Below are positions 1-64,000 of a stretch of DNA of 64,000 bases, one piece after another. A model generated the notes under the pieces. It did not search any database. It was not told the DNA's origin and saw only the letters and a program-made list of their open reading frames with translations. Both the position numbers and the translations under genes were made by a program. The stretch lies in the NCBI RefSeq assembly GCF_010894455.1, contig NZ_JAAIXY010000002.1:310001-374000 (forward strand). Direction: 5' to 3'. The DNA is from Myxococcus eversor (GTDB taxonomy: Bacteria; Myxococcota; Myxococcia; Myxococcales; Myxococcaceae). Numbering within the stretch: position 1 is the first letter of the stretch; each line of letters opens with the position of its first letter.

Positions 1-1462
1 CGCCCTCGACGTAGTCGCCGCGGTCCTCCAGGTAGTAGCGGCCCACCAGCTTCTTGGCCTCGGTGGTGAAGGTCGTCTGGTCATGCGAGTAGCGCTCCGC
101 GCCCCGGACGACACCACCGCGCTCCAGCACCTGGTCCCAGAACGCGTCCGCCAGCTCCACGCCGTAAGGGATGTTCGGGTACAGGAGGGCGAACTTCTTG
201 TAGCCCTTCACGTTGATGGCGTAGTCCGCGATGGCGTCCGCCTGCGCGGCGTTCGTCAGCATGTTGCGGAACACGTAGGGGCCCAGGTCCGTGACGCCCT
301 CCTGGCGCGTCATGGTGAGCAGCGGAAGCTGGAGCTCCTCGGCCACCAGCGCCGCGCGCTTGGAGTCGTCACCGAGCAGCGGCCCCAGCACTGCAATCGC
401 GCCGTCGTCGAAGGCGAGCTGCTCCATCGCCTGGCCCGTCTTGTTGACGTCGGCCTGCGTGTCCTTCACCACCAGCTCGATGTCGCTGCCCTCCAGGCCC
501 AACTGGATGCCGCGCAGCACCGCCTCGCCGATGGGCTGGTAGCGGCCCGTCATGGGCAGGAGCACGCCCACCGTCTTCGGCTTCGCCTCCACGCGCCGCG
601 TGGCCCGCGCGAGCAGCTCCCGGGCCTGGGGCGCGAAGGGGCTCTGCGGCGCCTCCGCGAGGAAGCGGTTGAGCGTCTCCTCCAGCCGCGTCCACTCGCG
701 CAGGTGGTAGTAGACGCGCGCCAGCTTGAAGGTGAGCACGGGCCACGCCGGGTTGGTCGAAGGCAGTCCCTCCGCCACGCGGGCGATGTCCACGAAGTCC
801 GCGCGGCCCTCCACCAGCGCCTCCACCCGGGCCACCGCGGCGTCGCGCTCCTGCTGCGTCTTCGCCTGTCCCGCCTGCTCCACCGCCATCGTCAGCGACT
901 GGCCGTACAGCCCCGCGCCCTCGGCCGCCCGGGCCGCGTCGCGCAACAGCTGCTCACGCTCGGCGCCCTCGGCGCGCTCGGCGAGGCTGGACAGCGTCTG
1001 GTACGCGTCCCGGTAGGCGCCCACCTCCATGGCGGACAGCGCCAGCTTGCGCTTGGCGTCCTCGGCCTGGTTGTAGAGGGGGTTCTCGAAGAGCAGCTCG
1101 TTGAAGGACTTGCGCGCGTTGACGTAGTCCTTCGACTCGAAGAAGAGGACGCCGGCCTGGTAGAGCGCGTCCTGGCCCGCCGTCGTCGCGGGGTACGCCT
1201 TGCGCACCGACAGGTAGGCCTCCGCGGCCTTCTTCTTGTCGGGCGCGGCCTGGGCCGTCTGCCTCGCCTGGGCGAGCGCCGCGTCCGCCGTCGCGTCCTT
1301 CTTCGCTTCGACGGTGGGCCGCTTGGGGAAGGGGTCTCCCGTGGGGACTTCCTCCCCCGTGTCTCCACCGGCGGGTGGGGTGCGTGAGGGTCGAGGACAG
1401 GCCGTCAGCAGCAGGGCCAGCGCGACGAGGAGCGAGCGGCGCAAGGTGGGCAGGACTTCCAT
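1..1462 (-). CDS. LpoA-like / periplasmic-binding-type lipoprotein (3' end outside window)
   Basis: The reading frame is open from the ATG at 1462 to the window edge, so the C-terminus is missing. The protein starts with a hydrophobic signal ending in a lipobox (LLTAC, Cys about residue 22), so it should be an anchored lipoprotein. Residues about 60-270 look like TPR-type helices (SVRKAYPATTAGQDALYQAG, then FESKDYVNARKSFNELLF). From about residue 300 comes a type-1 periplasmic-binding fold (VGVLLPMTGRYQPIGEAVLRG, later GPLLGDDSKRAALVAEE). TPRs followed by a Leu/Ile/Val-binding-like domain are typical of penicillin-binding-protein activator LpoA, which stimulates peptidoglycan synthases from the outer membrane. 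A role in wall synthesis is inferred. A second in-frame ATG lies five codons upstream at 1477; neither has a strong ribosome-binding site. Confidence 0.75.
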   Translation of the reverse strand, partial: MEVLPTLRRSLLVALALLLTACPRPSRTPPAGGDTGEEVPTGDPFPKRPTVEAKKDATADAALAQARQTAQAAPDKKKAAEAYLSVRKAYPATTAGQDALYQAGVLFFESKDYVNARKSFNELLFENPLYNQAEDAKRKLALSAMEVGAYRDAYQTLSSLAERAEGAEREQLLRDAARAAEGAGLYGQSLTMAVEQAGQAKTQQERDAAVARVEALVEGRADFVDIARVAEGLPSTNPAWPVLTFKLARVYYHLREWTRLEETLNRFLAEAPQSPFAPQARELLARATRRVEAKPKTVGVLLPMTGRYQPIGEAVLRGIQLGLEGSDIELVVKDTQADVNKTGQAMEQLAFDDGAIAVLGPLLGDDSKRAALVAEELQLPLLTMTRQEGVTDLGPYVFRNMLTNAAQADAIADYAINVKGYKKFALLYPNIPYGVELADAFWDQVLERGGVVRGAERYSHDQTTFTTEAKKLVGRYYLEDRGDYVEG

Positions 1463-1649
1463 GGCAGTGGGGTGCATAGCAGCGGCGATGCGCCTCCGTC
1501 GACAACGGAGCGGGGAGAAGATTCCTCGTGGAACCCCTCCCGCTGTGCACCCCTCGTGCCCGACCGTCCTCGCCCCTGGGACGTTGACTTCCTCACGTTG
1601 GCGCGGCGCCAGGGCCACGCCCATGCGGCCCCCAAGCCACGACAAGACA

Positions 1650-1684
1650 CGGCCGCTCTGCCCTGCTCATGGGGCGAGCGGCCG
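1650..1684 (-). terminator. Putative terminator downstream of dnaJ
   Basis: A perfect 9-bp inverted repeat (1650-1658 against 1676-1684, arms CGGCCGCTC and GAGCGGCCG) lies about 30 bp past the dnaJ stop. On the minus strand it is followed by a weakly T-rich stretch (TGTCTTGTCG), so it may work as an intrinsic terminator. Confidence 0.5.
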
Positions 1685-1715
1685 GCCCTGACTCATGCGT
1701 GCCGCACGGCGTTGA

Positions 1716-2849
1716 TCAGCCGAACAGCTCCTTCACCTTGGCGAAGAAGCTCTTGGACTGCGGATGGGACTCCTCGCCGGACAGCTCCGCGAGCTTCTCC
1801 AACAGCTCGCGCTGCTTGGAGGACAGCTCCGTGGGCGTCTCCACGACGACGCGCACGTGTTGGTCTCCCCGCTGCTGGCTGTGCAGGTGGGGGATGCCCT
1901 TGCTCTTGAGCCTGAACACCTTCCCGGACTGGGTGCCGGCGGGGATGGTCATCTTCACCTTCCCGTCGAGCGTGGGGACGTCGATCTTCGCGCCCAGCGC
2001 CGCGTGGGTGAAGGAGATGGGCACCTCGCAGAAGACCTCGTACTCCTCGCGCTGGAAGAGCGGGTGCTCCTTGACGATGACGGTGACGTAGAGGTCTCCC
2101 GGAGGACCGCCCCGGTCTCCCGGCTCGCCCATGCCCGTCAGCCGCACCCGCGTTCCGTTGTCCACGCCCGCGGGGATGGCGACCTCGATGACCTCTTCCG
2201 AGGGCGTCTTCCCGGAGCCCTTGCAGCGCGCGCAGGGGTCCGGCACCACCGCGCCCGTGCCGCCGCAGTCCCCGCAGGGACGCGACACCGCGAAGAAACC
2301 CTGGGTGTAGCGCAGCTCACCGCTGCCGCCGCACGTGCCGCACGCACGCGGGCCCGCGCCGCTCTTGCTGCCGGAGCCCGTGCACGTCTCACACTTCTTC
2401 GGCCGGGGAATCGTCACCTTGGGACGGCTGCCGAACGCGGCCTCCTCGAAGGTGATCTCCAGGTTGTAGCGCAGGTCCGCGCCACGCGAACTGGTGCGGC
2501 GCCCACCTCCCCGGCCACCGCCGAAGATGTCGCCGAAAATCTCGCCGAAGATGTCGTTGATGTTGACGCCCTGGAACCCGCCGCCGGCGCCACCGAAGCC
2601 CTCGAACGGGTTGCCCGAGTGTCCGAAGCGGTCGTACTTCGCCCGCCGCTCGGGGTCGCTCAGCACCTCGTAGGCCTCCGAGGCTTCCTTGAACTTCTCC
2701 TCGGCCTCGTTGTTCCCCGGGTTGCGATCCGGGTGGTACTGGAGCGCCACCTTGCGGAACGCGCTCTTCAACTCCTGCGCGGAGACGGTCTTCTGGACGC
2801 CCAGGATCTCGTAGTAGTCGCGTTTCTGACTCGCCGCCGCTGCTGGCAT
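1716..2849 (-). CDS. dnaJ: Chaperone protein DnaJ (Hsp40)
   Basis: Co-chaperone that delivers unfolded proteins to DnaK and stimulates its ATPase. The 377-residue protein has the full type-I layout: a J domain at about 10-75 with HPD at 39-41, a Gly/Phe-rich stretch (about 80-125), a zinc-binding region with four Cys repeats ([32 protein letters not shown]), and the C-terminal substrate-binding domains. The ATG at 2849 is chosen because AGGGG lies 8 bases upstream; a TTG three codons earlier (2858) is in frame but less likely. There is no dnaK or grpE next to it. A possible sigma-70-type promoter lies upstream at 2906-2933, with no CIRCE element in the leader. Confidence 0.97.
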
Positions 2850-2905
2850 TCGCTTCAACCCCTGGAATTTGCTGGACTTTTTAACGCCGCGTAAAACTCT
2901 GAGTC

Positions 2906-2933
2906 ACTATAACGCAGCGAAACGCGCCAGCAA
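2906..2933 (-). promoter_or_regulatory. Possible sigma-70-type promoter for dnaJ
   Basis: Read on the minus strand, TTGCTG (2933-2928) is followed after 16 bases by TATAGT (2911-2906), which matches the TATAAT box at five of six positions. This is the most A+T-rich part of the dnaJ leader and would give a 5' leader of about 50 nt. The -35 match is weak. Confidence 0.4.
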
Positions 2934-2952
2934 TCCGAGGGGCAAAACCAAG

Positions 2953-2985
2953 GCCGCCCGGAGGCCATGGAGGCCACCGGGCGGC
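2953..2985 (-). terminator. Intrinsic terminator after the 3018-3458 gene
   Basis: A perfect 9-bp stem (GCCGCCCGG at 2953-2961, CCGGGCGGC at 2977-2985) encloses a 15-nt loop and is followed on the minus strand by CCTTGGTTTTG. It sits about 30 bp after the stop of the upstream minus-strand gene and before the dnaJ promoter, so it separates the two transcripts. Confidence 0.7.
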
Positions 2986-3017
2986 GGAAGAAGGCGGATC
3001 AGGTGAGGGCGGGTGGG

Positions 3018-3458
3018 CTAGACGGTCCACACGCGGTTGGCGGTGAGCTCCATCCGGGCCAACCTGCGTTTGAGCGCAGGGTCCACCGCTCCGGTGGAGG
3101 CCCACTTGGGCACCACGAAGTGCAGCTCCGCGTTGTAGAGCTTGGCGGCGCTGGCGAGCAGACTCCACCGGTTCTCCGCGGTCGGCTCGTCCACCATGGC
3201 TGGAGTGACAATCTCCAGGATGATGGGCGTGCGCGCCGAGTCGGACTGGCGGCAGGTGAAGTCGGGACGTGCGTCCTCGATGGTCCCCGACAGGATGGGA
3301 GGCGGCATGAATCCGGGGAGACGGGCTTTGATGTCCGTGTATCCGATGGTGCGGAAGTACTCGGCCATGAGCCACAGGAGCCGGCGACGCTCCTCGTCTT
3401 CAACCACCGGCTCGCAGCCCGGATTGAAAAGGACCTCTTTTTCGTTATTGGTGTCCAT
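3018..3458 (-). CDS. Hypothetical protein, possible PD-(D/E)XK-like fold
   Basis: A 146-residue soluble protein of unknown function. The ATG at 3458 (MDTNNEKEVLF) is preferred because GGGGAG lies just upstream; the frame stays open to 3563 but that extension looks non-coding. The N-terminal half is helical (EDEERRRLLWLMAEYFRTIG). A central segment, ARPDFTCRQSD followed by PIILEIVT, resembles the strand-turn-strand core of PD-(D/E)XK nuclease-like folds, though the expected lysine is absent (EIVT). The C-terminus has another strand pattern (LHFVVPKW). No signal peptide or membrane segment is visible. It has its own terminator and is divergent from the ABC exporter gene. Confidence 0.65.
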   Translation of the reverse strand: MDTNNEKEVLFNPGCEPVVEDEERRRLLWLMAEYFRTIGYTDIKARLPGFMPPPILSGTIEDARPDFTCRQSDSARTPIILEIVTPAMVDEPTAENRWSLLASAAKLYNAELHFVVPKWASTGAVDPALKRRLARMELTANRVWTV

Positions 3459-3615
3459 GGCTCCCCTGAACCTGTCCGCAGGGACGAAGGGGGGCAACGG
3501 AACGGGCCTGCCTGCCGGTGACGGTTGGTGGGAAAGCAGCCGACGAAGCTCGACGTCTGGCATGCCTCTAGACTTGGACCTCTGACGACTCAGTGACAGA
3601 GTCCGCCGCCAAACA

Positions 3616-5379
3616 GTGGCTCCCCGTCCCTCCCCTCACGTCTACCGCCGGCTCCTCGGCTACCTGCGCCCCTACCGCCGACTGCTCGCGGCGGGTGTCT
3701 GCGCGTCACTCGTCGCCGCCGCGGCGACCTCCGCGTATGCGTGGGTCGTCGGGCCGCTCTTGCGCGCGGTGCTCACGGACCAGCCCGTCACCGTGGCCGG
3801 GGTGTCGCTGCCTGGCGAGGTGTTGTTGCGGCGATTGCCTCTGGTGGTGGTGGCGCTCGCGCTGGTGAAGGCCCTCGCCCAGTTCCTCCAGGGTGGCCTT
3901 ATGCAGCGGCTGGGCCAGCGTGTCATGGCGGACCTGCGCGGTTTTCTCTACGGGCGACTGCTCGGCCAGCCGCCCGCGTTCTTCGAGCGGAGACACTCTG
4001 GCGAGCTCTTGTCGCGCTTCACGTCCGATGTGCCGCTCGTCGAGTTCTCGATAACGCAGGCGTTGTCATCGTACGTGAAGGATGGGCTGCAGGCGGTGGC
4101 GCTGCTGGCGACGTGCTTCCTCATCGACGCGAAGCTTTTCCTCTTCACGTTCATCGTGGTGCCGGTGACCGTGCTGCCCATCAATCGCTTCGCCCGCTCG
4201 CTGAAGAAGGTCGCCGCCCGCTCGCTGCAGAGCCTGGGCGCGCTGACGTCGCTGACGGCCGAGCAGCTCCAGAACCTGCCGGTGGTGCAGGCCTACGGCG
4301 GGCAGGCGCGCGCGCTCGAGTCCTTCGACGTCGAGGCGGACAAGTATCTGGGCGAGATGCGCCGCTCGCTGTTCCTGCGTGGCGCGGTGAGCCCCACGGT
4401 GGAGTTGCTCGGCATCGCCGGCGTGGCCATGGCGGTGGCGTGGGGCGCGCGCGCTGTGTCGGCGGACCCGGACCTCGCGGGACGGCTGTTGTCTTTTCTC
4501 GCAGCCGCGTTGCTGTTGTATCAGCCTGTCAAATCGCTGAGCGGCACGCTGTCCCAGGTGCTCACGGGCCTGGCGGCGGCGGAGCGGCTGTTCGCACTCG
4601 CCGACGAGCCGGCGCCGCCGGACACGGGGGATGCGGCGGGACCGCTGTCGCGGGCGTTGGTGCTGGAGGGCGTGAAGGCCACGTACCAGGACGGGCGCGA
4701 GGCGCTGCGGGGCGTGGACCTGGTGGTGCCCGCGGGCAAGCGCGTGGCGCTGGTGGGGCCGTCCGGCGCGGGGAAGACGACGCTGTTCTCCGTGCTGCTG
4801 GGCTTCCTGCCGTCGTCGGGAGGGCGGGTGCTGTGGGACGGCGCTCCGCTGGAGTCGCTCAAGCCGTCGAGCGTGCGCGGCCAGGTGGCGTGGGTGCCGC
4901 AGGAGCCGGTGCTGTTCTCCGGGACGGTGCGGCACAACCTGCGGCTGGGCCGGCCGGAGGCGACGGACGCGGAGCTGTGGGAGGCCCTCACGCTGGCGCA
5001 CGCGGAGGACTTCGTGCGCGCGCTGCCGGGAGGACTCGATGAGTCCGTGGGCGAGCGCGGGAGCCGGTTGTCGGGTGGGCAGCGGCAGCGGCTGGCGCTG
5101 GCGCGCGCGTTCCTGTGCAAGCCATCGGTGCTGCTGCTGGACGAGCCCACGAGCGCGCTGGATGCGGCGAGCGAGGCGGCGGTGGGCGCGGGGCTGGAGA
5201 CGCTGATGCGCGGGCGCACGGTGCTGGTGATTGCGCATCGCCTGTCCACCGTGCGCGACGCGGATGTGATTGCCGTGGTGGAGGAGGGCCGCGTGGTGGA
5301 GTCCGGCACCCACGCGGAGCTGCTCGCGCTGCGGGGCCGCTACATGCGCCTTTTGGGTGAAGGCGCCGTCGCGGCGTAG
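3616..5379 (+). CDS. ABC exporter, fused permease and ATPase (MsbA-like)
   Basis: A 587-residue half-transporter that should work as a homodimer in the inner membrane, exporting a lipid or hydrophobic substrate. Residues about 1-320 form the six-helix transmembrane domain, with the conserved FFERRHSGELLSRFTSDV segment. The nucleotide-binding domain covers about 345-580: Walker A GPSGAGKTT (381-389), signature LSGGQRQR (485-492), Walker B VLLLDEPTSALD with the catalytic Glu at 510, and the H-loop in VLVIAHRLSTVRDAD. The order matches lipid A/phospholipid flippase MsbA and related type IV exporters; the substrate cannot be told from sequence. The start is GTG at 3616. A 60-bp tandem duplication runs across its stop codon. 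Confidence 0.93.
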   Translation: MAPRPSPHVYRRLLGYLRPYRRLLAAGVCASLVAAAATSAYAWVVGPLLRAVLTDQPVTVAGVSLPGEVLLRRLPLVVVALALVKALAQFLQGGLMQRLGQRVMADLRGFLYGRLLGQPPAFFERRHSGELLSRFTSDVPLVEFSITQALSSYVKDGLQAVALLATCFLIDAKLFLFTFIVVPVTVLPINRFARSLKKVAARSLQSLGALTSLTAEQLQNLPVVQAYGGQARALESFDVEADKYLGEMRRSLFLRGAVSPTVELLGIAGVAMAVAWGARAVSADPDLAGRLLSFLAAALLLYQPVKSLSGTLSQVLTGLAAAERLFALADEPAPPDTGDAAGPLSRALVLEGVKATYQDGREALRGVDLVVPAGKRVALVGPSGAGKTTLFSVLLGFLPSSGGRVLWDGAPLESLKPSSVRGQVAWVPQEPVLFSGTVRHNLRLGRPEATDAELWEALTLAHAEDFVRALPGGLDESVGERGSRLSGGQRQRLALARAFLCKPSVLLLDEPTSALDAASEAAVGAGLETLMRGRTVLVIAHRLSTVRDADVIAVVEEGRVVESGTHAELLALRGRYMRLLGEGAVAA

Positions 5380-5490
5380 TGGCGCTGGAGTCGAGGCGAG
5401 CCCATGCTCCGTCCGAGTGGAGGCGCCGTCGCGGCGTAGTGGCGCTGGAGTCGAGGCGAGCCCATGCTCCGTCCGAGTGGAGGCGCCGTC
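5361..5490 (+). repeat. 60-bp perfect tandem duplication across the ABC exporter stop codon
   Basis: Bases 5361-5420 are repeated exactly at 5421-5480, with the first 10 bases present a third time at 5481-5490. The unit begins with the last codons of the exporter gene, includes its TAG stop and runs into the spacer. The period is a multiple of three and both copies keep the stop in the same frame, so the protein is unaffected unless the first TAG is read through. The rest of the spacer to 5675 holds no gene I can support. Confidence 0.95.
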
Positions 5491-5675
5491 ATCTCGCGAC
5501 GGTCGAGGTCGAGCCGCCCCGTACGAGCAGCCCGACACGGAAGCATGCCGAGTGTCGCCCTCCCGGCCCCGGCGTCATGAGCACCATCCGCGCCCCGCGA
5601 AGCTGAACGGGAGACACCCACCCACCCGAGCCGCTTGCCTGCACCCGTGGGCTCTGCCAGCGTTCCCACCGTCTG

Positions 5676-6053
5676 ATGCGTCACCGGGAGCCCCTGTCCC
5701 TCAACGCGTTGCTGCTCGCGCCCGCACTGGCCCTCGCGGCCGTGGCGTGTGTCGCCGTGTCCGCGCGGCACCTGGCGCTCGCCGCTGCGGCCACCGTCAC
5801 CCTCGTCCTGGTCCCCATCGTCTTCCGATTGTGGACACGCACCTGGTACCGGGGCCTCGTCCTGCGCGGCGCCGGCGTCTTCCTCATCGGCATGCACGTG
5901 CCGCTCCTGCTCGGCGGCGCCCTCGCCTACGGCCGCATCGGCTGCGCCGAGGGCGACTGCCCCGGGCTCTACCTGCTGGGTGTGCTCGTGTCCCCCATCG
6001 TCGGAGCCCTCTCCAGCGTCGTGTACTGGCTGGTCGGTCGTCCCCCAGTCTGA
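5676..6053 (+). CDS. Small integral membrane protein, function unknown
   Basis: A 125-residue protein with about four hydrophobic helices (LALAAVACVAVSARHLALA, ATVTLVLVPIVF, GVFLIGMHVPLLLGGALAYG, LLGVLVSPIVGALSSVVYWL). A short Cys-containing loop (GRIGCAEGDCPG) separates helices three and four and could form a disulphide or bind metal. I do not recognise the family. It lies 38 bp before another membrane-protein gene in the same direction, and the two may be co-transcribed. No good ribosome-binding site is visible, so the start is uncertain. Confidence 0.65.
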   Translation: MRHREPLSLNALLLAPALALAAVACVAVSARHLALAAAATVTLVLVPIVFRLWTRTWYRGLVLRGAGVFLIGMHVPLLLGGALAYGRIGCAEGDCPGLYLLGVLVSPIVGALSSVVYWLVGRPPV

Positions 6054-6091
6054 ATTCCAAGAATTACCTGGAGAGACTACTCTCTCCTGGA

Positions 6092-7147
6092 ATGCTTGTT
6101 ACCCTGCGACTCCGTTTCGCGCCCGGGCTCTCCGTGGCTTCGTCCGTGCCTGTCACGGTGTTCTTGTGGTGCTTCACGCTCGCACCCCTGCTGCACGGTC
6201 CACAGGCCCTCGCGGGCACGGTGGATGCCGCGGGTCCGTTCGCCGCCGTGGTGGCGTTGGCCCTACTCGTGGAGTTGCCCCTGCTGTCGCTCGCCCTGGC
6301 CAGCATCGGACTGGGGCGCCGTGTGCCGCTCGCCGTCATGCTGGGCATGGCCACCCTGCCGTGGATGGTCGGCCTCTTGGGCACTGAAGTCCTGGTGGGC
6401 CGGGCGATGTCCGGTCTGACTCGACTGTCCACCCACGACACCGCGCTGGACGTCGCGATGAGCACCGGCCACGCCATGGCGCCACGCCTCCTGGGGGCAT
6501 GGACGAGCGCCGCGCTGCTATTGGGGCTGTCGGTGGGGCTCGCGCTGGCGTGCTTCGGCCCGTCGTGCGCGGAAGACGCGGGGGGACGCAGGAGGAGACG
6601 GGGGCTGCTGCTCGCCAGCGCGGTGACGGCGGCGCTGGCCTCGGTGGCGGCGGCGGGTGCGCTGGAGGCGCGACACTTCCTGGAGATGCTCACCGGCATG
6701 GGCCAGGTGCCCGAGTCGATGCGCGAGGAGTGGGTGGCGACAGGCATGGAAGCCGCCGCGCGGCTGCGCGAGGTGCGCTGGCTGTGCACGTCCCTGCTGG
6801 CCGTGCTGGGCATCATGCTGCTGGCGCGAGGCGCCACCCGCCGTGAGCCCTCCCGTCCCACGCCTCGCTGGGCGCCCCGGCTGGTGCCCGCGGCCGCCGT
6901 GACGGCGCTGCTGGTGATGGACGTGCACCCCGTGCGCTCCGTGGCCGAGAGCGCGCACATCACCCTCCCCCGGAACCGGGCCGCGGTGCCCACCACGCTG
7001 GACATGCTGCGGCTCCTGGGGCTCGACGTCGCTCCGGCTCAGAGCAGCCAGATGAGCAACAGGAGACCCACCACCACGCCCACGCCCAACACGGCGAGCA
7101 TCATCAGGCCCTCGGAGCCGCGAGCCTCCGGCGGCACCACCTCCTGA
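6092..7147 (+). CDS. Polytopic membrane protein, function unknown
   Basis: A 351-residue protein with several hydrophobic segments (SVPVTVFLWCFTLAPLLHG, FAAVVALALLVELPLLSLAL, PLAVMLGMATLPWMVGLLG, AALLLGLSVGLALACFG, LLLASAVTAALASVAAAGAL, LLAVLGIMLLARG, VTALLVMDVHP). Four helices flanking long loops recall MotA/ExbB-like proteins only in general shape, and I saw no defining motif. The ATG at 6092 is the first plausible start after the previous gene. The last about 36 codons (7039-7147) overlap the 3' end of the convergent gene and encode a Pro/Thr/Ser-rich tail (RRPTTTPTPNT) that looks unlike the rest of the protein. Confidence 0.7.
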   Translation: MLVTLRLRFAPGLSVASSVPVTVFLWCFTLAPLLHGPQALAGTVDAAGPFAAVVALALLVELPLLSLALASIGLGRRVPLAVMLGMATLPWMVGLLGTEVLVGRAMSGLTRLSTHDTALDVAMSTGHAMAPRLLGAWTSAALLLGLSVGLALACFGPSCAEDAGGRRRRRGLLLASAVTAALASVAAAGALEARHFLEMLTGMGQVPESMREEWVATGMEAAARLREVRWLCTSLLAVLGIMLLARGATRREPSRPTPRWAPRLVPAAAVTALLVMDVHPVRSVAESAHITLPRNRAAVPTTLDMLRLLGLDVAPAQSSQMSNRRPTTTPTPNTASIIRPSEPRASGGTTS

Positions 7148-7710
7148 GGGTGGGGCGCGCCGTAGACGTACAGCGGCGGCTCCACGGGCGCCGGAGTGGA
7201 CATGGGCGCGGTCTCCAGCAGCGGCAGCGTGGTCTCCAGCGACGGCAGCGTGGGCTCCGACGGGCGCGGTGCGTCTCGAGCGATGATGCCCGCGCCGGCC
7301 ATCTCCAGGCCCTCGCGGGCCAGCGCCAGCACCCGCTGCATGTGCAGGATGTAGCGGTCCTGTCCGGTGTACGTCCCCATGGCCTGCGCGGCGCGCACCA
7401 GCCGGTGGGGAACGAGCTGCGGATCCGCCTTCACCTCCGCCGCCGCGGGCCTGGCGCGCGCGCCTTCGGAATCCACGCGGCCGGTGCGCACGCCCTCGCC
7501 GCTGGCCCACATGTAGTGGTCCTCCAGCAGCGTCAGCTCCTGCCGCCGCACCCGGCCGTCGGAGTCCACCTGCGACATCAGCTCCGCGCCGTCCATGCCC
7601 ATGTGCCAGACGGTGCGCAGGCCATTCTCACCCGGAGGGCCCTCCACCGCGTGGACGCGGGAGAGCGCTTGCACCGCGGTCTTCAACGTCTCGGGTGAGG
7701 ACTCGGCCAT
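7039..7710 (-). CDS. Tail-anchored hypothetical protein
   Basis: A 223-residue protein with a soluble N-terminal domain (MAESSPETLKTAVQALSRVH, then NGLRTVWHMGMDGAELMSQV) and a single C-terminal hydrophobic helix (LMMLAVLGVGVVVGLLLLIW) ending three residues before the stop, which fits a tail-anchored membrane protein. A Pro/Thr/Glu-rich linker separates the two. The ATG at 7710 is chosen because the sequence upstream becomes low-complexity Arg/Pro. The family is not recognised. Its last 109 bp are shared, in antisense, with the end of the preceding plus-strand gene. It is divergent from the gene at 7885. Confidence 0.75.
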   Translation of the reverse strand: MAESSPETLKTAVQALSRVHAVEGPPGENGLRTVWHMGMDGAELMSQVDSDGRVRRQELTLLEDHYMWASGEGVRTGRVDSEGARARPAAAEVKADPQLVPHRLVRAAQAMGTYTGQDRYILHMQRVLALAREGLEMAGAGIIARDAPRPSEPTLPSLETTLPLLETAPMSTPAPVEPPLYVYGAPHPQEVVPPEARGSEGLMMLAVLGVGVVVGLLLLIWLL

Positions 7711-7884
7711 CAGGAATCGGAGACTAGGGGCGCGGCGTCTGAAACGGAAGGCGGCCGTGCCCCCGCCCGCTCGCCCCCACCCGCTCCCGCGTCCGCGTCC
7801 GCCTGCCCAGCTTGAGGAGGAAGACGGGGGCGCGTGCGCCAGCGGACATCTGGCGCGGGTGCGCCTGCCGCGCGGAGCCCCACC

Positions 7885-8109
7885 ATGGCCATCATCATTC
7901 CCGACGAGCCCCTGGACACCCCTTTCACGCTCCCCGGCAACCGCGCCGAGGTGACGGGTGAGCCGGACGAACACTTCCTCACCGCGCAGGTGAGCTGGGA
8001 CGGCGAACGCCAGCACGGCGGCGGCCATGTCCCCGAGGACTTCGAATGGACCTCCAATCCCAAGGAGCGCCAGGACGCGCTGATGGGCGAGTGGCCCGAG
8101 GAGCACTGA
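7885..8109 (+). CDS. Small acidic hypothetical protein
   Basis: A 74-residue protein starting MAIIIPDEPLDTPFTLPGN, with GGAG 9 bases before the ATG. It is acidic and polar, with no signal peptide or membrane helix. The N-terminal strand pattern and Trp-containing core (AQVSWDGERQHGG, then FEWTSNPKE) suggest a small folded domain, but I do not recognise it. It is the first of three short genes in the same direction. Confidence 0.65.
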   Translation: MAIIIPDEPLDTPFTLPGNRAEVTGEPDEHFLTAQVSWDGERQHGGGHVPEDFEWTSNPKERQDALMGEWPEEH

Positions 8110-8155
8110 TGCCGCGTGCGCTCGGCTGTCCGCCGGGGTAAGCGTCCCCGCCGCC

Positions 8156-8917
8156 ATGAGCCGCTCCAAGGACAGAGGTGCAGACTTCACGCGCGAGTTC
8201 GAGGGCGCGCCGACACTCGACGGACTGCTGGAGGTGTCCGGCAGCCCTTGCGACACCGCGGAGGTGCTCGCCCGCATGCAGGCGGCCCACGCCAAGGGGC
8301 GCCCGCACAGCGACGTCATCCCGGGGCTGTTCGAGGAGGAGCCGCGCTTCCCCTCGCCGGACGTCGCCCGGCTGCTGTACCAGAACCTCCTGGGCCTCTG
8401 GGATTTGGTGGAGGAGGGGCGCGCGGTGCGCCTGGAGGATGGCCCTCGCCCGCCCCGGCCGAAGAAGGTCAAGGCCAGCCTGCCGCCGGCCTTCCACCCG
8501 GACGAGCCCACGGGCGAATTCGTGGAGGCGGCCTGGCGTTACCTGGAGGACGACGAGAAGGCGCGCACGCGGCTGATGCACTCCTTCGAAAACCGGCAGG
8601 ATGCCTTGCTGGGCGCGCTTGACGCCGCGGGGCTCACGGACGAAGGATACGGGGTCGCCCGCCACCTGCTCTTCGAGCTGTACGCCATGCTGGAGCTGGG
8701 GTGGTCGCCGGGAGTCGCTTCGGTGCGCTCGGCGGCGCTGGTGGCGGACACGACGGCTCCACCGGTGCCCCAGTCCCTGCGGACGTATGCGGACGAGGCG
8801 CTCTTCGAGGCGGAGCAGGACGAGGAGCAGCCCCTGACCGCACAGGAGCTGGAGGCGGTGCGCACCCTCGTCCGCAGTGGACTCGCGGCGCTCTGGGGCG
8901 CACGCAAGGGGAGATGA
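8156..8917 (+). CDS. Hypothetical protein
   Basis: A 253-residue soluble, acidic protein (MSRSKDRGADFTREFEG at the start). The middle holds helical stretches (DVARLLYQNLLGLWDLVEEG, ARHLLFELYAMLELGWSPGV) and the C-terminus is a Glu-rich helix (LFEAEQDEEQPLTAQELEAV). There are no signal or membrane segments and no catalytic motif I can name. It ends 3 bp before the next gene, so the two are very probably co-transcribed. Confidence 0.7.
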   Translation: MSRSKDRGADFTREFEGAPTLDGLLEVSGSPCDTAEVLARMQAAHAKGRPHSDVIPGLFEEEPRFPSPDVARLLYQNLLGLWDLVEEGRAVRLEDGPRPPRPKKVKASLPPAFHPDEPTGEFVEAAWRYLEDDEKARTRLMHSFENRQDALLGALDAAGLTDEGYGVARHLLFELYAMLELGWSPGVASVRSAALVADTTAPPVPQSLRTYADEALFEAEQDEEQPLTAQELEAVRTLVRSGLAALWGARKGR

Positions 8918-8920
8918 AGG

Positions 8921-9481
8921 ATGGCAAAGGACAGGGACGACAACGGCGGCGGCTTCTCCGGGAAGCGCGACAAGACGTGGCGAGAAATCGACGCGGGGCG
9001 CGCCAAGGGCAGCAAGTACCACTCCCGCCAGGATGACCCCGCGCAGCAGAAGATTGAGCGCAGCGCGAGCTACCAGAAGTACAAGACCGCCGCGGACGCG
9101 CTCTTCACCGGCGGCGAGCTTCCCGAGGGACTGGCGAAGACGTTCGACCCGGAGGGAAAGCGCAAGGCCCAGAAGCAGGCCATGCAGAAAGTCACCGAGT
9201 CCGAGACGCGCGCCGACTGGGTGAAGGCCGTGGTGGACTACCTGGAGAAGTACCCGGAGCTGCCCGAGGACGCGTACTTCCTGGACAGCCTGCTGGACCA
9301 TCCGCGCGAGCGCATCGTCGACAAGGCGTTGGCCCGGCTGGAGGGGCTGGCCGAAGAGGGCAAGCTGCCGAAGAAGGTGCCGCAGAGCCTGGACCAGCGG
9401 CTGAAGTCGGTGGAGCTGACCAGCATGGACCCCGAGATGCAGGGCCGCGCCAAGGCGCTGCGCGAGAAGCTGCGCGCCTGA
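8921..9481 (+). CDS. Charged hypothetical protein
   Basis: A 186-residue, highly charged, helix-rich protein (MAKDRDDNGGGFSGKRDKTW at the start; KRKAQKQAMQKVTESETRAD in the middle). The C-terminal half (VVDYLEKYPELPEDAYFLDS) looks like an alpha-helical repeat domain. No signal peptide. GGGGAG overlaps the end of the preceding gene and probably serves as the ribosome-binding site, which couples translation of the pair. Function unknown. Confidence 0.75.
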   Translation: MAKDRDDNGGGFSGKRDKTWREIDAGRAKGSKYHSRQDDPAQQKIERSASYQKYKTAADALFTGGELPEGLAKTFDPEGKRKAQKQAMQKVTESETRADWVKAVVDYLEKYPELPEDAYFLDSLLDHPRERIVDKALARLEGLAEEGKLPKKVPQSLDQRLKSVELTSMDPEMQGRAKALREKLRA

Positions 9482-9607
9482 GACAGGGTGACTCGGGTGG
9501 GTGCTGGACGCCGCGCGGCCGCGAGCGACAAACCTGACACGAGGCTGACAGGAACAGGGGCCATGCTGACTTCGCTCGGACACTTCGCGCCGGGCGGGAG
9601 ACACGTC

Positions 9608-9985
9608 ATGGCCCATCGAGTGAACTGGTTCGAGATTCCCGTCGTCGACCTGGCGCGCGCCACGCGCTTCTACGAGGCGGTGCTGTCCACCACGCTGAAG
9701 GTGGAGGACTTCCACGGCACCCGGCTCGCCGTCTTCACCCGGAAGCAGGAGGGGGATGTGACGGGGGCGCTCGTCCACTCGGCGCACCTGCGGCCCTCGC
9801 TGGAGGGGAGCCGGGTGTACCTGGACGCGGGCACGGATTTGGATGGCGCCATCCGCCGCGTCGCTCAGGCCGGGGGCACGGTGCTGGTGGAGAAGACGTC
9901 CATTGGGGTGCTGGGCTCGTTCGCCGTGGTGCGGGACACCGAGGGGAACGCGGTGGCGCTTCACGCGCACGTGACGGCACATTGA
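9608..9985 (+). CDS. VOC (glyoxalase/bleomycin-resistance fold) family protein
   Basis: A 125-residue single-domain VOC protein. The opening HRVNWFEIPVVDLARATRFYEAVL and closing FAVVRDTEGNAVALHAH segments are the two beta-alpha-beta-beta-beta modules typical of this fold, in which paired His/Glu residues often bind a divalent metal. Family members act as isomerases, dioxygenases or antibiotic-binding proteins; which applies here is not visible. GGGAGAC precedes the ATG at 9608. An earlier in-frame ATG 15 codons upstream is less likely. It converges on the operon ending at 10012. Confidence 0.85.
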   Translation: MAHRVNWFEIPVVDLARATRFYEAVLSTTLKVEDFHGTRLAVFTRKQEGDVTGALVHSAHLRPSLEGSRVYLDAGTDLDGAIRRVAQAGGTVLVEKTSIGVLGSFAVVRDTEGNAVALHAHVTAH

Positions 9986-10003
9986 CGGCGGGGTGAGCGC
10001 CGT
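9985..10003. terminator. Short hairpin between convergent genes
   Basis: ACGGCG (9985-9990) and CGCCGT (9998-10003) form a 6-bp stem with a 7-nt loop exactly at the junction of the VOC gene and the convergent Tad operon. It lacks a T-run, so it is only a possible bidirectional terminator. Confidence 0.3.
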
Positions 10004-10011
10004 GGCGCGAG

Positions 10012-10872
10012 TCAGGGCGCGACGCGGCTTTCCGGTGCGCGGACGCGGCCCCGGTGCACGAGGACGACGGAGCGCAGTCCGCCTTCGGCGGGCTCATGCA
10101 TGACGCGCAGCTCCTCGCCGGAGCGCGTGTACACCGTCGTGTCGCCGTCCTCGCGGCGCCATCCGTCGCGACGCAAGGCCTGGGCGTAGAAGGAGTCCAC
10201 CTCTCCCGCGGACATGGGCACGAGGAAGGACATCGTCCTCGAGCTCTCTTCATTCACGCGCAGGACTTGTTGAGCGCCTGGGGGCAGCGTCGCGATATCG
10301 CCGACGGCGCCCGGCTCACGGCGGAGCGTGTGGTTGGCCTCGCCCAGGTAGACGAGGGTGATTCCGCCCTCCTGTGGTTGGAGGATGACGGTGAAGGTGA
10401 TGCCCCGGTACATGTCGACGGCGGTGAGCATGGCCGCGCCGCTCGCGAGTTGGGGCTGTTCATCGCCCGGTGGAACGTGCAGGCCTCCAGCACGGAAGGC
10501 ATCCGCGAAGCGTTGGACCAGGTCTTCGGCGCGCTCCTTCACCACCACCGCGCGAAGGACCACGGGTACGCCGCCGGCCTCCACCACTTCGTTGGCGTCG
10601 ATCTGCTCCAGTACGCGCATCGAGGGCCAGGCGAAGCGCGGCGCACCGGGTGGCGACTCCGCGCCCGTGGGCGTCGGCGTGGCGCTCGAAGGCGCGGGCT
10701 TCGCGGTCGCCGCGGGCTTACCGCGCGTGGGCACCGAGCCGGACTTCGCGGTGGGACTCACGCCCGCTTCGACCTTCGGGCTCGACTTCGCAGCGCTCGC
10801 GCCGCCCTCGGGCACCCCAGCGGACACAGGGGCCGCGCTCAACAGCCACAGCGCGACGAACACGGACCTCAC
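10012..10872 (-). CDS. Secreted hypothetical protein, last gene of a Tad-like operon
   Basis: A 286-residue exported protein. The GTG at 10872 overlaps the TGA of the upstream pseudopilin gene (GTGA), and the signal peptide begins immediately there (MRSVFVALWLLSAAPVSAG), so I prefer it to the earlier GTG at 10896. A low-complexity Ala/Lys/Pro/Thr linker (about residues 25-80) precedes a folded domain that appears to contain two related halves (VVVKERAEDLVQRFADAF, and SAGEVDSFYAQALRRDGW). Being translationally coupled to TadE/TadG-like genes, it may help secretion or assembly, but I do not recognise the family. Confidence 0.75.
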   Translation of the reverse strand: MRSVFVALWLLSAAPVSAGVPEGGASAAKSSPKVEAGVSPTAKSGSVPTRGKPAATAKPAPSSATPTPTGAESPPGAPRFAWPSMRVLEQIDANEVVEAGGVPVVLRAVVVKERAEDLVQRFADAFRAGGLHVPPGDEQPQLASGAAMLTAVDMYRGITFTVILQPQEGGITLVYLGEANHTLRREPGAVGDIATLPPGAQQVLRVNEESSRTMSFLVPMSAGEVDSFYAQALRRDGWRREDGDTTVYTRSGEELRVMHEPAEGGLRSVVLVHRGRVRAPESRVAP

Positions 10873-11819
10873 CGCACCCGCACTCCACCGAGCCACCGGT
10901 TCTGCCGGGGCGTGTTGTACGGGCGACCCAGGTTCGGCGCGCTGAAGGGCGTCGTCTCCCAGACCGACTGGCCGCCCGCGTGCGTCCCGCCGATGTTCTC
11001 CTGGTAGCGGTCCTCCTCGCCCCGGAAGCTCATGAAGAACTGGTCCTCGTTCACCGACTCCGAGCCCACCAGCCCCGCGAGCGCCGAGCCCGCGCCACCG
11101 CCTCCGCCGTTCGTCCGGTACACGCGCTCCGCCCAGAGGTAGTAGTCCCGGTTGCCGCAGACCGCCCCGCTGTTCACGCTCAACGGGCAGGCCCGTCCCT
11201 CCTCCACCGTCGACAGGCCCCAGTCATCCAGCAGCATCCCGAACCGCCCCTGGCACTGCCCCCCCGACGCACGCCCCGCCGCGCACACCCGGAAGGTCGC
11301 CGCCGCGCGCCGCTGTGACGCCTGGAAGAAGCTCGGCTCCATGAAGCGACCGATGCGCTCGGCGCGCAGCTGCGTGGAGGCCGTGCACCGCATGCCCTCC
11401 GTCAGCACCCGCATGGACGCCAACGGCCCCTGCGCATCCGCCGGCCTCAGCGTGGGCACCCCGGCGGGCAGCTCCGCCTCGCAGTCCACCTGGATGGGCT
11501 GCGCGCGCGCAATCGCCAACTGGAGCGGCACCCCACCCGAGCCATCCATCCGGCTGCGGCCGTCGTAATCCACGTAGCGGCCATTCGCCTCCGCCAGCGC
11601 TCCCGTCACGGCCGAGGCCCGCTGCCACTCCTGCTGCTCCGGGTCATGCATCACACGGCCCGTCGCGTTCCACATCGCGAAGTTCGCGGCCTCCTGCACC
11701 TTCAACGTCAGCGCCCCCACCTCCGCGAAGTAGATGCCGAACATGAGGATGGTGATGAACACCATCAACCCCAACGACGTTTCGACGAGGGACTGTCCTC
11801 GTGCCGCTCGCGAGCGCAT
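10869..11819 (-). CDS. TadE/TadG-like pseudopilin protein
   Basis: A 316-residue protein with the N-terminus of TadE/TadG-type minor pseudopilins: a short charged leader, GQSLVETSLGLMVF and one hydrophobic helix (TILMFGIYFAEVGALTL). The rest is periplasmic and Cys-containing. Such proteins are inserted in the inner membrane and exported as part of Flp/Tad-type pili. The start ATG at 11819 is one base after the stop of the upstream gene. No prepilin peptidase, TadA ATPase or secretin gene is in the window, so the assembly machinery must be elsewhere if the system works. Confidence 0.8.
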   Translation of the reverse strand: MRSRAARGQSLVETSLGLMVFITILMFGIYFAEVGALTLKVQEAANFAMWNATGRVMHDPEQQEWQRASAVTGALAEANGRYVDYDGRSRMDGSGGVPLQLAIARAQPIQVDCEAELPAGVPTLRPADAQGPLASMRVLTEGMRCTASTQLRAERIGRFMEPSFFQASQRRAAATFRVCAAGRASGGQCQGRFGMLLDDWGLSTVEEGRACPLSVNSGAVCGNRDYYLWAERVYRTNGGGGGAGSALAGLVGSESVNEDQFFMSFRGEEDRYQENIGGTHAGGQSVWETTPFSAPNLGRPYNTPRQNRWLGGVRVR

Positions 11820-11820
11820 G

Positions 11821-13356
11821 TCAGTACCCCCCTCCCCGCCGACTGCCACCGCGATAGCCCGCCTGCTCCAGCTCCCGCAGCGCCCGGCCGTGCTCGGAGA
11901 AGCCCGCCGCCTCCAGGCTCGCCGCGGGCCGGTCATCCGTGGAGCCCTCCGGACTCACCAGCGTGGCGCGCCAGAAGGGGTTCAGGAAGTTGGGCGGCTC
12001 ACGCCAGCCTCCGCCCTGCCCCGCCGCGCGAGGCCGGTGGTAGTAGACGATGCCCGCCGACAGCGCGACCTGGTTGCGCTGCACGCTCTCACGCCCCGTG
12101 GGACGCGAGCGCCCCAGCGGAATCGCGAGGTCGAACTCCGTGGTGTTCTCCGCGGAGAAGGGGAAGCGGAAGAAGAGGTTCCACGGGTCCGGGCTCCTCC
12201 GCCGCGCATCGCTGCCGTAGTCGCGGTGCAGCACCGAGTACAGCTTCGGCTGGCCATAGTGGTTGTTCGGCCCCTGCTGCAGCAGGTCCACGTTGTAGCT
12301 CATCGCGAACGGCCAGATGCCCGGGCACGACACGCACATCCCCAGCGTGTGCCGCTCGAACAGCGGCTCGCCCGCCTCCGGCGCCTGTCCCGGCGGAAGG
12401 CGCAGGCCGTACACGTGCTGGTCCTCGGGCGTCTGCCGCTCGTCGGACATCACCCACGCATCCGTCACCGGCACCGGGAGGGGAGGCGGGTTGCTCGCGC
12501 ACCGCGTGGGCATGATGGCCGTCGCATGGTCGTGCGCGGAGGAGTTGCGGCCCGACACCGTGGTGTACGTCGAGGCATCCATCTCCGCGGCCGCGCCGTA
12601 GCGCCGGAAGCCCGCGGACCGGGCGGCCCCGCCCGTGCCGAACCCCGCGCTGCCCGTGGCCCGGTTGTGCACCCACGTCCACCCCATGCTGCCCATGGTG
12701 GCGTTGAGGTGCGCGGACGTGGTGCCACCCACCGCGCACACCGCGCCGGCGCTACAGCCGCCACCACCCCGTCGCACCGCGTTCATCAGGTCCCCGTGGT
12801 TGGGCACCTCGTCGTCGCCGTTGAGCTCCTTGAAGCTCTTGCCCGCGCCATCCGGCGTGGCCTCCAGCTCCGGGTTGGCCCCCCGGGCGATGCGCAGCGC
12901 CAGCCGCTGGTCGGCGATGTGCTCGCGCAGCAGGTGGCTGTAGATGTTCAGCCCCGCCCGGTAGAGGTTGCCCGCGCTGCCCTGGAGCACCTGCACCTGC
13001 GTGGCGGCGGCCTTGTCCATCACCTCCCACAACACCGGCGTGAAGGCCGGCGTGCAGACGAGATGCGCCGCGTACACCTGGCTGCTGCGGCTGATGAGCG
13101 CCTGCGTGCCGGCCATGGCCACCATGTGGGCCACCTGCGCGCGGTTCATCACCGAAATCGCGTTGAACGTCCGCGCCGTCGCCACCGCCTGGCTGTACGC
13201 CGCCGCGTCCGCGGCCATCTGGATTTCGACGCGCTCCTTGGCCCGCATGCCGAAGCCCAGCGTCATCAACACCATCAACGCGAGCAGCAGCAGCGTCAGC
13301 GCGAAGAGGACGAGGGCCTGGCCTCGCGAGGACTTCAGAAGCCGGTGACGGGACAT
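11821..13356 (-). CDS. TadG-like (Flp pilus assembly) protein
   Basis: A 511-residue protein whose N-terminus (RGQALVLFALTLLLLALMVL, then MAADAAAYSQAVATARTFNA) is the Tad/TadG signature: one transmembrane helix followed by the alanine-rich DAAA segment. The long C-terminal part is extracytoplasmic, Gly/Pro/Arg-rich and unlike any enzyme I know. The ATG at 13356 lies inside the last codons of the upstream gene (22-bp overlap), giving tight coupling. Its size is consistent with TadG proteins, which localise or anchor the Tad apparatus in the envelope. Confidence 0.8.
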   Translation of the reverse strand: MSRHRLLKSSRGQALVLFALTLLLLALMVLMTLGFGMRAKERVEIQMAADAAAYSQAVATARTFNAISVMNRAQVAHMVAMAGTQALISRSSQVYAAHLVCTPAFTPVLWEVMDKAAATQVQVLQGSAGNLYRAGLNIYSHLLREHIADQRLALRIARGANPELEATPDGAGKSFKELNGDDEVPNHGDLMNAVRRGGGGCSAGAVCAVGGTTSAHLNATMGSMGWTWVHNRATGSAGFGTGGAARSAGFRRYGAAAEMDASTYTTVSGRNSSAHDHATAIMPTRCASNPPPLPVPVTDAWVMSDERQTPEDQHVYGLRLPPGQAPEAGEPLFERHTLGMCVSCPGIWPFAMSYNVDLLQQGPNNHYGQPKLYSVLHRDYGSDARRRSPDPWNLFFRFPFSAENTTEFDLAIPLGRSRPTGRESVQRNQVALSAGIVYYHRPRAAGQGGGWREPPNFLNPFWRATLVSPEGSTDDRPAASLEAAGFSEHGRALRELEQAGYRGGSRRGGGY

Positions 13357-14129
13357 TCGGCGCCTCGCGAGAAGTTGTCGGCCATCACCGGCGTCATCAT
13401 CCGCATCGCCGCGTGGACCTGGATGGGAAAGACGAAGTGGCCCCGGTTGCTCCACGTCACCATGCGCTCGTCCAGCGCGCCCCCCGGCCAGTCATTCGGC
13501 CCGAGCGGCGGCGCCTCGTCGTTCCACCAGTCCGAGCGCTTCTGCGCCGGCATCAGCGGATTGGTGGCCGTGTAGTTTCGCAACCCGAAGTGGGCCAGGA
13601 ACATCCGGCTCATCACCCAGTTCGCGAAGGGGATGCGCATGTAGTACCAGGCCACCATGCGGATCTCCAACGTGCGGTTGTCGAGCGCCGCGTCGTTGTC
13701 CGTGGGCTGGTCGAAGAGCAAATCCTCGTCCCCCGCCAGCGCGTTCACCCACGCCACGTCCGGCGAGTCGCGGACAATCTCCACCATGGGCCCGTTGAAG
13801 AGGTTCCCGTAGGAGCTCATCACCCGGTACTCGTTGTCCCGCCGCATCCGGAACGCGTCCGCCAACCGCTGGGGAGTGTCCGTGCGGACGACGGACGGCA
13901 GCATCGTCACCATCGCCGCGTGCATCATCGGCAGGCAGTCAGCGTGGTTGAGGCTGCCCGCCCGCACCGCCCGGTACACCGCCACCTGCGCCAGGATTCG
14001 CGCCTGCAACATCATGAAGAGCTGCAGCGTCCCCAACACCAGGAACACCACCAGCGGGAGCGTCAAAGCCGCTTCCACCGCCGCCTGTCCGGACTGCTTG
14101 GATGTGGGTAACGTGGCGGGGGGAACCAT
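13335..14129 (-). CDS. TadE-like pseudopilin protein, first gene of the Tad-like operon
   Basis: A 264-residue protein with the TadE-type start: polar leader, GQAAVEAALTLPLVVFLVLG helix, then AVYRAVRAGSLNHADC, the region after which many such pseudopilins turn periplasmic. It is the first of four overlapping minus-strand genes (14129-10012), all with N-terminal helices or signal peptides. The leader upstream contains several inverted repeats that may control the operon. Confidence 0.8.
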   Translation of the reverse strand: MVPPATLPTSKQSGQAAVEAALTLPLVVFLVLGTLQLFMMLQARILAQVAVYRAVRAGSLNHADCLPMMHAAMVTMLPSVVRTDTPQRLADAFRMRRDNEYRVMSSYGNLFNGPMVEIVRDSPDVAWVNALAGDEDLLFDQPTDNDAALDNRTLEIRMVAWYYMRIPFANWVMSRMFLAHFGLRNYTATNPLMPAQKRSDWWNDEAPPLGPNDWPGGALDERMVTWSNRGHFVFPIQVHAAMRMMTPVMADNFSRGAECPVTGF

Positions 14130-14132
14130 ACA

Positions 14133-14239
14133 TCAATCAATTCCCTGAATCTTGTTGATTGAGGAATCGGTCAAGTGGACCGTAGCCAAAGTCAGTACCC
14201 AGTCCCACCGTATGCGACACAGTGGGACTGCCTGTCCCA
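14133..14239 (-). promoter_or_regulatory. Structured leader with competing inverted repeats upstream of the Tad-like operon
   Basis: Three inverted repeats lie between the RapA-like gene and the operon start. TCAATCAA (14133-14140) pairs with TTGATTGA (14155-14162). CAGTCCCAC (14200-14208) pairs with GTGGGACTG (14222-14230). TGGGAC (14223-14228) can instead pair with GTCCCA (14234-14239), so the last two hairpins exclude each other. None is followed by a clear T-run in the minus direction. They could be attenuator-like RNA structures or protein-binding palindromes. Confidence 0.5.
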
Positions 14240-14288
14240 AAACGGATGACACCCCGCGTCACGACCTCTCTTCCGCCGAGAAGCGCTC

Positions 14289-17200
14289 TCAGCGGTTGAT
14301 GACGAACCCGCAGGCGGAGTCGAGCGTCACCTTGGCCCCGTCCAGGGCCTGGAGCAAGCGCACGTAGTGTGCGTGTTCGGCGCCCAGCTGGTCCGCGAGG
14401 GCCTCGTCGGACAGGCCCTGGTGGTCCAGGGACAGGCGCAGGCGCTCCAGGGCGGCGTCCCGCTCGGCTTCAATGGCCTCGCGGGCGGAGGTGGTGAGCT
14501 TCTTCAGCGCGACCTCCGCGGCGCGCTGGCCCACCGGCACCCCCGCGTCCACGAAGGCGTCGAAGCCCGGGAAGGCGCGCCCCACCTCGTCGCCCTTGAG
14601 CGACTTGCCGTCGGCCTCCAGCGCGGGGAGCAGGGAGTCGTCCGCCTTGGGGCCACCCGCACCGCCCTCCACCACGGCCACGTGCAGCAGCGTGCGCTCC
14701 AGGAAGCGCGCCAATTGGCGGCTGGGCACGCGCGCGCCCAGGGAGGTGTCCTCCGGCTCCGGGAGCTGCACGTGGTAGAGCAGCTCCAGCCCTCGCGCCT
14801 TCAGCGGCCCGCGCTTCTCGATGAAGCGGAAGGCGCTGCGGCCATAGGGTCCGTCGCGCAGGAAGCCGAAGAGGGCCTCCACCAGCGGGTGGCCGGTGGC
14901 GAAGTACTCCAGCTCCTCCGCCTCCACCGCCGTGTCGCGCCAGAAGGTGCCCAGCCGCGTGTGGTCCTCCATCACGTCCAGCCCCGGCAGCCCGTCCACC
15001 TTCAGCGCGTGGCCGAACTGGAAGGCCACCTGGAAGGCCTCCACCTGCTCGTCGATGTCCACGCCGATGCCCACCCGGCGCGCCAGCTCGGCGACCGTCT
15101 CCTCCAGCCGCTCGTCCAGGTCGCGCGCGACGCTCCACAGGCCGTCCTCCACGCCGGGCGCCTCGCCATCCTCGTCCTCGTCGGGCTCCAGGCCCATCCG
15201 CTCCTGCGCGCGCTTCACCAGGCGCTCCACCGCGGGCCGGTCGAAGCTGCGCACGTCCAAAAGCGGGTCATACGCGCGCTTCACCTGCTCGCGCGCCGCC
15301 TCGACCTTCGCCTTCAGCTCGGCGGCATAGGAAACACGGGCCTCGCGCGGCAGCAGCGCCAGCTCCGCGAGCCGGTCCTCCACCTCCTCCAGCACCGCGT
15401 CCAGGCCGCCCACCGTCTCGCCGAAGACGCCCACGGCATCCGCCAGCAGCGTCAGCACGTCCGACGCCAGCGTGCCCACCGGGTCGAAGACGTGGATCTC
15501 CACCGGGTGCGTCTGGCCGATGCGGTCCAACCGGCCGATGCGCTGCTCCACCGTGGACGGGCTCCAGGGCAAATCGTAGTGGACCAGGTGGTGCGCGAAC
15601 TGGAAGTTGCGGCCCTCGCCGCCCACCTCCGTGCACAGCAGTACCTTCGGACCCTCGGGCCCCCGGAAGCGCGCCACCTGCCTGTCGCGCTCCACCAGCG
15701 GCAAGTCACCGTGGTAGCCCAGCGCCTCCACGCCCTCGCGCCCCAGCTCCGCCTGGAGCATCTCCAGCGTGTCCCGGCTCTCCGTGAAGACGAGCACCTT
15801 CGCCGCTGGCTCCGCCTTCCACACGTTGCGCAGCACGCCCAGGAAGGCGCCGAACTTCGCGTCGCGCGCGGGCAGCTTCAACTCCTCTGACTGCGCCTTC
15901 AGCACCGGGTTGGAGCGCACCGCGCCCGCGAAGGCCGCCGGACTCGACTCCAACCGCCGCAGCACGTTGCCCAGCGGCGCGCCCCGCAGCGTCCCCGCCG
16001 CCAGCGTCGCCAGCGCCGCGTCGCGAATCTTGAGCTCCTCCGCGGGCAACGTCACCGGATGGCGGTGCAGCTTGCGCTTCGAGAAACCACCCACCACCGC
16101 ACGCCGGTTACGCACCAGCCTGTCGCTCAAGCTGTATGTCTCCGCCAGGTGCTGGAGCAGGGCCTCCGGCTCCTTGAGCGTCTTGAGCCGCGCATCCTCG
16201 GGGAAGCGCTTCGCCAGCGCCTTCACCGCCGCGTCGGGCTTGCCCTTGCCGCCCTCCATCAGCGCGCGCACCGCGGCGGACAGCTCCTCCTGGCGCGACA
16301 GGCGCTCCTCGAAGCCCGCCACGCTGGGCGCGGTGGCCGCGTCAATCAGCGTGAGCAGCCCGTGGTACTCCGCCGGGTCCAACTGCATGGGCGTGGCGGT
16401 GAGCAGCAGCAGACCCCAGGAGTTCTTCGCCAGGACGTCGGCCGCCTCGAAGGCCCGCTCACCCTTGAGGTGGTGCGCCTCGTCGATGATGACCAAATCC
16501 CAGAACGCGTCCTCGGCGCCGAGCTCCTGGCGGTGCTCCTCGCTGCGGGAGAGCAGCTCCAGGCTCGTCACCACCAGGGGGAAGCGCGCCCAGGGGGAGA
16601 CGTCCGGCGCCTCCTTGAGCGACTGCGCGTAGCGGTCCGAGTCCATCAGCGTGAAGAGCTGGTTGAACTTGTGGAACAGCTCCACCAGCCACTGCACGGT
16701 GAGGTGGCTGGGCGCCACCACCAGACACCGACGCACGAGCCCCGACAGGCGCAGCGCGCTGAACACCATGCCCGCTTCAATCGTCTTGCCCAGGCCCACC
16801 TCGTCGGCGAGCACGAAGCGCGGACGGCGCGCGGACAGCACGCGCTGCACCACACCCACCTGGTGCGGCTTCACCATGATGCGGCTGGCCAGCAGCGCGC
16901 CCAGCGCGTCACAGCGGCGCTCGTCATCCAGGACCAGCGCCTGCTTGCGCAGCGTGAAGGCGCGGGCCTCACCCACCCGGCCCTCGCGCAGCGTGGACAA
17001 GAGGTCGGAGCGAGGGGGCAGCGCACGCACCTCCGACTCCGGCAGCTCGTCCTCCTCGCCCGTGTCCGCGTAGCGCAGCACGTAGCGGCGCAGGCCGCGC
17101 GCGCCCGGCTCCTCGGCCACCACCAGGGCCAGCCGCCCCTTGTACGTCACCACCGGCTCACCCGGTGGCAGCGGATACGACACCAGGGCACCGCCCTTGG

Positions 17201-17342
17201 TGGACACCAGAATCGGGGCGTCCTCCCGCGCGGGGAAGACGACGAGCGCCTTGGCGCCTTCCTCGTGGAGCGACAACAGGTGTCCCACACCCCATTCGGG
17301 CTGCGGGAGGTAGCGGACCTTCAGGCCTTCGACGAGGGACAT
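14289..17342 (-). CDS. rapA: RapA-like SNF2-family ATPase (RNA polymerase recycling)
   Basis: A 1017-residue Swi2/Snf2-type DNA translocase. Walker A ADEVGLGKTIEAG is at about 179-191, the DEAH box IIDEAHH at about 285-291, LLLTATP follows, and the helicase C-terminal lobe holds EGRNFQFAHHLVHYDLPW and EQRIGRLDRIGQ. These last motifs and the overall order (N-terminal Tudor-like beta region, two ATPase lobes, long C-terminal extension with HPLVEALFGFL) match bacterial RapA/HepA, which frees stalled or post-termination RNA polymerase. The length is close to E. coli RapA (968). Orthology is inferred from motif order rather than a search. It is divergent from the kinase at 17645. Confidence 0.85.
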   Translation of the reverse strand: MSLVEGLKVRYLPQPEWGVGHLLSLHEEGAKALVVFPAREDAPILVSTKGGALVSYPLPPGEPVVTYKGRLALVVAEEPGARGLRRYVLRYADTGEEDELPESEVRALPPRSDLLSTLREGRVGEARAFTLRKQALVLDDERRCDALGALLASRIMVKPHQVGVVQRVLSARRPRFVLADEVGLGKTIEAGMVFSALRLSGLVRRCLVVAPSHLTVQWLVELFHKFNQLFTLMDSDRYAQSLKEAPDVSPWARFPLVVTSLELLSRSEEHRQELGAEDAFWDLVIIDEAHHLKGERAFEAADVLAKNSWGLLLLTATPMQLDPAEYHGLLTLIDAATAPSVAGFEERLSRQEELSAAVRALMEGGKGKPDAAVKALAKRFPEDARLKTLKEPEALLQHLAETYSLSDRLVRNRRAVVGGFSKRKLHRHPVTLPAEELKIRDAALATLAAGTLRGAPLGNVLRRLESSPAAFAGAVRSNPVLKAQSEELKLPARDAKFGAFLGVLRNVWKAEPAAKVLVFTESRDTLEMLQAELGREGVEALGYHGDLPLVERDRQVARFRGPEGPKVLLCTEVGGEGRNFQFAHHLVHYDLPWSPSTVEQRIGRLDRIGQTHPVEIHVFDPVGTLASDVLTLLADAVGVFGETVGGLDAVLEEVEDRLAELALLPREARVSYAAELKAKVEAAREQVKRAYDPLLDVRSFDRPAVERLVKRAQERMGLEPDEDEDGEAPGVEDGLWSVARDLDERLEETVAELARRVGIGVDIDEQVEAFQVAFQFGHALKVDGLPGLDVMEDHTRLGTFWRDTAVEAEELEYFATGHPLVEALFGFLRDGPYGRSAFRFIEKRGPLKARGLELLYHVQLPEPEDTSLGARVPSRQLARFLERTLLHVAVVEGGAGGPKADDSLLPALEADGKSLKGDEVGRAFPGFDAFVDAGVPVGQRAAEVALKKLTTSAREAIEAERDAALERLRLSLDHQGLSDEALADQLGAEHAHYVRLLQALDGAKVTLDSACGFVINR

Positions 17343-17644
17343 AGGCGGTGCGGGACGACCCGAGCAAAGAGGGGGTCCGCCTCATAACTCCCAGCCCCGG
17401 CGATGGCCATGGTTGATGGGGCACCCCGCCCGTCACGCAACACCCCCACTTGCCGCTCCCGGCTCCCCCGGGCCCGCGAAACCCGGCGCGGCGTGGTCCA
17501 ACTTCCACCCTGGGAGAGTCACGAAGCCCCCTGGGGTGACTCCGACTTTGTCCAACCGGGCAATGTTCCCGTCCCCTCGTATCAGGGATGCTGGCGGTCG
17601 CCTTCCTGATGCGGGTTCCCGCTAGGGACGGGGGGGAGTGCCAC
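17343..17644. other. 302-bp divergent intergenic region with a palindrome
   Basis: This spacer between the RapA-like gene and a sensor kinase holds no gene. It contains a perfect 7-bp inverted repeat, GAGTCAC (17516-17522) and GTGACTC (17536-17542), with a 13-nt spacer, which could be an operator for either gene. I could not place convincing -35/-10 boxes. Confidence 0.5.
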
Positions 17645-19501
17645 ATGATGCGACGTTGGACGTTCGCTCAGCGAGTCGGGGCGGGTGTGTCCGCCTGCAT
17701 GCTCGCCGGTCTGCTGCTCCTCGCGACACTCCTGTCCGCGGCGCACGGACTGCTCAACCACACCGAGGCCGCGCGCGTCGCGCTGCAACAGACGCTGCTC
17801 GCCGGCTGCGTGGGCCTGGCCGGCGTGGGCGCGCTGGGCTTCGTGCTGCACCACGCGCTGGCCCCGCTGCACGCCCGGCACGAGCACAGCGAGCAGCGCC
17901 TGCGCCTCTTGATGGAGGCCGTGACGGACTACGCGCTATGCTTCCTGGACCGGCACGGCCGCGTCACCGCGTGGAACGCCGGCGCGGAGCGCCTCACCGG
18001 CTGGGCCGCGACGGACGTCACCGGCAGCGCGCTGGAGTGCCTGCACCCCGAGGACGCCGTCGCCGCGGGCGTGCCCCGGGCCCACCTGGAGCGCGCCGCG
18101 CGCGAGGGGCGCCTGTTGTCCGAGGGCTGGCGCGTGCGCCGCGACGGCACGCGCTTCTGGGCGGAGACGCTGCTCACCGCGCTGTGGGACTCGCGCGGCA
18201 GGCTGCGCGGCTTCGCCGAGGTGACGCGCGACATCACCGAGCGCCGCCGCATGGAGCGCGCCCAGGCCCTCTTCGCCGAGGCCGGCCGCGTCCTCCAGCC
18301 GCTCTCTGGAGCCCGCGAAGTCGGCGAGGCCCTCACGCGCCTGTGCGTGCCGGAGGTCGCCGACGCGTGCATCCTCTTCCTGCCTTCCGAGGACGGCCAG
18401 GTGCGTCCCCAGGCCGTCGCCTGCGCGGACGCTCAAGCCGCGAGCCGCCTGTGGGAGCCGCTCTTGCGCAGCCCGCACGGCGACGAGGTGGGCCCCAGCC
18501 ACGTGGTGTGCACGGGCCGCGTGGAGCTCCTGCCGGAGTTGAATCCAGAGCGGCTGCCCCTGGCGCTGGAGGGCACCGCGCATGGCGAGCTCCTGCGCGT
18601 GCTGGGCGTGACGTCCGCGCTCACGGTTCCGCTGGCGGTGGGCTCGCGCGTGCTGGGCGCGCTGTGCCTGCTGTCCACCGGCGCGCGGCGATACGGACAG
18701 GTGGACCGGGCCTTCATGGAGGAGCTGGCCGCGCGCGCCGCCCTCGCCCTGGACAACGCGCGCCTGCTCGCCGAGGCGCAAGGAGCGCTGGAGCTCATCG
18801 GTGTCGCCGCGCACGATTTGGGCAACCCCTTGAGCTCGCTCCAACTGAGGCTGCGGCGGCTGCGCCTCCTGGACGTCACCGCGCACGAGCCCCGCATGCG
18901 CGAGGGCCTGGCGGGCGTGGAGGGCGAGGCGCGCCGCATGGGCCGGCTGCTGCACAACCTGCTCGACTTGTCGCGCCTGTCCGCCGGCCACATGACGTTG
19001 GACCGTGAGGACGTGGACCTGGCCGCGCTGGTGCGGGAAGTGGCCGAACGCCACGCCGAGCAGGCCACCGCCGCCGGCTGCGCCCTCACCGTGCGCGTCG
19101 AGGAGGACGGCGACACCACCGGCAAGTGGGACCGGCTGCGCCTGGACCGCGTGGTGACGAACCTCCTGAGCAACGCGCTCAAGTTCGGCCACGGCCAGCC
19201 CGTCCACCTGAGCGTCCACGGCGATGCCTCTCACGTGCGCGTCACCGTGAAGGACGCGGGCCTGGGCATCGCCCCGGGCGACCAGCAGCGCCTCTTCCGC
19301 CGCTTCGAGCGCCTCCACGGCGACGGCGGCCCTCATCACCCCGGCACCGGCCTGGGCCTCTACATCGCCCACCAGCTCGTCGAGGCCCACGGAGGCTCCA
19401 TCCACCTCCAGAGCCGAATCGGGGAAGGCGCGGAATTCACTATTGAACTTCCCAGGACCCTCCAGGGCAGGTCCTGCCTCGCCTTACAAGTCAGTGTCTA
19501 A
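17645..19501 (+). CDS. Membrane sensor histidine kinase with PAS and GAF domains
   Basis: A 618-residue kinase. Two N-terminal hydrophobic helices (ACMLAGLLLLATLLSAAHGL and LLAGCVGLAGVGALGFVLHH) anchor it in the inner membrane with a very short outside loop. A PAS/PAC domain follows (about 85-200, ending RDITERRRMERAQ), then a GAF domain (about 210-375), HisKA with phospho-acceptor His390 in VAAHDLGNPLSS, and HATPase_c with N box VTNLLSNALKFG, G1 KDAGLGIAPGD and G2 GTGLGLYIAHQLVEAHGG. It has no receiver. The start ATG at 17645 follows GGGGGGAG. The ligand is unknown. No response regulator is adjacent; the nearest is the receiver at 25761. Confidence 0.92.
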   Translation: MMRRWTFAQRVGAGVSACMLAGLLLLATLLSAAHGLLNHTEAARVALQQTLLAGCVGLAGVGALGFVLHHALAPLHARHEHSEQRLRLLMEAVTDYALCFLDRHGRVTAWNAGAERLTGWAATDVTGSALECLHPEDAVAAGVPRAHLERAAREGRLLSEGWRVRRDGTRFWAETLLTALWDSRGRLRGFAEVTRDITERRRMERAQALFAEAGRVLQPLSGAREVGEALTRLCVPEVADACILFLPSEDGQVRPQAVACADAQAASRLWEPLLRSPHGDEVGPSHVVCTGRVELLPELNPERLPLALEGTAHGELLRVLGVTSALTVPLAVGSRVLGALCLLSTGARRYGQVDRAFMEELAARAALALDNARLLAEAQGALELIGVAAHDLGNPLSSLQLRLRRLRLLDVTAHEPRMREGLAGVEGEARRMGRLLHNLLDLSRLSAGHMTLDREDVDLAALVREVAERHAEQATAAGCALTVRVEEDGDTTGKWDRLRLDRVVTNLLSNALKFGHGQPVHLSVHGDASHVRVTVKDAGLGIAPGDQQRLFRRFERLHGDGGPHHPGTGLGLYIAHQLVEAHGGSIHLQSRIGEGAEFTIELPRTLQGRSCLALQVSV

Positions 19502-19588
19502 CCCCCTGTAATTGCTCCAGTGATTTGGGAAAATTCCGACAGTTGACACCTCCAGGGGTTTGAGGACAGCGGATTATTTTCCTAGAAG

Positions 19589-19616
19589 TTGAAGACATCT
19601 GTTCACTCCAGATATT
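19589..19616 (+). promoter_or_regulatory. Possible promoter of the cytochrome/FIST/kinase operon
   Basis: TTGAAG (19589-19594), a 16-base spacer and GATATT (19611-19616) lie in an unusually A+T-rich 264-bp spacer (19502-19765). The fit to the sigma-70 consensus is four of six at each box. It would give a leader of about 140 nt before the ATG at 19766. Confidence 0.3.
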
Positions 19617-19765
19617 CTTCGTACGGCTAAAAAAGGCTCGAACCGGGGAAACCCGGAAACGGGAGAGTTCCGGCCCACATCGTCCCCCCGACGACGGGCT
19701 ACAGGATCCGCTGGCCGGGGCGCCAATGGTGGTGCCCGAAACCACACGTACGAGGAGATTCACCC

Positions 19766-21625
19766 ATGGGTGGACTTGGAGCACCCTGGTCCCAGCGCGA
19801 GGCGTGTGTATCCCGCTCGCTCGGTTACCCCACGGCCAGCCGGAGGTTGCTGGTGGCCGCGGTGACGGGGTTGCTGGTGGCCTGCGGAGGACCGGAGTCG
19901 GGCTCGTCGGAAGAAGCTTTCGCGGTGGACTCGCTGGAGTCGGAGGTCCAGGCGCTGTCGGGGCTGGACGACTCGCGCCGCCCGCGCCCCCCCGAGCCGG
20001 TGGGCCTGGCGCTCGAGGTGGACAATGGCGTGGGCAAGCTCGTGCGCGTGCGCGCGGGCGGCACCTTCTTCATCAGCCAGATTGATATCCGCGCCGCGGT
20101 CATGACCTTCGTCGACCACAAGGACTTGAAGACGCTGCGCACCACCAGCGACTTCGCCGGGCTGGGCTGGACGGGCGTGCGCGCGGTCGACGAGGAGCCG
20201 GTGCTGCTGGGCAACCCCGGCGCGTACACCCGCCGCCGCTTCTACCGGGGCGCCGCGTGGATGGACGTGCCCAGCTTCTTCACCGTGGAGCCGGTGGACT
20301 CGCGCGGCCGCCTCACCGGCCTGCCCGTGCTCCTGAACATCGGCGCCGAGCACCAGCGCCGCGACCGCAGCGACGACTTCTTCATCCGCCGCCTGCGCGC
20401 CATCCACACCACGAGGGACTGCAAGACGCCCACCGACTGCACGGGCGCCAAGGACTTCGAGGAGGAGGCGCTGGTCGAGGTCCGCAACGCGTATGACCAC
20501 GCCAAGGAACGCGCCATCACCATGGCCTCCGGCACCACCGCGCTGCGTCTGCGCTGGAGCCTGCGTCCCTTCGCCCCCTACTCCATCCCCGTGGAGCAGG
20601 TGAAGAACCCGGACTACGCGTACGGCTTCGGCATTGACGTGGCGGCCCTCACCCCGCCGCGCCGCGACGGCACCTACGCGCCCGGGTCCGAAATCACCTT
20701 CCAGGTCACCCTGCGGGACGGGGAAGGAAAACGGCTGCACCCCTCGGGCAGTCTGCCGGCCTACAATGAGGTCGCCCCCATCGGCGGAAACGCGGCGGGC
20801 ATTCAGTACTATCGGGCCTTCTTCGATGCGACGACGACGTACTACCGCCGCAAGCACCGGGAGCGGATGCTGATGACGCAAATCATCGGGCCCGCACAGA
20901 ACATCCAGCCCATCCGCTCCATCATCGACATCGACGCGTTCCTGGACCCGGAGGTCGATGAGCAGGTGGTGGCCACCGAGGCGCGCGACGGCGTGTACTC
21001 GCAGTTCGCGATTCTGCCCTTCGCCAACATCGTCTTCCGCGGCGCGTTCTTCCCCGGAGAGGGCCTCTGGGACCGTCCCAACACGGACACCTGGCAGTAC
21101 ACGATTCCCGCCAACGCCACGCCGGGCACCTATCTGGTGACGGTGAAGGGCCGCCGCGTGTACCTGGGCCAGGACGTGCCGGGCTCGCGCACCATCGAAA
21201 TCCAGGTGGGTTCCAAGAAGCGCACCGAGGCGAAGCTGACGACGGGGCCGTGCAACAGTTGCCACAGCGAGGGCGGAGAGCTGTCCGAAGTCCTCCACGC
21301 CAACGACAACCGCGCCGCCTGCAACGGGTGCCATGCGCCGCTGGGCTTCGAATTGGAAGGCCCCATCTTCGTGCGCACGCACTTCATCCACTCGCGCTCC
21401 AACCGCTTTGATGCGCCGCTGGAGAAGTGCTCCTCCTGTCACCTGACGAAGGAGAGCATCCAGCGCACCAGCAAGGCCGCGTGCCTGTCGTGCCACAAGA
21501 GCTACCCGGACAACCACGTGGCGAAGTTCGGGCCCATCGAGAGCATGTACGTCGGGGGAGGCAGAGAGTCCTTCCAGCAGTGCACCGGCGCCTGTCATAC
21601 CCAGCATCCGCGCGCCGGCCTCTAG
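19766..21625 (+). CDS. Multihaem c-type cytochrome lipoprotein
   Basis: A 619-residue exported protein. A positively charged leader is followed by a hydrophobic stretch and a lipobox (GLLVAC, Cys40), so it is probably lipidated. Residues about 60-480 look like beta-sandwich domains (TFQVTLRDGEGKRLHPSG, GTYLVTVKGRRVYLG). The C-terminal 130 residues hold haem-binding motifs CNSCH (496), CNGCH (519), CSSCH (555), CLSCH (573) and a variant CTGACH (606), so four or five covalently bound haems are expected. An Ig-like domain followed by clustered haems resembles the layout of OmcA/MtrC-type outer-membrane cytochromes, but that family label is tentative. GGAG precedes the ATG. It ends 27 bp before the FIST gene, so it probably heads this operon. 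Confidence 0.85.
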   Translation: MGGLGAPWSQREACVSRSLGYPTASRRLLVAAVTGLLVACGGPESGSSEEAFAVDSLESEVQALSGLDDSRRPRPPEPVGLALEVDNGVGKLVRVRAGGTFFISQIDIRAAVMTFVDHKDLKTLRTTSDFAGLGWTGVRAVDEEPVLLGNPGAYTRRRFYRGAAWMDVPSFFTVEPVDSRGRLTGLPVLLNIGAEHQRRDRSDDFFIRRLRAIHTTRDCKTPTDCTGAKDFEEEALVEVRNAYDHAKERAITMASGTTALRLRWSLRPFAPYSIPVEQVKNPDYAYGFGIDVAALTPPRRDGTYAPGSEITFQVTLRDGEGKRLHPSGSLPAYNEVAPIGGNAAGIQYYRAFFDATTTYYRRKHRERMLMTQIIGPAQNIQPIRSIIDIDAFLDPEVDEQVVATEARDGVYSQFAILPFANIVFRGAFFPGEGLWDRPNTDTWQYTIPANATPGTYLVTVKGRRVYLGQDVPGSRTIEIQVGSKKRTEAKLTTGPCNSCHSEGGELSEVLHANDNRAACNGCHAPLGFELEGPIFVRTHFIHSRSNRFDAPLEKCSSCHLTKESIQRTSKAACLSCHKSYPDNHVAKFGPIESMYVGGGRESFQQCTGACHTQHPRAGL

Positions 21626-21652
21626 CCGCCGCCAGCCCCCCGGAGGTCCTTC

Positions 21653-22816
21653 ATGGCACAAGTGAAGATGCAGACGGCTCGCACCACGTTGAAGGAGCCT
21701 GATGCAGCCGCGGAGGACCTTCTCAGCCAACTGGGCGCCATCAAGCCGGTGCTGGTGACGATGTTCGCCTCGCGCAACAGGGACCAGCACGCCCTGAACC
21801 GCGCGGTGCGAGAGCGGCTGCCCCCGGGCACCCGGCTGGTGGGCGCCACGACGGCGGGCGAGCTGGACAACACCGGCATCCACGAGGGCAGCGTGGTGCT
21901 GTCCGCGCTCTCGGGAGACCTGGAGGTCGGCCTGGGCCTGGGCACCGGGCTCTCCGTGGACGCCATCTCCGCGGGACAGGCGGCCATCAAGCGCGCCTGC
22001 GAGGATTTGGGCGTGCGGCAGCAGGACCTGGACCCGCGCCGGTTTGTCGGCCTCGTCATCGACGACGGCTTCCGCTACAAAAAAGAAGAGCTGCTCCTGG
22101 GCATCCTGGAGCGCAGCCAGACGCTGGTGCTCGTGGGCGGCGGCGCCAGCGACGACAGCCGGGACCCGGCCAGGCAGTCCGCGCTGGTGCACGTGGACGG
22201 AGAGGTCGCCACCGACGCGGTGCTGGTGGCCCTGTTCCGCACCAGCGCGCCGTGGGGTGCGCTGCGCTCGCACTGGTACGTGCCCACCGGAGAGAAGCTC
22301 ACCATCACCAAGGTGGACGAGAGTCACACCCGCGCGCTCGAAATCGACGGCCGCCCGGCCGCGAAGCGCTACGCCGAAATCCTGGGCGTGGAGGACGTGC
22401 GTGACTTGGAGTTCGGCACGCCCCAGGGCTTCGCGGTGCGCCCCACGGCGCTGCGCGTGGGCCGCGAGTACTTCATCCGCGCGGCGTGGAGGCCCCAGGA
22501 GGACGGCTCCATCCTCTTCGCCAACCTGCTGGAGGAGGGCACCGAGCTGGAGCTGATGAGGCTGGGTGACATGGCGGGGATGACGAGGCAGTTCTTCACC
22601 GAAGAGGTGCCCCGCCGGGTACAGAACCCCCAGGCCGCTCTCCTGTTCCACTGCGGCGGGCGCATGTGGTACGCGCATGCGACCAACACGGTTTCCCAGC
22701 TCGCGGAGACTTTGAAGGCCGCACCCACCGCCGCTGGGATGAACGTGCACTTCGAAATCTACTCGGGGTTCCACATCAACACCACGTTGACCACGCTGGT
22801 GTTTGGGGCGAACTGA
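21653..22816 (+). CDS. FIST-domain sensor protein (NosP-like)
   Basis: A 387-residue cytoplasmic protein with both FIST modules. FIST_N (about 30-215) carries LVGATTAGELDNTGIHEGSV; FIST_C (about 225-370) carries LGVEDVRDLEFGTPQGFAV and the closing LLFHCGGRMWY. FIST proteins are small-ligand sensors usually paired with signalling enzymes. In NosP the domain binds haem and nitric oxide and inhibits a co-cistronic hybrid histidine kinase. Here the next gene, 3 bp downstream, is exactly such a kinase. Haem binding is inferred from context and cannot be read from the sequence. GGAGGT precedes the ATG at good spacing. Confidence 0.9.
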   Translation: MAQVKMQTARTTLKEPDAAAEDLLSQLGAIKPVLVTMFASRNRDQHALNRAVRERLPPGTRLVGATTAGELDNTGIHEGSVVLSALSGDLEVGLGLGTGLSVDAISAGQAAIKRACEDLGVRQQDLDPRRFVGLVIDDGFRYKKEELLLGILERSQTLVLVGGGASDDSRDPARQSALVHVDGEVATDAVLVALFRTSAPWGALRSHWYVPTGEKLTITKVDESHTRALEIDGRPAAKRYAEILGVEDVRDLEFGTPQGFAVRPTALRVGREYFIRAAWRPQEDGSILFANLLEEGTELELMRLGDMAGMTRQFFTEEVPRRVQNPQAALLFHCGGRMWYAHATNTVSQLAETLKAAPTAAGMNVHFEIYSGFHINTTLTTLVFGAN

Positions 22817-22819
22817 GCC

Positions 22820-25768
22820 ATGGCCACCTCCCTCACCTCCTCCGTGCCGACGGCGGCCACCGCCACCCTCCTGCTCGTGGCGAGCGAGCGCGAGTGCCAG
22901 CGCGTGGAAGAGGCGCTCGCCCAGGCGGGCGTCGTCGCCCAGGCGGAGCGGGCCACCAGCGTGGAGGCCCTGACGGCCGCGCTGGCGCGTCCCTGGTCGC
23001 TCGTCGTGTGTGGCTCGGAAGTGCCGGGCCTGGGCTTCACGGAGGCGCAGGCGCTGTGGCGCAAGCACTCGCGCGAGCTGCCCTTCGTCGTGCTGTCGCG
23101 CGACTGGAGCGACGACACGCTGGAGGCCAGCACCCGGGCGGGCGCTCGCGACTACGTCACCGAGGACCGCTTCAACCGGATGGCGCCCGTGCTGCGCCGC
23201 GAGCTGCCCCTGGCCGGAGACAGGCTCCGCCACGACGCCACCGCGGAGGAGCTGCACCGCACCAACTGGATTCTGGGCAACATCATCGACGCTCTGCCCT
23301 TCGTCCTCTTCGTGAAGGACGCGGCGACGCGCCGGCTGGTCGTGGCCAACAAGACCTTCGCTGACGCGTTCGGCGTCACCAAGGAGTGGCTGCTCGGCAA
23401 GCTGGACCACGACTACTTCCCGCGGGAGCAGGCGGACTCGTTCGTCGCCATCGACTCCGACATCCTCTCCTCCAAGAAGATGCGCTCCTTCGAGGAGGTG
23501 GCGCGCGCGGGCGGCGTGGACCGCATCTTCGCCACGCGCAAGCTGCCGCTCCTGGATGGCGGCGGCGAGGCCCGCTACGTGCTGGGCGTCACCGAGGACA
23601 TCACCGAGCGCAAGCAGAACGAGGAGATGCTGCGCGCGTCCAAGGCGGAGCTGGAGGCGGCCAACAAGCAGCTCGCCGCCAGCCTGGAGGAAATCAAGCG
23701 CACGCGCGCTGTCTCCGCCCGCTCGCTGGCGTCCTACCAGCAGCGCGCGCTGCAGATGGAGATCATCCGCCAGCAGAACGAGGACCTGGACCGGCTGGCC
23801 CAGGAGCTGGCGCTGGCCAAGCGCAACGAGGAGGAGCGCGCCCGCGAGGCCGAGGCCGCGGTCCGCCTCAAGAGCGAGTTCCTGGCCAACTTCAGCCATG
23901 AAATCCGCACGCCGCTCAACGGCATCATCGGCTACTGCGACCTCTTGATGCGCGAGGAGGGCTCGCGCCTGACGGCCCATGGCCGCCGCGACCTCAACGT
24001 CGTCAAGACGAACGCGAAGACGTTGCTCGCGCTCATCAACGACATCCTGGACCTGTCCAAGATTGAAGCGGGCAAGGTGGATGTCGTCACCGAGCCGGTG
24101 GACGTGCAGGAGCTGGCCGACGAGTGCATGGCCACGGTGAAGGAGTACCTCAAGGGCAAGGACGTGGCCCTGACGACGCACATCGACGGCCAGGCGAGCA
24201 TGCTGCGCACCGATGCGCTGAAGCTGCGGCAGATCATGCTCAACCTCCTGAGCAACGCCGCCAAGTTCACCGACACGGGCGAAGTGGCGCTGAGCATGGT
24301 GCCCTCCGGCGACGAGGTGGTGATGACGGTGGAGGACACCGGCGTCGGCATCCCCTCGGACCAGCTCCCCTTCATCTTCGAGAAGTTCCGCCAGGTGGAC
24401 GGCTCCACCACGCGCAAGGTGGGAGGCACGGGCCTGGGGCTGGCGATTGTGCGCGAGCTGTCGCGCGTGCTCGGCGGCAACGTCAGCGTCGTGTCCACGC
24501 TGGGCCGGGGCACCACCTTCACCGTGCGCCTGCCCAACAACATGGCGGACCGGTCGGAGGACGCGCCGCAGGTGGCGGTCCACGAGCGCGGCGTGCCGGT
24601 GGCGGAGGTCGCCCAGCACGTGAGCTCGCTGGCGCAGCCCGGCAGCACGGTGCTGGTGGTGGATGATGATCCGCTCATCCAGCAGCTCGTCACCGGCCAG
24701 TTGGAGCCCGCGGGCTTCAAGGTGGTGGTGGCCGAGGACGGCATCGCCGCCCTCAAGCGCGCCCGGGAGCTCCGGCCGCAGGCCATCCTGCTGGACATCC
24801 ACCTGCCCAAGCTGGACGGCTGGTCCGTGCTCAGCCAGCTCAAGGGCGATGAGTCGCTGGCCAGCATCCCCGTCATCCTCATCTCGGTGGAGGAGCAGCG
24901 CGCGCGGGGCTTCTCGCTGGGCGCGTGCGAGTACCTCGTCAAACCGGTGGAGCCCGAGCGCCTGGTCGAAGTGGTGCAGCGCTGCCTGGGCCAGCCGTCC
25001 GGCGGCGCGTCCGCGGGCGACGTGCTGGTGGTGGACGACGACTCCGCCACGCGCGAGCTGGTCAGCCGCAACCTGCGCCGCGCCGGCTTCTCCACCGCCG
25101 AGGCGAGAAACGGCGAGGACGCGCTGCTCAAGGCCCGCGTCTCACCGCCGTCGCTCGTCGTGCTCGACTTGATGATGCCCAACCTGGACGGCTTCGAGGT
25201 GCTGCGCCGGCTGCGCGCGGAGAAGCTCCAGGTGCCCGTCGTCGTGCTCACCGGCAAGTCGCTCACCCACGAGGAGGAGTCGCTCCTGCGCGACGGCTTC
25301 GCCGGCTTCGTGAAGAAGGGCGGCCACGCGCTGGAGGACGTCATCGCCCAGGCCAAGGGCCTGCTGTTGTCCCAGCGCGCCGCCAGCGCCGGCAGGCTGC
25401 CGCGCATCCTGTATGTGGAGGACAGTGCCCAGAATCGGGACATCGTCCGGCGCTACCTGGGTGGACTGTTCGAAGTCATCGAGGCGGAGGACGGAGAGCA
25501 CGGACTGGAGCGCGCGACGCGCGACAATCCGGACCTCATCCTGATGGACCTCTCCCTGCCGCGGTTGGATGGTTGGGAGGCAACACGTCGCTTGCGTGCG
25601 GTACCCTCCGTGGCCAACGTGCCGGTCATCGCGGTGACGGCTCATGCGGGGCGGGAATATCAGGACAAGGCACACGCGGCGGGCTGCACCGCGTACCTCA
25701 CCAAGCCCCTTGATCGTGACCTGTTGCTCGAGATGATCCGCAAGCATCTAGGGAGAAGCCATGGTTGA
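22820..25768 (+). CDS. Hybrid histidine kinase: pseudo-receiver, PAS, kinase, three receivers
   Basis: A 982-residue soluble hybrid kinase. An N-terminal receiver-like domain (about 10-130) lacks the acidic pair and phospho-Asp (VVCGSEVPG where VVLDLMMP is expected), so it is a pseudo-receiver. PAS/PAC follows (about 150-275, ending [13 protein letters not shown]), then a coiled coil, HisKA with His360 in [12 protein letters not shown], and HATPase_c ([26 protein letters not shown]). Three complete receivers come next, with phospho-Asp in [24 protein letters not shown] and [12 protein letters not shown]. The last eight bases overlap the next receiver gene. Partnered with the FIST protein, it probably integrates that signal and passes phosphate to the small receiver downstream. 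Confidence 0.93.
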
Positions 25769-26156
25769 AGAAAAAGCACGCGTCCTGGTGGTGGACGATG
25801 ACCCGGACCTGCTCGACCTCGTCCAGCGCTCGCTGAGCTCCTACGGCTTCGAGGTGCTGACCCACACCTCGGCGCTGGGTGTGTCGAACCTCGTGAGCGC
25901 GTCCGAGCCGGACTTCGTCCTCATCGACGTCAACTTCCCCGCCCTCAAGGGCGACAAGGTCGTCAACCTCGCGCGCCAGTACGCCTCCGCGAAGACGAAG
26001 TTCATCCTCTACTCGGCCTCGGACGAGTCGAAGCTGCGCTCGCTCGCGCTGGCCTCCGGCGCGGACGGCTACATCTCCAAGAGTGTCCAGGGCGAGGAGC
26101 TGGCCAACCGGCTGCGCACCTTCCGCCTCAAGCCGCGCCCGCCCTCGGGCACCTGA
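25761..26156 (+). CDS. Single-domain response regulator (receiver only)
   Basis: A 131-residue stand-alone receiver: acidic pocket VVDDDPD, phospho-Asp in FVLIDVNFPAL, Ser/Thr in LYSASDES, Lys in GYISKSVQG. There is no output domain, so it likely acts by protein contact or as a phosphorelay shuttle. It overlaps the hybrid-kinase gene by 8 bp and is the last gene of the 19766-26156 operon. It is strikingly similar to the receiver at 30850 (about 60% identical by eye, including LGVSNLV, SASDESKLR, LALASGADGYI and QGEELA). Confidence 0.93.
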   Translation: MVEEKARVLVVDDDPDLLDLVQRSLSSYGFEVLTHTSALGVSNLVSASEPDFVLIDVNFPALKGDKVVNLARQYASAKTKFILYSASDESKLRSLALASGADGYISKSVQGEELANRLRTFRLKPRPPSGT

Positions 26157-26175
26157 GCCGTTGTCCTTCCGTGCT

Positions 26176-26196
26176 CCGGGCCACCCAACGGCCCGG
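26176..26196 (+). terminator. Hairpin terminator after the FIST/kinase operon
   Basis: CCGGGCC (26176-26182) pairs with GGCCCGG (26190-26196) around a 7-nt loop, about 20 bp past the receiver stop. There is no T-run, which is common for terminators in GC-rich genomes. Confidence 0.5.
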
Positions 26197-26291
26197 GGCG
26201 CGGCACCCGAAGTACCCACCGTCGTAGCGAGCCACGTCCGCTGTCCCAAGTCGGGCACGTCTCCTTCGCACTCCCAACCCTGAATGCCCAC

Positions 26292-26307
26292 CTCTCCCTT
26301 CGGAGGG
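26292..26307 (+). promoter_or_regulatory. Small hairpin covering the dioxygenase-gene ribosome-binding site
   Basis: CTCC (26294-26297) pairs with GGAG (26302-26305) across a CTTC loop, extendable by a T-G and a C-G pair. GGAGGG is the Shine-Dalgarno sequence of the gene starting at 26312. Folding would hide it, so translation may be tuned by this structure. Confidence 0.35.
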
Positions 26308-26311
26308 CACC

Positions 26312-27199
26312 ATGCACACGCCACATGGTTACAGTTATGCGGAAAAGTTGCGGCAGGAACTGGATGAGCCTCTCTTCAACCCGATGTTGAAGAAATGGGT
26401 AGGCCGAGGAGAGCTCGACTACGAGGTCTACCTCAAGACGCCGCAGCTCCTGGCGTTGCAGGCCACCGAGGAGCAGCGCGTCTCGCATGACGAGCTGATG
26501 TTCCAGGTGGTGCACCAGGCGCAGGAGCTGTGGCTGAAGCTGGCCTCGCGCGAGGCGGTGGAAGTCGTGGCGGAGTTGGACCGCGACGCGCTGTGGGCGG
26601 CGTCCGCGCGGCTGGAGCGGGTGTCGCGCATCGTCCTGGGCCTGAAGTCGGAGCTGGCGGTGCTGGAGACGATGACGCCGGACACCTATCAGGTCATCCG
26701 TCGCAGCCTGGGCAATGGCAGCGGGCAGGAGTCCCCCGGCTACAACATGCTGCGCAAGGCGGCGGAGGGACTGGAGCAGGCCCTGGAGCGACTCCTCGCG
26801 CGCCGAGCGCGGACGTTGTTGGACGTGTACCGAGGCGGTCCTGACGACCTGAAGCGGTTGTGCGAGCAGTTCGTGGACGTGGACGAGGCCTTCCAGGGCT
26901 GGTTGCACGCGCACTTCCAGCTGGTGCGGCGCACCATCGGCGTGGACCGCTCCGTGAAGGCGCTGGACGGGCTGCCCACGCAGGTGCTGGCGGGGCGGAT
27001 GACGCTTCCCCTGTTCCGCCAGCTCTGGGACGTGCGCGTGGAGCTGACGGCGGGGTGGCGGCGCGAGGGCGGCCATGCGCCAGGCGCCCGCCGCGAGGGC
27101 TGCATGGAGGGAGCGATGGGCGCCTACGCCACCGCGCCGATGGCGGCGGCCGGGTGCCCGGTGCACCCGGGAGGCTTCCCTCCCCGGGGCGAATCGTGA
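26312..27199 (+). CDS. Tryptophan 2,3-dioxygenase family protein (KynA-like)
   Basis: A 295-residue member of the haem-dependent tryptophan dioxygenase superfamily, which opens the indole ring of Trp to N-formylkynurenine, the first step of the kynurenine route. Recognisable parts are YLKTPQLLALQ, SHDELMFQVVHQAQELWLK (Phe64 and distal His68), and YQVIRRSLGNGSGQESPGY with Tyr126 and Arg130, which fit substrate-binding residues of characterised enzymes. His201 in AHFQLVRRTIG fits the proximal haem ligand. The usual GTGGS substrate loop after it is replaced by GVDRSVKALDGLP, so activity on plain tryptophan is uncertain; relatives in secondary metabolism use modified Trp. The stop overlaps the methyltransferase start (GTGA). 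Confidence 0.85.
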   Translation: MHTPHGYSYAEKLRQELDEPLFNPMLKKWVGRGELDYEVYLKTPQLLALQATEEQRVSHDELMFQVVHQAQELWLKLASREAVEVVAELDRDALWAASARLERVSRIVLGLKSELAVLETMTPDTYQVIRRSLGNGSGQESPGYNMLRKAAEGLEQALERLLARRARTLLDVYRGGPDDLKRLCEQFVDVDEAFQGWLHAHFQLVRRTIGVDRSVKALDGLPTQVLAGRMTLPLFRQLWDVRVELTAGWRREGGHAPGARREGCMEGAMGAYATAPMAAAGCPVHPGGFPPRGES

Positions 27200-28230
27200 C
27201 GTCGGGGCCGCGCCCGCTGGCCGAGTCACCTCGCGCGCTGTTGCACCTGCTCTACAACGGCGCCAGGGCGGTGGACGTGGTGGAGGCGTCGCTCCAACTG
27301 GGGCTGCTCGAGTCGCTGGAAGGCCCCACTCCCGTGTCGCTGGCGGAGCTGTCGGCGAAGCACGGCCTGGTGCCAGGACGGCTCTACAAGCTGCTGGACT
27401 GCCTGGAGAGCCTGGGCCTGGTGAGCCGCGCGCAGGACACGGACGCGCTCGCGTCCGCGCGCTACCACGCGGTGCCGGGGCTGCGCGAGGCGGCCATCGC
27501 CGTGGCGGGCCGGGAGAAGGACCGCGAGAAGTTCCCCTGGCGCGCGCTGCACGGGCGGCTGGGCGACGTCGTGCGCGGACAGCACTCCATCTCCCCGGAC
27601 GACTTCGACTGGCCGCTGCGCACCCAGGAGCAGTTGGAGGGCTTCGAGACGAGCATGGCCGTGGGCCTGCCGCCCATCCTGGAGTCGCTGCGCCTGCACT
27701 CAGCGCGGCTGTGGAAGGGCGACGCGCGCGTGCTGGACGTGGGAGGCGGCGACGGCAGCCTCGCGGCGCTGCTCACGCGCGAGCACCCCACCCTGCGCAC
27801 GGACGTCTACAACCTGCCGGCGACGGGCGCGCTGGTGGAGCGCACGCGCGAGCGCTTCGGCCTGACGCCGTCCCAGTTGGGCTTCGTGGGCGGCGACTTC
27901 CTCACCGAGCCCCTGCCCCAGGGCTACGACGTGCTGACGTTCGTCCGCGTGCTGCACGACTGGTCCGCGCAGACGGCGCAGTCGCTGCTGAAGGCCGCGT
28001 GGGCGGCGCTCCCGTCCGGTGGCCGCGTGGTCATCTGCGAGGAGTTCCGCACGCCCGAGCGTCTGGCCGCGCAGTTCTTCTGGACGTACTTCCTCATCGG
28101 CGTGGACTCGTGCGTCAGCCGGCTGCGCGAGGTGGAGCTGTACCTCCAGATGCTCCAGGACGCGGGCTTCCACGAGCTGGAGGTGCTGCGCGGCGGGCCC
28201 TTCGAGCTGGTGACGGCCGTGAAGCGCTGA
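27196..28230 (+). CDS. SAM-dependent methyltransferase (PF00891-type O-methyltransferase)
   Basis: A 344-residue methyltransferase with the small-molecule O-methyltransferase layout. An N-terminal winged-helix dimerisation domain (AVDVVEASLQLGLLESL, LYKLLDCLESLGLVSR) is followed by a Rossmann domain with SAM motif VLDVGGGDGSLAA (179-191), VYNLPATG, GDFLTEPLP, and the catalytic-type His254 in RVLHDWS. Relatives methylate phenols and some carbons, including 3-hydroxykynurenine in actinomycete antibiotic pathways. The GTG at 27196 shares GTGA with the stop of the dioxygenase-family gene, so the two are translationally coupled and probably act on the same tryptophan-derived substrate. That shared pathway is inference. 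Confidence 0.9.
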   Translation: MTSGPRPLAESPRALLHLLYNGARAVDVVEASLQLGLLESLEGPTPVSLAELSAKHGLVPGRLYKLLDCLESLGLVSRAQDTDALASARYHAVPGLREAAIAVAGREKDREKFPWRALHGRLGDVVRGQHSISPDDFDWPLRTQEQLEGFETSMAVGLPPILESLRLHSARLWKGDARVLDVGGGDGSLAALLTREHPTLRTDVYNLPATGALVERTRERFGLTPSQLGFVGGDFLTEPLPQGYDVLTFVRVLHDWSAQTAQSLLKAAWAALPSGGRVVICEEFRTPERLAAQFFWTYFLIGVDSCVSRLREVELYLQMLQDAGFHELEVLRGGPFELVTAVKR

Positions 28231-28238
28231 AGACAGCA

Positions 28239-28278
28239 CGGGCCAGGGCAGGCACTGCGTCTCCTCTGCCCTGGCCCG
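28239..28278. terminator. Strong bidirectional hairpin terminator
   Basis: A perfect 13-bp stem (28239-28251 with 28266-28278, arm CGGGCCAGGGCAG) with a 14-nt loop lies 8 bp after the methyltransferase stop, between two convergent genes. It is the most stable simple hairpin I found in the window. Confidence 0.75.
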
Positions 28279-28397
28279 ATGGGGACCTTCCTCACGACGA
28301 CCCGTGCGCTGGGGGGAGGGGAGGAGCGCCAGGGTCCACGCACCCTGACATGCCCGCGCTCGCGCGCCCATTGCCTGCAAGTGCCGGCCCCGGGGAC

Positions 28398-29099
28398 TCA
28401 GACTCCTGCTGGCCGGTGAACACCCAGCTGGCACCCGAGCACCGCCAGCTGCGTGCGGTTCTCCGAGCCCAGCTTCTTGTAGATGCTGGTGATGTGCGCC
28501 TTCACCGTGCGCTCGGTGATGCTCAGGCACGCGGCGATTTTCAGGTTGTCCGCGCCCGCGGCCACGTAGCCCAGCACCTCCCGCTCGCGCGGCGTCAGGA
28601 GCCCCAGCTCCACGCCGCCCATGGGGACCTCCTCCTGCTGCACGAAGCCCGGGACGGAGGGTACCCAGGAAAGCCCCGTGGGCATCAGCCGCTCTCCGCG
28701 CGCGACGCGAGTCACCGCTTCGACGACCTCCGCGCAGCCCACGTTGTGTTTCCACAGGTAGCCCGCGGCGCCCGCCTGGAGGCACTGCTCCACCACCTCG
28801 GGCTCATGGTGGCTCGACAACACCAGCGCCTTCACCGACGGATAGAAGTCGTGCAGACACTGCAGCGCCGTCATCCCCGTGGCCGTTCCGTCCTGGTCCG
28901 GGGGTTCCAACCGCAAGTCCAGCACGGCCACGTGCGGCATCTGCTCCCGCACTCTCGCCAGGAAAGGCGGTGTCTGTGCGCAGCGCGCCACCACGTCCAT
29001 TCCAGCGCTCTCCAGCACCAACACCAGACTCTCCCTGAAGACCTGCTGGTCTTCCAAGAGGGCCACTCGGATTCGCTCATTGGAAATGTCTGTTGTCAT
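28398..29099 (-). CDS. LuxR/NarL-family response regulator
   Basis: A 233-residue two-domain regulator. The receiver (about 10-130) has acidic LLEDQQ, phospho-Asp in VAVLDLRLEPPDQDG, Ser pair LVLSSHHEP and Lys in GYLWKHN. The C-terminal LuxR helix-turn-helix (about 168-228) reads LTPREREVLGYVAAG and ITERTVKAHITSIYKKLGSE. It should bind DNA as a dimer when phosphorylated. The ATG at 29099 has GGAG upstream and begins the folded domain. It is divergent from the histidine kinase at 29411, its likely partner. Confidence 0.93.
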   Translation of the reverse strand: MTTDISNERIRVALLEDQQVFRESLVLVLESAGMDVVARCAQTPPFLARVREQMPHVAVLDLRLEPPDQDGTATGMTALQCLHDFYPSVKALVLSSHHEPEVVEQCLQAGAAGYLWKHNVGCAEVVEAVTRVARGERLMPTGLSWVPSVPGFVQQEEVPMGGVELGLLTPREREVLGYVAAGADNLKIAACLSITERTVKAHITSIYKKLGSENRTQLAVLGCQLGVHRPAGV

Positions 29100-29410
29100 C
29101 ACCACTCCAGATGCCACCAGCGCTCTTGGGATTCAGCACGGCGAGCGCCACTCCAGCTGCCTTGTTCATCAGAGGATGTTCAAAGAGTGTGCAGGGAACG
29201 TTCAGGGTGAGCAGTGCCATCGTTCCGGGGGACCTCCATTCACAGGACGGAGCTGGGGGTGTTTCTTCACCCATATTCCAGACATCCAGACTCCGGGCAC
29301 CGGGGATTGGACACACAGTCCACACAAGACATACCCGTGCGGGCAAGACGTCCGCGCTGGTGGGTCCCCCTCTCTTGTCGCCGCCATCGGCCTGGGTTAC
29401 AGCTCAAGGC
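29100..29410. other. 311-bp divergent control region
   Basis: No gene. The spacer between the LuxR regulator and the kinase holds repeated GTTC elements (GTTCATC, GATGTTCAA, and the palindrome GAACGTTC at 29196-29203), which could be binding sites for the regulator. No convincing promoter boxes were found. Confidence 0.4.
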
Positions 29411-30640
29411 ATGTCACCCGCGTCTTCACCTGGGAATGAGCTCAAGGCCATCCTCGAAAAGGTAAGAAAGACACACGGCCCTGACTTCGAGCACGAGCCG
29501 CTGGCCCCCGCCAGACATTCCTGGGCCCTGGAAGGCATCGCGGGCGCGCTCGCGGTGCTGCGGGGTGACGTGGTGCAGTGGGTCAACCTGCGCTGGCAAT
29601 CCCTGACGTTGGCGCGGGGCCCGTGGCGTCGGCTGACGGACAGCGGGCAGGAGGAGGGGCCCTCGCTGCTCACGTTGCGCAGCGTCGTCGCCGCGGAGGC
29701 CCGTGCGCTCGAGGGGGCTTCGGAGGACGCGGCCCGCACCACGCGCTACAGCTACGCGGGAGGTCACCAGCAGATGGAGGTGTGCGTCTGCCGCGTCAGC
29801 CCCGACGTGCCGGTGGTGCTGGTGCTCGCCCAGGATGTGACCGAGCAGGTTCGCGTGGAGGAGACGCTGGAGCGCGAGCGCCGCGCGCTGGCCGAGCGGG
29901 AGCACCTGCGCATGCTGAGCGAGCAGGCCTCCGGCATCGCACATGACCTGAGCAGTCTGCTGGTGGCGATGAAGCTGCGGCTGGAGATGCTCCAGATGAG
30001 CGACGCGAAGCAGCAGCGGGCCCCCGCCGCGGCGCCGCCCGCGCACGTGGACACCCTGCTGCGCATCGTCGCGGACGCCACCACCCGGCTGTCGCGCCTG
30101 CGGGACTTCGCGCGCCAGCGGCCGGAGTCGCCGGTGGAGCCCGTGCAGTTGGCGGACGTGGTGCGCGACTCGGTGGAGATCGCCCGCGACGAGCTGGAGT
30201 CCCGGGCCTCGAGGCAGGGGCTGACGCTGCTCCTGGACGTGGACGTGCCCCGGCTGCCGCTGGTGGAGAGCTCCGCGGCCGACTTGCGCTGCGTCGTCCT
30301 CAACCTGCTGCGCAACGCGCGCGACGCCATGCCCCAGGGCGGCACCCTGCGCGTGCGCGGACGCCCGGCGCTGGGCCACGCCATCATCACCGTGGAGGAC
30401 GAGGGCACCGGCATCCCCGAGGAGCACCTGCTCTCCATCTTCCAGCCCTTCTTCACCACCAAGGGCCAGCACGGCACCGGGCTGGGGCTGTCCATGGCCC
30501 ATGACGTGGTGACGCGCGCGCATGGCACCCTCACCGCCGCCAACCGCCCGGAGGGAGGCGCCATCTTCACCATCACCCTGCCCTCCCTGCAGCGAAAGGC
30601 CCCCGCCCGGGAGCGCCCCGCCTCCTGGCGCTCCGGCTGA
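29411..30640 (+). CDS. Cytoplasmic sensor histidine kinase (PAS-like)
   Basis: A 409-residue kinase without membrane helices. The N-terminal half (about 25-145) resembles a PAS domain and ends with VLVLAQDVTEQVRVEETLER, the usual PAC-to-coiled-coil junction. HisKA carries His178 in SGIAHDLSSLLVAMKLR; HATPase_c has LNLLRNARDAMP, DEGTGIPEEH and GTGLGLSMAHDVVTRAHG. The FFTTKGQHGTGLGLS sequence is typical of NtrB-like kinases. The ATG at 29411 is the first start that yields only the folded domain. Its divergent neighbour is a LuxR response regulator, and the receiver at 30850 lies about 200 bp downstream, so either may be its target. Confidence 0.9.
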   Translation: MSPASSPGNELKAILEKVRKTHGPDFEHEPLAPARHSWALEGIAGALAVLRGDVVQWVNLRWQSLTLARGPWRRLTDSGQEEGPSLLTLRSVVAAEARALEGASEDAARTTRYSYAGGHQQMEVCVCRVSPDVPVVLVLAQDVTEQVRVEETLERERRALAEREHLRMLSEQASGIAHDLSSLLVAMKLRLEMLQMSDAKQQRAPAAAPPAHVDTLLRIVADATTRLSRLRDFARQRPESPVEPVQLADVVRDSVEIARDELESRASRQGLTLLLDVDVPRLPLVESSAADLRCVVLNLLRNARDAMPQGGTLRVRGRPALGHAIITVEDEGTGIPEEHLLSIFQPFFTTKGQHGTGLGLSMAHDVVTRAHGTLTAANRPEGGAIFTITLPSLQRKAPARERPASWRSG

Positions 30641-30849
30641 CCGTCCCCGAGTCCGGAGGCCCCGGGCGGGTGGAGTCCCACCCGGACCACCCGTCACGTC
30701 CTGCCGCCGTCACGAGAAAGTCGGGCCCCCCGAGGAAGGGGGATGGCGACAGGGACGCGCGCCTAGGTGATAATCCGTAGGCCACCCGGCCTGGTGGCGA
30801 TATCCGGTGGGCGGCGGCACCCAATCCGCGCTCTCAAGGGGGAGGCGTC

Positions 30850-31254
30850 ATGTCGGAGAAGAAGATCCGCGTGCTGGTGGTGGATGATGACCAGGAGCAG
30901 CTCGACCTGGCGGAGCGCTCGCTGTCCGCGTATGGCTTCGATGTTCGCACGCACCGCTCGTCGCTGGGCGTCTCCAACCTGGTGCGCACGACGCTGCCGG
31001 ACCTGGTGCTGCTGGACGTCAACATCCCCGCGCTCACCGGGGACAAGGTGCTGACGCTGGCGCGGGGACAGGCCCCGGCCGGCACGCGCTTCGTGCTCTT
31101 CTCCGCCTCCGACGAGTCCAAGCTGCGCGCGCTGGCCCTGGCCTCGGGCGCGGACGGCTACATCACCAAGAGCACCCAGGGCGAGGAGCTGGCCAAGAAG
31201 CTCCACGCCATCCACGCCAAGGGCCGCACCGGAGCGTCCGCGCCGGCCCCGTAG
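30850..31254 (+). CDS. Single-domain response regulator, paralogue of 25761-26156
   Basis: A 134-residue stand-alone receiver with VVDDDQE, phospho-Asp in LVLLDVNIPAL, LFSASDES and Lys in GYITKSTQG. GGGGGAGG precedes the ATG. It is about 60% identical by eye to the receiver at 25761, and their alpha4-beta5-alpha5 faces are nearly the same, suggesting a shared or competing partner. It ends 13 bp before the convergent UbiB-like gene. Confidence 0.93.
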   Translation: MSEKKIRVLVVDDDQEQLDLAERSLSAYGFDVRTHRSSLGVSNLVRTTLPDLVLLDVNIPALTGDKVLTLARGQAPAGTRFVLFSASDESKLRALALASGADGYITKSTQGEELAKKLHAIHAKGRTGASAPAP

Positions 31255-31267
31255 GGCCCGCCCCGCT

Positions 31268-32572
31268 TCAGCTCAACAGCTCCGCCATCTCCAGGAAGAC
31301 GCCGCGGAAGTCACCCCGCGCGCCGATGAGCCGCAGGTTCTGCGCCAGCCCACCCGTGGAGCGGAAGAACATCACCGCTTCCGCCGGCGGCTTGATTTTG
31401 AGGAAGCGCGCCGCGTTGCGGGTGAAGTGGTTGCGCATGTCGCGGGTGATTTCGCAGGACATGTAGTCGTACGGCGTCAGCCGCATGGGCCTGCCGGCGA
31501 TGTGCAGCACCTCGCGGATCAACTCCGCGGCCTCCTCGCCGGGCAGCTCCACCGTGAAGCCCACCTCCTGGCTCAGCCGGAGGATATCCATGGGCTCCAG
31601 CCGCATGGACTGCAGGAACATGCGCCGGTTGGCGTCCACGAAGCGCGGGCTGAAGCGCTTGATGGAGCCGAAGTCCAACAGCCCCAGCCGCCCGTCCGGC
31701 ATCACCATGAAGTTGCCCGGGTGCGGGTCCGCGTGGATTTCGCCCGAGCCGAAGAAGGGCCCGTACGTCGCGCGGATGAGCTGCCGCGACACGCGGAAGC
31801 GCTCGTCGTTGGAGTCCACCGTCGTCACCCAATCCTTCAGGGTGGGCCCCTCCAGCAGCTCCAGCGTCAGCACGCGCTCGGCGCTGTGGCTGGCGATGAC
31901 CTTCGGGACGTACAGGTCCTTCAGGTCCGCCACCCCGCGCGCGAAGCCCTCCGCCAGCGAGGCCTCTCGGCGGTAGTCCAGCTCCAGCAGCAGCTCGTCG
32001 CGGAACTCGTTGAAGTAGGCGGAGCCGTCCATCAGCCGCGACGCCATCGAGACTGTCTTCACGACGAGGCCCAGGTTCTCCATGTCGTGGGTGAGCGACT
32101 CGGCGATGCCCGGGTACTGGACCTTCACGGCGACGACGCGGCCGTCCTCCAGCACCGCGCGGTGCACCTGGCCCAGCGACGCGGCGGCCAGCGGCTCCTT
32201 GCTGAACTCGCGGAAGGCGTCCTCGGGAGAAGCCCCCAGCTCCTGGCGCACCACGCGCGTCACCATGTCGTAGGACATGGCGGGGGCCTGGTTCTGCAGC
32301 CGCGCCAGCACCTGCCGCACCTCCGGGGTGAGCAGGTCCGGGTCCATGGAGATGGCCTGGCCCAGCTTCATGGCCGCGCCCTTGAGCTCCCCCAGGGTGG
32401 CGACGAGCTTCTCCGCGGAGCTCTTGCTGAGCAGCTCCGGCGTGCCGCCAGCCAGGCGCTTCGCGCTGCTCTTGAGCACGTCGGTGCCCACCTGCATGGA
32501 GAGGCCCGCCAGCTTGCGCAGCCGGGTGAAGCGCCCTTGAGGAGGAAGCGAGTCGTCGGAGTCAGAGGCCAT
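31268..32572 (-). CDS. ABC1/UbiB/COQ8-family atypical kinase
   Basis: A 434-residue member of the ADCK/UbiB family. It shows the KxGQ element ([19 protein letters not shown]), the family Ala-rich nucleotide loop in place of a Gly-rich one ([13 protein letters not shown]), the catalytic Lys in VAVKVQYPG, the HADPHPGNF catalytic motif and metal-binding LLDFGSIKR. UbiB proteins support ubiquinone synthesis or lipid metabolism through ATPase rather than protein-kinase activity. Unlike E. coli UbiB there are no C-terminal membrane helices. The ATG at 32572 follows AGGGG. It is co-directional with the Ser/Thr kinase 78 bp upstream. Confidence 0.92.
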
Positions 32573-32650
32573 GGGTACCCCTGGATTAACGAGGAGGCAC
32601 CCCCAGGACGCAAGACACCGCCCTGCTTCCTTCAACGCCCGTCCGCCCGC

Positions 32651-34450
32651 CTAACGCGGTGTGGGCGTGTTGCGCAGCCGGGCCCGCATGGCGCGCCAGC
32701 GCTTGAGGCCCTCCAAATCCAGCGGATCCATCCTCACGGCCTGCTCGTAGGCGGCGAGCGCCTCCTGGAGCCTGCCCACCGAGGAGAGCGCGTCACCGGA
32801 CAGCCGCTGCACCGCCGCGCGGCCGTCCCGGCCGGGGAACTCGGTGAGGAAGCGGCGGCGGCAGTGCTCCAGCGCGGTGGCGGTGAGGCCCGCGGCGAGG
32901 CAGCGCTCCACACCCTCCACGTTGCCCAGCCTCGCGTCGTATTCAGCCCGTCGCTCCACATGACCCAGCACGTGGAGCGCGGTGGCCACCCGCTCGCCCA
33001 CCCGCTCCAACTGGGCGCGCTGGCCCAGGGACAGGTTGCGGCTCTTGAGCGGCTCCAGCGCGGTGCGCGCGCGGCTCGCTCCCGCGCGCAGCGTCTCCGG
33101 GGTGGCGTCGCGAGGCACCTCGAGCACCGCGTAGTGGTCGCCCGCCAGGCGGGCCCGGAAGCCCTGGAGCACCCGCTCCGCCACCGCGTCCTCCTGCATG
33201 GGGGACGGCGGAGGCGTGGGCGGCTCCAGCCGGACGCCGGACTTCACCCGCGCCAGCGCTTCATGGAAGGCCGGCGAGTTGTCGCGAAGCTGCACGCCGA
33301 AGCCCGGCGTCATCCGCCACGCCCGGGCCTGCTCCTCCGTCACGTGACGCACCACCTGGCCGGTGCAGGCCAGCTCACCGCCGGGCAGCCTCAAGAGGAG
33401 GCCCACGTCGGACAGGAGCGGCGGCGGGGCCGCGCTGGTGTGGAGGAAGATGCCGGCGCGGCCCACCCACTCGCAGCGCAGCTCCTGCGAGTGCGGCGTG
33501 CCCGCCATGCGCACCCGCGCGGTGAAGCCGGGAACGGGGGGCTCGGGCTCCGGCGCGAGCGCGGTGGCCAGCGCCGCGCGCAGGTCCGCGGCCTGGGCGA
33601 AGCGGTCCGCCGGACGCTTGGCCAGCGCGCGCAGGAGCACGCGGGACAGCGCGGGCGGCACACCGGGCTGCACCTCGTGCGGCGGCACCGGCTGCTTCTG
33701 GAGGTGACCGATGAGCACCTCCGCCGCCGTGCGCCCCGCGAAGGGCACGCGCCCGGTGAGCAGGAAGTAGCCCAGCACGCCCACCGCGTAGATGTCCGTG
33801 CGCGCGTCCACCACGTCGTCGCCGCACTGCTCGGGCGCCATGAACTCCGGCGTCCCCAGGAGCACTCCCACTTCCGTGGTGTGCAGTCCCGCGGGACGCG
33901 ACAAGAGCTTGGCGATGCCGAAGTCCAACAGCTTCACGCGCTGGCGGCCCAACAGCCCCGGCACCAGGAAGACGTTGGCCGGCTTCAAGTCGCGGTGGAC
34001 GATGCCGTGCGCGTGCGCGGCGCCCAGCGCGTCACACACCTGCGAGAGCAGATTGACCACCAGCGCCGGAGCGAGCGGCCCCTGCGCGAAGGCCGCCAGG
34101 CTCTGCCCCTCCAGGTACTCCATGACGAGGTAGGGGCGCCCTTCGCGCACGTCCAGGTCGTAGAGCGCGACGACATTCTCGTGCTGCACCACCGTCAGCG
34201 TGCGCGCCTCCGACAGGAAGCGGGCGACGAGGTCCGGGTCCTGCGCCAGGTGCGAGTGCAGCACCTTGATGGCGACGCGCTTCTGGATGAGGGCGTGCTC
34301 GGCCAGCATCACCGTGCCCATGCCGCCCCGGCCCAGCTCCTTCAAGAGCTTGAAGTGCCCCAGTTGCTGCCCCACCAGCGAATTGGCGGGCGTGGCGGGC
34401 ACCGGCGTGGGCTCCACCAACATCGGCGGCGGAGTCCCCGCGTACAGCAT
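32651..34450 (-). CDS. Ser/Thr protein kinase with PilZ, degenerate J-like and TPR segments
   Basis: A 599-residue cytoplasmic protein. The kinase domain (about 30-295) is complete: LGRGGMGTV, Lys62, HRDLKPAN with Asp153, DFG Asp177, GTPEFMAPEQ. A PilZ-like domain (about 305-405: FTARVRMAGTPH, GRAGIFLHTSA) is a possible cyclic-di-GMP binder, although the usual RxxxR motif is not clear. Residues about 438-508 read like a J domain (DHYAVLEVPRDATPETLRAG to RRAEYDARLG) but lack HPD. TPR-like helices finish the protein (LQEALAAYEQAVRMDPLDLE). There is no transmembrane segment. The ATG at 34450 follows GGAGGG. The frame runs on to 34624, but that part is Pro/Cys-rich and unlikely to be translated. 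Confidence 0.9.
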   Translation of the reverse strand: MLYAGTPPPMLVEPTPVPATPANSLVGQQLGHFKLLKELGRGGMGTVMLAEHALIQKRVAIKVLHSHLAQDPDLVARFLSEARTLTVVQHENVVALYDLDVREGRPYLVMEYLEGQSLAAFAQGPLAPALVVNLLSQVCDALGAAHAHGIVHRDLKPANVFLVPGLLGRQRVKLLDFGIAKLLSRPAGLHTTEVGVLLGTPEFMAPEQCGDDVVDARTDIYAVGVLGYFLLTGRVPFAGRTAAEVLIGHLQKQPVPPHEVQPGVPPALSRVLLRALAKRPADRFAQAADLRAALATALAPEPEPPVPGFTARVRMAGTPHSQELRCEWVGRAGIFLHTSAAPPPLLSDVGLLLRLPGGELACTGQVVRHVTEEQARAWRMTPGFGVQLRDNSPAFHEALARVKSGVRLEPPTPPPSPMQEDAVAERVLQGFRARLAGDHYAVLEVPRDATPETLRAGASRARTALEPLKSRNLSLGQRAQLERVGERVATALHVLGHVERRAEYDARLGNVEGVERCLAAGLTATALEHCRRRFLTEFPGRDGRAAVQRLSGDALSSVGRLQEALAAYEQAVRMDPLDLEGLKRWRAMRARLRNTPTPR

Positions 34451-35037
34451 CGTGTTGCCCTCCGCGGGCGTGGGCCGATGAGGACGCACCCAGGTCGGGC
34501 AGTCACTCGGGTCGGAGTGCGAAGGCACGCAGGAGCAGGTGGCGTTCTGGAGGAACACGGGAGCGGGATGAGGACGGCGGGGACAGGGGTCTATTGCGGC
34601 GGGTATCTGCGAGCCATGTGCCACCCGGGATTCAACCGCGCTGGCACTGGATCTTCATGCGGAAGGCCTTGAAGGACTTTGGGTTCCGGACAGTGGCGGG
34701 AGAACACCTCCCGTCTGGCTGAAATTGTCCCCTTCTCTCTCCGCAGAAACTACAGCCATTCGGTTGAAAACATTACCGCCAGCCTCGCTTTCGGCGGGCT
34801 TGTTACAGGGAATCCATTTCTCTCTGTAGCACTGTCGTGTTTTCAGGAAGACGTTCCTCGCCTTTCCGGAGTCAGCCCCCCGCCCTTCGAAGAGACGCAT
34901 GGGGTCGGGTTCCTTGAGTCGAAAGATGTGACGAGGGTGCACGGGCCGCTGGAAGGCCCCGCGCTACAGGTCGCTCCGCGCGGGAACCTTTCTCGAGAAG
35001 GGGGTGTCTGGCGCGCCGCTGGGGCCGTCCTCGAGAG
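34451..35037. other. 587-bp divergent intergenic region
   Basis: The longest non-coding stretch of the window, between the Ser/Thr kinase and the S41 peptidase genes. Its middle (about 34680-34840) is much richer in A+T than its surroundings, as expected of promoters, and has a small inverted repeat CGGGAG/CTCCCG near 34700. I saw no open frame with convincing codon use and no clear -35/-10 pair. Confidence 0.5.
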
Positions 35038-37332
35038 GTGGAAGTGGAACACGCGCGCGTCTGGGAGCTGACAGTCTGGATGGGTTGTGTCGTCGCGGTG
35101 GCACTGAGTCCGGGACTCACGGGGCGGGCGTTCGCCCAGGAGCCACCGGCCTCGCGCGTGAAGCCCGACACGGCCCTGGAGAACGCCGCCGTCCTGGGGC
35201 GCGTCTGGGGCACGGTGAAGTACGTGCACCCCGCGCTCGCCTTCCGCGCGATGGACTGGGACGCGGCCCTGGTGGAGTCACTCCCGGGCGCGCTCGCGGC
35301 GAACACCCCGGAGGCGCTGGCCGCGTCGGTGGGCACGTTGTTGCGCCGGCTGGAGGACCCGCTCACCCGCGTCGAACCCGAGCCCTCCGCGCCGCCCGCG
35401 TCCCATGAGCCGTCAGGCCCGCTCACCCGCTGGTCCGGTGACGTGCTGGTGCTGGATTTGGACCGGCGCTTCACGAACTTCAACGCGCTGTATCCCGCGA
35501 TGACGGCGGTGGGGCCGGAGCTCGCCCGCGCGCGCCGCGTCGTCGTGGACCTGCGCGCCAGCGGTCCCGACGAGGCCCTCTGGATGGAGCTGGCGCTGGG
35601 CTTCCTGGAGCGCTCGCTCCCCTCGGAAGTGGTGACGGCTCCGGCGGAGCGCTTCCGCGTGTACTCGGGCTTTCCCGTGCAGGTGGGGCCGAGCTCCGGG
35701 GACTACAGCGCCTCGGTGGAGACGCGGCTGGCGCGGACCTTCACGCCCGCGCCCCAGACGCCGAAGCGCTCGCGGGTCCTCCTCGTCAACGGCCGCACGC
35801 CCCTGTCTCCCCTGCTGCTCGCCCTGCTCTCCTCGCCTCGCACGCGGCTCGTCACCCAAGGCGCGCTGGATGAGGCCTCCGCCGTGAAGACTCGCGCCCT
35901 GTCTCTTCCCGGAGGCCAGCGCGCGGTGGTGCGCGCCTCGGAGCTGGTGTTCCCCTCCGGCTCATCGGGGCTGCGCGCGGACGTCACCGTGCCCGCCAAC
36001 GCGGACGAGGGCGACACCGGCCCCGCGTTCCAGGCCGCGCTCCGGCTGCTGCGCGCGGGCACGCCGAAGGCCTCCGCGCGTGTCGCGGCGAAAGACTCGG
36101 GGCTCCCCGTCGGCGGCCCGGATGACGCGTACGCGGCCATGACGTACCCGTCCGAGCCCTACCGGATGCTCGCGGTCATCCGCTTCTGGAACGTGATGCG
36201 CCTCTTCCACCCGGACCCCAAGGCCCTGCGGGATTGGGACGCGGTGCTGCCGGAGTTCCTCGGCCGGGCCCGCGCGGCCCAGGACTCGCGCGCGTACACG
36301 CAGGTGCTCTACGCGCTGTCCGCGCGAGTCTCCGACGGCCACGTCTTCGTCGCGGAGAGCGGCCAGCCCCTGCGCTCGCTCGCGGAGGCCACCGCGCCCC
36401 TCGTCCTGCGCGCGGTGGAGGGACGCTTCCTGGTGGCGGAGCTGCCCGTGCCCGAGGCCGCGCGCGCCGCCGGCATCGGCGTGGGGGACGAGGTGTTGAC
36501 CATCGACGGGGAGCCGGTGGCCACGCGCGCCGCGCGCTTCTCTGGCCTGCTCGGCGCCTCGCACGACGCGGCCCGCGCCGCTCGCGTGGCCAGCCTGCTG
36601 CTCGCGGGCGCGGACGGAAAACCCGTGGAGGTGATGACCCAGGGCGTGGATGGACGCATGAAGGAATCGCGGCTGCCCCGCTCGCGCGACTTCCTCCCGT
36701 TCCTCCGCCCTCCCGTCCAGGACGACGCGCCGTGGAAGCAGCTCGACGGCGGCGTGGGCTACGTGGACTTGAGACGGCTGCGCGCCGACTCGGTGGACGG
36801 GATGTTCGAGGCGATGAAGGACACGCGTGCCCTCGTGCTCGACTTGCGCGGCTATCCCCAGGGCAGCGCCTGGGCGCTGGCGCCGCGACTCAACACCCGG
36901 GGCGCCACGGCGTCCGCGTTCATCACCCGCCCGCTGCTATCCGCGGGAGAGGCGCGGGAGGTGCGAGCCCCGGACACGCTGCCCGCTGGCGACAAACCCC
37001 GCTACCCCGGCCGCGTCGTCGTGCTCGTGGACGAGCGGACGCTGAGCCAGGGTGAATACACGGCCATGATGATTCAAGCGGCGTCCGGCGCGCGCCTGGT
37101 GGGCAGCGCCACGGCGGGCGCGGTGGGCGACACCACCAACGTCTGCCTGCCCGGCGACGTCTGCGTGCTCTTCACCGGTCAGCGCTTCGAGACGCCCGAC
37201 GGCCGCGCGGTGCAGGGCGTGGGGCTGCGCCCGGACGTGGAGGTCCACCCCACCGTGCGCGGCCTGCGCGCCGGACGCGACGAGGTGCTGGAGCGCGCCC
37301 TCACCCTGCTGCGCGAGGCAGGTGCACGGTGA
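35038..37332 (+). CDS. Exported S41-family (tricorn/C-terminal processing-like) peptidase
   Basis: A 764-residue protein with a signal peptide (VWMGCVVAVALSPGLTGRAFA, cut near residue 39). Two related S41-type segments seem present: an N-terminal half with VVVDLRASGPDEALWMELAL, and a C-terminal half with a PDZ-like domain (about 465-560, AAGIGVGDEVLTIDGEPVAT) followed by the protease core (ALVLDLRGYPQ, VVVLVDERTLSQGEYTAMM with candidate nucleophile Ser670, GSATAGAVGDTTN). Such peptidases work in the periplasm or outside the cell. The start is GTG at 35038. Its last 32 bp overlap the convergent kinase gene. Confidence 0.85.
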   Translation: MEVEHARVWELTVWMGCVVAVALSPGLTGRAFAQEPPASRVKPDTALENAAVLGRVWGTVKYVHPALAFRAMDWDAALVESLPGALAANTPEALAASVGTLLRRLEDPLTRVEPEPSAPPASHEPSGPLTRWSGDVLVLDLDRRFTNFNALYPAMTAVGPELARARRVVVDLRASGPDEALWMELALGFLERSLPSEVVTAPAERFRVYSGFPVQVGPSSGDYSASVETRLARTFTPAPQTPKRSRVLLVNGRTPLSPLLLALLSSPRTRLVTQGALDEASAVKTRALSLPGGQRAVVRASELVFPSGSSGLRADVTVPANADEGDTGPAFQAALRLLRAGTPKASARVAAKDSGLPVGGPDDAYAAMTYPSEPYRMLAVIRFWNVMRLFHPDPKALRDWDAVLPEFLGRARAAQDSRAYTQVLYALSARVSDGHVFVAESGQPLRSLAEATAPLVLRAVEGRFLVAELPVPEAARAAGIGVGDEVLTIDGEPVATRAARFSGLLGASHDAARAARVASLLLAGADGKPVEVMTQGVDGRMKESRLPRSRDFLPFLRPPVQDDAPWKQLDGGVGYVDLRRLRADSVDGMFEAMKDTRALVLDLRGYPQGSAWALAPRLNTRGATASAFITRPLLSAGEAREVRAPDTLPAGDKPRYPGRVVVLVDERTLSQGEYTAMMIQAASGARLVGSATAGAVGDTTNVCLPGDVCVLFTGQRFETPDGRAVQGVGLRPDVEVHPTVRGLRAGRDEVLERALTLLREAGAR

Positions 37333-39769
37333 AGACGGAGCCCACGCCCTCGCGGCTCTCCACCTCGATGCGACCGCCCATCGCCTCGACAATCTGCCGG
37401 CTGATGTAGAGCCCCAGGCCCAGCCCTCCGTAGTGCCGCTCCGACACCGCGCGCTCGAAGCGGCCGAAGAGGCGCGGCAGGTCCGTCTCGGAGATGCCGA
37501 TGCCCTCGTCCCGCACCGACAGCAGCACCTGGTCCTCGCCCGCCGCCGCGGCCGTCACCTGCACGGGCCTGCCCGCGCCGTACTTGGCCGCGTTGGTGAG
37601 CAGGTTCACCAGCACCTGGTCCAACCGGAGCGAGTCCCACCGGCCCTGGAGCGGCGCTGGGATGTCCACGCGCACCGAGCACCCCGCCACCGCGAACACC
37701 TCCTCCATCCGCTCCACCGCGTCGCGCACCGCCTGGCCCAGGTCCACCTCCGTGGGCTCCAGCGCCAGCCGGCCCAGCGACACGCGGCTGACGTCCAGCA
37801 GGTGGTCCACCAGCGAGGCCAGCCGCTGCACCTGACGCATCGCCGTGGACAGCCGGGGCGCCACCTTGTGGCGCGAATCCCCGCTGAGCGCCCGGTCGAT
37901 GAGCCCATGCTGGAGCTTGAGGCTCGTCAGCGGCGTCTTCAGCTCGTGGCTCGCCACCGACAGGAACTCGTCGCGCAGCCGCACCGCCGCCTGCGCGTCC
38001 CGGTACAGCGACGCGTTCTCCAGCGCCACCGCCACCCGCCGCGCCAGCTCCTCCATCATCGACACGTCCGACATGGCCAGCGGCCGCTGCGGCGGCGACG
38101 TGCCCAGCGTGATGACGCCCAGCGTGCGTCCGCGCGTGCGCACCGGCACCACCAGCAGCGACGCGGGCCTCAGGGCCTCCAGCAGCGCGCGCTGGTGCAC
38201 GGAGCTCTCCGACAGCCGCTCGCACAGCGCCGCGTCCACGTCCGGCACGAAGCGCGGCTCTCCCGACTGGAAGCACTCGCGCGACAGGGACAGGGCGCCC
38301 TCTCCGCCCAGCACGGAGAGCACGGAGGCATTGCGTGAAGGCTCCTGGTGCGCGGACGCCACGCACCGCAGGGAGCCATCCGGCCCCACCAGCTCCACCA
38401 GACAACTGGAGGCCACGCTGCTCGCGGCCACGCGGGCCACGTGCTCCAGCGTCCACTCCACGTCGTCCAGGTGCTCCGCCAGCGCGCGGCTCGCCTCCAG
38501 CAGGAAGAAGAGCCGCTCCTCGGCCTCCTTGCCCATCTGCAGCGCGTGGTGCAGCCGCTCGCCGCGCTCGCGCAGCGTCCCGTACAGCGCCGCGCGCTCC
38601 AGCGCCTGCGAGCACTGGTGGGCCAACGCCTCCAGGAAGGAGCGCTCCAGCGGAGCGAACACGCGCGGCGCGTTCCACGCCAGCCCCACGAAGCCCAGAA
38701 TCCCCCGCTCCGTCAGCAGCGGGAGGACCGCGCGCGCGCCCTCGCCCAGCGCCTCCAGGTCGCGCCCCACGATGCCCGCCAGGGGAAGCACGTCCTCCAG
38801 TTGGGAGAACCACTGTGCCTCGCGCCGCTCCATCGCGAGCGCCAGCATGGGCAGGCCCGACACCCGCTGCCCGTCGATGGCGTCCAGCCAATCCCGCGAG
38901 TAGCCGCTGGCGCCGAGCGCTCGCAGGCAGCCCTCGTCGGTCAGCTCCACGAAGGAGACACGCGCCGCGCCCGAGGCCTCCAGCCCGTCGCGCACCAGCA
39001 CCCGCGCCACGTCCTCGGCGGTGGCCGCGCGGGACAGCGCCGCCGTCACCAGTTGCAGCCGCGAGGAGAAGGACTGGGCCGCGCGCGCCTCCTCGTACAG
39101 GAGCGCGTTGTCCATGGACAGGCTGGCGCGGCGGGACAGCTCCATCGCCACATCCACGTCCGGCGCATCGAAGGAAGCCACCCTGTCACCTCGCACCAGC
39201 GACATGGCGCCGAGCACCCGTCCCCGCGCCACCAACGGCAGGATGAGCGCCGCCCGGCTGCCCAGGCTCCGGACGCCGTCGAGCTGCTCGGTGGCGCGCA
39301 CCAGCCCCGGCAACAGCTCCTCCGTCACCACCGGCAGCGCCACCGGACGTCCGGTGCGCAGGGCCTCGGAGATGCCACCCGGGGACACCAGGTCCACGGG
39401 CCACAGCCGGGCCAGCTCGTGCACCAGCTCCACCTTCTCCGGCTCCCGGTGCGCCGCGGCCACGCGCTCCACGCGCCCGTCCTCGGCGATGACGTCCACC
39501 GCGCACCAGTCCGCCAGCACCGGCACCGCCAGCTCCGCCAGCCGCTGGAGCACCGTGCGCCACTCCAGCGACGTGCCCAACAGCTCGCCCGCGCGGGCCA
39601 GGAAGACCAGGCGCGCGTCCTCCGGGGAAATCGGCGGCTGCGCGTGGAGCTCGGAGGGAGGCTCGACGCGGCGGGGGTTCCCGGCGTCATCGCGGGAGGT
39701 GGCAGTGGACGAACCGGACTCGGCGGACATGGAGGCAGACCACGCTGGAAGAGAAGCGCCGCGCGACAT
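37301..39769 (-). CDS. Soluble sensor histidine kinase with three GAF domains
   Basis: An 822-residue kinase without membrane helices. Three GAF-type domains can be followed at about 45-210, 225-395 and 420-580, each ending in a helix and the usual hydrophobic strand pattern (AALILPLVARGRVLGAMSLV; ARAVLPLLTERGILGFVGLA; SLLVVPVRTRGRTLGVITLG). HisKA has His608 in VASHELKTPLTSLKLQ; HATPase_c has NLLTNAAKYG, RDEGIGISETDLPRLFGRFE and GLGLGLYISRQIVEAMGG. No receiver domain or neighbouring regulator gene is present, so its target is unknown. It overlaps the convergent S41 gene by 32 bp. Confidence 0.92.
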   Translation of the reverse strand: MSRGASLPAWSASMSAESGSSTATSRDDAGNPRRVEPPSELHAQPPISPEDARLVFLARAGELLGTSLEWRTVLQRLAELAVPVLADWCAVDVIAEDGRVERVAAAHREPEKVELVHELARLWPVDLVSPGGISEALRTGRPVALPVVTEELLPGLVRATEQLDGVRSLGSRAALILPLVARGRVLGAMSLVRGDRVASFDAPDVDVAMELSRRASLSMDNALLYEEARAAQSFSSRLQLVTAALSRAATAEDVARVLVRDGLEASGAARVSFVELTDEGCLRALGASGYSRDWLDAIDGQRVSGLPMLALAMERREAQWFSQLEDVLPLAGIVGRDLEALGEGARAVLPLLTERGILGFVGLAWNAPRVFAPLERSFLEALAHQCSQALERAALYGTLRERGERLHHALQMGKEAEERLFFLLEASRALAEHLDDVEWTLEHVARVAASSVASSCLVELVGPDGSLRCVASAHQEPSRNASVLSVLGGEGALSLSRECFQSGEPRFVPDVDAALCERLSESSVHQRALLEALRPASLLVVPVRTRGRTLGVITLGTSPPQRPLAMSDVSMMEELARRVAVALENASLYRDAQAAVRLRDEFLSVASHELKTPLTSLKLQHGLIDRALSGDSRHKVAPRLSTAMRQVQRLASLVDHLLDVSRVSLGRLALEPTEVDLGQAVRDAVERMEEVFAVAGCSVRVDIPAPLQGRWDSLRLDQVLVNLLTNAAKYGAGRPVQVTAAAAGEDQVLLSVRDEGIGISETDLPRLFGRFERAVSERHYGGLGLGLYISRQIVEAMGGRIEVESREGVGSVFTVHLPRAAG

Positions 39770-39932
39770 CAGACCCCGAGGCTAGAGACGTCCCGGAGGC
39801 GTCAACAATGCCGTCTGTCTTCGAGGACAGGGAGACTGTCCAGTGTCGGACCGGTGAGACGTTGAGTCCCGCGCGTGCGCCCGCTTCGAACACCACGCGT
39901 ACGGAATGACTCGGGACTGGGAGGACGCGGAC

Positions 39933-40886
39933 TCAGCTCGCGGCGGCGGCCGTCGGCGGGTTCCACCACACGCCGCCCTTGCCTTCCATGGCGGCCTTCG
40001 CGCGCTCGCGCACGTCGGCCCGCTCCTCCATGGACAAGGGACGCGCCGAGTGGGCCGCGCCGAGCGCCGCGTCCTGCTCGTTGGGGTGGCTCATCCCCAT
40101 CAACATGACGTCCGGGTCCAACGACAGCGTGTAGCGCACGCACTCCTCCACGCTCAGGTGCGGCAGGAGCGGCGCGTCCCGGTCCTCGCGTCCGCCGGAA
40201 CCCACCTTGCCACGTGGGCGGGCCTCCAGCGGACGGCCATACCCCTCCGTGTCGCCCAACAGCTTGCCCGCGCCGAACGTCTTGAACGACACCACGCCCA
40301 CGCCGCGCGAGCGCGCCAGCGGCAGCACGTCCTCCACGTAGCGCAAGTCCACGAAGGGCCCCAGCGGGAACATCACCACGTCGCACAGCCCGGAGTTCAC
40401 CGCCGCGCGCAGCACGTCCGGATGGTGGCTGGAGATGCCCCGGAAGCGCGCCTGTCCCGCGCTCACGCACCGGCCCAATTGCTCCAGGCCTCCGCCCGGC
40501 GCCGCCAGTTGCTCCCACGCGGACGGCTCCGACACGGCATGGAAGGCGAACAGGTCCACCGTCGCGTGGCCCAGCCTCTTCAAGCTGGCCTCCACCTGCG
40601 GCGCCACCGGCGCGTCGAGCACGTCCACCTTGTCGATGAGGAACACGTGCTCGCGCCGGCCGCGCAGCGCCTCGCCCACCACCTCCTCGCTCAACCCCTC
40701 CTCGTAGTTGGGCGCGGTGTCGATGACGTTCAGCCCCGCGTCCAGGGCGCGGCGCAGCGTGGCGACGAGCGCCTCGCGGGGCGCCGAGCGGTCGGCGATG
40801 TCACCGATGCCCACCGCCGTGGCGACGAAGCCGGTGCGGCCCAGGGCGCGGCGGGGCGTGAAGCGGGGCAGTGGACTCACGGACAT
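39933..40886 (-). CDS. Aldo/keto reductase family protein
   Basis: A 317-residue TIM-barrel NAD(P)H-dependent oxidoreductase. The catalytic tetrad is visible: Asp in LNVIDTAPNY, Tyr in the same segment, Lys in VFLIDKVDV and His in VDLFAFHAVS. The SSHHPDVLRAAV strand also fits the family. The barrel appears full length. The substrate is unknown. It lies 57 bp downstream of the PhoX-like gene on the same strand and may be co-transcribed with it. Confidence 0.92.
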   Translation of the reverse strand: MSVSPLPRFTPRRALGRTGFVATAVGIGDIADRSAPREALVATLRRALDAGLNVIDTAPNYEEGLSEEVVGEALRGRREHVFLIDKVDVLDAPVAPQVEASLKRLGHATVDLFAFHAVSEPSAWEQLAAPGGGLEQLGRCVSAGQARFRGISSHHPDVLRAAVNSGLCDVVMFPLGPFVDLRYVEDVLPLARSRGVGVVSFKTFGAGKLLGDTEGYGRPLEARPRGKVGSGGREDRDAPLLPHLSVEECVRYTLSLDPDVMLMGMSHPNEQDAALGAAHSARPLSMEERADVRERAKAAMEGKGGVWWNPPTAAAAS

Positions 40887-40943
40887 GCCCCGGGTTGTGC
40901 AAGAGGCCCTCCCTCGTCGTCAAGGCACGCGGCGCGCGAAGGT

Positions 40944-42113
40944 TCAGCGGAAGGGCCCTGTGACTTCGAACGTCACGCCCGCGTTGAGCGAGTTCGTCGT
41001 CCCGCGCTGCGAGCTGAAATACAGCCTGCGTCCATCCGGACTGAAGGCCGGCCCCGTCAGCTCCGAGCCCGCGTGGCCCTGCACTCGCAAGAAGCTGGCG
41101 ACGATGCGCTGGGGGCCCGGGGTGATGAGACAGATTTCCAGGTTGCCGCCGTCCTCCGCGACGAAGAGGTCACCCGAGCGCGACACCACCACGTTGTCCA
41201 CGCCCGACAGCGGCGAGCCCGGATACAGGGACGTGGCGTAGATGAGCTCCAGCTTCCCCGTGGCCGGCGTGTGCGCCCACACGCGGTTGTCGCCCTTGGT
41301 GGTGAAGTAGATGACGCCGCCGTCGTACCAGCAGCCCTCGCCGCCGTTGAACCCCGTCGTCCGCGCCGCCACGTCGGGCTGGAGCGACGCGGACCTGTCC
41401 GCCCCGCATGGCACCCAGCGCACCGTCGCATTCCCCGTCAGCGCATTGCCCGTCACATGGGCCGCCTCCAGCGTGCCCTCCGCCAGCACCGGCCACGCGG
41501 ACGGAGTGAAGCGATACAGCCGCCCCATCGGATGGTCCTCCGTCAGGTAGAGCCGGCCACCGTCCGGGTCCACCGCCACCGCCTCGTGGGGGAACGTCCC
41601 GAGCGCGCCGCGCACCACGCCCTGCGAGGCCTTGACCGGGTTGCACTCCCAGACGCGTCCGGCGCCGTGCTCCTCGCACGACAGCCACGTGCCCCAGGGC
41701 GTCGGTCCCCCCGCGCAGTTCATCCGCGTGCCGGCCAGGATGCGGTACGCGGCCACCACGCTCCCACCGCCGTTGAAGCGCAGCGCGCCGACACCTCCGG
41801 GGTTGCCCTCGCTGTTGGACACGTACACCCAGCCGCCGTCGGGCCTCGCGAAGCAGGCGCCACCGTCCGGCGCGGGGTGCCACACATAGCCGGAGTTCCC
41901 CACCGACTGTCCCGAGCGGGCCACGATTCGCGAGGTGAAGCCCGCCGGAAGCCGCAGGCCGTTGACGTCCCCGCCGCCGGACATCGCCCCGTAGGGACTC
42001 ACGCCCGGTTGGGCCGGCGCCGCGTAGGCCTCCTTCCAGAACGAGGGGCCCCAGGCGAGCGCTCCACCTCCGAGCGCGGAGAGACGAAGAAAGCCACGGC
42101 GACTCAGACGCAT
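40944..42113 (-). CDS. Tat-exported PhoX-like (DUF839) protein
   Basis: A 389-residue protein with a twin-arginine signal (MRLSRRGFLRLSALGGGALA), so it is exported folded, often with a cofactor. The body is a beta-propeller-like repeat of Gly/Asp-rich strands (GGWVYVSNSEGNPGG, GTWLSCEEHGAGRVWE, GRLYLTEDHPMGRLYRF, SGDLFVAEDGGN). TWLSCEEH and LTEDHPMGRLYRF are typical of PhoX-type alkaline phosphatases, which use Ca and Fe. It is shorter than classical PhoX, so phosphatase activity is not certain. The ATG at 42113 has AGGAGA at ideal spacing; the frame runs on to 42146 but the Tat signal fixes this start. Confidence 0.85.
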   Translation of the reverse strand: MRLSRRGFLRLSALGGGALAWGPSFWKEAYAAPAQPGVSPYGAMSGGGDVNGLRLPAGFTSRIVARSGQSVGNSGYVWHPAPDGGACFARPDGGWVYVSNSEGNPGGVGALRFNGGGSVVAAYRILAGTRMNCAGGPTPWGTWLSCEEHGAGRVWECNPVKASQGVVRGALGTFPHEAVAVDPDGGRLYLTEDHPMGRLYRFTPSAWPVLAEGTLEAAHVTGNALTGNATVRWVPCGADRSASLQPDVAARTTGFNGGEGCWYDGGVIYFTTKGDNRVWAHTPATGKLELIYATSLYPGSPLSGVDNVVVSRSGDLFVAEDGGNLEICLITPGPQRIVASFLRVQGHAGSELTGPAFSPDGRRLYFSSQRGTTNSLNAGVTFEVTGPFR

Positions 42114-42196
42114 GTGCGGGTTCTCCTGTGCGAGCAGGAAAACCACCCACCCCGCCCCTCACCACTGAACGCGGCGCGAGCGTGAGGCCCGCGACA

Positions 42197-42463
42197 TCAC
42201 CCGCGTCGACTCGCGCGGTTCTTGTCCCAGATGGCGTAGAGGATGATGAGGAAGGCGACAAGCCGCGCCACGTAGAGGTAGTAGGTGCGCTCGTCCAGCG
42301 AGTCCATCAGCGCCAACACCGCCGAGTTCACCCCCAGCAGCGCGAACGCGAGCGAGAAGAAGGCGAACAGGCGCTCGTGCGACTGCTTCCAGAAGCGCAG
42401 GAAGAACAAGGCGCAGGCCAACCAACCCATCGCCGCCGCGCCGTTGAGCATGGACCTGAGCAT
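42197..42463 (-). CDS. DUF5985-like small membrane protein (second copy)
   Basis: An 88-residue protein with three hydrophobic helices (AAAMGWLACALFFLRFWKQS, RLFAFFSLAFALLGVNSAVL, YLYVARLVAFLIILYAIWDK). It shares the pattern LRxWKxSxxRL and the closing LLYxxWD with the gene immediately upstream, so the two are tandem paralogues. The family assignment to DUF5985 is from memory of the pattern. It starts 12 bp after its paralogue stops, with TGAGGT as ribosome-binding site. It is the last gene of the long operon starting at 51548. Confidence 0.8.
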   Translation of the reverse strand: MLRSMLNGAAAMGWLACALFFLRFWKQSHERLFAFFSLAFALLGVNSAVLALMDSLDERTYYLYVARLVAFLIILYAIWDKNRASRRG

Positions 42464-42475
42464 GGGCGAGTTACC

Positions 42476-42736
42476 TCACGAAGCATCCCAGATGAGGCCG
42501 TAGAGCAGGACGGAGACACTGGCCAGCCCGGTCAGCAGGCGCGGCATGTACAGGTCGATGGTGGCGGGCAGAATCACCAGGTCCACGAAGAGCAGCACGT
42601 TGCTGACCGCCATGCCCACGAAGCACAGCCCGCTCCACAGGAGCAGCCGGGACTGGCTGCTCTTCCACGCGCGCAGGAGCAGCACCGCGCACGCCACGCT
42701 CGTCAACGCACAGAGGATGTAGACCGCCTCAGCCAT
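42476..42736 (-). CDS. DUF5985-like small membrane protein (first copy)
   Basis: An 86-residue, three-helix membrane protein (YILCALTSVACAVLLLRAWK, LLLWSGLCFVGMAVSNVLLF, LLTGLASVSVLLYGLIWDAS), paralogous to the next gene. Its ATG lies within the end of the upstream gene (8-bp overlap). No catalytic residues are seen; the pair could form a hetero-oligomeric membrane partner for the kinase pathway encoded by the same operon. Confidence 0.8.
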   Translation of the reverse strand: MAEAVYILCALTSVACAVLLLRAWKSSQSRLLLWSGLCFVGMAVSNVLLFVDLVILPATIDLYMPRLLTGLASVSVLLYGLIWDAS

Positions 42737-43133
42737 TGCCGCCGTCCTTGTCCTTCTTCAGCACGAAGGCTTCAGCGAAACCCCGGACCTTGTCCAACGG
42801 CCGGGAGAAGATGAAGGAGATGACAGTCACCCGCCGCGCACCGTACACCGCCGCCAGCTCCGTCACCGCCTGCGCGTCTTCCGAGCTCGCGGGACTGAAA
42901 CGATAGACGGATACGGCTCCGCCGTCGCTCACCAGCAGCTTGCTCGCGGTGAGGTCCGTCAGCCTCGCGGCCGCGGAGGGTTCTGTGATGCGCAGCTCCA
43001 GGCTCACCGATGACGCGGTCCACTCCCGTCCCGGATGGGCACGGAGCAGGAGAAGCACTTCCAGCTTCTCCAGGGAGTCGATGTGCGTCGTGATGAAGCG
43101 CTGGACCCGCGGGGGCAGTCCGGCGTCGCTCAC
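42729..43133 (-). CDS. Hypothetical protein, possible winged-helix domain
   Basis: A 134-residue soluble protein starting from GTG at 43133. The middle (SLEKLEVLLLLRAHPGREWT, SSVSLELRITEPSAAARLTD) fits a winged-helix DNA- or protein-binding fold, followed by strands ending in VYRFSP. The C-terminus is a basic amphipathic stretch (VISFIFSRPLDKVRGFAEAF). It lies 30 bp after the receiver gene and overlaps the DUF5985-like gene, so it belongs to the same operon. Direct DNA binding is only a guess. Confidence 0.7.
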   Translation of the reverse strand: MSDAGLPPRVQRFITTHIDSLEKLEVLLLLRAHPGREWTASSVSLELRITEPSAAARLTDLTASKLLVSDGGAVSVYRFSPASSEDAQAVTELAAVYGARRVTVISFIFSRPLDKVRGFAEAFVLKKDKDGGNG

Positions 43134-43163
43134 GCAGCCAACATGCTCCCGTTATTTTGTGCG

Positions 43164-44261
43164 TCAACCTTTTCCTGCCCGAGGGTGTTCAGCTTCGGGC
43201 GAGGGGAGGTCCTCCGGTGGGTCGCGGAGCCTTGTGGGGAGGCCCTGCCCGGCTCCCTGCTCCGGCGGCGTCACGGGGGTAGGCACCAGGTGTCGCAGGC
43301 CCTCGACGAGCTGCTCGGTGGCGCTGGGGCCCGTGACGTCGAGCAGCGCCAGCAGCACCGTCTCCGGACGCCCGTACATCTTCGGCAAGAGCGTGCTGAA
43401 GGCGCGCACCGAGCCGCGCTGTTCGCCCAGCTCCCAGTCCACATGGAAGCCCTGGAGCGTCTCGCCCCGGGCCGCGCGCATCAGCGGCTGCGCGTCCTGC
43501 GGCAGCGCGATTCCATCCTGTCCCCGGACGATGACGCTCTCGTGGAGGCCCTGCGCCTCGCGATACGCCAGACACCCACCGGCCAGTCCCTGGGCGGCCC
43601 GGTTGGCCAGCAGGGTGTGGCCGCTGCCCGGCTCCACCAGGGCCAGGGGCGTGGGCAGCGCCGTCAATACGGCCTCCAGCCAGCGCTGCTGGTTGCGGTG
43701 TGACTCCATCTCCCGGCGCAGGTGCTCCTCGCGCGCGCGGGCCCGCTCCACCTCCATGCGCCGATGGGCCTCCGCCAGCTCGCTCTCGTGCTCGCGCCGC
43801 TGCGTCTCGCGCAGCGCCTCCGCCTGACGCCGCACCAGCTCCGTCTTGCGGAACAGGTCCACGAAGACGCCGACCTTCGAGCGGAGGATTTCCGGCTCAT
43901 AGGGCTTGAGCAGGTAGTCCACCGCGCCCACCGCGTAGGCGCGCAGCTCCGGGAGCTGGCCGCGCGACAGGGCGGTGAGGAAGAGGATGGGGGTGTTGCG
44001 GCTGCGCTCGCGCTCGCGGATGAGGCTCGCCGTCTCGAAGCCGTCCATGCCCGGCATGACGACGTCCAGGAGGATGGCGGCGAAGTCCTGGGTGAGCAGG
44101 TGGCGCAGCGCCTCGCGGCCACTCTTCGCGGTGAGGAGCTTCTGCCCCAGCGGCGCCAGCGTCGCCTCCAGCGCCAGCAGTCCCTCCGGCTGGTCGTCGA
44201 CGAGGAGGATGCAGGCGGGCTCCACGGAGAGCGCCGGGCCCCGCGGGGGCGTGGCGCTCAT
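43164..44261 (-). CDS. Response regulator with coiled coil and PAS-like domain
   Basis: A 365-residue protein. The receiver (about 14-135) is complete: LLVDDQPEG, phospho-Asp in AAILLDVVMPGMDGF, FLTAL and Lys in YLLKPYEPE. A long charged coiled coil follows (about 140-200, RRQAEALRETQRREHESELA), then a PAS-like domain (about 205-330, WLEAVLTALPTPLALVEPGS and VLLALLDVTGPSATEQLVEG). There is no kinase or DNA-binding output. The ATG shares ATGA with the stop of the CheB-like gene. It probably receives phosphate from the many-HAMP kinase two genes upstream. Confidence 0.88.
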   Translation of the reverse strand: MSATPPRGPALSVEPACILLVDDQPEGLLALEATLAPLGQKLLTAKSGREALRHLLTQDFAAILLDVVMPGMDGFETASLIRERERSRNTPILFLTALSRGQLPELRAYAVGAVDYLLKPYEPEILRSKVGVFVDLFRKTELVRRQAEALRETQRREHESELAEAHRRMEVERARAREEHLRREMESHRNQQRWLEAVLTALPTPLALVEPGSGHTLLANRAAQGLAGGCLAYREAQGLHESVIVRGQDGIALPQDAQPLMRAARGETLQGFHVDWELGEQRGSVRAFSTLLPKMYGRPETVLLALLDVTGPSATEQLVEGLRHLVPTPVTPPEQGAGQGLPTRLRDPPEDLPSPEAEHPRAGKG

Positions 44262-44812
44262 GGTTGCACCCGGCCGCGCGCCACGTAGGCCAGCCGCGTC
44301 AGCCATCCTCCCACCTCGGCGAGCGACAGGCGCTCCACCTCGCCCTCCTGCCCCTCGCCGCCCTCGGACCCGCCTCGCACCACGGCCACGCGTCCGCCCC
44401 GCGCCTGGAGGAGGTTCAGGCCCTCCTGGCCGTCTTCATGGCCGGCGAAGAGCAGCGCGGCGGCGGCCGCGCCGTAGCTGTCCGCCGCGGACTCGAAGAG
44501 GGCGTCGATGGCGGGACGGCAGCCGTGCTCGGGAGGCTCCACGGACAGGGCCACGCTGCCCCGGTCCACCAGCAGGTGATAGCCCCACGGCGCCAGGTAC
44601 ACGCGGCCGGGCACCAGGTCGTCCTTGTCGTCCGGCTCCACCACCGGCAGCGCGCAGCGACGGCCCAGCGGCGCGGCCAGCAGGTCATGCGGCCCCCGGT
44701 GCAGCGCGACGACGACGGGCGTCGGCAGGTGCGCCGGCAGCACGGACAGCAGCGTCTCCACGTCCGCCCCCGCGCTCCGAGGCGCCCCCACCACCAGCAG
44801 GCCCACGCTCAT
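44258..44812 (-). CDS. Degenerate CheB-like methylesterase domain, no receiver
   Basis: A 184-residue protein equivalent to the catalytic half of CheB, which removes methyl groups from chemoreceptors. The fold landmarks are recognisable (LLVVGAPRSAGADVETL, VVVALHRGPHDLL, GRVYLAPWGYHLLVDRGS, LLFAGHEDGQEGL), but the Ser site reads GAPRSAG rather than GASxGG and the Asp motif GHEDGQEG rather than GMGxDGAxG. The triad may survive as Ser/His/Asp, but activity is doubtful. It shares ATGA with both neighbours: its start overlaps the CheR stop, and its stop overlaps the receiver gene. Confidence 0.82.
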   Translation of the reverse strand: MSVGLLVVGAPRSAGADVETLLSVLPAHLPTPVVVALHRGPHDLLAAPLGRRCALPVVEPDDKDDLVPGRVYLAPWGYHLLVDRGSVALSVEPPEHGCRPAIDALFESAADSYGAAAAALLFAGHEDGQEGLNLLQARGGRVAVVRGGSEGGEGQEGEVERLSLAEVGGWLTRLAYVARGRVQP

Positions 44813-45638
44813 GTCACCCTCCGGAAGATGTGGCCGCTGCCCTCCAGCTCTTCGTAGGCGGCGGCGTGCGGCGTGCGCGCGAGCGACTCCTTGCGCCCCA
44901 GGCACAGGAAGCCGAAGCGGGCCAGGCTCTCATACAGCCGCGCGTGCACGCGGTTGTGCAGGGCGCGATTGAAGGACAGCAGCGTGTCCCGACACAGGAT
45001 GACGTGGAACTCGTTGAACGAGCCGTCGATGGTCAGGTTGTGCTGGGTGAAGAAGATGCCGTCGCGCAGCTTCGGCTGGAGCAGCGCCCAGTTGCCGTCG
45101 CGCGTGTAGTAGTCCGACAGCGAGCCCCTCCCGCCCGACTCCGCGTGGCGGCGCGCGTCGTCCTCGCCGGGCAGCGGCAGCACGCCGGTGCGCGCGTCCG
45201 CCAGGAGCCCCTCGCTGGCATCCGACGCGTAGAGCCGGCAGCGGCCCCACAGGCCCTCCTCGTGCAGCAGGATGGCCAGGGCATAGGTGTCCTCACCCGT
45301 GCCGCAGCCCGCGTGCCAGACGCGCACGGACGGCCACGTGCGCAGCACCGGCACCACGCGCGCGCGGAAGTCGCGGAAGAAGGCCGCGTCCGCGAAGAGA
45401 CCCGGAGGCGTGCTGGACAGCGCGCGCAAGAGGCCCTCCAGCGCCTCGCTGTCGTGCAGCACGCGGGCCTGGAGCGCGGAGAAGGACTCCAGGCGCTCCT
45501 CGCGCAGGTGGCGCCGCAGCCGCCGCAGCAGCCGCGGCCGGGAGTGGCTGCGCAAGTCGAAGCCCCAGTGGCGGGCCACGCCCTCCAGGAGCAGGTCCGC
45601 CTCCAGCGCCTCCAGGGCCGCCGCCGAAGCCGTGGCGT

Positions 45639-45642
<4 letters not shown>
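44809..45642 (-). CDS. cheR: CheR-type protein methyltransferase
   Basis: A 277-residue SAM-dependent glutamate methyltransferase of the chemoreceptor type. The N-terminal helical domain (about 10-80, [20 protein letters not shown]) precedes the Rossmann domain with SAM motif [46 protein letters not shown] and [11 protein letters not shown], all CheR landmarks. The GTG start at 45642 shares GTGA with the many-HAMP kinase stop. No methyl-accepting receptor is encoded nearby, so its substrate may be the HAMP kinase itself or a distant receptor. Confidence 0.9.
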
Positions 45643-51548
<5,906 letters not shown>

Positions 51549-51756
51549 TGAGAGCCCCAGCGCGTTCCCGCGAGGAGTGGCCCTCGGCTGCCGGGAACGG
51601 AAACTTTCGGAAGGGCTCCGTTCTCCCGCGACTCCCCGGAGCGGGGATAGTCCCCTCGGGAGGGCTGGCTGACAGTCATCTGACACTGCGGCCCCGCTTC
51701 GTGAGCCAGGCAACACTTGGCTCGGGACCTACACGACCCGGCGTGAAATCCGGCGC

Positions 51757-51798
51757 CCACCAGGGCCGGGGCTCCGGCGCTTGCCCGAGCCCTGGTGG
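51757..51798 (-). terminator. Hairpin terminator after the repeat lipoprotein gene
   Basis: A perfect 10-bp stem (CCACCAGGGC at 51757-51766, GCCCTGGTGG at 51789-51798) lies 9 bp past the lipoprotein stop, upstream of the many-HAMP kinase operon. It probably separates the two minus-strand transcripts. Confidence 0.65.
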
Positions 51799-51806
51799 AC
51801 CCTGGC

Positions 51807-52607
51807 CTAGAAGCAGCGCGCCTTCGCGGCGACGCTCACCTGGTTCGACCCCCCGCCCAGGTACCAGTAACCACCGCTGTCGAAGATGCGGACGTACTCG
51901 CCGCCGCCCTCGAACTTGCCCTTCACGTACGTCAAGGCACAAGCCAGGCCCGACGAGGGCCCCATGTACGCCGAGCCCTGGCCCTGGCTCCAGGAAATCT
52001 CAGGGGTATAGCCCGTCGTGGGGCTGACGGTGATGCAGCGCGCGCGCGCGCGCACGCCACTCTGGCCGGAGTCTCCGCTCAGGTACCACTGCCCCCCGCT
52101 GACATAGGCGTGAACCCACTCCCCGCCGCCGTTGAACTTGCCGGCGACCCCCACCAGGTAGCACATGCGGTTGGTCGCCGTGCCCATGTTCACGGGGTAG
52201 TTCATCGACTGCGTCCATTGATACTCGGTGGTGTCCCCGCTCGCGGAAACGCAGCGCGCGGCGCCGTTGATGCTCGTCTGGGACGAGTTGCCACCCAGAT
52301 ACCAGGAGCCGCCCGTCTGGAAGATGTCCACCCGCTCGCCACTCCCCTCGAAGTCGCCCCCCACGCGAGTGAGGAAGCAGGACCTGCCCGAGGTGATGCC
52401 CATGGGATTCGCGACATGGCCCTGCGACCAGGTGTACTCGGAGCTCGGGACCAGGGCCTGGGGCTGGGTGTCCAGCTCCGGCGCGGCGGTCACCTGCTTC
52501 GCGGCCTCCTCCTGGGACAGCTCGGCCGACAGGTCCTCGGGACCACAGCCCGACAGCACGACGGGAATCGCGAGCGCGACAAACACGGTGTGACGCAACT
52601 TCGACAT
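51807..52607 (-). CDS. Lipoprotein with three Cys-containing 60-residue repeats
   Basis: A 266-residue lipoprotein (MSKLRHTVFVALAIPVVLSG then Cys21). After a Gln/Glu-rich linker, three repeats of about 62 residues follow, each with a W-S/T-Q start, a first Cys (CFLTRVGGDFEGSGERVDIF; CYLVGVAGKFNGGGEWVHAY; CALTYVKGKFEGGGEYVRIF), then G-x-WYL-x-G and a closing A-R-C. The paired Cys in each unit should form a disulphide, giving a beta-rich surface module. I cannot name the family; it looks suited to binding rather than catalysis. AGGAAG precedes the ATG. It is divergent from the Ser/Thr kinase at 52879. A run of alternating CG (near 52040) is in its reading frame. Confidence 0.8.
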   Translation of the reverse strand: MSKLRHTVFVALAIPVVLSGCGPEDLSAELSQEEAAKQVTAAPELDTQPQALVPSSEYTWSQGHVANPMGITSGRSCFLTRVGGDFEGSGERVDIFQTGGSWYLGGNSSQTSINGAARCVSASGDTTEYQWTQSMNYPVNMGTATNRMCYLVGVAGKFNGGGEWVHAYVSGGQWYLSGDSGQSGVRARARCITVSPTTGYTPEISWSQGQGSAYMGPSSGLACALTYVKGKFEGGGEYVRIFDSGGYWYLGGGSNQVSVAAKARCF

Positions 52608-52766
52608 GATGGAGTCTTCCTGTTGATGGGGATGGGTTTGACGACGGAGGTCACGCATCGGCGGGTGCCGCTCGCGTCACCTCGTCGCGGTCCGCTTGAG
52701 CAAGGCCCGTGCCTCCCTCGCCGATGATCTTCGCCACTCGGGAGCACGCAGGCGCGCGCCCCACGA

Positions 52767-52792
52767 GGAGCGGCTGACACAGCTCATGGCAC
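52767..52792 (+). promoter_or_regulatory. Element shared with 57391-57415 (copy A)
   Basis: This 26-bp stretch in the spacer between the repeat lipoprotein and the Ser/Thr kinase (GGAGCGGCTGACACAGCTCA then TGGCAC) matches 57391-57415 at nearly all positions with one indel. Both lie in spacers between a lipoprotein gene and a divergent signalling gene, so a common regulator or promoter type is possible. A separate CACAGC/GCTGTG inverted repeat lies at 52812-52829. The whole spacer (52608-52878) holds no gene. Confidence 0.4.
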
Positions 52793-52878
52793 GGCGAGGC
52801 GCGCGCGGTGACACAGCACGCGAGCTGTGCCATGCGGCCTCGGGGCTCGACTCCAGGGCCGCGTGATAGCGTCTGGCC

Positions 52879-55800
52879 ATGGCGCCTTCCGGGAGAGACG
52901 AGCCGCTCCTCGCTCCGACCGTGGCGTCGGTGGCGCCCACGCCCGCGCCCGTGTCCACGTCGGAGACGCCACCCGCGGAGGCCTCACCCTCCGCCCTCGC
53001 CACGTCGGACGCCCCGCCCCCTCGCGACTGGGCACGCTACGAGCTGTTCGAGCTGCTGGGGCGTGGCGGCATGGGCGAGGTCTACCGCGCGGAGGACCGG
53101 CGACTTTCGCGCCAGGTGGCCCTCAAGTTCATCCGGGGCGCGGACCCCGAGCGCGCCCTGCGCCTGCTCCAGGAGGCGCGCGCCCAGGCACGCATCGACC
53201 ATCCCCACGTCTGCAAGGTCTTCGAAGTCGGTGAAGTCGCCGGGCGGGCCTATATCGCCATGCAGCTCGTGGAGGGCGAGCTGCTGGATGCCGCCGCCCG
53301 GCACCTCTCCGTGCGGGAGAAGGTCCGGCTGATGAAGGACGTCGCCGAGGCCATCCACGAGGCCCACCGGCTGGGCGTCATCCACCGGGACCTCAAGCCC
53401 TCCAACATCATGGTGCTCCGCGCGGAGGACGCGGGGTGGACGCCCGTCATCATGGACTTCGGCCTCGCATATGAGGCGGAGCGGGGACACGGCCTCACCG
53501 TCACCGGCGCGGTGATGGGGACGCCCGCGTACATGGCGCCGGAGCAGGCGCGGGGCGACGTGCGCGGCATCGACCGCCGCAGTGATGTCTACAGCCTGGG
53601 GGCCACGCTCCACGAGCTGCTCACCGGAGCGCCGCCCTTCACCGGGGCCACGCGGATGGAGACCCTGTCGAAGGTGCTCCATGACGACCCTCCGTCCCTC
53701 CGCTCGCGAGTGCCCACGCTGGACGTCGCGCTGGAGACGCTCTGCCTCAAGTGCCTGCACAAGGAGCCCGGCCAGCGCTACGCGTCCGCCCAGGCGCTGG
53801 CGGAGGACCTGCGGCGCTACCTGGACGGCGAGCCCATCCTCGGACGGCGCCCCGGCCCGCTGCACCGGCTGCGACGGGCCGCGCGCGGCCCCAGGGCCCT
53901 GGTGACGCTCTCCGCGGCGTCGCTGGTGGGCATGCTGCTGCTCGCCGGACTCGGGACGCGGTCGTGGCTCGCGCAGCGGGAGCTGCGGGCGCGGACGGAC
54001 GCGCGAGTGCGCCTGGCCGAGCAGCTTGGCCAGCAGGTGCAGGAGCTGGAGGCCTTCGTGCGCGCGTTCCAGGCCCTGCCGCTGCACGACACCCGACCCG
54101 AGCTGCGGCTCGCCCACGAGCGCCTGGAGAAGCTCGCCGCCCAGGGCCAGGGGCTGGGACCCCCGGAGGAGGGGCTCGTGCTCCAGGCGCTGGGGCGCGG
54201 CCACCTGGCGCTGCGCGAGTTCGAGCAGGCCCACCAGTCACTGGAGCGCTCGCGGGAGCTGGGCGTGGACTCTCCGGGCCTGCACTACGCGCTGGGACGC
54301 GCGCTCGGCGAGCGCTACCGGCTGGCGCTGGAGGACGCGCGGCGCGGCGGCGGCGAGGCGTGGGTGGCCAGCCAGGAGCCCCTGCTCGCGAAGCGCTACC
54401 TGCTACCCGCCCTCCAATCGCTGGAGCGCAGCCGGGGCCTGGAGCTGGAGTCACCGCGCTACCTGGAGGCGCTCATCGCCTTGTACCGCGAGGACCATGT
54501 CCTGGCGGAAGAGGCCGCGCGCGAGGCCATGGCCCAGGCGCCCTGGCTGGCCGAGGCGCGCAAGCTCGCGGGGGACGTCTCCCTGGCCCGCGCCATGTCC
54601 CTCTTGGAGCAGGGGGACTACGGCGGCGCGCGCGCCGGCCTGCGTGAGGCGGGGGCGCGCTACGAGCAGGCGCTGGAGCTGGGGCGCAGCGACGCGTGGA
54701 GCCACGAGGCGCTCGCCGAGGTCTGGCTTCAACTGTCGGAGCTGGACAAGCGGGAGGGCCGCTCGCGCAAGGCCTCGCTCGACCTGGCGGAGGCCGCCGT
54801 GGACAAGAGCCTGACGGCGGCGCCGGACCGCGCCTCCGGGCACACGAAGAGGGCCCAGGTCCTGATGAACCAGTACCGCGCGGTGAACTTCCAGGGGGAG
54901 CCCGACGCGCGCGACGCGGAGGCCCTGCTCACGGCGTGGATGGGCGCCGCGGGGAGGGCCGTGGAGCTCGACCCCCGCGACGTGCTCGCGCAGGACTCGC
55001 TGGGGTACAGCCACTTCATGAAGGGGCTCAGGCAGGCGCGCGCGGGGCAGGCGCCCGAGGCGTCGTGGGACGCGGCCATCCGCTGGCTGTCCCGGGCCAT
55101 TGAACTCCAGCCGCTCTACCCCTGGGCGCTCAACGACCTGGGGCTCGTCCACCGCTGGCGGGGCAACCACCTGCGCGAGCACGGCCAGGACCCGCTGCCC
55201 GCCTACGAGGAGGCCGCGCGCGCGTTCCTGGAGGCGACCCGCGCGGACCCGCGCTACCTGTTCGCCCACTCGAACCTGGCGGAGCTGCATGCGGCGCTGG
55301 CGGCCCACCGGCTGTCACGAGGGCTCGCGCCGGAGGCCGACGTCCAGCGGGCCCTGGAGGCCAGCGCGCGCGCCCTCGCCGTCGACGAGCGCTTCCACTC
55401 CGCGCATGAACACGCCGCCTCGGCGGAGCTGACGCGGGCGCGCCACCTGCTCGACACCGGCGGAGACCCTGGCCTGGCCCTGGAGCGAGCCCTGCGCGCA
55501 GCCGCGCGCGCACGCGCGCTGAATGCCCGCTCCGACCGCGCCCCCTTCCTCCAGGCCGACGCGCACCTGCTCCAGGCGCTCCACGCGCTGCGCGAGGGCC
55601 GCGACGCGACGGAGCCGCTCGCCGCCGGGCGACGAGCGCTGGAGGAGGCCTCCCGGCTGTCCCCCTCCTGCGCGGACTGCCGGAGCCTGGGCGCGGAGCT
55701 GGCGCTGGCGGCGGCGGACCAGCAGCGGCGCGAGGGACGCACGGGCCTCGCCTCCCTGCGCGGCGCGCTCGACGAGGCCCGGCGCGCCGTGGCGCTCTAC

Positions 55801-56154
55801 GCCTACCCGGAGAGCCACCTGACGCTGGCGCGCGCGTGCTGGCGGTGGGCCCAGGCGGCGACGAGGACGGCGGCGCCGCCCGTGGTCGACGAGGGACTCG
55901 CGCAGGTGGAGCTCGCGCTGCGAAGCGCCCCGGATTGGGCGGAGGCCCAGGCCGTGCGCGGAGCCCTGCTGCTGACGCGGGCCCGGACCCTGGAGCCCGG
56001 CCCCGGATGGACCCAGGTCCTCCACGAGTCCCACGCCGCGCTCACCCACGCCACCCAGCGCGTCCCCTGGCTGCGCGGCACGTATGCGCGGCCGCTGCGG
56101 GACGTGGAGGCGGAACTCGCCCGCCTCCCTCCGGAGCACCCGGTTCTACGGTAG
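52879..56154 (+). CDS. Transmembrane Ser/Thr protein kinase with long TPR domain
   Basis: A 1091-residue kinase. A Pro/Ala/Thr-rich leader (1-50) precedes the kinase domain (about 54-320) with LGRGGMGEVY, Lys83, HRDLKPSN (Asp171), DFG Asp193 and GTPAYMAPEQARGD, all active-site residues being present. One transmembrane helix lies at about 341-362 (LVTLSAASLVGMLLLAGLG). The remaining about 700 residues are TPR-like helical repeats (LGRGHLALREFEQAHQSLER, LYPWALNDLGLVHRWRGNHL, AHSNLAELHAALAAHRLSRG), presumably periplasmic and able to bind partners. The start ATG has a weak ribosome-binding site. It overlaps the convergent ADYC gene by 9 bp. Confidence 0.92.
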   Translation: MAPSGRDEPLLAPTVASVAPTPAPVSTSETPPAEASPSALATSDAPPPRDWARYELFELLGRGGMGEVYRAEDRRLSRQVALKFIRGADPERALRLLQEARAQARIDHPHVCKVFEVGEVAGRAYIAMQLVEGELLDAAARHLSVREKVRLMKDVAEAIHEAHRLGVIHRDLKPSNIMVLRAEDAGWTPVIMDFGLAYEAERGHGLTVTGAVMGTPAYMAPEQARGDVRGIDRRSDVYSLGATLHELLTGAPPFTGATRMETLSKVLHDDPPSLRSRVPTLDVALETLCLKCLHKEPGQRYASAQALAEDLRRYLDGEPILGRRPGPLHRLRRAARGPRALVTLSAASLVGMLLLAGLGTRSWLAQRELRARTDARVRLAEQLGQQVQELEAFVRAFQALPLHDTRPELRLAHERLEKLAAQGQGLGPPEEGLVLQALGRGHLALREFEQAHQSLERSRELGVDSPGLHYALGRALGERYRLALEDARRGGGEAWVASQEPLLAKRYLLPALQSLERSRGLELESPRYLEALIALYREDHVLAEEAAREAMAQAPWLAEARKLAGDVSLARAMSLLEQGDYGGARAGLREAGARYEQALELGRSDAWSHEALAEVWLQLSELDKREGRSRKASLDLAEAAVDKSLTAAPDRASGHTKRAQVLMNQYRAVNFQGEPDARDAEALLTAWMGAAGRAVELDPRDVLAQDSLGYSHFMKGLRQARAGQAPEASWDAAIRWLSRAIELQPLYPWALNDLGLVHRWRGNHLREHGQDPLPAYEEAARAFLEATRADPRYLFAHSNLAELHAALAAHRLSRGLAPEADVQRALEASARALAVDERFHSAHEHAASAELTRARHLLDTGGDPGLALERALRAAARARALNARSDRAPFLQADAHLLQALHALREGRDATEPLAAGRRALEEASRLSPSCADCRSLGAELALAAADQQRREGRTGLASLRGALDEARRAVALYAYPESHLTLARACWRWAQAATRTAAPPVVDEGLAQVELALRSAPDWAEAQAVRGALLLTRARTLEPGPGWTQVLHESHAALTHATQRVPWLRGTYARPLRDVEAELARLPPEHPVLR

Positions 56155-57264
56155 CGGCCGGGGCACTCCCGTGGCGAACGTCGCCGCCGCGCTCCACTGG
56201 GGCGTGCTCGCGCAGGCGGGCAGCACGCTGGTGCGAGGGAGGGGGAAGTCGTGGCGACGGTTCCGCGGATTCAGACACACCGCGCCCTGGGGGCCCCAGA
56301 GCGCCTCCAGGTGCTCCAGCTCGTCGAGCCGATTGCTGGAGCGCGAGCCGAACCCGTGCGCGTCCCGCCGCAGGAAGTCGGTGCCGTTCGTCGTATAGGC
56401 CCTCAAGTCACCCTGACCGACGAAGTACGCGGCGCGCTTCGCCTGGAGGCAGGCCCGGTAGACGTGCTCGCGACTCGCATCGACCTGGAAGGTGTCAGGC
56501 GACCAGGGCTGGTAGCCCCACGCCAGACAGGCGCCAATGGCCCCCGTCTCGCAGGCCATCGTGACGGAGTCGAGCCGCTCATCCACGAAGGCGTTCAGCC
56601 CGTCCACCCGGCGCGCCGGAAGGAAGACGGAGGCGACGGGCGCCTTCTCCGGTGAGCGGCACTGAGGCAGCCAGGGCTCGCTGCCCGCCTCGCGGTAGAG
56701 CACCTGGAAGTGGCGCCCTTTCAGCGGGCTCAGCGTCAGCTCGTAGCCCCGGCTCACCACGTCGCCGTCCACCTCGTCCACGGGGAGCGTGAAGTGGAAC
56801 GTCAGCCGCCCCAGCGCCTCACCCCGGACCTTCGTGGCCCGCCCTCCCTCGGAGACCACGGCGTAGAGGTCCGTGGGGCTCGCGTGGACCTCCTCGAGCA
56901 CCGGAGACGCCTCCCGTGACGGAGCCGCCGAGGGCGTGAGCCGGACGGGGATGTCCAGCACCCGCCGACGCTGCTCCAGCGAGCGCACCCGCATGACGAC
57001 CCCCTCGGGCGTGTTGATGAAGCCCTCGGGACACAGCGTCGCGGTCCTCCCGTGGAAGAAGCAGTAGCTGTGTCCCTCGGCGATGTAGATGCCCAGGCCG
57101 TTGGGGTCCGGGTCGCATTGCCCGGTGGGACAGCTTCCCCCTCCGCCCGGTATCACCTCGGGCCGCGTCGCCACGTCGGAGGGGCGACCCGGGCCCGTCA
57201 GGCGACAGGCCCCCATCCCCAGCAACAACACCAGACAGCCGAGCCACGCGCAAAGGGTCTTCAT
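56146..57264 (-). CDS. ADYC-domain lipoprotein
   Basis: A 372-residue secreted lipoprotein (MKTLCAWLGCLVLLLGMGAC, Cys20). The C-terminal two thirds match the pattern of the ADYC domain, found mainly in myxobacteria and relatives and of unknown function: Cys-rich segments such as VTMACETGAIGACLAWGYQP, followed by YRACLQAKRAAYFVGQGD and an ACASTPQW end. An N-terminal Cys pair (SCPTGQCDPDPNGLGIYIAE) precedes it. GAGGAGA sits 8 bases before the ATG at 57264, and the signal peptide fixes the start. It is divergent from the FHA activator gene. Confidence 0.8.
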   Translation of the reverse strand: MKTLCAWLGCLVLLLGMGACRLTGPGRPSDVATRPEVIPGGGGSCPTGQCDPDPNGLGIYIAEGHSYCFFHGRTATLCPEGFINTPEGVVMRVRSLEQRRRVLDIPVRLTPSAAPSREASPVLEEVHASPTDLYAVVSEGGRATKVRGEALGRLTFHFTLPVDEVDGDVVSRGYELTLSPLKGRHFQVLYREAGSEPWLPQCRSPEKAPVASVFLPARRVDGLNAFVDERLDSVTMACETGAIGACLAWGYQPWSPDTFQVDASREHVYRACLQAKRAAYFVGQGDLRAYTTNGTDFLRRDAHGFGSRSSNRLDELEHLEALWGPQGAVCLNPRNRRHDFPLPRTSVLPACASTPQWSAAATFATGVPRPLP

Positions 57265-57390
57265 CCAGATGTCTCCTCGAAGTGGAAAGCCGGGCCCGAC
57301 ATGGCCCATGGACACGCCCCATAGCGAGCGCCATGCCAGCGCGCCCTTCGCGGGACATCCCAAGGGGCGGGCCCGGTGCCGAGGCACCCC

Positions 57391-57415
57391 GGAGCGGTGG
57401 CACACCTGATGGCAC
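57391..57415 (+). promoter_or_regulatory. Element shared with 52767-52792 (copy B)
   Basis: GGAGCGGTGGCACACCTGAT followed by GGCAC, 41 bp before the FHA-activator ATG and 127 bp from the divergent ADYC gene. It matches copy A at about 22 positions. Neither copy has the GG-N10-GC spacing of a sigma-54 promoter. GGCACA/TGTGCC (57399-57404, 57416-57421) also makes a small palindrome here. Confidence 0.4.
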
Positions 57416-57455
57416 TGTGCCCGAGCGCGCGGGCTCCCGCGTAGGATGGGCGCGC

Positions 57456-58853
57456 ATGGAACAGGACCGGTCGACCCTCCAGCAGAGCGACGCCGCCGAC
57501 GGCGGGGACGGCGCGGGAGAAGCGCCGCGGCCGGGGCTGATGCGGGTGCTCGGAGCGGGCACCGCGATGGCCGTGGCCCTGCCGCTGGGGGACGAGCTGC
57601 TGCTGGGACGCGGCGCCCTGGAGCCAGGCGCGGCCCCGGACCCGCGCATGTCGCGCAGCCACGCGCGGGTGCGCTACGAAGACGGACGCTTCCTCGTCAC
57701 CGACCTGGGCAGCCAGAACGGCACCTTCGTGGACGGCGAGCCCCTGGCGCCGCACACGCCGCGCGAGGCCTGGCGGGTCATCCGGATGGGGGACTCGCTC
57801 TTCGTGCCCGGCAAGGACGTGGGGCCGCTGTCGCGCCAGGGCGTCATGAGGGACGAGGGCTTCATCCGGGGCCCCGCGATGCGGAGGCTGCTCGAACAGG
57901 TGTCACGCGCGGCCCAGCACGGCTTCGCCCTGCACATCCACGGAGAGAGCGGCACGGGCAAGGAGGGCGTGGCCCGGGCCTTCCATGACCACGGCCCCCA
58001 GAAGGCCGGGCCCTTCGTGGCCGTCAACTGCGCGGCCATCCCCCAGGGGCTCGCCGAGCGGCTGCTCTTTGGCGCGCGGCGCGGCGCGTTCTCCGGCGCG
58101 GACGACGCGGACGGCTACCTCCAGGCGGCGGACGGCGGGACGCTGTTCCTGGACGAGGTGACGGAGCTGGACCTGGCCGTCCAGTCCAAGCTGCTGCGCG
58201 CGCTGGAGACGCGGGAGGTGTTGCCCCTGGGCGGCTCGCGTCCCCGGAAGGTGGACCTGCGCGTGTGCTCGGCGGGGAACAAGGACCTGCGCGCGCAGGT
58301 GGCGAGCGGGCGGCTCCGGGAGGACCTCTACTTCCGCCTCGGCAGGCCGGAGGTCACCCTGCCCCCGCTGCGGCGGCGCCCGGAGGAGCTGCCGCTGCTG
58401 GTGGCCCGCTTCCTCCTGGAGCAGGAGGTCCGCCTGCCCGCGCACGTCACGCTCTTCGAGGCCTGCCTGCTCCGTCCCTGGCCGGGCAACATCCGCGAGC
58501 TCCGCGTGGAGGTGCGAGGCGCCGCGCAGGAGGCGCTCCTGCGGGCCGCGACGCGCATCGAGGCGTGCCACCTCAGCCCCACCGCGGGGACCGCGTTCAG
58601 CGCGACCGCCGGGCCGGAGCCCGAGCCCACCCCCAAGCCCGGGGACGGCGGCGCCACTCCGAAGCCCGCGCGGCGGCGGCCCGTCGTCGTCCGGAGCCCG
58701 CCGCTCGCGGACTCCGAGCGCGCGCGGGTGGTGGAGGCCCTCCAGGCGCACGGCGGAAACGTCGCCGCCGCCGCGCGCGCGCTGGGCATGCACCGCACGC
58801 ACCTGCGGCGTCTGATGGAGCGCCATGGCCTGGACGCTCCGGAGCAGCCGTAG
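57456..58853 (+). CDS. FHA-domain sigma-54-dependent transcriptional activator
   Basis: A 465-residue enhancer-binding protein. Instead of a receiver it has an N-terminal FHA domain (about 45-118: LLGRG, MSRSHARV, DLGSQNGTFVDG), which binds phosphothreonine and so links it to Ser/Thr kinases. The AAA+ domain (about 135-370) has Walker A GESGTGKE (163-170), Walker B GGTLFLDE (228-235) and a sigma-54 contact loop reading GAFSGA (210-215) rather than GAFTGA. A Pro/Lys-rich linker and a Fis-type helix-turn-helix end it (VEALQAHGGNVAAAARALGM). The ATG at 57456 starts the conserved part. A neighbouring TPR Ser/Thr kinase (52879) is a candidate input. Confidence 0.92.
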   Translation: MEQDRSTLQQSDAADGGDGAGEAPRPGLMRVLGAGTAMAVALPLGDELLLGRGALEPGAAPDPRMSRSHARVRYEDGRFLVTDLGSQNGTFVDGEPLAPHTPREAWRVIRMGDSLFVPGKDVGPLSRQGVMRDEGFIRGPAMRRLLEQVSRAAQHGFALHIHGESGTGKEGVARAFHDHGPQKAGPFVAVNCAAIPQGLAERLLFGARRGAFSGADDADGYLQAADGGTLFLDEVTELDLAVQSKLLRALETREVLPLGGSRPRKVDLRVCSAGNKDLRAQVASGRLREDLYFRLGRPEVTLPPLRRRPEELPLLVARFLLEQEVRLPAHVTLFEACLLRPWPGNIRELRVEVRGAAQEALLRAATRIEACHLSPTAGTAFSATAGPEPEPTPKPGDGGATPKPARRRPVVVRSPPLADSERARVVEALQAHGGNVAAAARALGMHRTHLRRLMERHGLDAPEQP

Positions 58854-58855
58854 CG

Positions 58856-59677
58856 TCAGTGCCGCAGCCGGGGCGTGGGGGCCCGCACGTGGACTTCCAT
58901 GCGCGCATCCCCCGCCACCACGCTGCTGAGCACTTCCTGCTGCTCGGGAGACAGCCGAGCCACGGCGCGCAGCGCGGCCACCAGCAGCAGCGCCTCCACC
59001 GAGGACGGCACGCCCACGCCGTCCTTCCCCGTCTTCAGCGGCATGGGGAGCCGGGGCACGCGGTGGGCGGAGGTCAGCGCCTCCACGGCGTAGGCCGGCG
59101 TCGTGTCCAGCGTGACGGCGATGGCGGGCAGCTCCTGCGCGGCCTCGGCCTGCCCCCGCGCCTGCATCTCCATCAGCATCTGGAGCGCGCCCGGCTTGAA
59201 GTACAGCGCCAGCCCCGCCCGCCCATCATCCATGTGGAAGACGCACCCCTCGAAGGTGTGATTCAGGGGTCCGGAGACCGCCACCTCGAAGGGCTGGCTG
59301 TCGTCCCAGTACGTCCAGGGTTGCGCTTCCCAGAACTCGGTGGCCGCCTGGACGAAGAGCAGCGCCTTGTCCGAGCCCAGCGCGGACAACCCCCGCTGCC
59401 CCCAGGCCAGGAACGTGGCGATGGCCGCGCGCGAGGAGAGCGCCGCCGCCGGGGGCTCCGCCACCGCCACGCCCAGCGCCTCCCCGGCCTCCGCGAGCGC
59501 GGGCTCACATCGCACCCCGCTCAAATCCTCCAGCCCCTCCAGCAGCACCCGCAGGCCCGCCGCGTCGTCCTGCTCGAAGACGGGCTGGGACGGCTCGCCG
59601 CTTTCGGTGATGCGCAGATAGACCTGCGTGCTCCCCTGGGAGAGCGGCACGGGACCGAGCTTGAGCAGATGGAACAT
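58856..59677 (-). CDS. Hypothetical protein of the KaiC-like operon
   Basis: A 273-residue soluble protein of unknown function (MFHLLKLGPVPLSQGSTQVY at the start). No signal peptide or membrane helix. A middle segment is Trp/Phe-rich (WEAQPWTYWDDSQPFEVAVS), and the C-terminus is helical (EALLLVAALRAVARLSPEQQ). An upstream in-frame ATG at 59731, which would overlap the receiver gene by 26 bp, is an alternative start. It lies 28 bp after the receiver gene and is probably the last gene of the 61593-58856 operon. Confidence 0.7.
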   Translation of the reverse strand: MFHLLKLGPVPLSQGSTQVYLRITESGEPSQPVFEQDDAAGLRVLLEGLEDLSGVRCEPALAEAGEALGVAVAEPPAAALSSRAAIATFLAWGQRGLSALGSDKALLFVQAATEFWEAQPWTYWDDSQPFEVAVSGPLNHTFEGCVFHMDDGRAGLALYFKPGALQMLMEMQARGQAEAAQELPAIAVTLDTTPAYAVEALTSAHRVPRLPMPLKTGKDGVGVPSSVEALLLVAALRAVARLSPEQQEVLSSVVAGDARMEVHVRAPTPRLRH

Positions 59678-59705
59678 GGGGGCTTGCCGGAGACCTTCCG
59701 TGTCG

Positions 59706-60080
59706 TCAGCCGGAGGCGGCGCGCTTGCCATCCAGCGCCTTGCGAACCTGCTTCATCAGCGCGGGGATGTCGAAGGGCTTCTGGAGGAAGGGAATGCCCG
59801 GGTAATGGGCCCGCAGGGGGCCCACGTCCACCGCGCTCATGCCCAACAGAGACACCCCGGCCCAGCTCGGCTCCGCGCGGATGCGGTCGATGAGGGCGGG
59901 GCCGTCCAGCACCGGCATCATCCAGTCGGTGAGGACCAGGTCCGGGCGCAGCTCGCTCATGCGCTCCAGCGCCTCGCGGCCATGAGAGGCCGTCAGGACG
60001 CGGTAGCCCTCCTCCCTCAGGAGGTCCGCGAGGGCTTCCAGGATGCCCTGCTCGTCATCCACCACCAGGACCGTCTCCAT
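59706..60080 (-). CDS. Single-domain response regulator (receiver only)
   Basis: A 124-residue receiver with acidic VVDDEQG, phospho-Asp in LVLTDWMMPVLDG, a Ser in LLGMSAVD and Lys in FLQKPFDIPALM. No output domain. It begins 25 bp after the KaiC-like gene ends, on the same strand, so it probably works with that ATPase. No cognate histidine kinase is adjacent. Confidence 0.92.
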   Translation of the reverse strand: METVLVVDDEQGILEALADLLREEGYRVLTASHGREALERMSELRPDLVLTDWMMPVLDGPALIDRIRAEPSWAGVSLLGMSAVDVGPLRAHYPGIPFLQKPFDIPALMKQVRKALDGKRAASG

Positions 60081-60105
60081 ACGGGCGGGCTTCGCTCCTC
60101 ACGAA

Positions 60106-61593
60106 TCAGGGATGTCCACCGCTCCGATGTCGGGCAAGGCCCGTCAACAGGGTGTCCAGGGCAACGGCGAAGGGAGGCAGCACCTCGATTCCTTGTCGGG
60201 AGATACGAAACTCCCGGATGGACGGGTCGTACTCGGTGTCCCGCAGCTTGAAGATGGTCAGCAGGCGGCGAAGGCGCCCCTCCAGCTCCACGTGCCGCAG
60301 GAAGAAGAGGTTCTCCGCCACGGCGGAGGGGCCCACTTCCAGCGGCACGTCGAGCGCGGGCCCGAAGAGGCGGGGCGTCTCCAGGCTGAAGATGGTGGTG
60401 GCGCACGACAGCCGCAGCTCCTGGGTGAGCGCCGCGAAGAAGGAACTCATCCGCGCGCTGTCCGGCGCGGCCTGGCTCATCGCGCTCAACCCATCCACGA
60501 ACACCCGCGTCACCTGATGCTTGCGCACCGCGCTCAAGAGTTGGTCCGCCAGGATATCCAGGATGGACTCGGCGGGGGGTTGCCAGAGGATGTGCATCCT
60601 CCCCTCCTTCACTGCTTCACCCAGGTCCATGCCGGCGGCAGCCACCTTGTGGAGCAGGCGCTCGGGCGACTCGTAGAAGCCCATGTACAGGCACTGCTCG
60701 CCCCGCCTCAGTCCCTCGGCGAGCAGGCTGCTCCCCATCAGCGTCTTGCCGCTGCCGGGAGGCCCGAGCATCAGCGACGTGGAGCCCTTCGCCAGCCCTC
60801 CCGGGAAGAGCGCATCCAGCGAGGGGATTCCGAAGTGCACCCGCTCACTGCCAGGGTCCGGCGGCTGGGTGCGCCGCATGCGCGCCTCCAGCCGGGGGAA
60901 GACCTCCAGCCCGTCATTGGAGATGCGGAAGGTGTGCACGCCGCTCAGGGTGGCGCCACCCCGGAACTTGCGGACCTGCAGCTCGCGCCAGGAGCGCACG
61001 CCCAGGGTGCGCTCGCGCAGCTCCAGGATGCCGTCCACCATGGTGTATTCCGGGTGGACGGTGGGGCCGTTGGAGCTGGTGAGCATCAGCGCGGTGAAGC
61101 GCGACAGGCTCGCGGACACCTGCAGCTCGTGGATGAACTTCTTGAAGTCACGGCTGCTGCCGGCCGCCTCCTGCGCCTGGACCAGACCATCCAGCACGAG
61201 GATGCTGGTGTTGTGGTTGCGCACCTCGCGCCGCAGCAACTCCAGGAGCCCGGGCAGGCCCTGCTCCTCCAGCGTGCGGAAGCCGCTGACGTAGTAGACG
61301 CTCTCGGGCAGCAGCGCGGAGTCGAAGAAGGCCATGTCGCGCATGTTGGCGAGCATGCGAGCGTGCGACTCGGCCAGGAGCGTGACGTAGAGGCACCGCG
61401 CCCCCCCACGTCCCTGGTGGTAGCAGAGCTGGTTGGCGAAGAGCGTCTTGCCCGCCCCGGGCTCACCCACGACGATGTAGACACCCGAGGTGACAAGGCC
61501 ACCCCCCAGCACGCCGTCGAGGCCGGGCACGCCAGTGGTCACGCGCGCGTCCTGCCGCGGCGCTTGCTCGGAAGGAGACATGAAGGGGCTCAT
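60106..61593 (-). CDS. KaiC-like double-RecA-domain ATPase
   Basis: A 495-residue protein with two KaiC/RadA-type domains. The first (about 15-235) has TGVPGLDGVLGGGL, Walker A GEPGAGKT (43-50), and LYVTLLAES; the second (about 250-490) has FGIPSLDALFPGGL, Walker A GPPGSGKT (277-284), LYMGFYESPERLL and the C-terminal DPSIREFRISRQGIEV hallmark. The KaiC phosphorylation pair Ser-Thr corresponds here to Ser423-Ala424, so at most one site is kept. No kaiA or kaiB is present; non-cyanobacterial KaiC-like proteins often serve in signalling. The start is ATG 61593 or 61581, with no strong ribosome-binding site for either. Confidence 0.88.
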   Translation of the reverse strand: MSPFMSPSEQAPRQDARVTTGVPGLDGVLGGGLVTSGVYIVVGEPGAGKTLFANQLCYHQGRGGARCLYVTLLAESHARMLANMRDMAFFDSALLPESVYYVSGFRTLEEQGLPGLLELLRREVRNHNTSILVLDGLVQAQEAAGSSRDFKKFIHELQVSASLSRFTALMLTSSNGPTVHPEYTMVDGILELRERTLGVRSWRELQVRKFRGGATLSGVHTFRISNDGLEVFPRLEARMRRTQPPDPGSERVHFGIPSLDALFPGGLAKGSTSLMLGPPGSGKTLMGSSLLAEGLRRGEQCLYMGFYESPERLLHKVAAAGMDLGEAVKEGRMHILWQPPAESILDILADQLLSAVRKHQVTRVFVDGLSAMSQAAPDSARMSSFFAALTQELRLSCATTIFSLETPRLFGPALDVPLEVGPSAVAENLFFLRHVELEGRLRRLLTIFKLRDTEYDPSIREFRISRQGIEVLPPFAVALDTLLTGLARHRSGGHP

Positions 61594-61660
61594 ACCGCAA
61601 AACCCGGCGTCCGCGCCCCTGGATTGCTTACAGGGGTGCGTGAAGGGGGGACAGGAGTGC

Positions 61661-62272
61661 TCAGGGGTCGGCGACCACGACGAAGTGCTCCTGGATGTGC
61701 CGGACGTCCGAGGCATGCGACACCCGGAGCTCGTAGCGCCCTGGCTTGTCGATTCGCACCCGTAACAGGGTGGCGGCGTCGCCGGTCCGCACGGTGAAGG
61801 CGTGGACGCAGCGGTCCTCGTCGCAGTCCACCAGCCCCCGTGAGAGAGCGTCGAGCGGATGGGGGTGGACCGCCAGGGGGGGCGAGGTCTCCAGCCGGAC
61901 AGTGGCGGGCTCTCCGGAGTGGACTCGATGCGCCCATGGCAGCTCCAGCCAGCCGGCTCCGTCGCCCGGGAGCTGGAAGGCGACCTCCCGGGCCGGCAGC
62001 AGCTCCGGACCTGGAGGTCGAGGGAGCAGCAGCAGGACCAGCGCTCCCGTCAGCAACGCGCCCACCAGCACCCGGGTGGCGGGGTGGTGCGCCACGGAGA
62101 AGCGGGGCTGAGGCTTCGTCGCGGGAGGACCGCCGGACTGCTCGGCCCGGACGAGCGCGGCCTGGAGCCGGGCCCTCAAGTGGGCCGAGGGCTTCTCCGC
62201 CCGAAGCGCCCGGAGGGCCGCGTGGACCTCCTCGGGGAGCGGAGGTGGCCCGCCCTCATCCTGAGCGCTCAT
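61661..62272 (-). CDS. Putative transmembrane anti-sigma factor
   Basis: A 203-residue protein with a cytoplasmic helical N-terminus (LPEEVHAALRALRAEKPSAH), one transmembrane helix (about 68-86, VLVGALLTGALVLLLL) and a periplasmic beta-rich C-terminus with a Cys pair (VDCDEDRCVHAF). The ATG shares ATGA with the stop of the ECF sigma gene, the usual arrangement for an anti-sigma partner. It lacks the HxxxCxxC zinc motif of ZAS-type anti-sigmas, so the role rests on position and topology. Confidence 0.65.
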   Translation of the reverse strand: MSAQDEGGPPPLPEEVHAALRALRAEKPSAHLRARLQAALVRAEQSGGPPATKPQPRFSVAHHPATRVLVGALLTGALVLLLLPRPPGPELLPAREVAFQLPGDGAGWLELPWAHRVHSGEPATVRLETSPPLAVHPHPLDALSRGLVDCDEDRCVHAFTVRTGDAATLLRVRIDKPGRYELRVSHASDVRHIQEHFVVVADP

Positions 62273-62865
62273 GGACGGCCTCCTTCGCTGAAGGCCTGAG
62301 CCTGGGGGTTGGAGGCCGCCAGGAACAACACCCCCAGCCGCGCGCGCCCCCGGGAGTGTCGACTCTTCACCGTGCCGAGCGGCACCCCGAGCACCCGCGC
62401 CACCTCCTCGTAGTCCAGGTCCTCCACGTCACACAGCAGGACGACGAGGCGGAACTTCTCCGGCAGCGCGTGAAGACACGCCAGCACCCGCTCCGCCTCC
62501 TCCGCGCGGCACAGCCGCGCCTCCGGGTCCGGCTGTTCGATGCCGCCCGAGAACAGCGAGCCCAGCACCGAAGAGGCCCCCTCCAGCACCGAGTCCAGCA
62601 ACGAGCGCCGCCGCGCCTGCGAGCGCCGCTGCTCCAGGAACTGGTGCCGTGCGATTCCACACAGCCACCCCAGCCAGGAGTCGGAGTCCCGCGAGTCCCG
62701 GTGCAGGAATGCGCGCACCAGCGAGTCCTGCAACAGGTCCTCCGCCTCCTGTCGGCTCCGACACAGCGCCAGGCAGAAGCGGTGGAGCCGGGGCAGCAGC
62801 GGCTCCACGGCGGCCTCGAAGCACCGCCGCACGCTCGGCTCCGCGAGTGACTCACTCTGTTTCAT
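62269..62865 (-). CDS. ECF-type RNA polymerase sigma factor
   Basis: A 198-residue sigma-70-family factor. Region 2 (about 15-80) has LLPRLHRFCLALCRSRQEAE and DLLQDSLVRAFLH; region 4 (about 130-180) has ALPEKFRLVVLLCDVEDLDY and the helix-turn-helix EEVARVLGVPLGTVKSRHSR. Region 3 is missing, as in ECF factors. The linker between them is fairly long. ATG 62865 is preferred to an earlier frame extension. It is divergent from the SulP transporter; GGAAC occurs on each strand of the spacer, which could be an autoregulated -35 element. Confidence 0.92.
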   Translation of the reverse strand: MKQSESLAEPSVRRCFEAAVEPLLPRLHRFCLALCRSRQEAEDLLQDSLVRAFLHRDSRDSDSWLGWLCGIARHQFLEQRRSQARRRSLLDSVLEGASSVLGSLFSGGIEQPDPEARLCRAEEAERVLACLHALPEKFRLVVLLCDVEDLDYEEVARVLGVPLGTVKSRHSRGRARLGVLFLAASNPQAQAFSEGGRP

Positions 62866-62951
62866 TTTCAATCCAGACACGACCCCATCCCCTGAGAAAC
62901 CAAGACACCCCATGCGGGCAATGGACTGCCCAGGAAATCAATACAAGCCCG

Positions 62952-62974
62952 GGAACCGGAGCGCGGCTCGTTCC
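62952..62974. promoter_or_regulatory. GGAAC/GTTCC inverted repeat between sigma factor and SulP genes
   Basis: GGAAC (62952-62956) and GTTCC (62970-62974) flank an inner GAGC/GCTC repeat. GGAAC is a frequent -35 core of ECF promoters, and here it is present on both strands. No matching -10 was found at normal spacing, so promoter activity is speculative. Confidence 0.25.
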
Positions 62975-63001
62975 ATCTCTCGTTGTCGAGGGGGCGGCGC
63001 C

Positions 63002-64000
63002 ATGCGAGCTACGCAGTCCAATGTCAGTCATTCGCCTGAGACCCAGGGACAGGCACCCTGGAAGCAAGACCTTGTCTCGGGTTTTCTCGTCTTCCTGCTC
63101 GCGTTGCCATTGTGTCTGGGTATCGCGATGGCGAGCGGCTTTCCGCCCGTGGCTGGCATCCTCACGGCGGTGGTGGGGGGCCTCTTGTCGTCCTGGGCGG
63201 GCAGCGCGCGGCTGACCATCAAGGGGCCCGCGGCGGGGCTCATCGTCATCGCGCTGGGGGCGGTGACGGAGCTGGGGGGAGGCGATGGCGTGCTCGGCTA
63301 CCGGCGGGCGCTGGGGACCATCGTGGTGGCGGCGTGCCTGCAGATGCTCTTCGCGGCGCTGCGCGCGGGACGGCTGGGGGACTTGTTCCCGTCAGCGGTG
63401 GTGCACGGGATGCTCGCGGCCATTGGCGTCACCATCTGCGCCAGGCAGGTCCACGTGCTGCTGGGAGTCACTCCCGTGGCGCGGGCGCCGTTGGGGTTGC
63501 TGGCGGAGGTGCCGGCGAGCGTGGCGCGGCTGAATCCGGAGATTGCCCTCATCGGAGGGCTCGGCCTGGTGTTGCTGTTCGGCCATGCGGCGCTCAGTCG
63601 GCGGGTGACGTGGCTCCGGCGGATACCGGCGCCCCTGCTGGTGCTGGCCGTCGCGGTGCCGCTGGGGCTGGGGTTCGACCTGGAGCACGCGCACACGTTC
63701 ACCTTCTCGCACGCCGTCTTCACCGTGGGGCCGAATCACCTGGTGAACCTGCCGAGCAACCTGCTCACGGCGCTCACCTTCCCGGACTTCTCCGGCGTGC
63801 TGTCCGTGCTGGGGCTCAAGTACGTGGTGATGTTCGCGCTGGTGGGCAGCGTGGAGTCGCTGTTGACGGTGAAGGCGGTGGACCTGCTGGACCCGGAGCA
63901 GCGCCGCTCGGACCTGGACAAGGACTTGTTCGCCACGGGGCTGGGCAACCTGGTGGCGGGGCTTTTGGGGGGACTGCCGATGATTTCGGAGGTGGTGCGC
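63002..64000 (+). CDS. SulP-family inorganic anion transporter (3' end outside window)
   Basis: The frame is open for 333 codons to the window end. The protein begins with a polar segment and then the SulP transport core: KQDLVSGFLVFLLALPLCLG, IAMASGFPPVAGILTAVVGG, ARLTIKGPAAGLIVIALGAV and, at the window edge, the family sequence GLGNLVAGLLGGLPMISEVV. SulP proteins move sulfate, bicarbonate or other anions through the inner membrane. The substrate and the presence of a C-terminal STAS domain cannot be judged here. AGGGGGCG precedes the ATG. It is divergent from the ECF sigma factor, which may control it. Confidence 0.92.
   Translation, partial: MRATQSNVSHSPETQGQAPWKQDLVSGFLVFLLALPLCLGIAMASGFPPVAGILTAVVGGLLSSWAGSARLTIKGPAAGLIVIALGAVTELGGGDGVLGYRRALGTIVVAACLQMLFAALRAGRLGDLFPSAVVHGMLAAIGVTICARQVHVLLGVTPVARAPLGLLAEVPASVARLNPEIALIGGLGLVLLFGHAALSRRVTWLRRIPAPLLVLAVAVPLGLGFDLEHAHTFTFSHAVFTVGPNHLVNLPSNLLTALTFPDFSGVLSVLGLKYVVMFALVGSVESLLTVKAVDLLDPEQRRSDLDKDLFATGLGNLVAGLLGGLPMISEVVR

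Follow-up and report, generated by a model that had tools for sequence, protein, structure and literature searches.

FIST proteins studied as sensors have been reported to bind haem and/or NO, and in Burkholderia pseudomallei the FIST protein NosP binds and inhibits a kinase without a recognised sensor domain. A review from 2022 notes how scarce knowledge of the substrates bound by FIST is. RodK of Myxococcus xanthus (MXAN_0733) has long been known as a fruiting-body switch. It is required for development (PMC2129111), its gene is mapped at 33 degrees on the M. xanthus chromosome (mxan0733, PMC3778016), and fruiting requires each of its three receiver domains, the third of which is phosphorylated by RodK (PMC3868531). 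Transcripts of rodK and of MXAN_0736, a histidine kinase according to the literature, are altered in a pxr mutant. In the literature we found no source that names the signal of RodK. Here, we describe an operon in which a cytochrome gene and a FIST gene precede a kinase that is very probably the RodK orthologue.

The window, i.e. the whole analysed stretch of 64,000 nucleotides from Myxococcus eversor, contains the following features.

19766 to 21625, + strand: exported pentahaem c-type cytochrome lipoprotein, 619 residues (lipobox LLVACG; four CxxCH and one CxxxCH)
20000 to 21205, + strand: beta-rich part of the cytochrome, residues 79-480 (AF2 model, weak Foldseek matches, alignment conservation)
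21251 to 21607, + strand: pentahaem segment of the cytochrome (ten His and ten Cys invariant in the orthologue alignment)
21653 to 22816, + strand: cytosolic FIST protein, FIST_N and FIST_C, 387 residues (Pfam, 2e-32 and 4e-14)
22820 to 25768, + strand: hybrid histidine kinase, very probably the RodK orthologue, 982 residues (Pfam, literature)
22862 to 23224, + strand: pseudo-receiver, N-terminus of the kinase (read from the sequence; no Pfam receiver match there)
23288 to 23617, + strand: PAS_4 domain of the kinase (Pfam, 6e-17)
23648 to 23887, + strand: coiled coil of the kinase, residues 277-356, candidate FIST docking segment (counterpart in a Nannocystis STAS protein)
23870 to 24538, + strand: HisKA and HATPase_c of the kinase (Pfam)
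24644 to 25741, + strand: receiver domains R1-R3 of the kinase (Pfam Response_reg, three stretches)
25761 to 26156, + strand: single-domain receiver, presumably RokA (Pfam, 3e-19)
26312 to 27199, + strand: tryptophan-2,3-dioxygenase (TDO)-like protein, conserved next gene (Pfam, 9e-24; PDB alignment)

The cytochrome and FIST genes are separated by 27 bp, the FIST and kinase genes by 3 bp, and the kinase and receiver genes overlap by 8 bp, exactly as given in the original prediction, whose claim of a single operon is supported. Neither promoter nor terminator scans produced a signal better than chance. Long antisense ORFs were dropped, being GC-rich mirror frames, and the upstream kinase gene (17588-19501) was rejected as a core member as it is absent from several genera that keep the four-gene cluster. 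No membrane-spanning or hydrophobic segment is predicted in the FIST protein, the kinase or the receiver. The prediction also spoke of an "envelope" signalling chain, and this part is not supported: nothing encoded in the operon spans the membrane, so that an exported cytochrome and its cytosolic operon partners should not meet directly and any link between them would be indirect.

A lack of this neighbourhood in relatives had been named as evidence against the prediction, and the neighbourhood turned out to be strongly conserved. The order cytochrome, FIST, kinase, receiver is present in every complete syntenic locus that we read in large-genome Myxococcaceae, and the same cluster is kept in three more distant Myxococcales, two MAGs (L089 and L091) and L105, a complete genome of 4.35 Mb from another family. 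Within the family the cytochrome-FIST gap measures 25-40 bp, nearly all complete loci read share the 8-bp overlap, and the cytochrome orthologue and the RodK-type coil occur in an identical set of genomes (65 out of 195 in the phylum), with three further genomes having only a distant cytochrome paralogue. The kept order, the kept overlap and this co-occurrence argue for a clustering beyond chance. The host genome (11.4 Mb) has one FIST gene of this kind, and within the family close FIST orthologues (69-100% identity) are found in genera with large genomes and are absent from those with small ones. A Labilithrix MAG (L088) has FIST and RodK with the cytochrome missing, two Nannocystis genomes (L090, L092) have FIST with RodK missing, and some genomes carry extra FIST copies without the other operon genes (L048-L050). 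L105 (10875-16745) has two tandem copies of the kinase-receiver pair, in the first of which the kinase shifts reading frame near residue 833. A record titled "Comamonas sp. KCTC 72670" (L069) contains a Myxococcus-type locus with 90% FIST identity and looks mislabelled.

The kinase consists of a pseudo-receiver, a PAS domain, a coiled coil, HisKA, HATPase and three receivers. By this architecture, its map position and the order of locus tags it is very probably the orthologue of M. xanthus RodK. In the pseudo-receiver both the phospho-acceptor Asp and the Lys are replaced. The operon lies on the minus strand in two complete relatives, at 874 kb of 8.97 Mb (G062, 35 degrees) and at 863 kb of 9.32 Mb (G077, 33 degrees), in agreement with the position of MXAN_0733. 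This strand, together with the kinase MXAN_0736, indicates that the locus tags run against the operon direction. MXAN_0736, three tags from MXAN_0733, then fits the gene upstream of the cytochrome, since there are exactly two genes (0735 and 0734) before RodK. By tag order, the cytochrome would be MXAN_0735 and the FIST protein MXAN_0734 in M. xanthus, and if the kinase is RodK the receiver would be MXAN_0732. The receiver at this position is probably RokA, which reportedly was tested together with RodK in 2009 and is important for pilus-dependent motility. A close paralogue of this receiver is located 4.7 kb downstream (30850-31254), at a position conserved in many relatives.

In most genera, and also in L089 and L091, the TDO-like gene is found close to the cluster. 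Its haem-site residues His68 and His201 are invariant in 36 out of 36 homologues; according to the PDB alignment it has lost the substrate loop GTGGSSG and carries Val or Ile in place of the catalytic Thr. By tag order the gene sits at the position of MXAN_0731, which is named socE, a stringent-response inhibitor (PMC4320627). If 26312-27199 truly corresponds to MXAN_0731, SocE would be a TDO-family protein. The cytochrome was also considered as socE and rejected, given the minus-strand operon in complete relatives and the identity of MXAN_0736 as a histidine kinase. A published description of SocE is said to differ from the TDO-family reading.

The cytochrome is probably an exported pentahaem protein for electron transfer. 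It has an export signal, and its C-terminal part carries four CxxCH motifs and one CxxxCH (CTGACH), all invariant in the orthologues. In fifteen orthologues the ten Cys, the five proximal His (500, 523, 559, 577, 611) and five further His, candidate distal ligands (511, 539, 542, 584, 614), are all invariant, a pattern that puts the protein among the predicted multihaem c-type cytochromes and suggests five bis-histidine haems of the electron-transfer type. Such haems usually transfer electrons rather than bind gas. Residues 79-480, with Cys219 and Cys225 invariant, probably form several Ig-like beta-sandwiches; the AF2 model has intermediate confidence in this part, and Foldseek gives only weak, generic beta-sandwich matches. 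In the haem segment, modelled with no cofactors, the pLDDT is about 30-40. The nearest models for this segment are Cytochrom_c3_2, Cytochrome_C7 and the MtrC/MtrF domain II/IV, all below cut-off. The last of these (PF22113) reaches 13.9 bits against a gathering score of 30, and it matches 14 out of 26 homologues at E <= 0.01 (best 3e-6). A PDB sequence search with the cytochrome gave only weak matches to UndA and MtrC.

The lipidated multihaem cytochrome of the original prediction is confirmed for this protein by the lipobox LLVACG and the five haem motifs, but among the orthologues the anchor is common without being general. L043, L044, L046, L047/L085 and L105 have either an ordinary signal peptide or no recognisable lipobox, so export is conserved and the lipid anchor is not. 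Most of these genomes also contain a second pentahaem cytochrome with the same layout and about 30% identity; in G000 (L106, G000:C35:239815-241380) it has genes for a Rieske oxygenase and a cytochrome c in its vicinity. In another genome (G036, L110:6330-9816) a close duplicate of the cytochrome (63%) adjoins an oppositely oriented PAS-containing histidine kinase gene, so that a cytochrome is once more paired with a kinase.

We propose that RodK has the soluble FIST protein as its sensor. FIST would dock on the coiled coil just upstream of HisKA, and a change in its ligand state would alter the kinase activity. RodK would then phosphorylate both its third receiver and the single receiver of the operon, presumably RokA, where the phosphotransfer is taken from the literature and the role of RokA is as reportedly described, and these receivers would control aggregation and sporulation as well as pilus-driven motility. 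The cytochrome, made from the same transcript and exported mostly as a lipoprotein, would most likely be an electron shuttle in the envelope that matches the redox state of the cell to the pathway; it would either supply the FIST signal or be a co-regulated respiratory part. Taken as a whole we find this proposal fairly probable. Its core, that FIST tunes RodK, is likely; that FIST acts through haem or NO is a tentative idea that we lean against, and it is somewhat unlikely that the cytochrome functions in the same pathway as FIST and RodK. The most specific version, in which FIST, docked on a transplantable coil that a STAS protein also carries, conveys haem, NO or redox state to the developmental switch, and in which the pentahaem cytochrome, perhaps together with the TDO-like protein, is the redox partner of the pathway, is improbable.

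The FIST protein matches PF08495 with 113.1 bits (gathering score 23.2) and PF10442 with 53.2 bits (28.5). Its AF2 model is confident (pLDDT 90), and the modelled fold matches the FIST domain of human FBXO22 and toblerone-fold enzymes; no FIST structure was found by PDB sequence search. His180, His207, His333 and Cys334 are invariant within this clade, which makes them candidate ligand-site residues. The FIST_C motif is DC in the compared FIST proteins and HC here. This difference, the failure to reach the NosP model, the role of rodK as a starvation-development gene and the scarce knowledge of FIST substrates noted in the 2022 review would all fit a FIST protein that tunes RodK by sensing a non-haem small molecule, e.g. 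a metabolite that falls in starvation, with the cytochrome being only a co-expressed envelope electron carrier. However, the FIST sensors studied so far are reported to work with haem or NO, and the neighbourhood is rich in haem proteins, with a pentahaem cytochrome and a TDO-like protein that has kept both haem-site His. We judge this explanation unlikely, though it is the strongest of the alternatives.

A docking site for FIST on RodK is suggested by the coiled coil (residues 277-356). The kinases of L089 and L091 have neither PAS nor pseudo-receiver, and the coil is their sole element before HisKA. In Nannocystis the gene after FIST encodes not a kinase but a 228-residue STAS-domain protein, whose N-terminal part carries a RodK-type coil (ALASFQQHALAMEVIRQKNEELDRLTAEL, compared with the RodK core). 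The likeness was first noticed in L092, where a comparison that used only the window sequence showed 49% identity. In 65 phylum genomes a coil profile matches only RodK (E <1e-30, next best 7e-4), where the E-values are helped by some matched sequences being part of the profile. Besides RodK, the profile recovers the STAS protein next to FIST in two Nannocystis genomes and, in a third with an incomplete FIST, a remnant of it; these two intact genomes and one remnant are the only context of the coil unrelated to RodK. Because the coil is the only part before HisKA in the sensor-less relatives and is also present in an unrelated FIST-adjacent protein, it probably docks FIST. Counting against FIST as the sensor, RodK could use its own PAS domain and pseudo-receiver, which are both found in Myxococcaceae RodK, with PAS_4 also in Labilithrix RodK; FIST and cytochrome would then serve something else and be merely co-transcribed. 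However, FIST also adjoins the coil-only kinases of L089 and L091, and the Labilithrix locus keeps FIST and RodK together without the cytochrome, so we rate co-transcription alone as improbable.

The observation in the original prediction that a FIST gene stands beside a soluble hybrid kinase, as in NosP-kinase pairs, holds, but the reading of the pair as NosP and NahK is not supported. Despite the same gene arrangement and an alignment along the entire NosP model (NF041558, E 9e-49), it is very unlikely that the operon is a true NosP-NahK pathway for nitric oxide to which a cytochrome has been added, given that FIST reaches 166.5 bits against an equivalog cut-off of 450 and the C-terminus of RodK 216.4 bits against 400 (NahK/ErcS, NF041832), that an Azospirillum pair, the positive control, passes both (NosP 500.5 bits, partner kinase 489 bits), and that the nitrite reductase model NirK gave only sub-threshold matches in four genomes including this one.

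In our reading of FIST as a likely regulator of RodK, the known parts of the operon are RodK and probably RokA. A signalling chain of an undescribed kind, as originally predicted, is too broad a claim for the kinase and the receiver, which very probably have already been studied; FIST and the cytochrome are, as far as could be checked, undescribed partners of RodK, with both the fixed linkage and the coil being new. With FIST as a candidate sensor and the coil as a candidate docking segment, the question of the RodK signal becomes directly testable. If the proposal is true, FIST-kinase signalling reaches beyond c-di-GMP control, and the coil may show more generally by what means FIST proteins recognise the proteins they work with. 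A TDO-like gene at the tag position of socE, a starvation-alarm regulator, would join redox, starvation and development at one locus.

With RodK and RokA of M. xanthus the locus shares the three C-terminal receivers, the single receiver gene behind them, the map position and the tag order; the upstream FIST and cytochrome genes were not found discussed with RodK in the literature examined, which excludes the original RodK papers. The cytochrome resembles a single pentahaem domain of the outer-membrane cytochromes MtrC, MtrF and OmcA, since a beta-rich domain precedes a compact stretch that carries five haem motifs and five additional His. It differs from these cytochromes by its five haems instead of ten, one CxxxCH motif, a score below the Pfam cut-off and an operon that encodes no porin or MtrA-like partner. 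As in NosP-NahK and the NosP-NosK-NosR system of Burkholderia, the FIST gene adjoins genes for a soluble histidine kinase and a receiver protein, and FIST would be a separate sensor subunit. In contrast to these systems, both proteins here are far below the curated NosP and NahK cut-offs, the kinase has three receivers, the output protein consists of a receiver only and lacks a c-di-GMP domain, and a cytochrome has been added.
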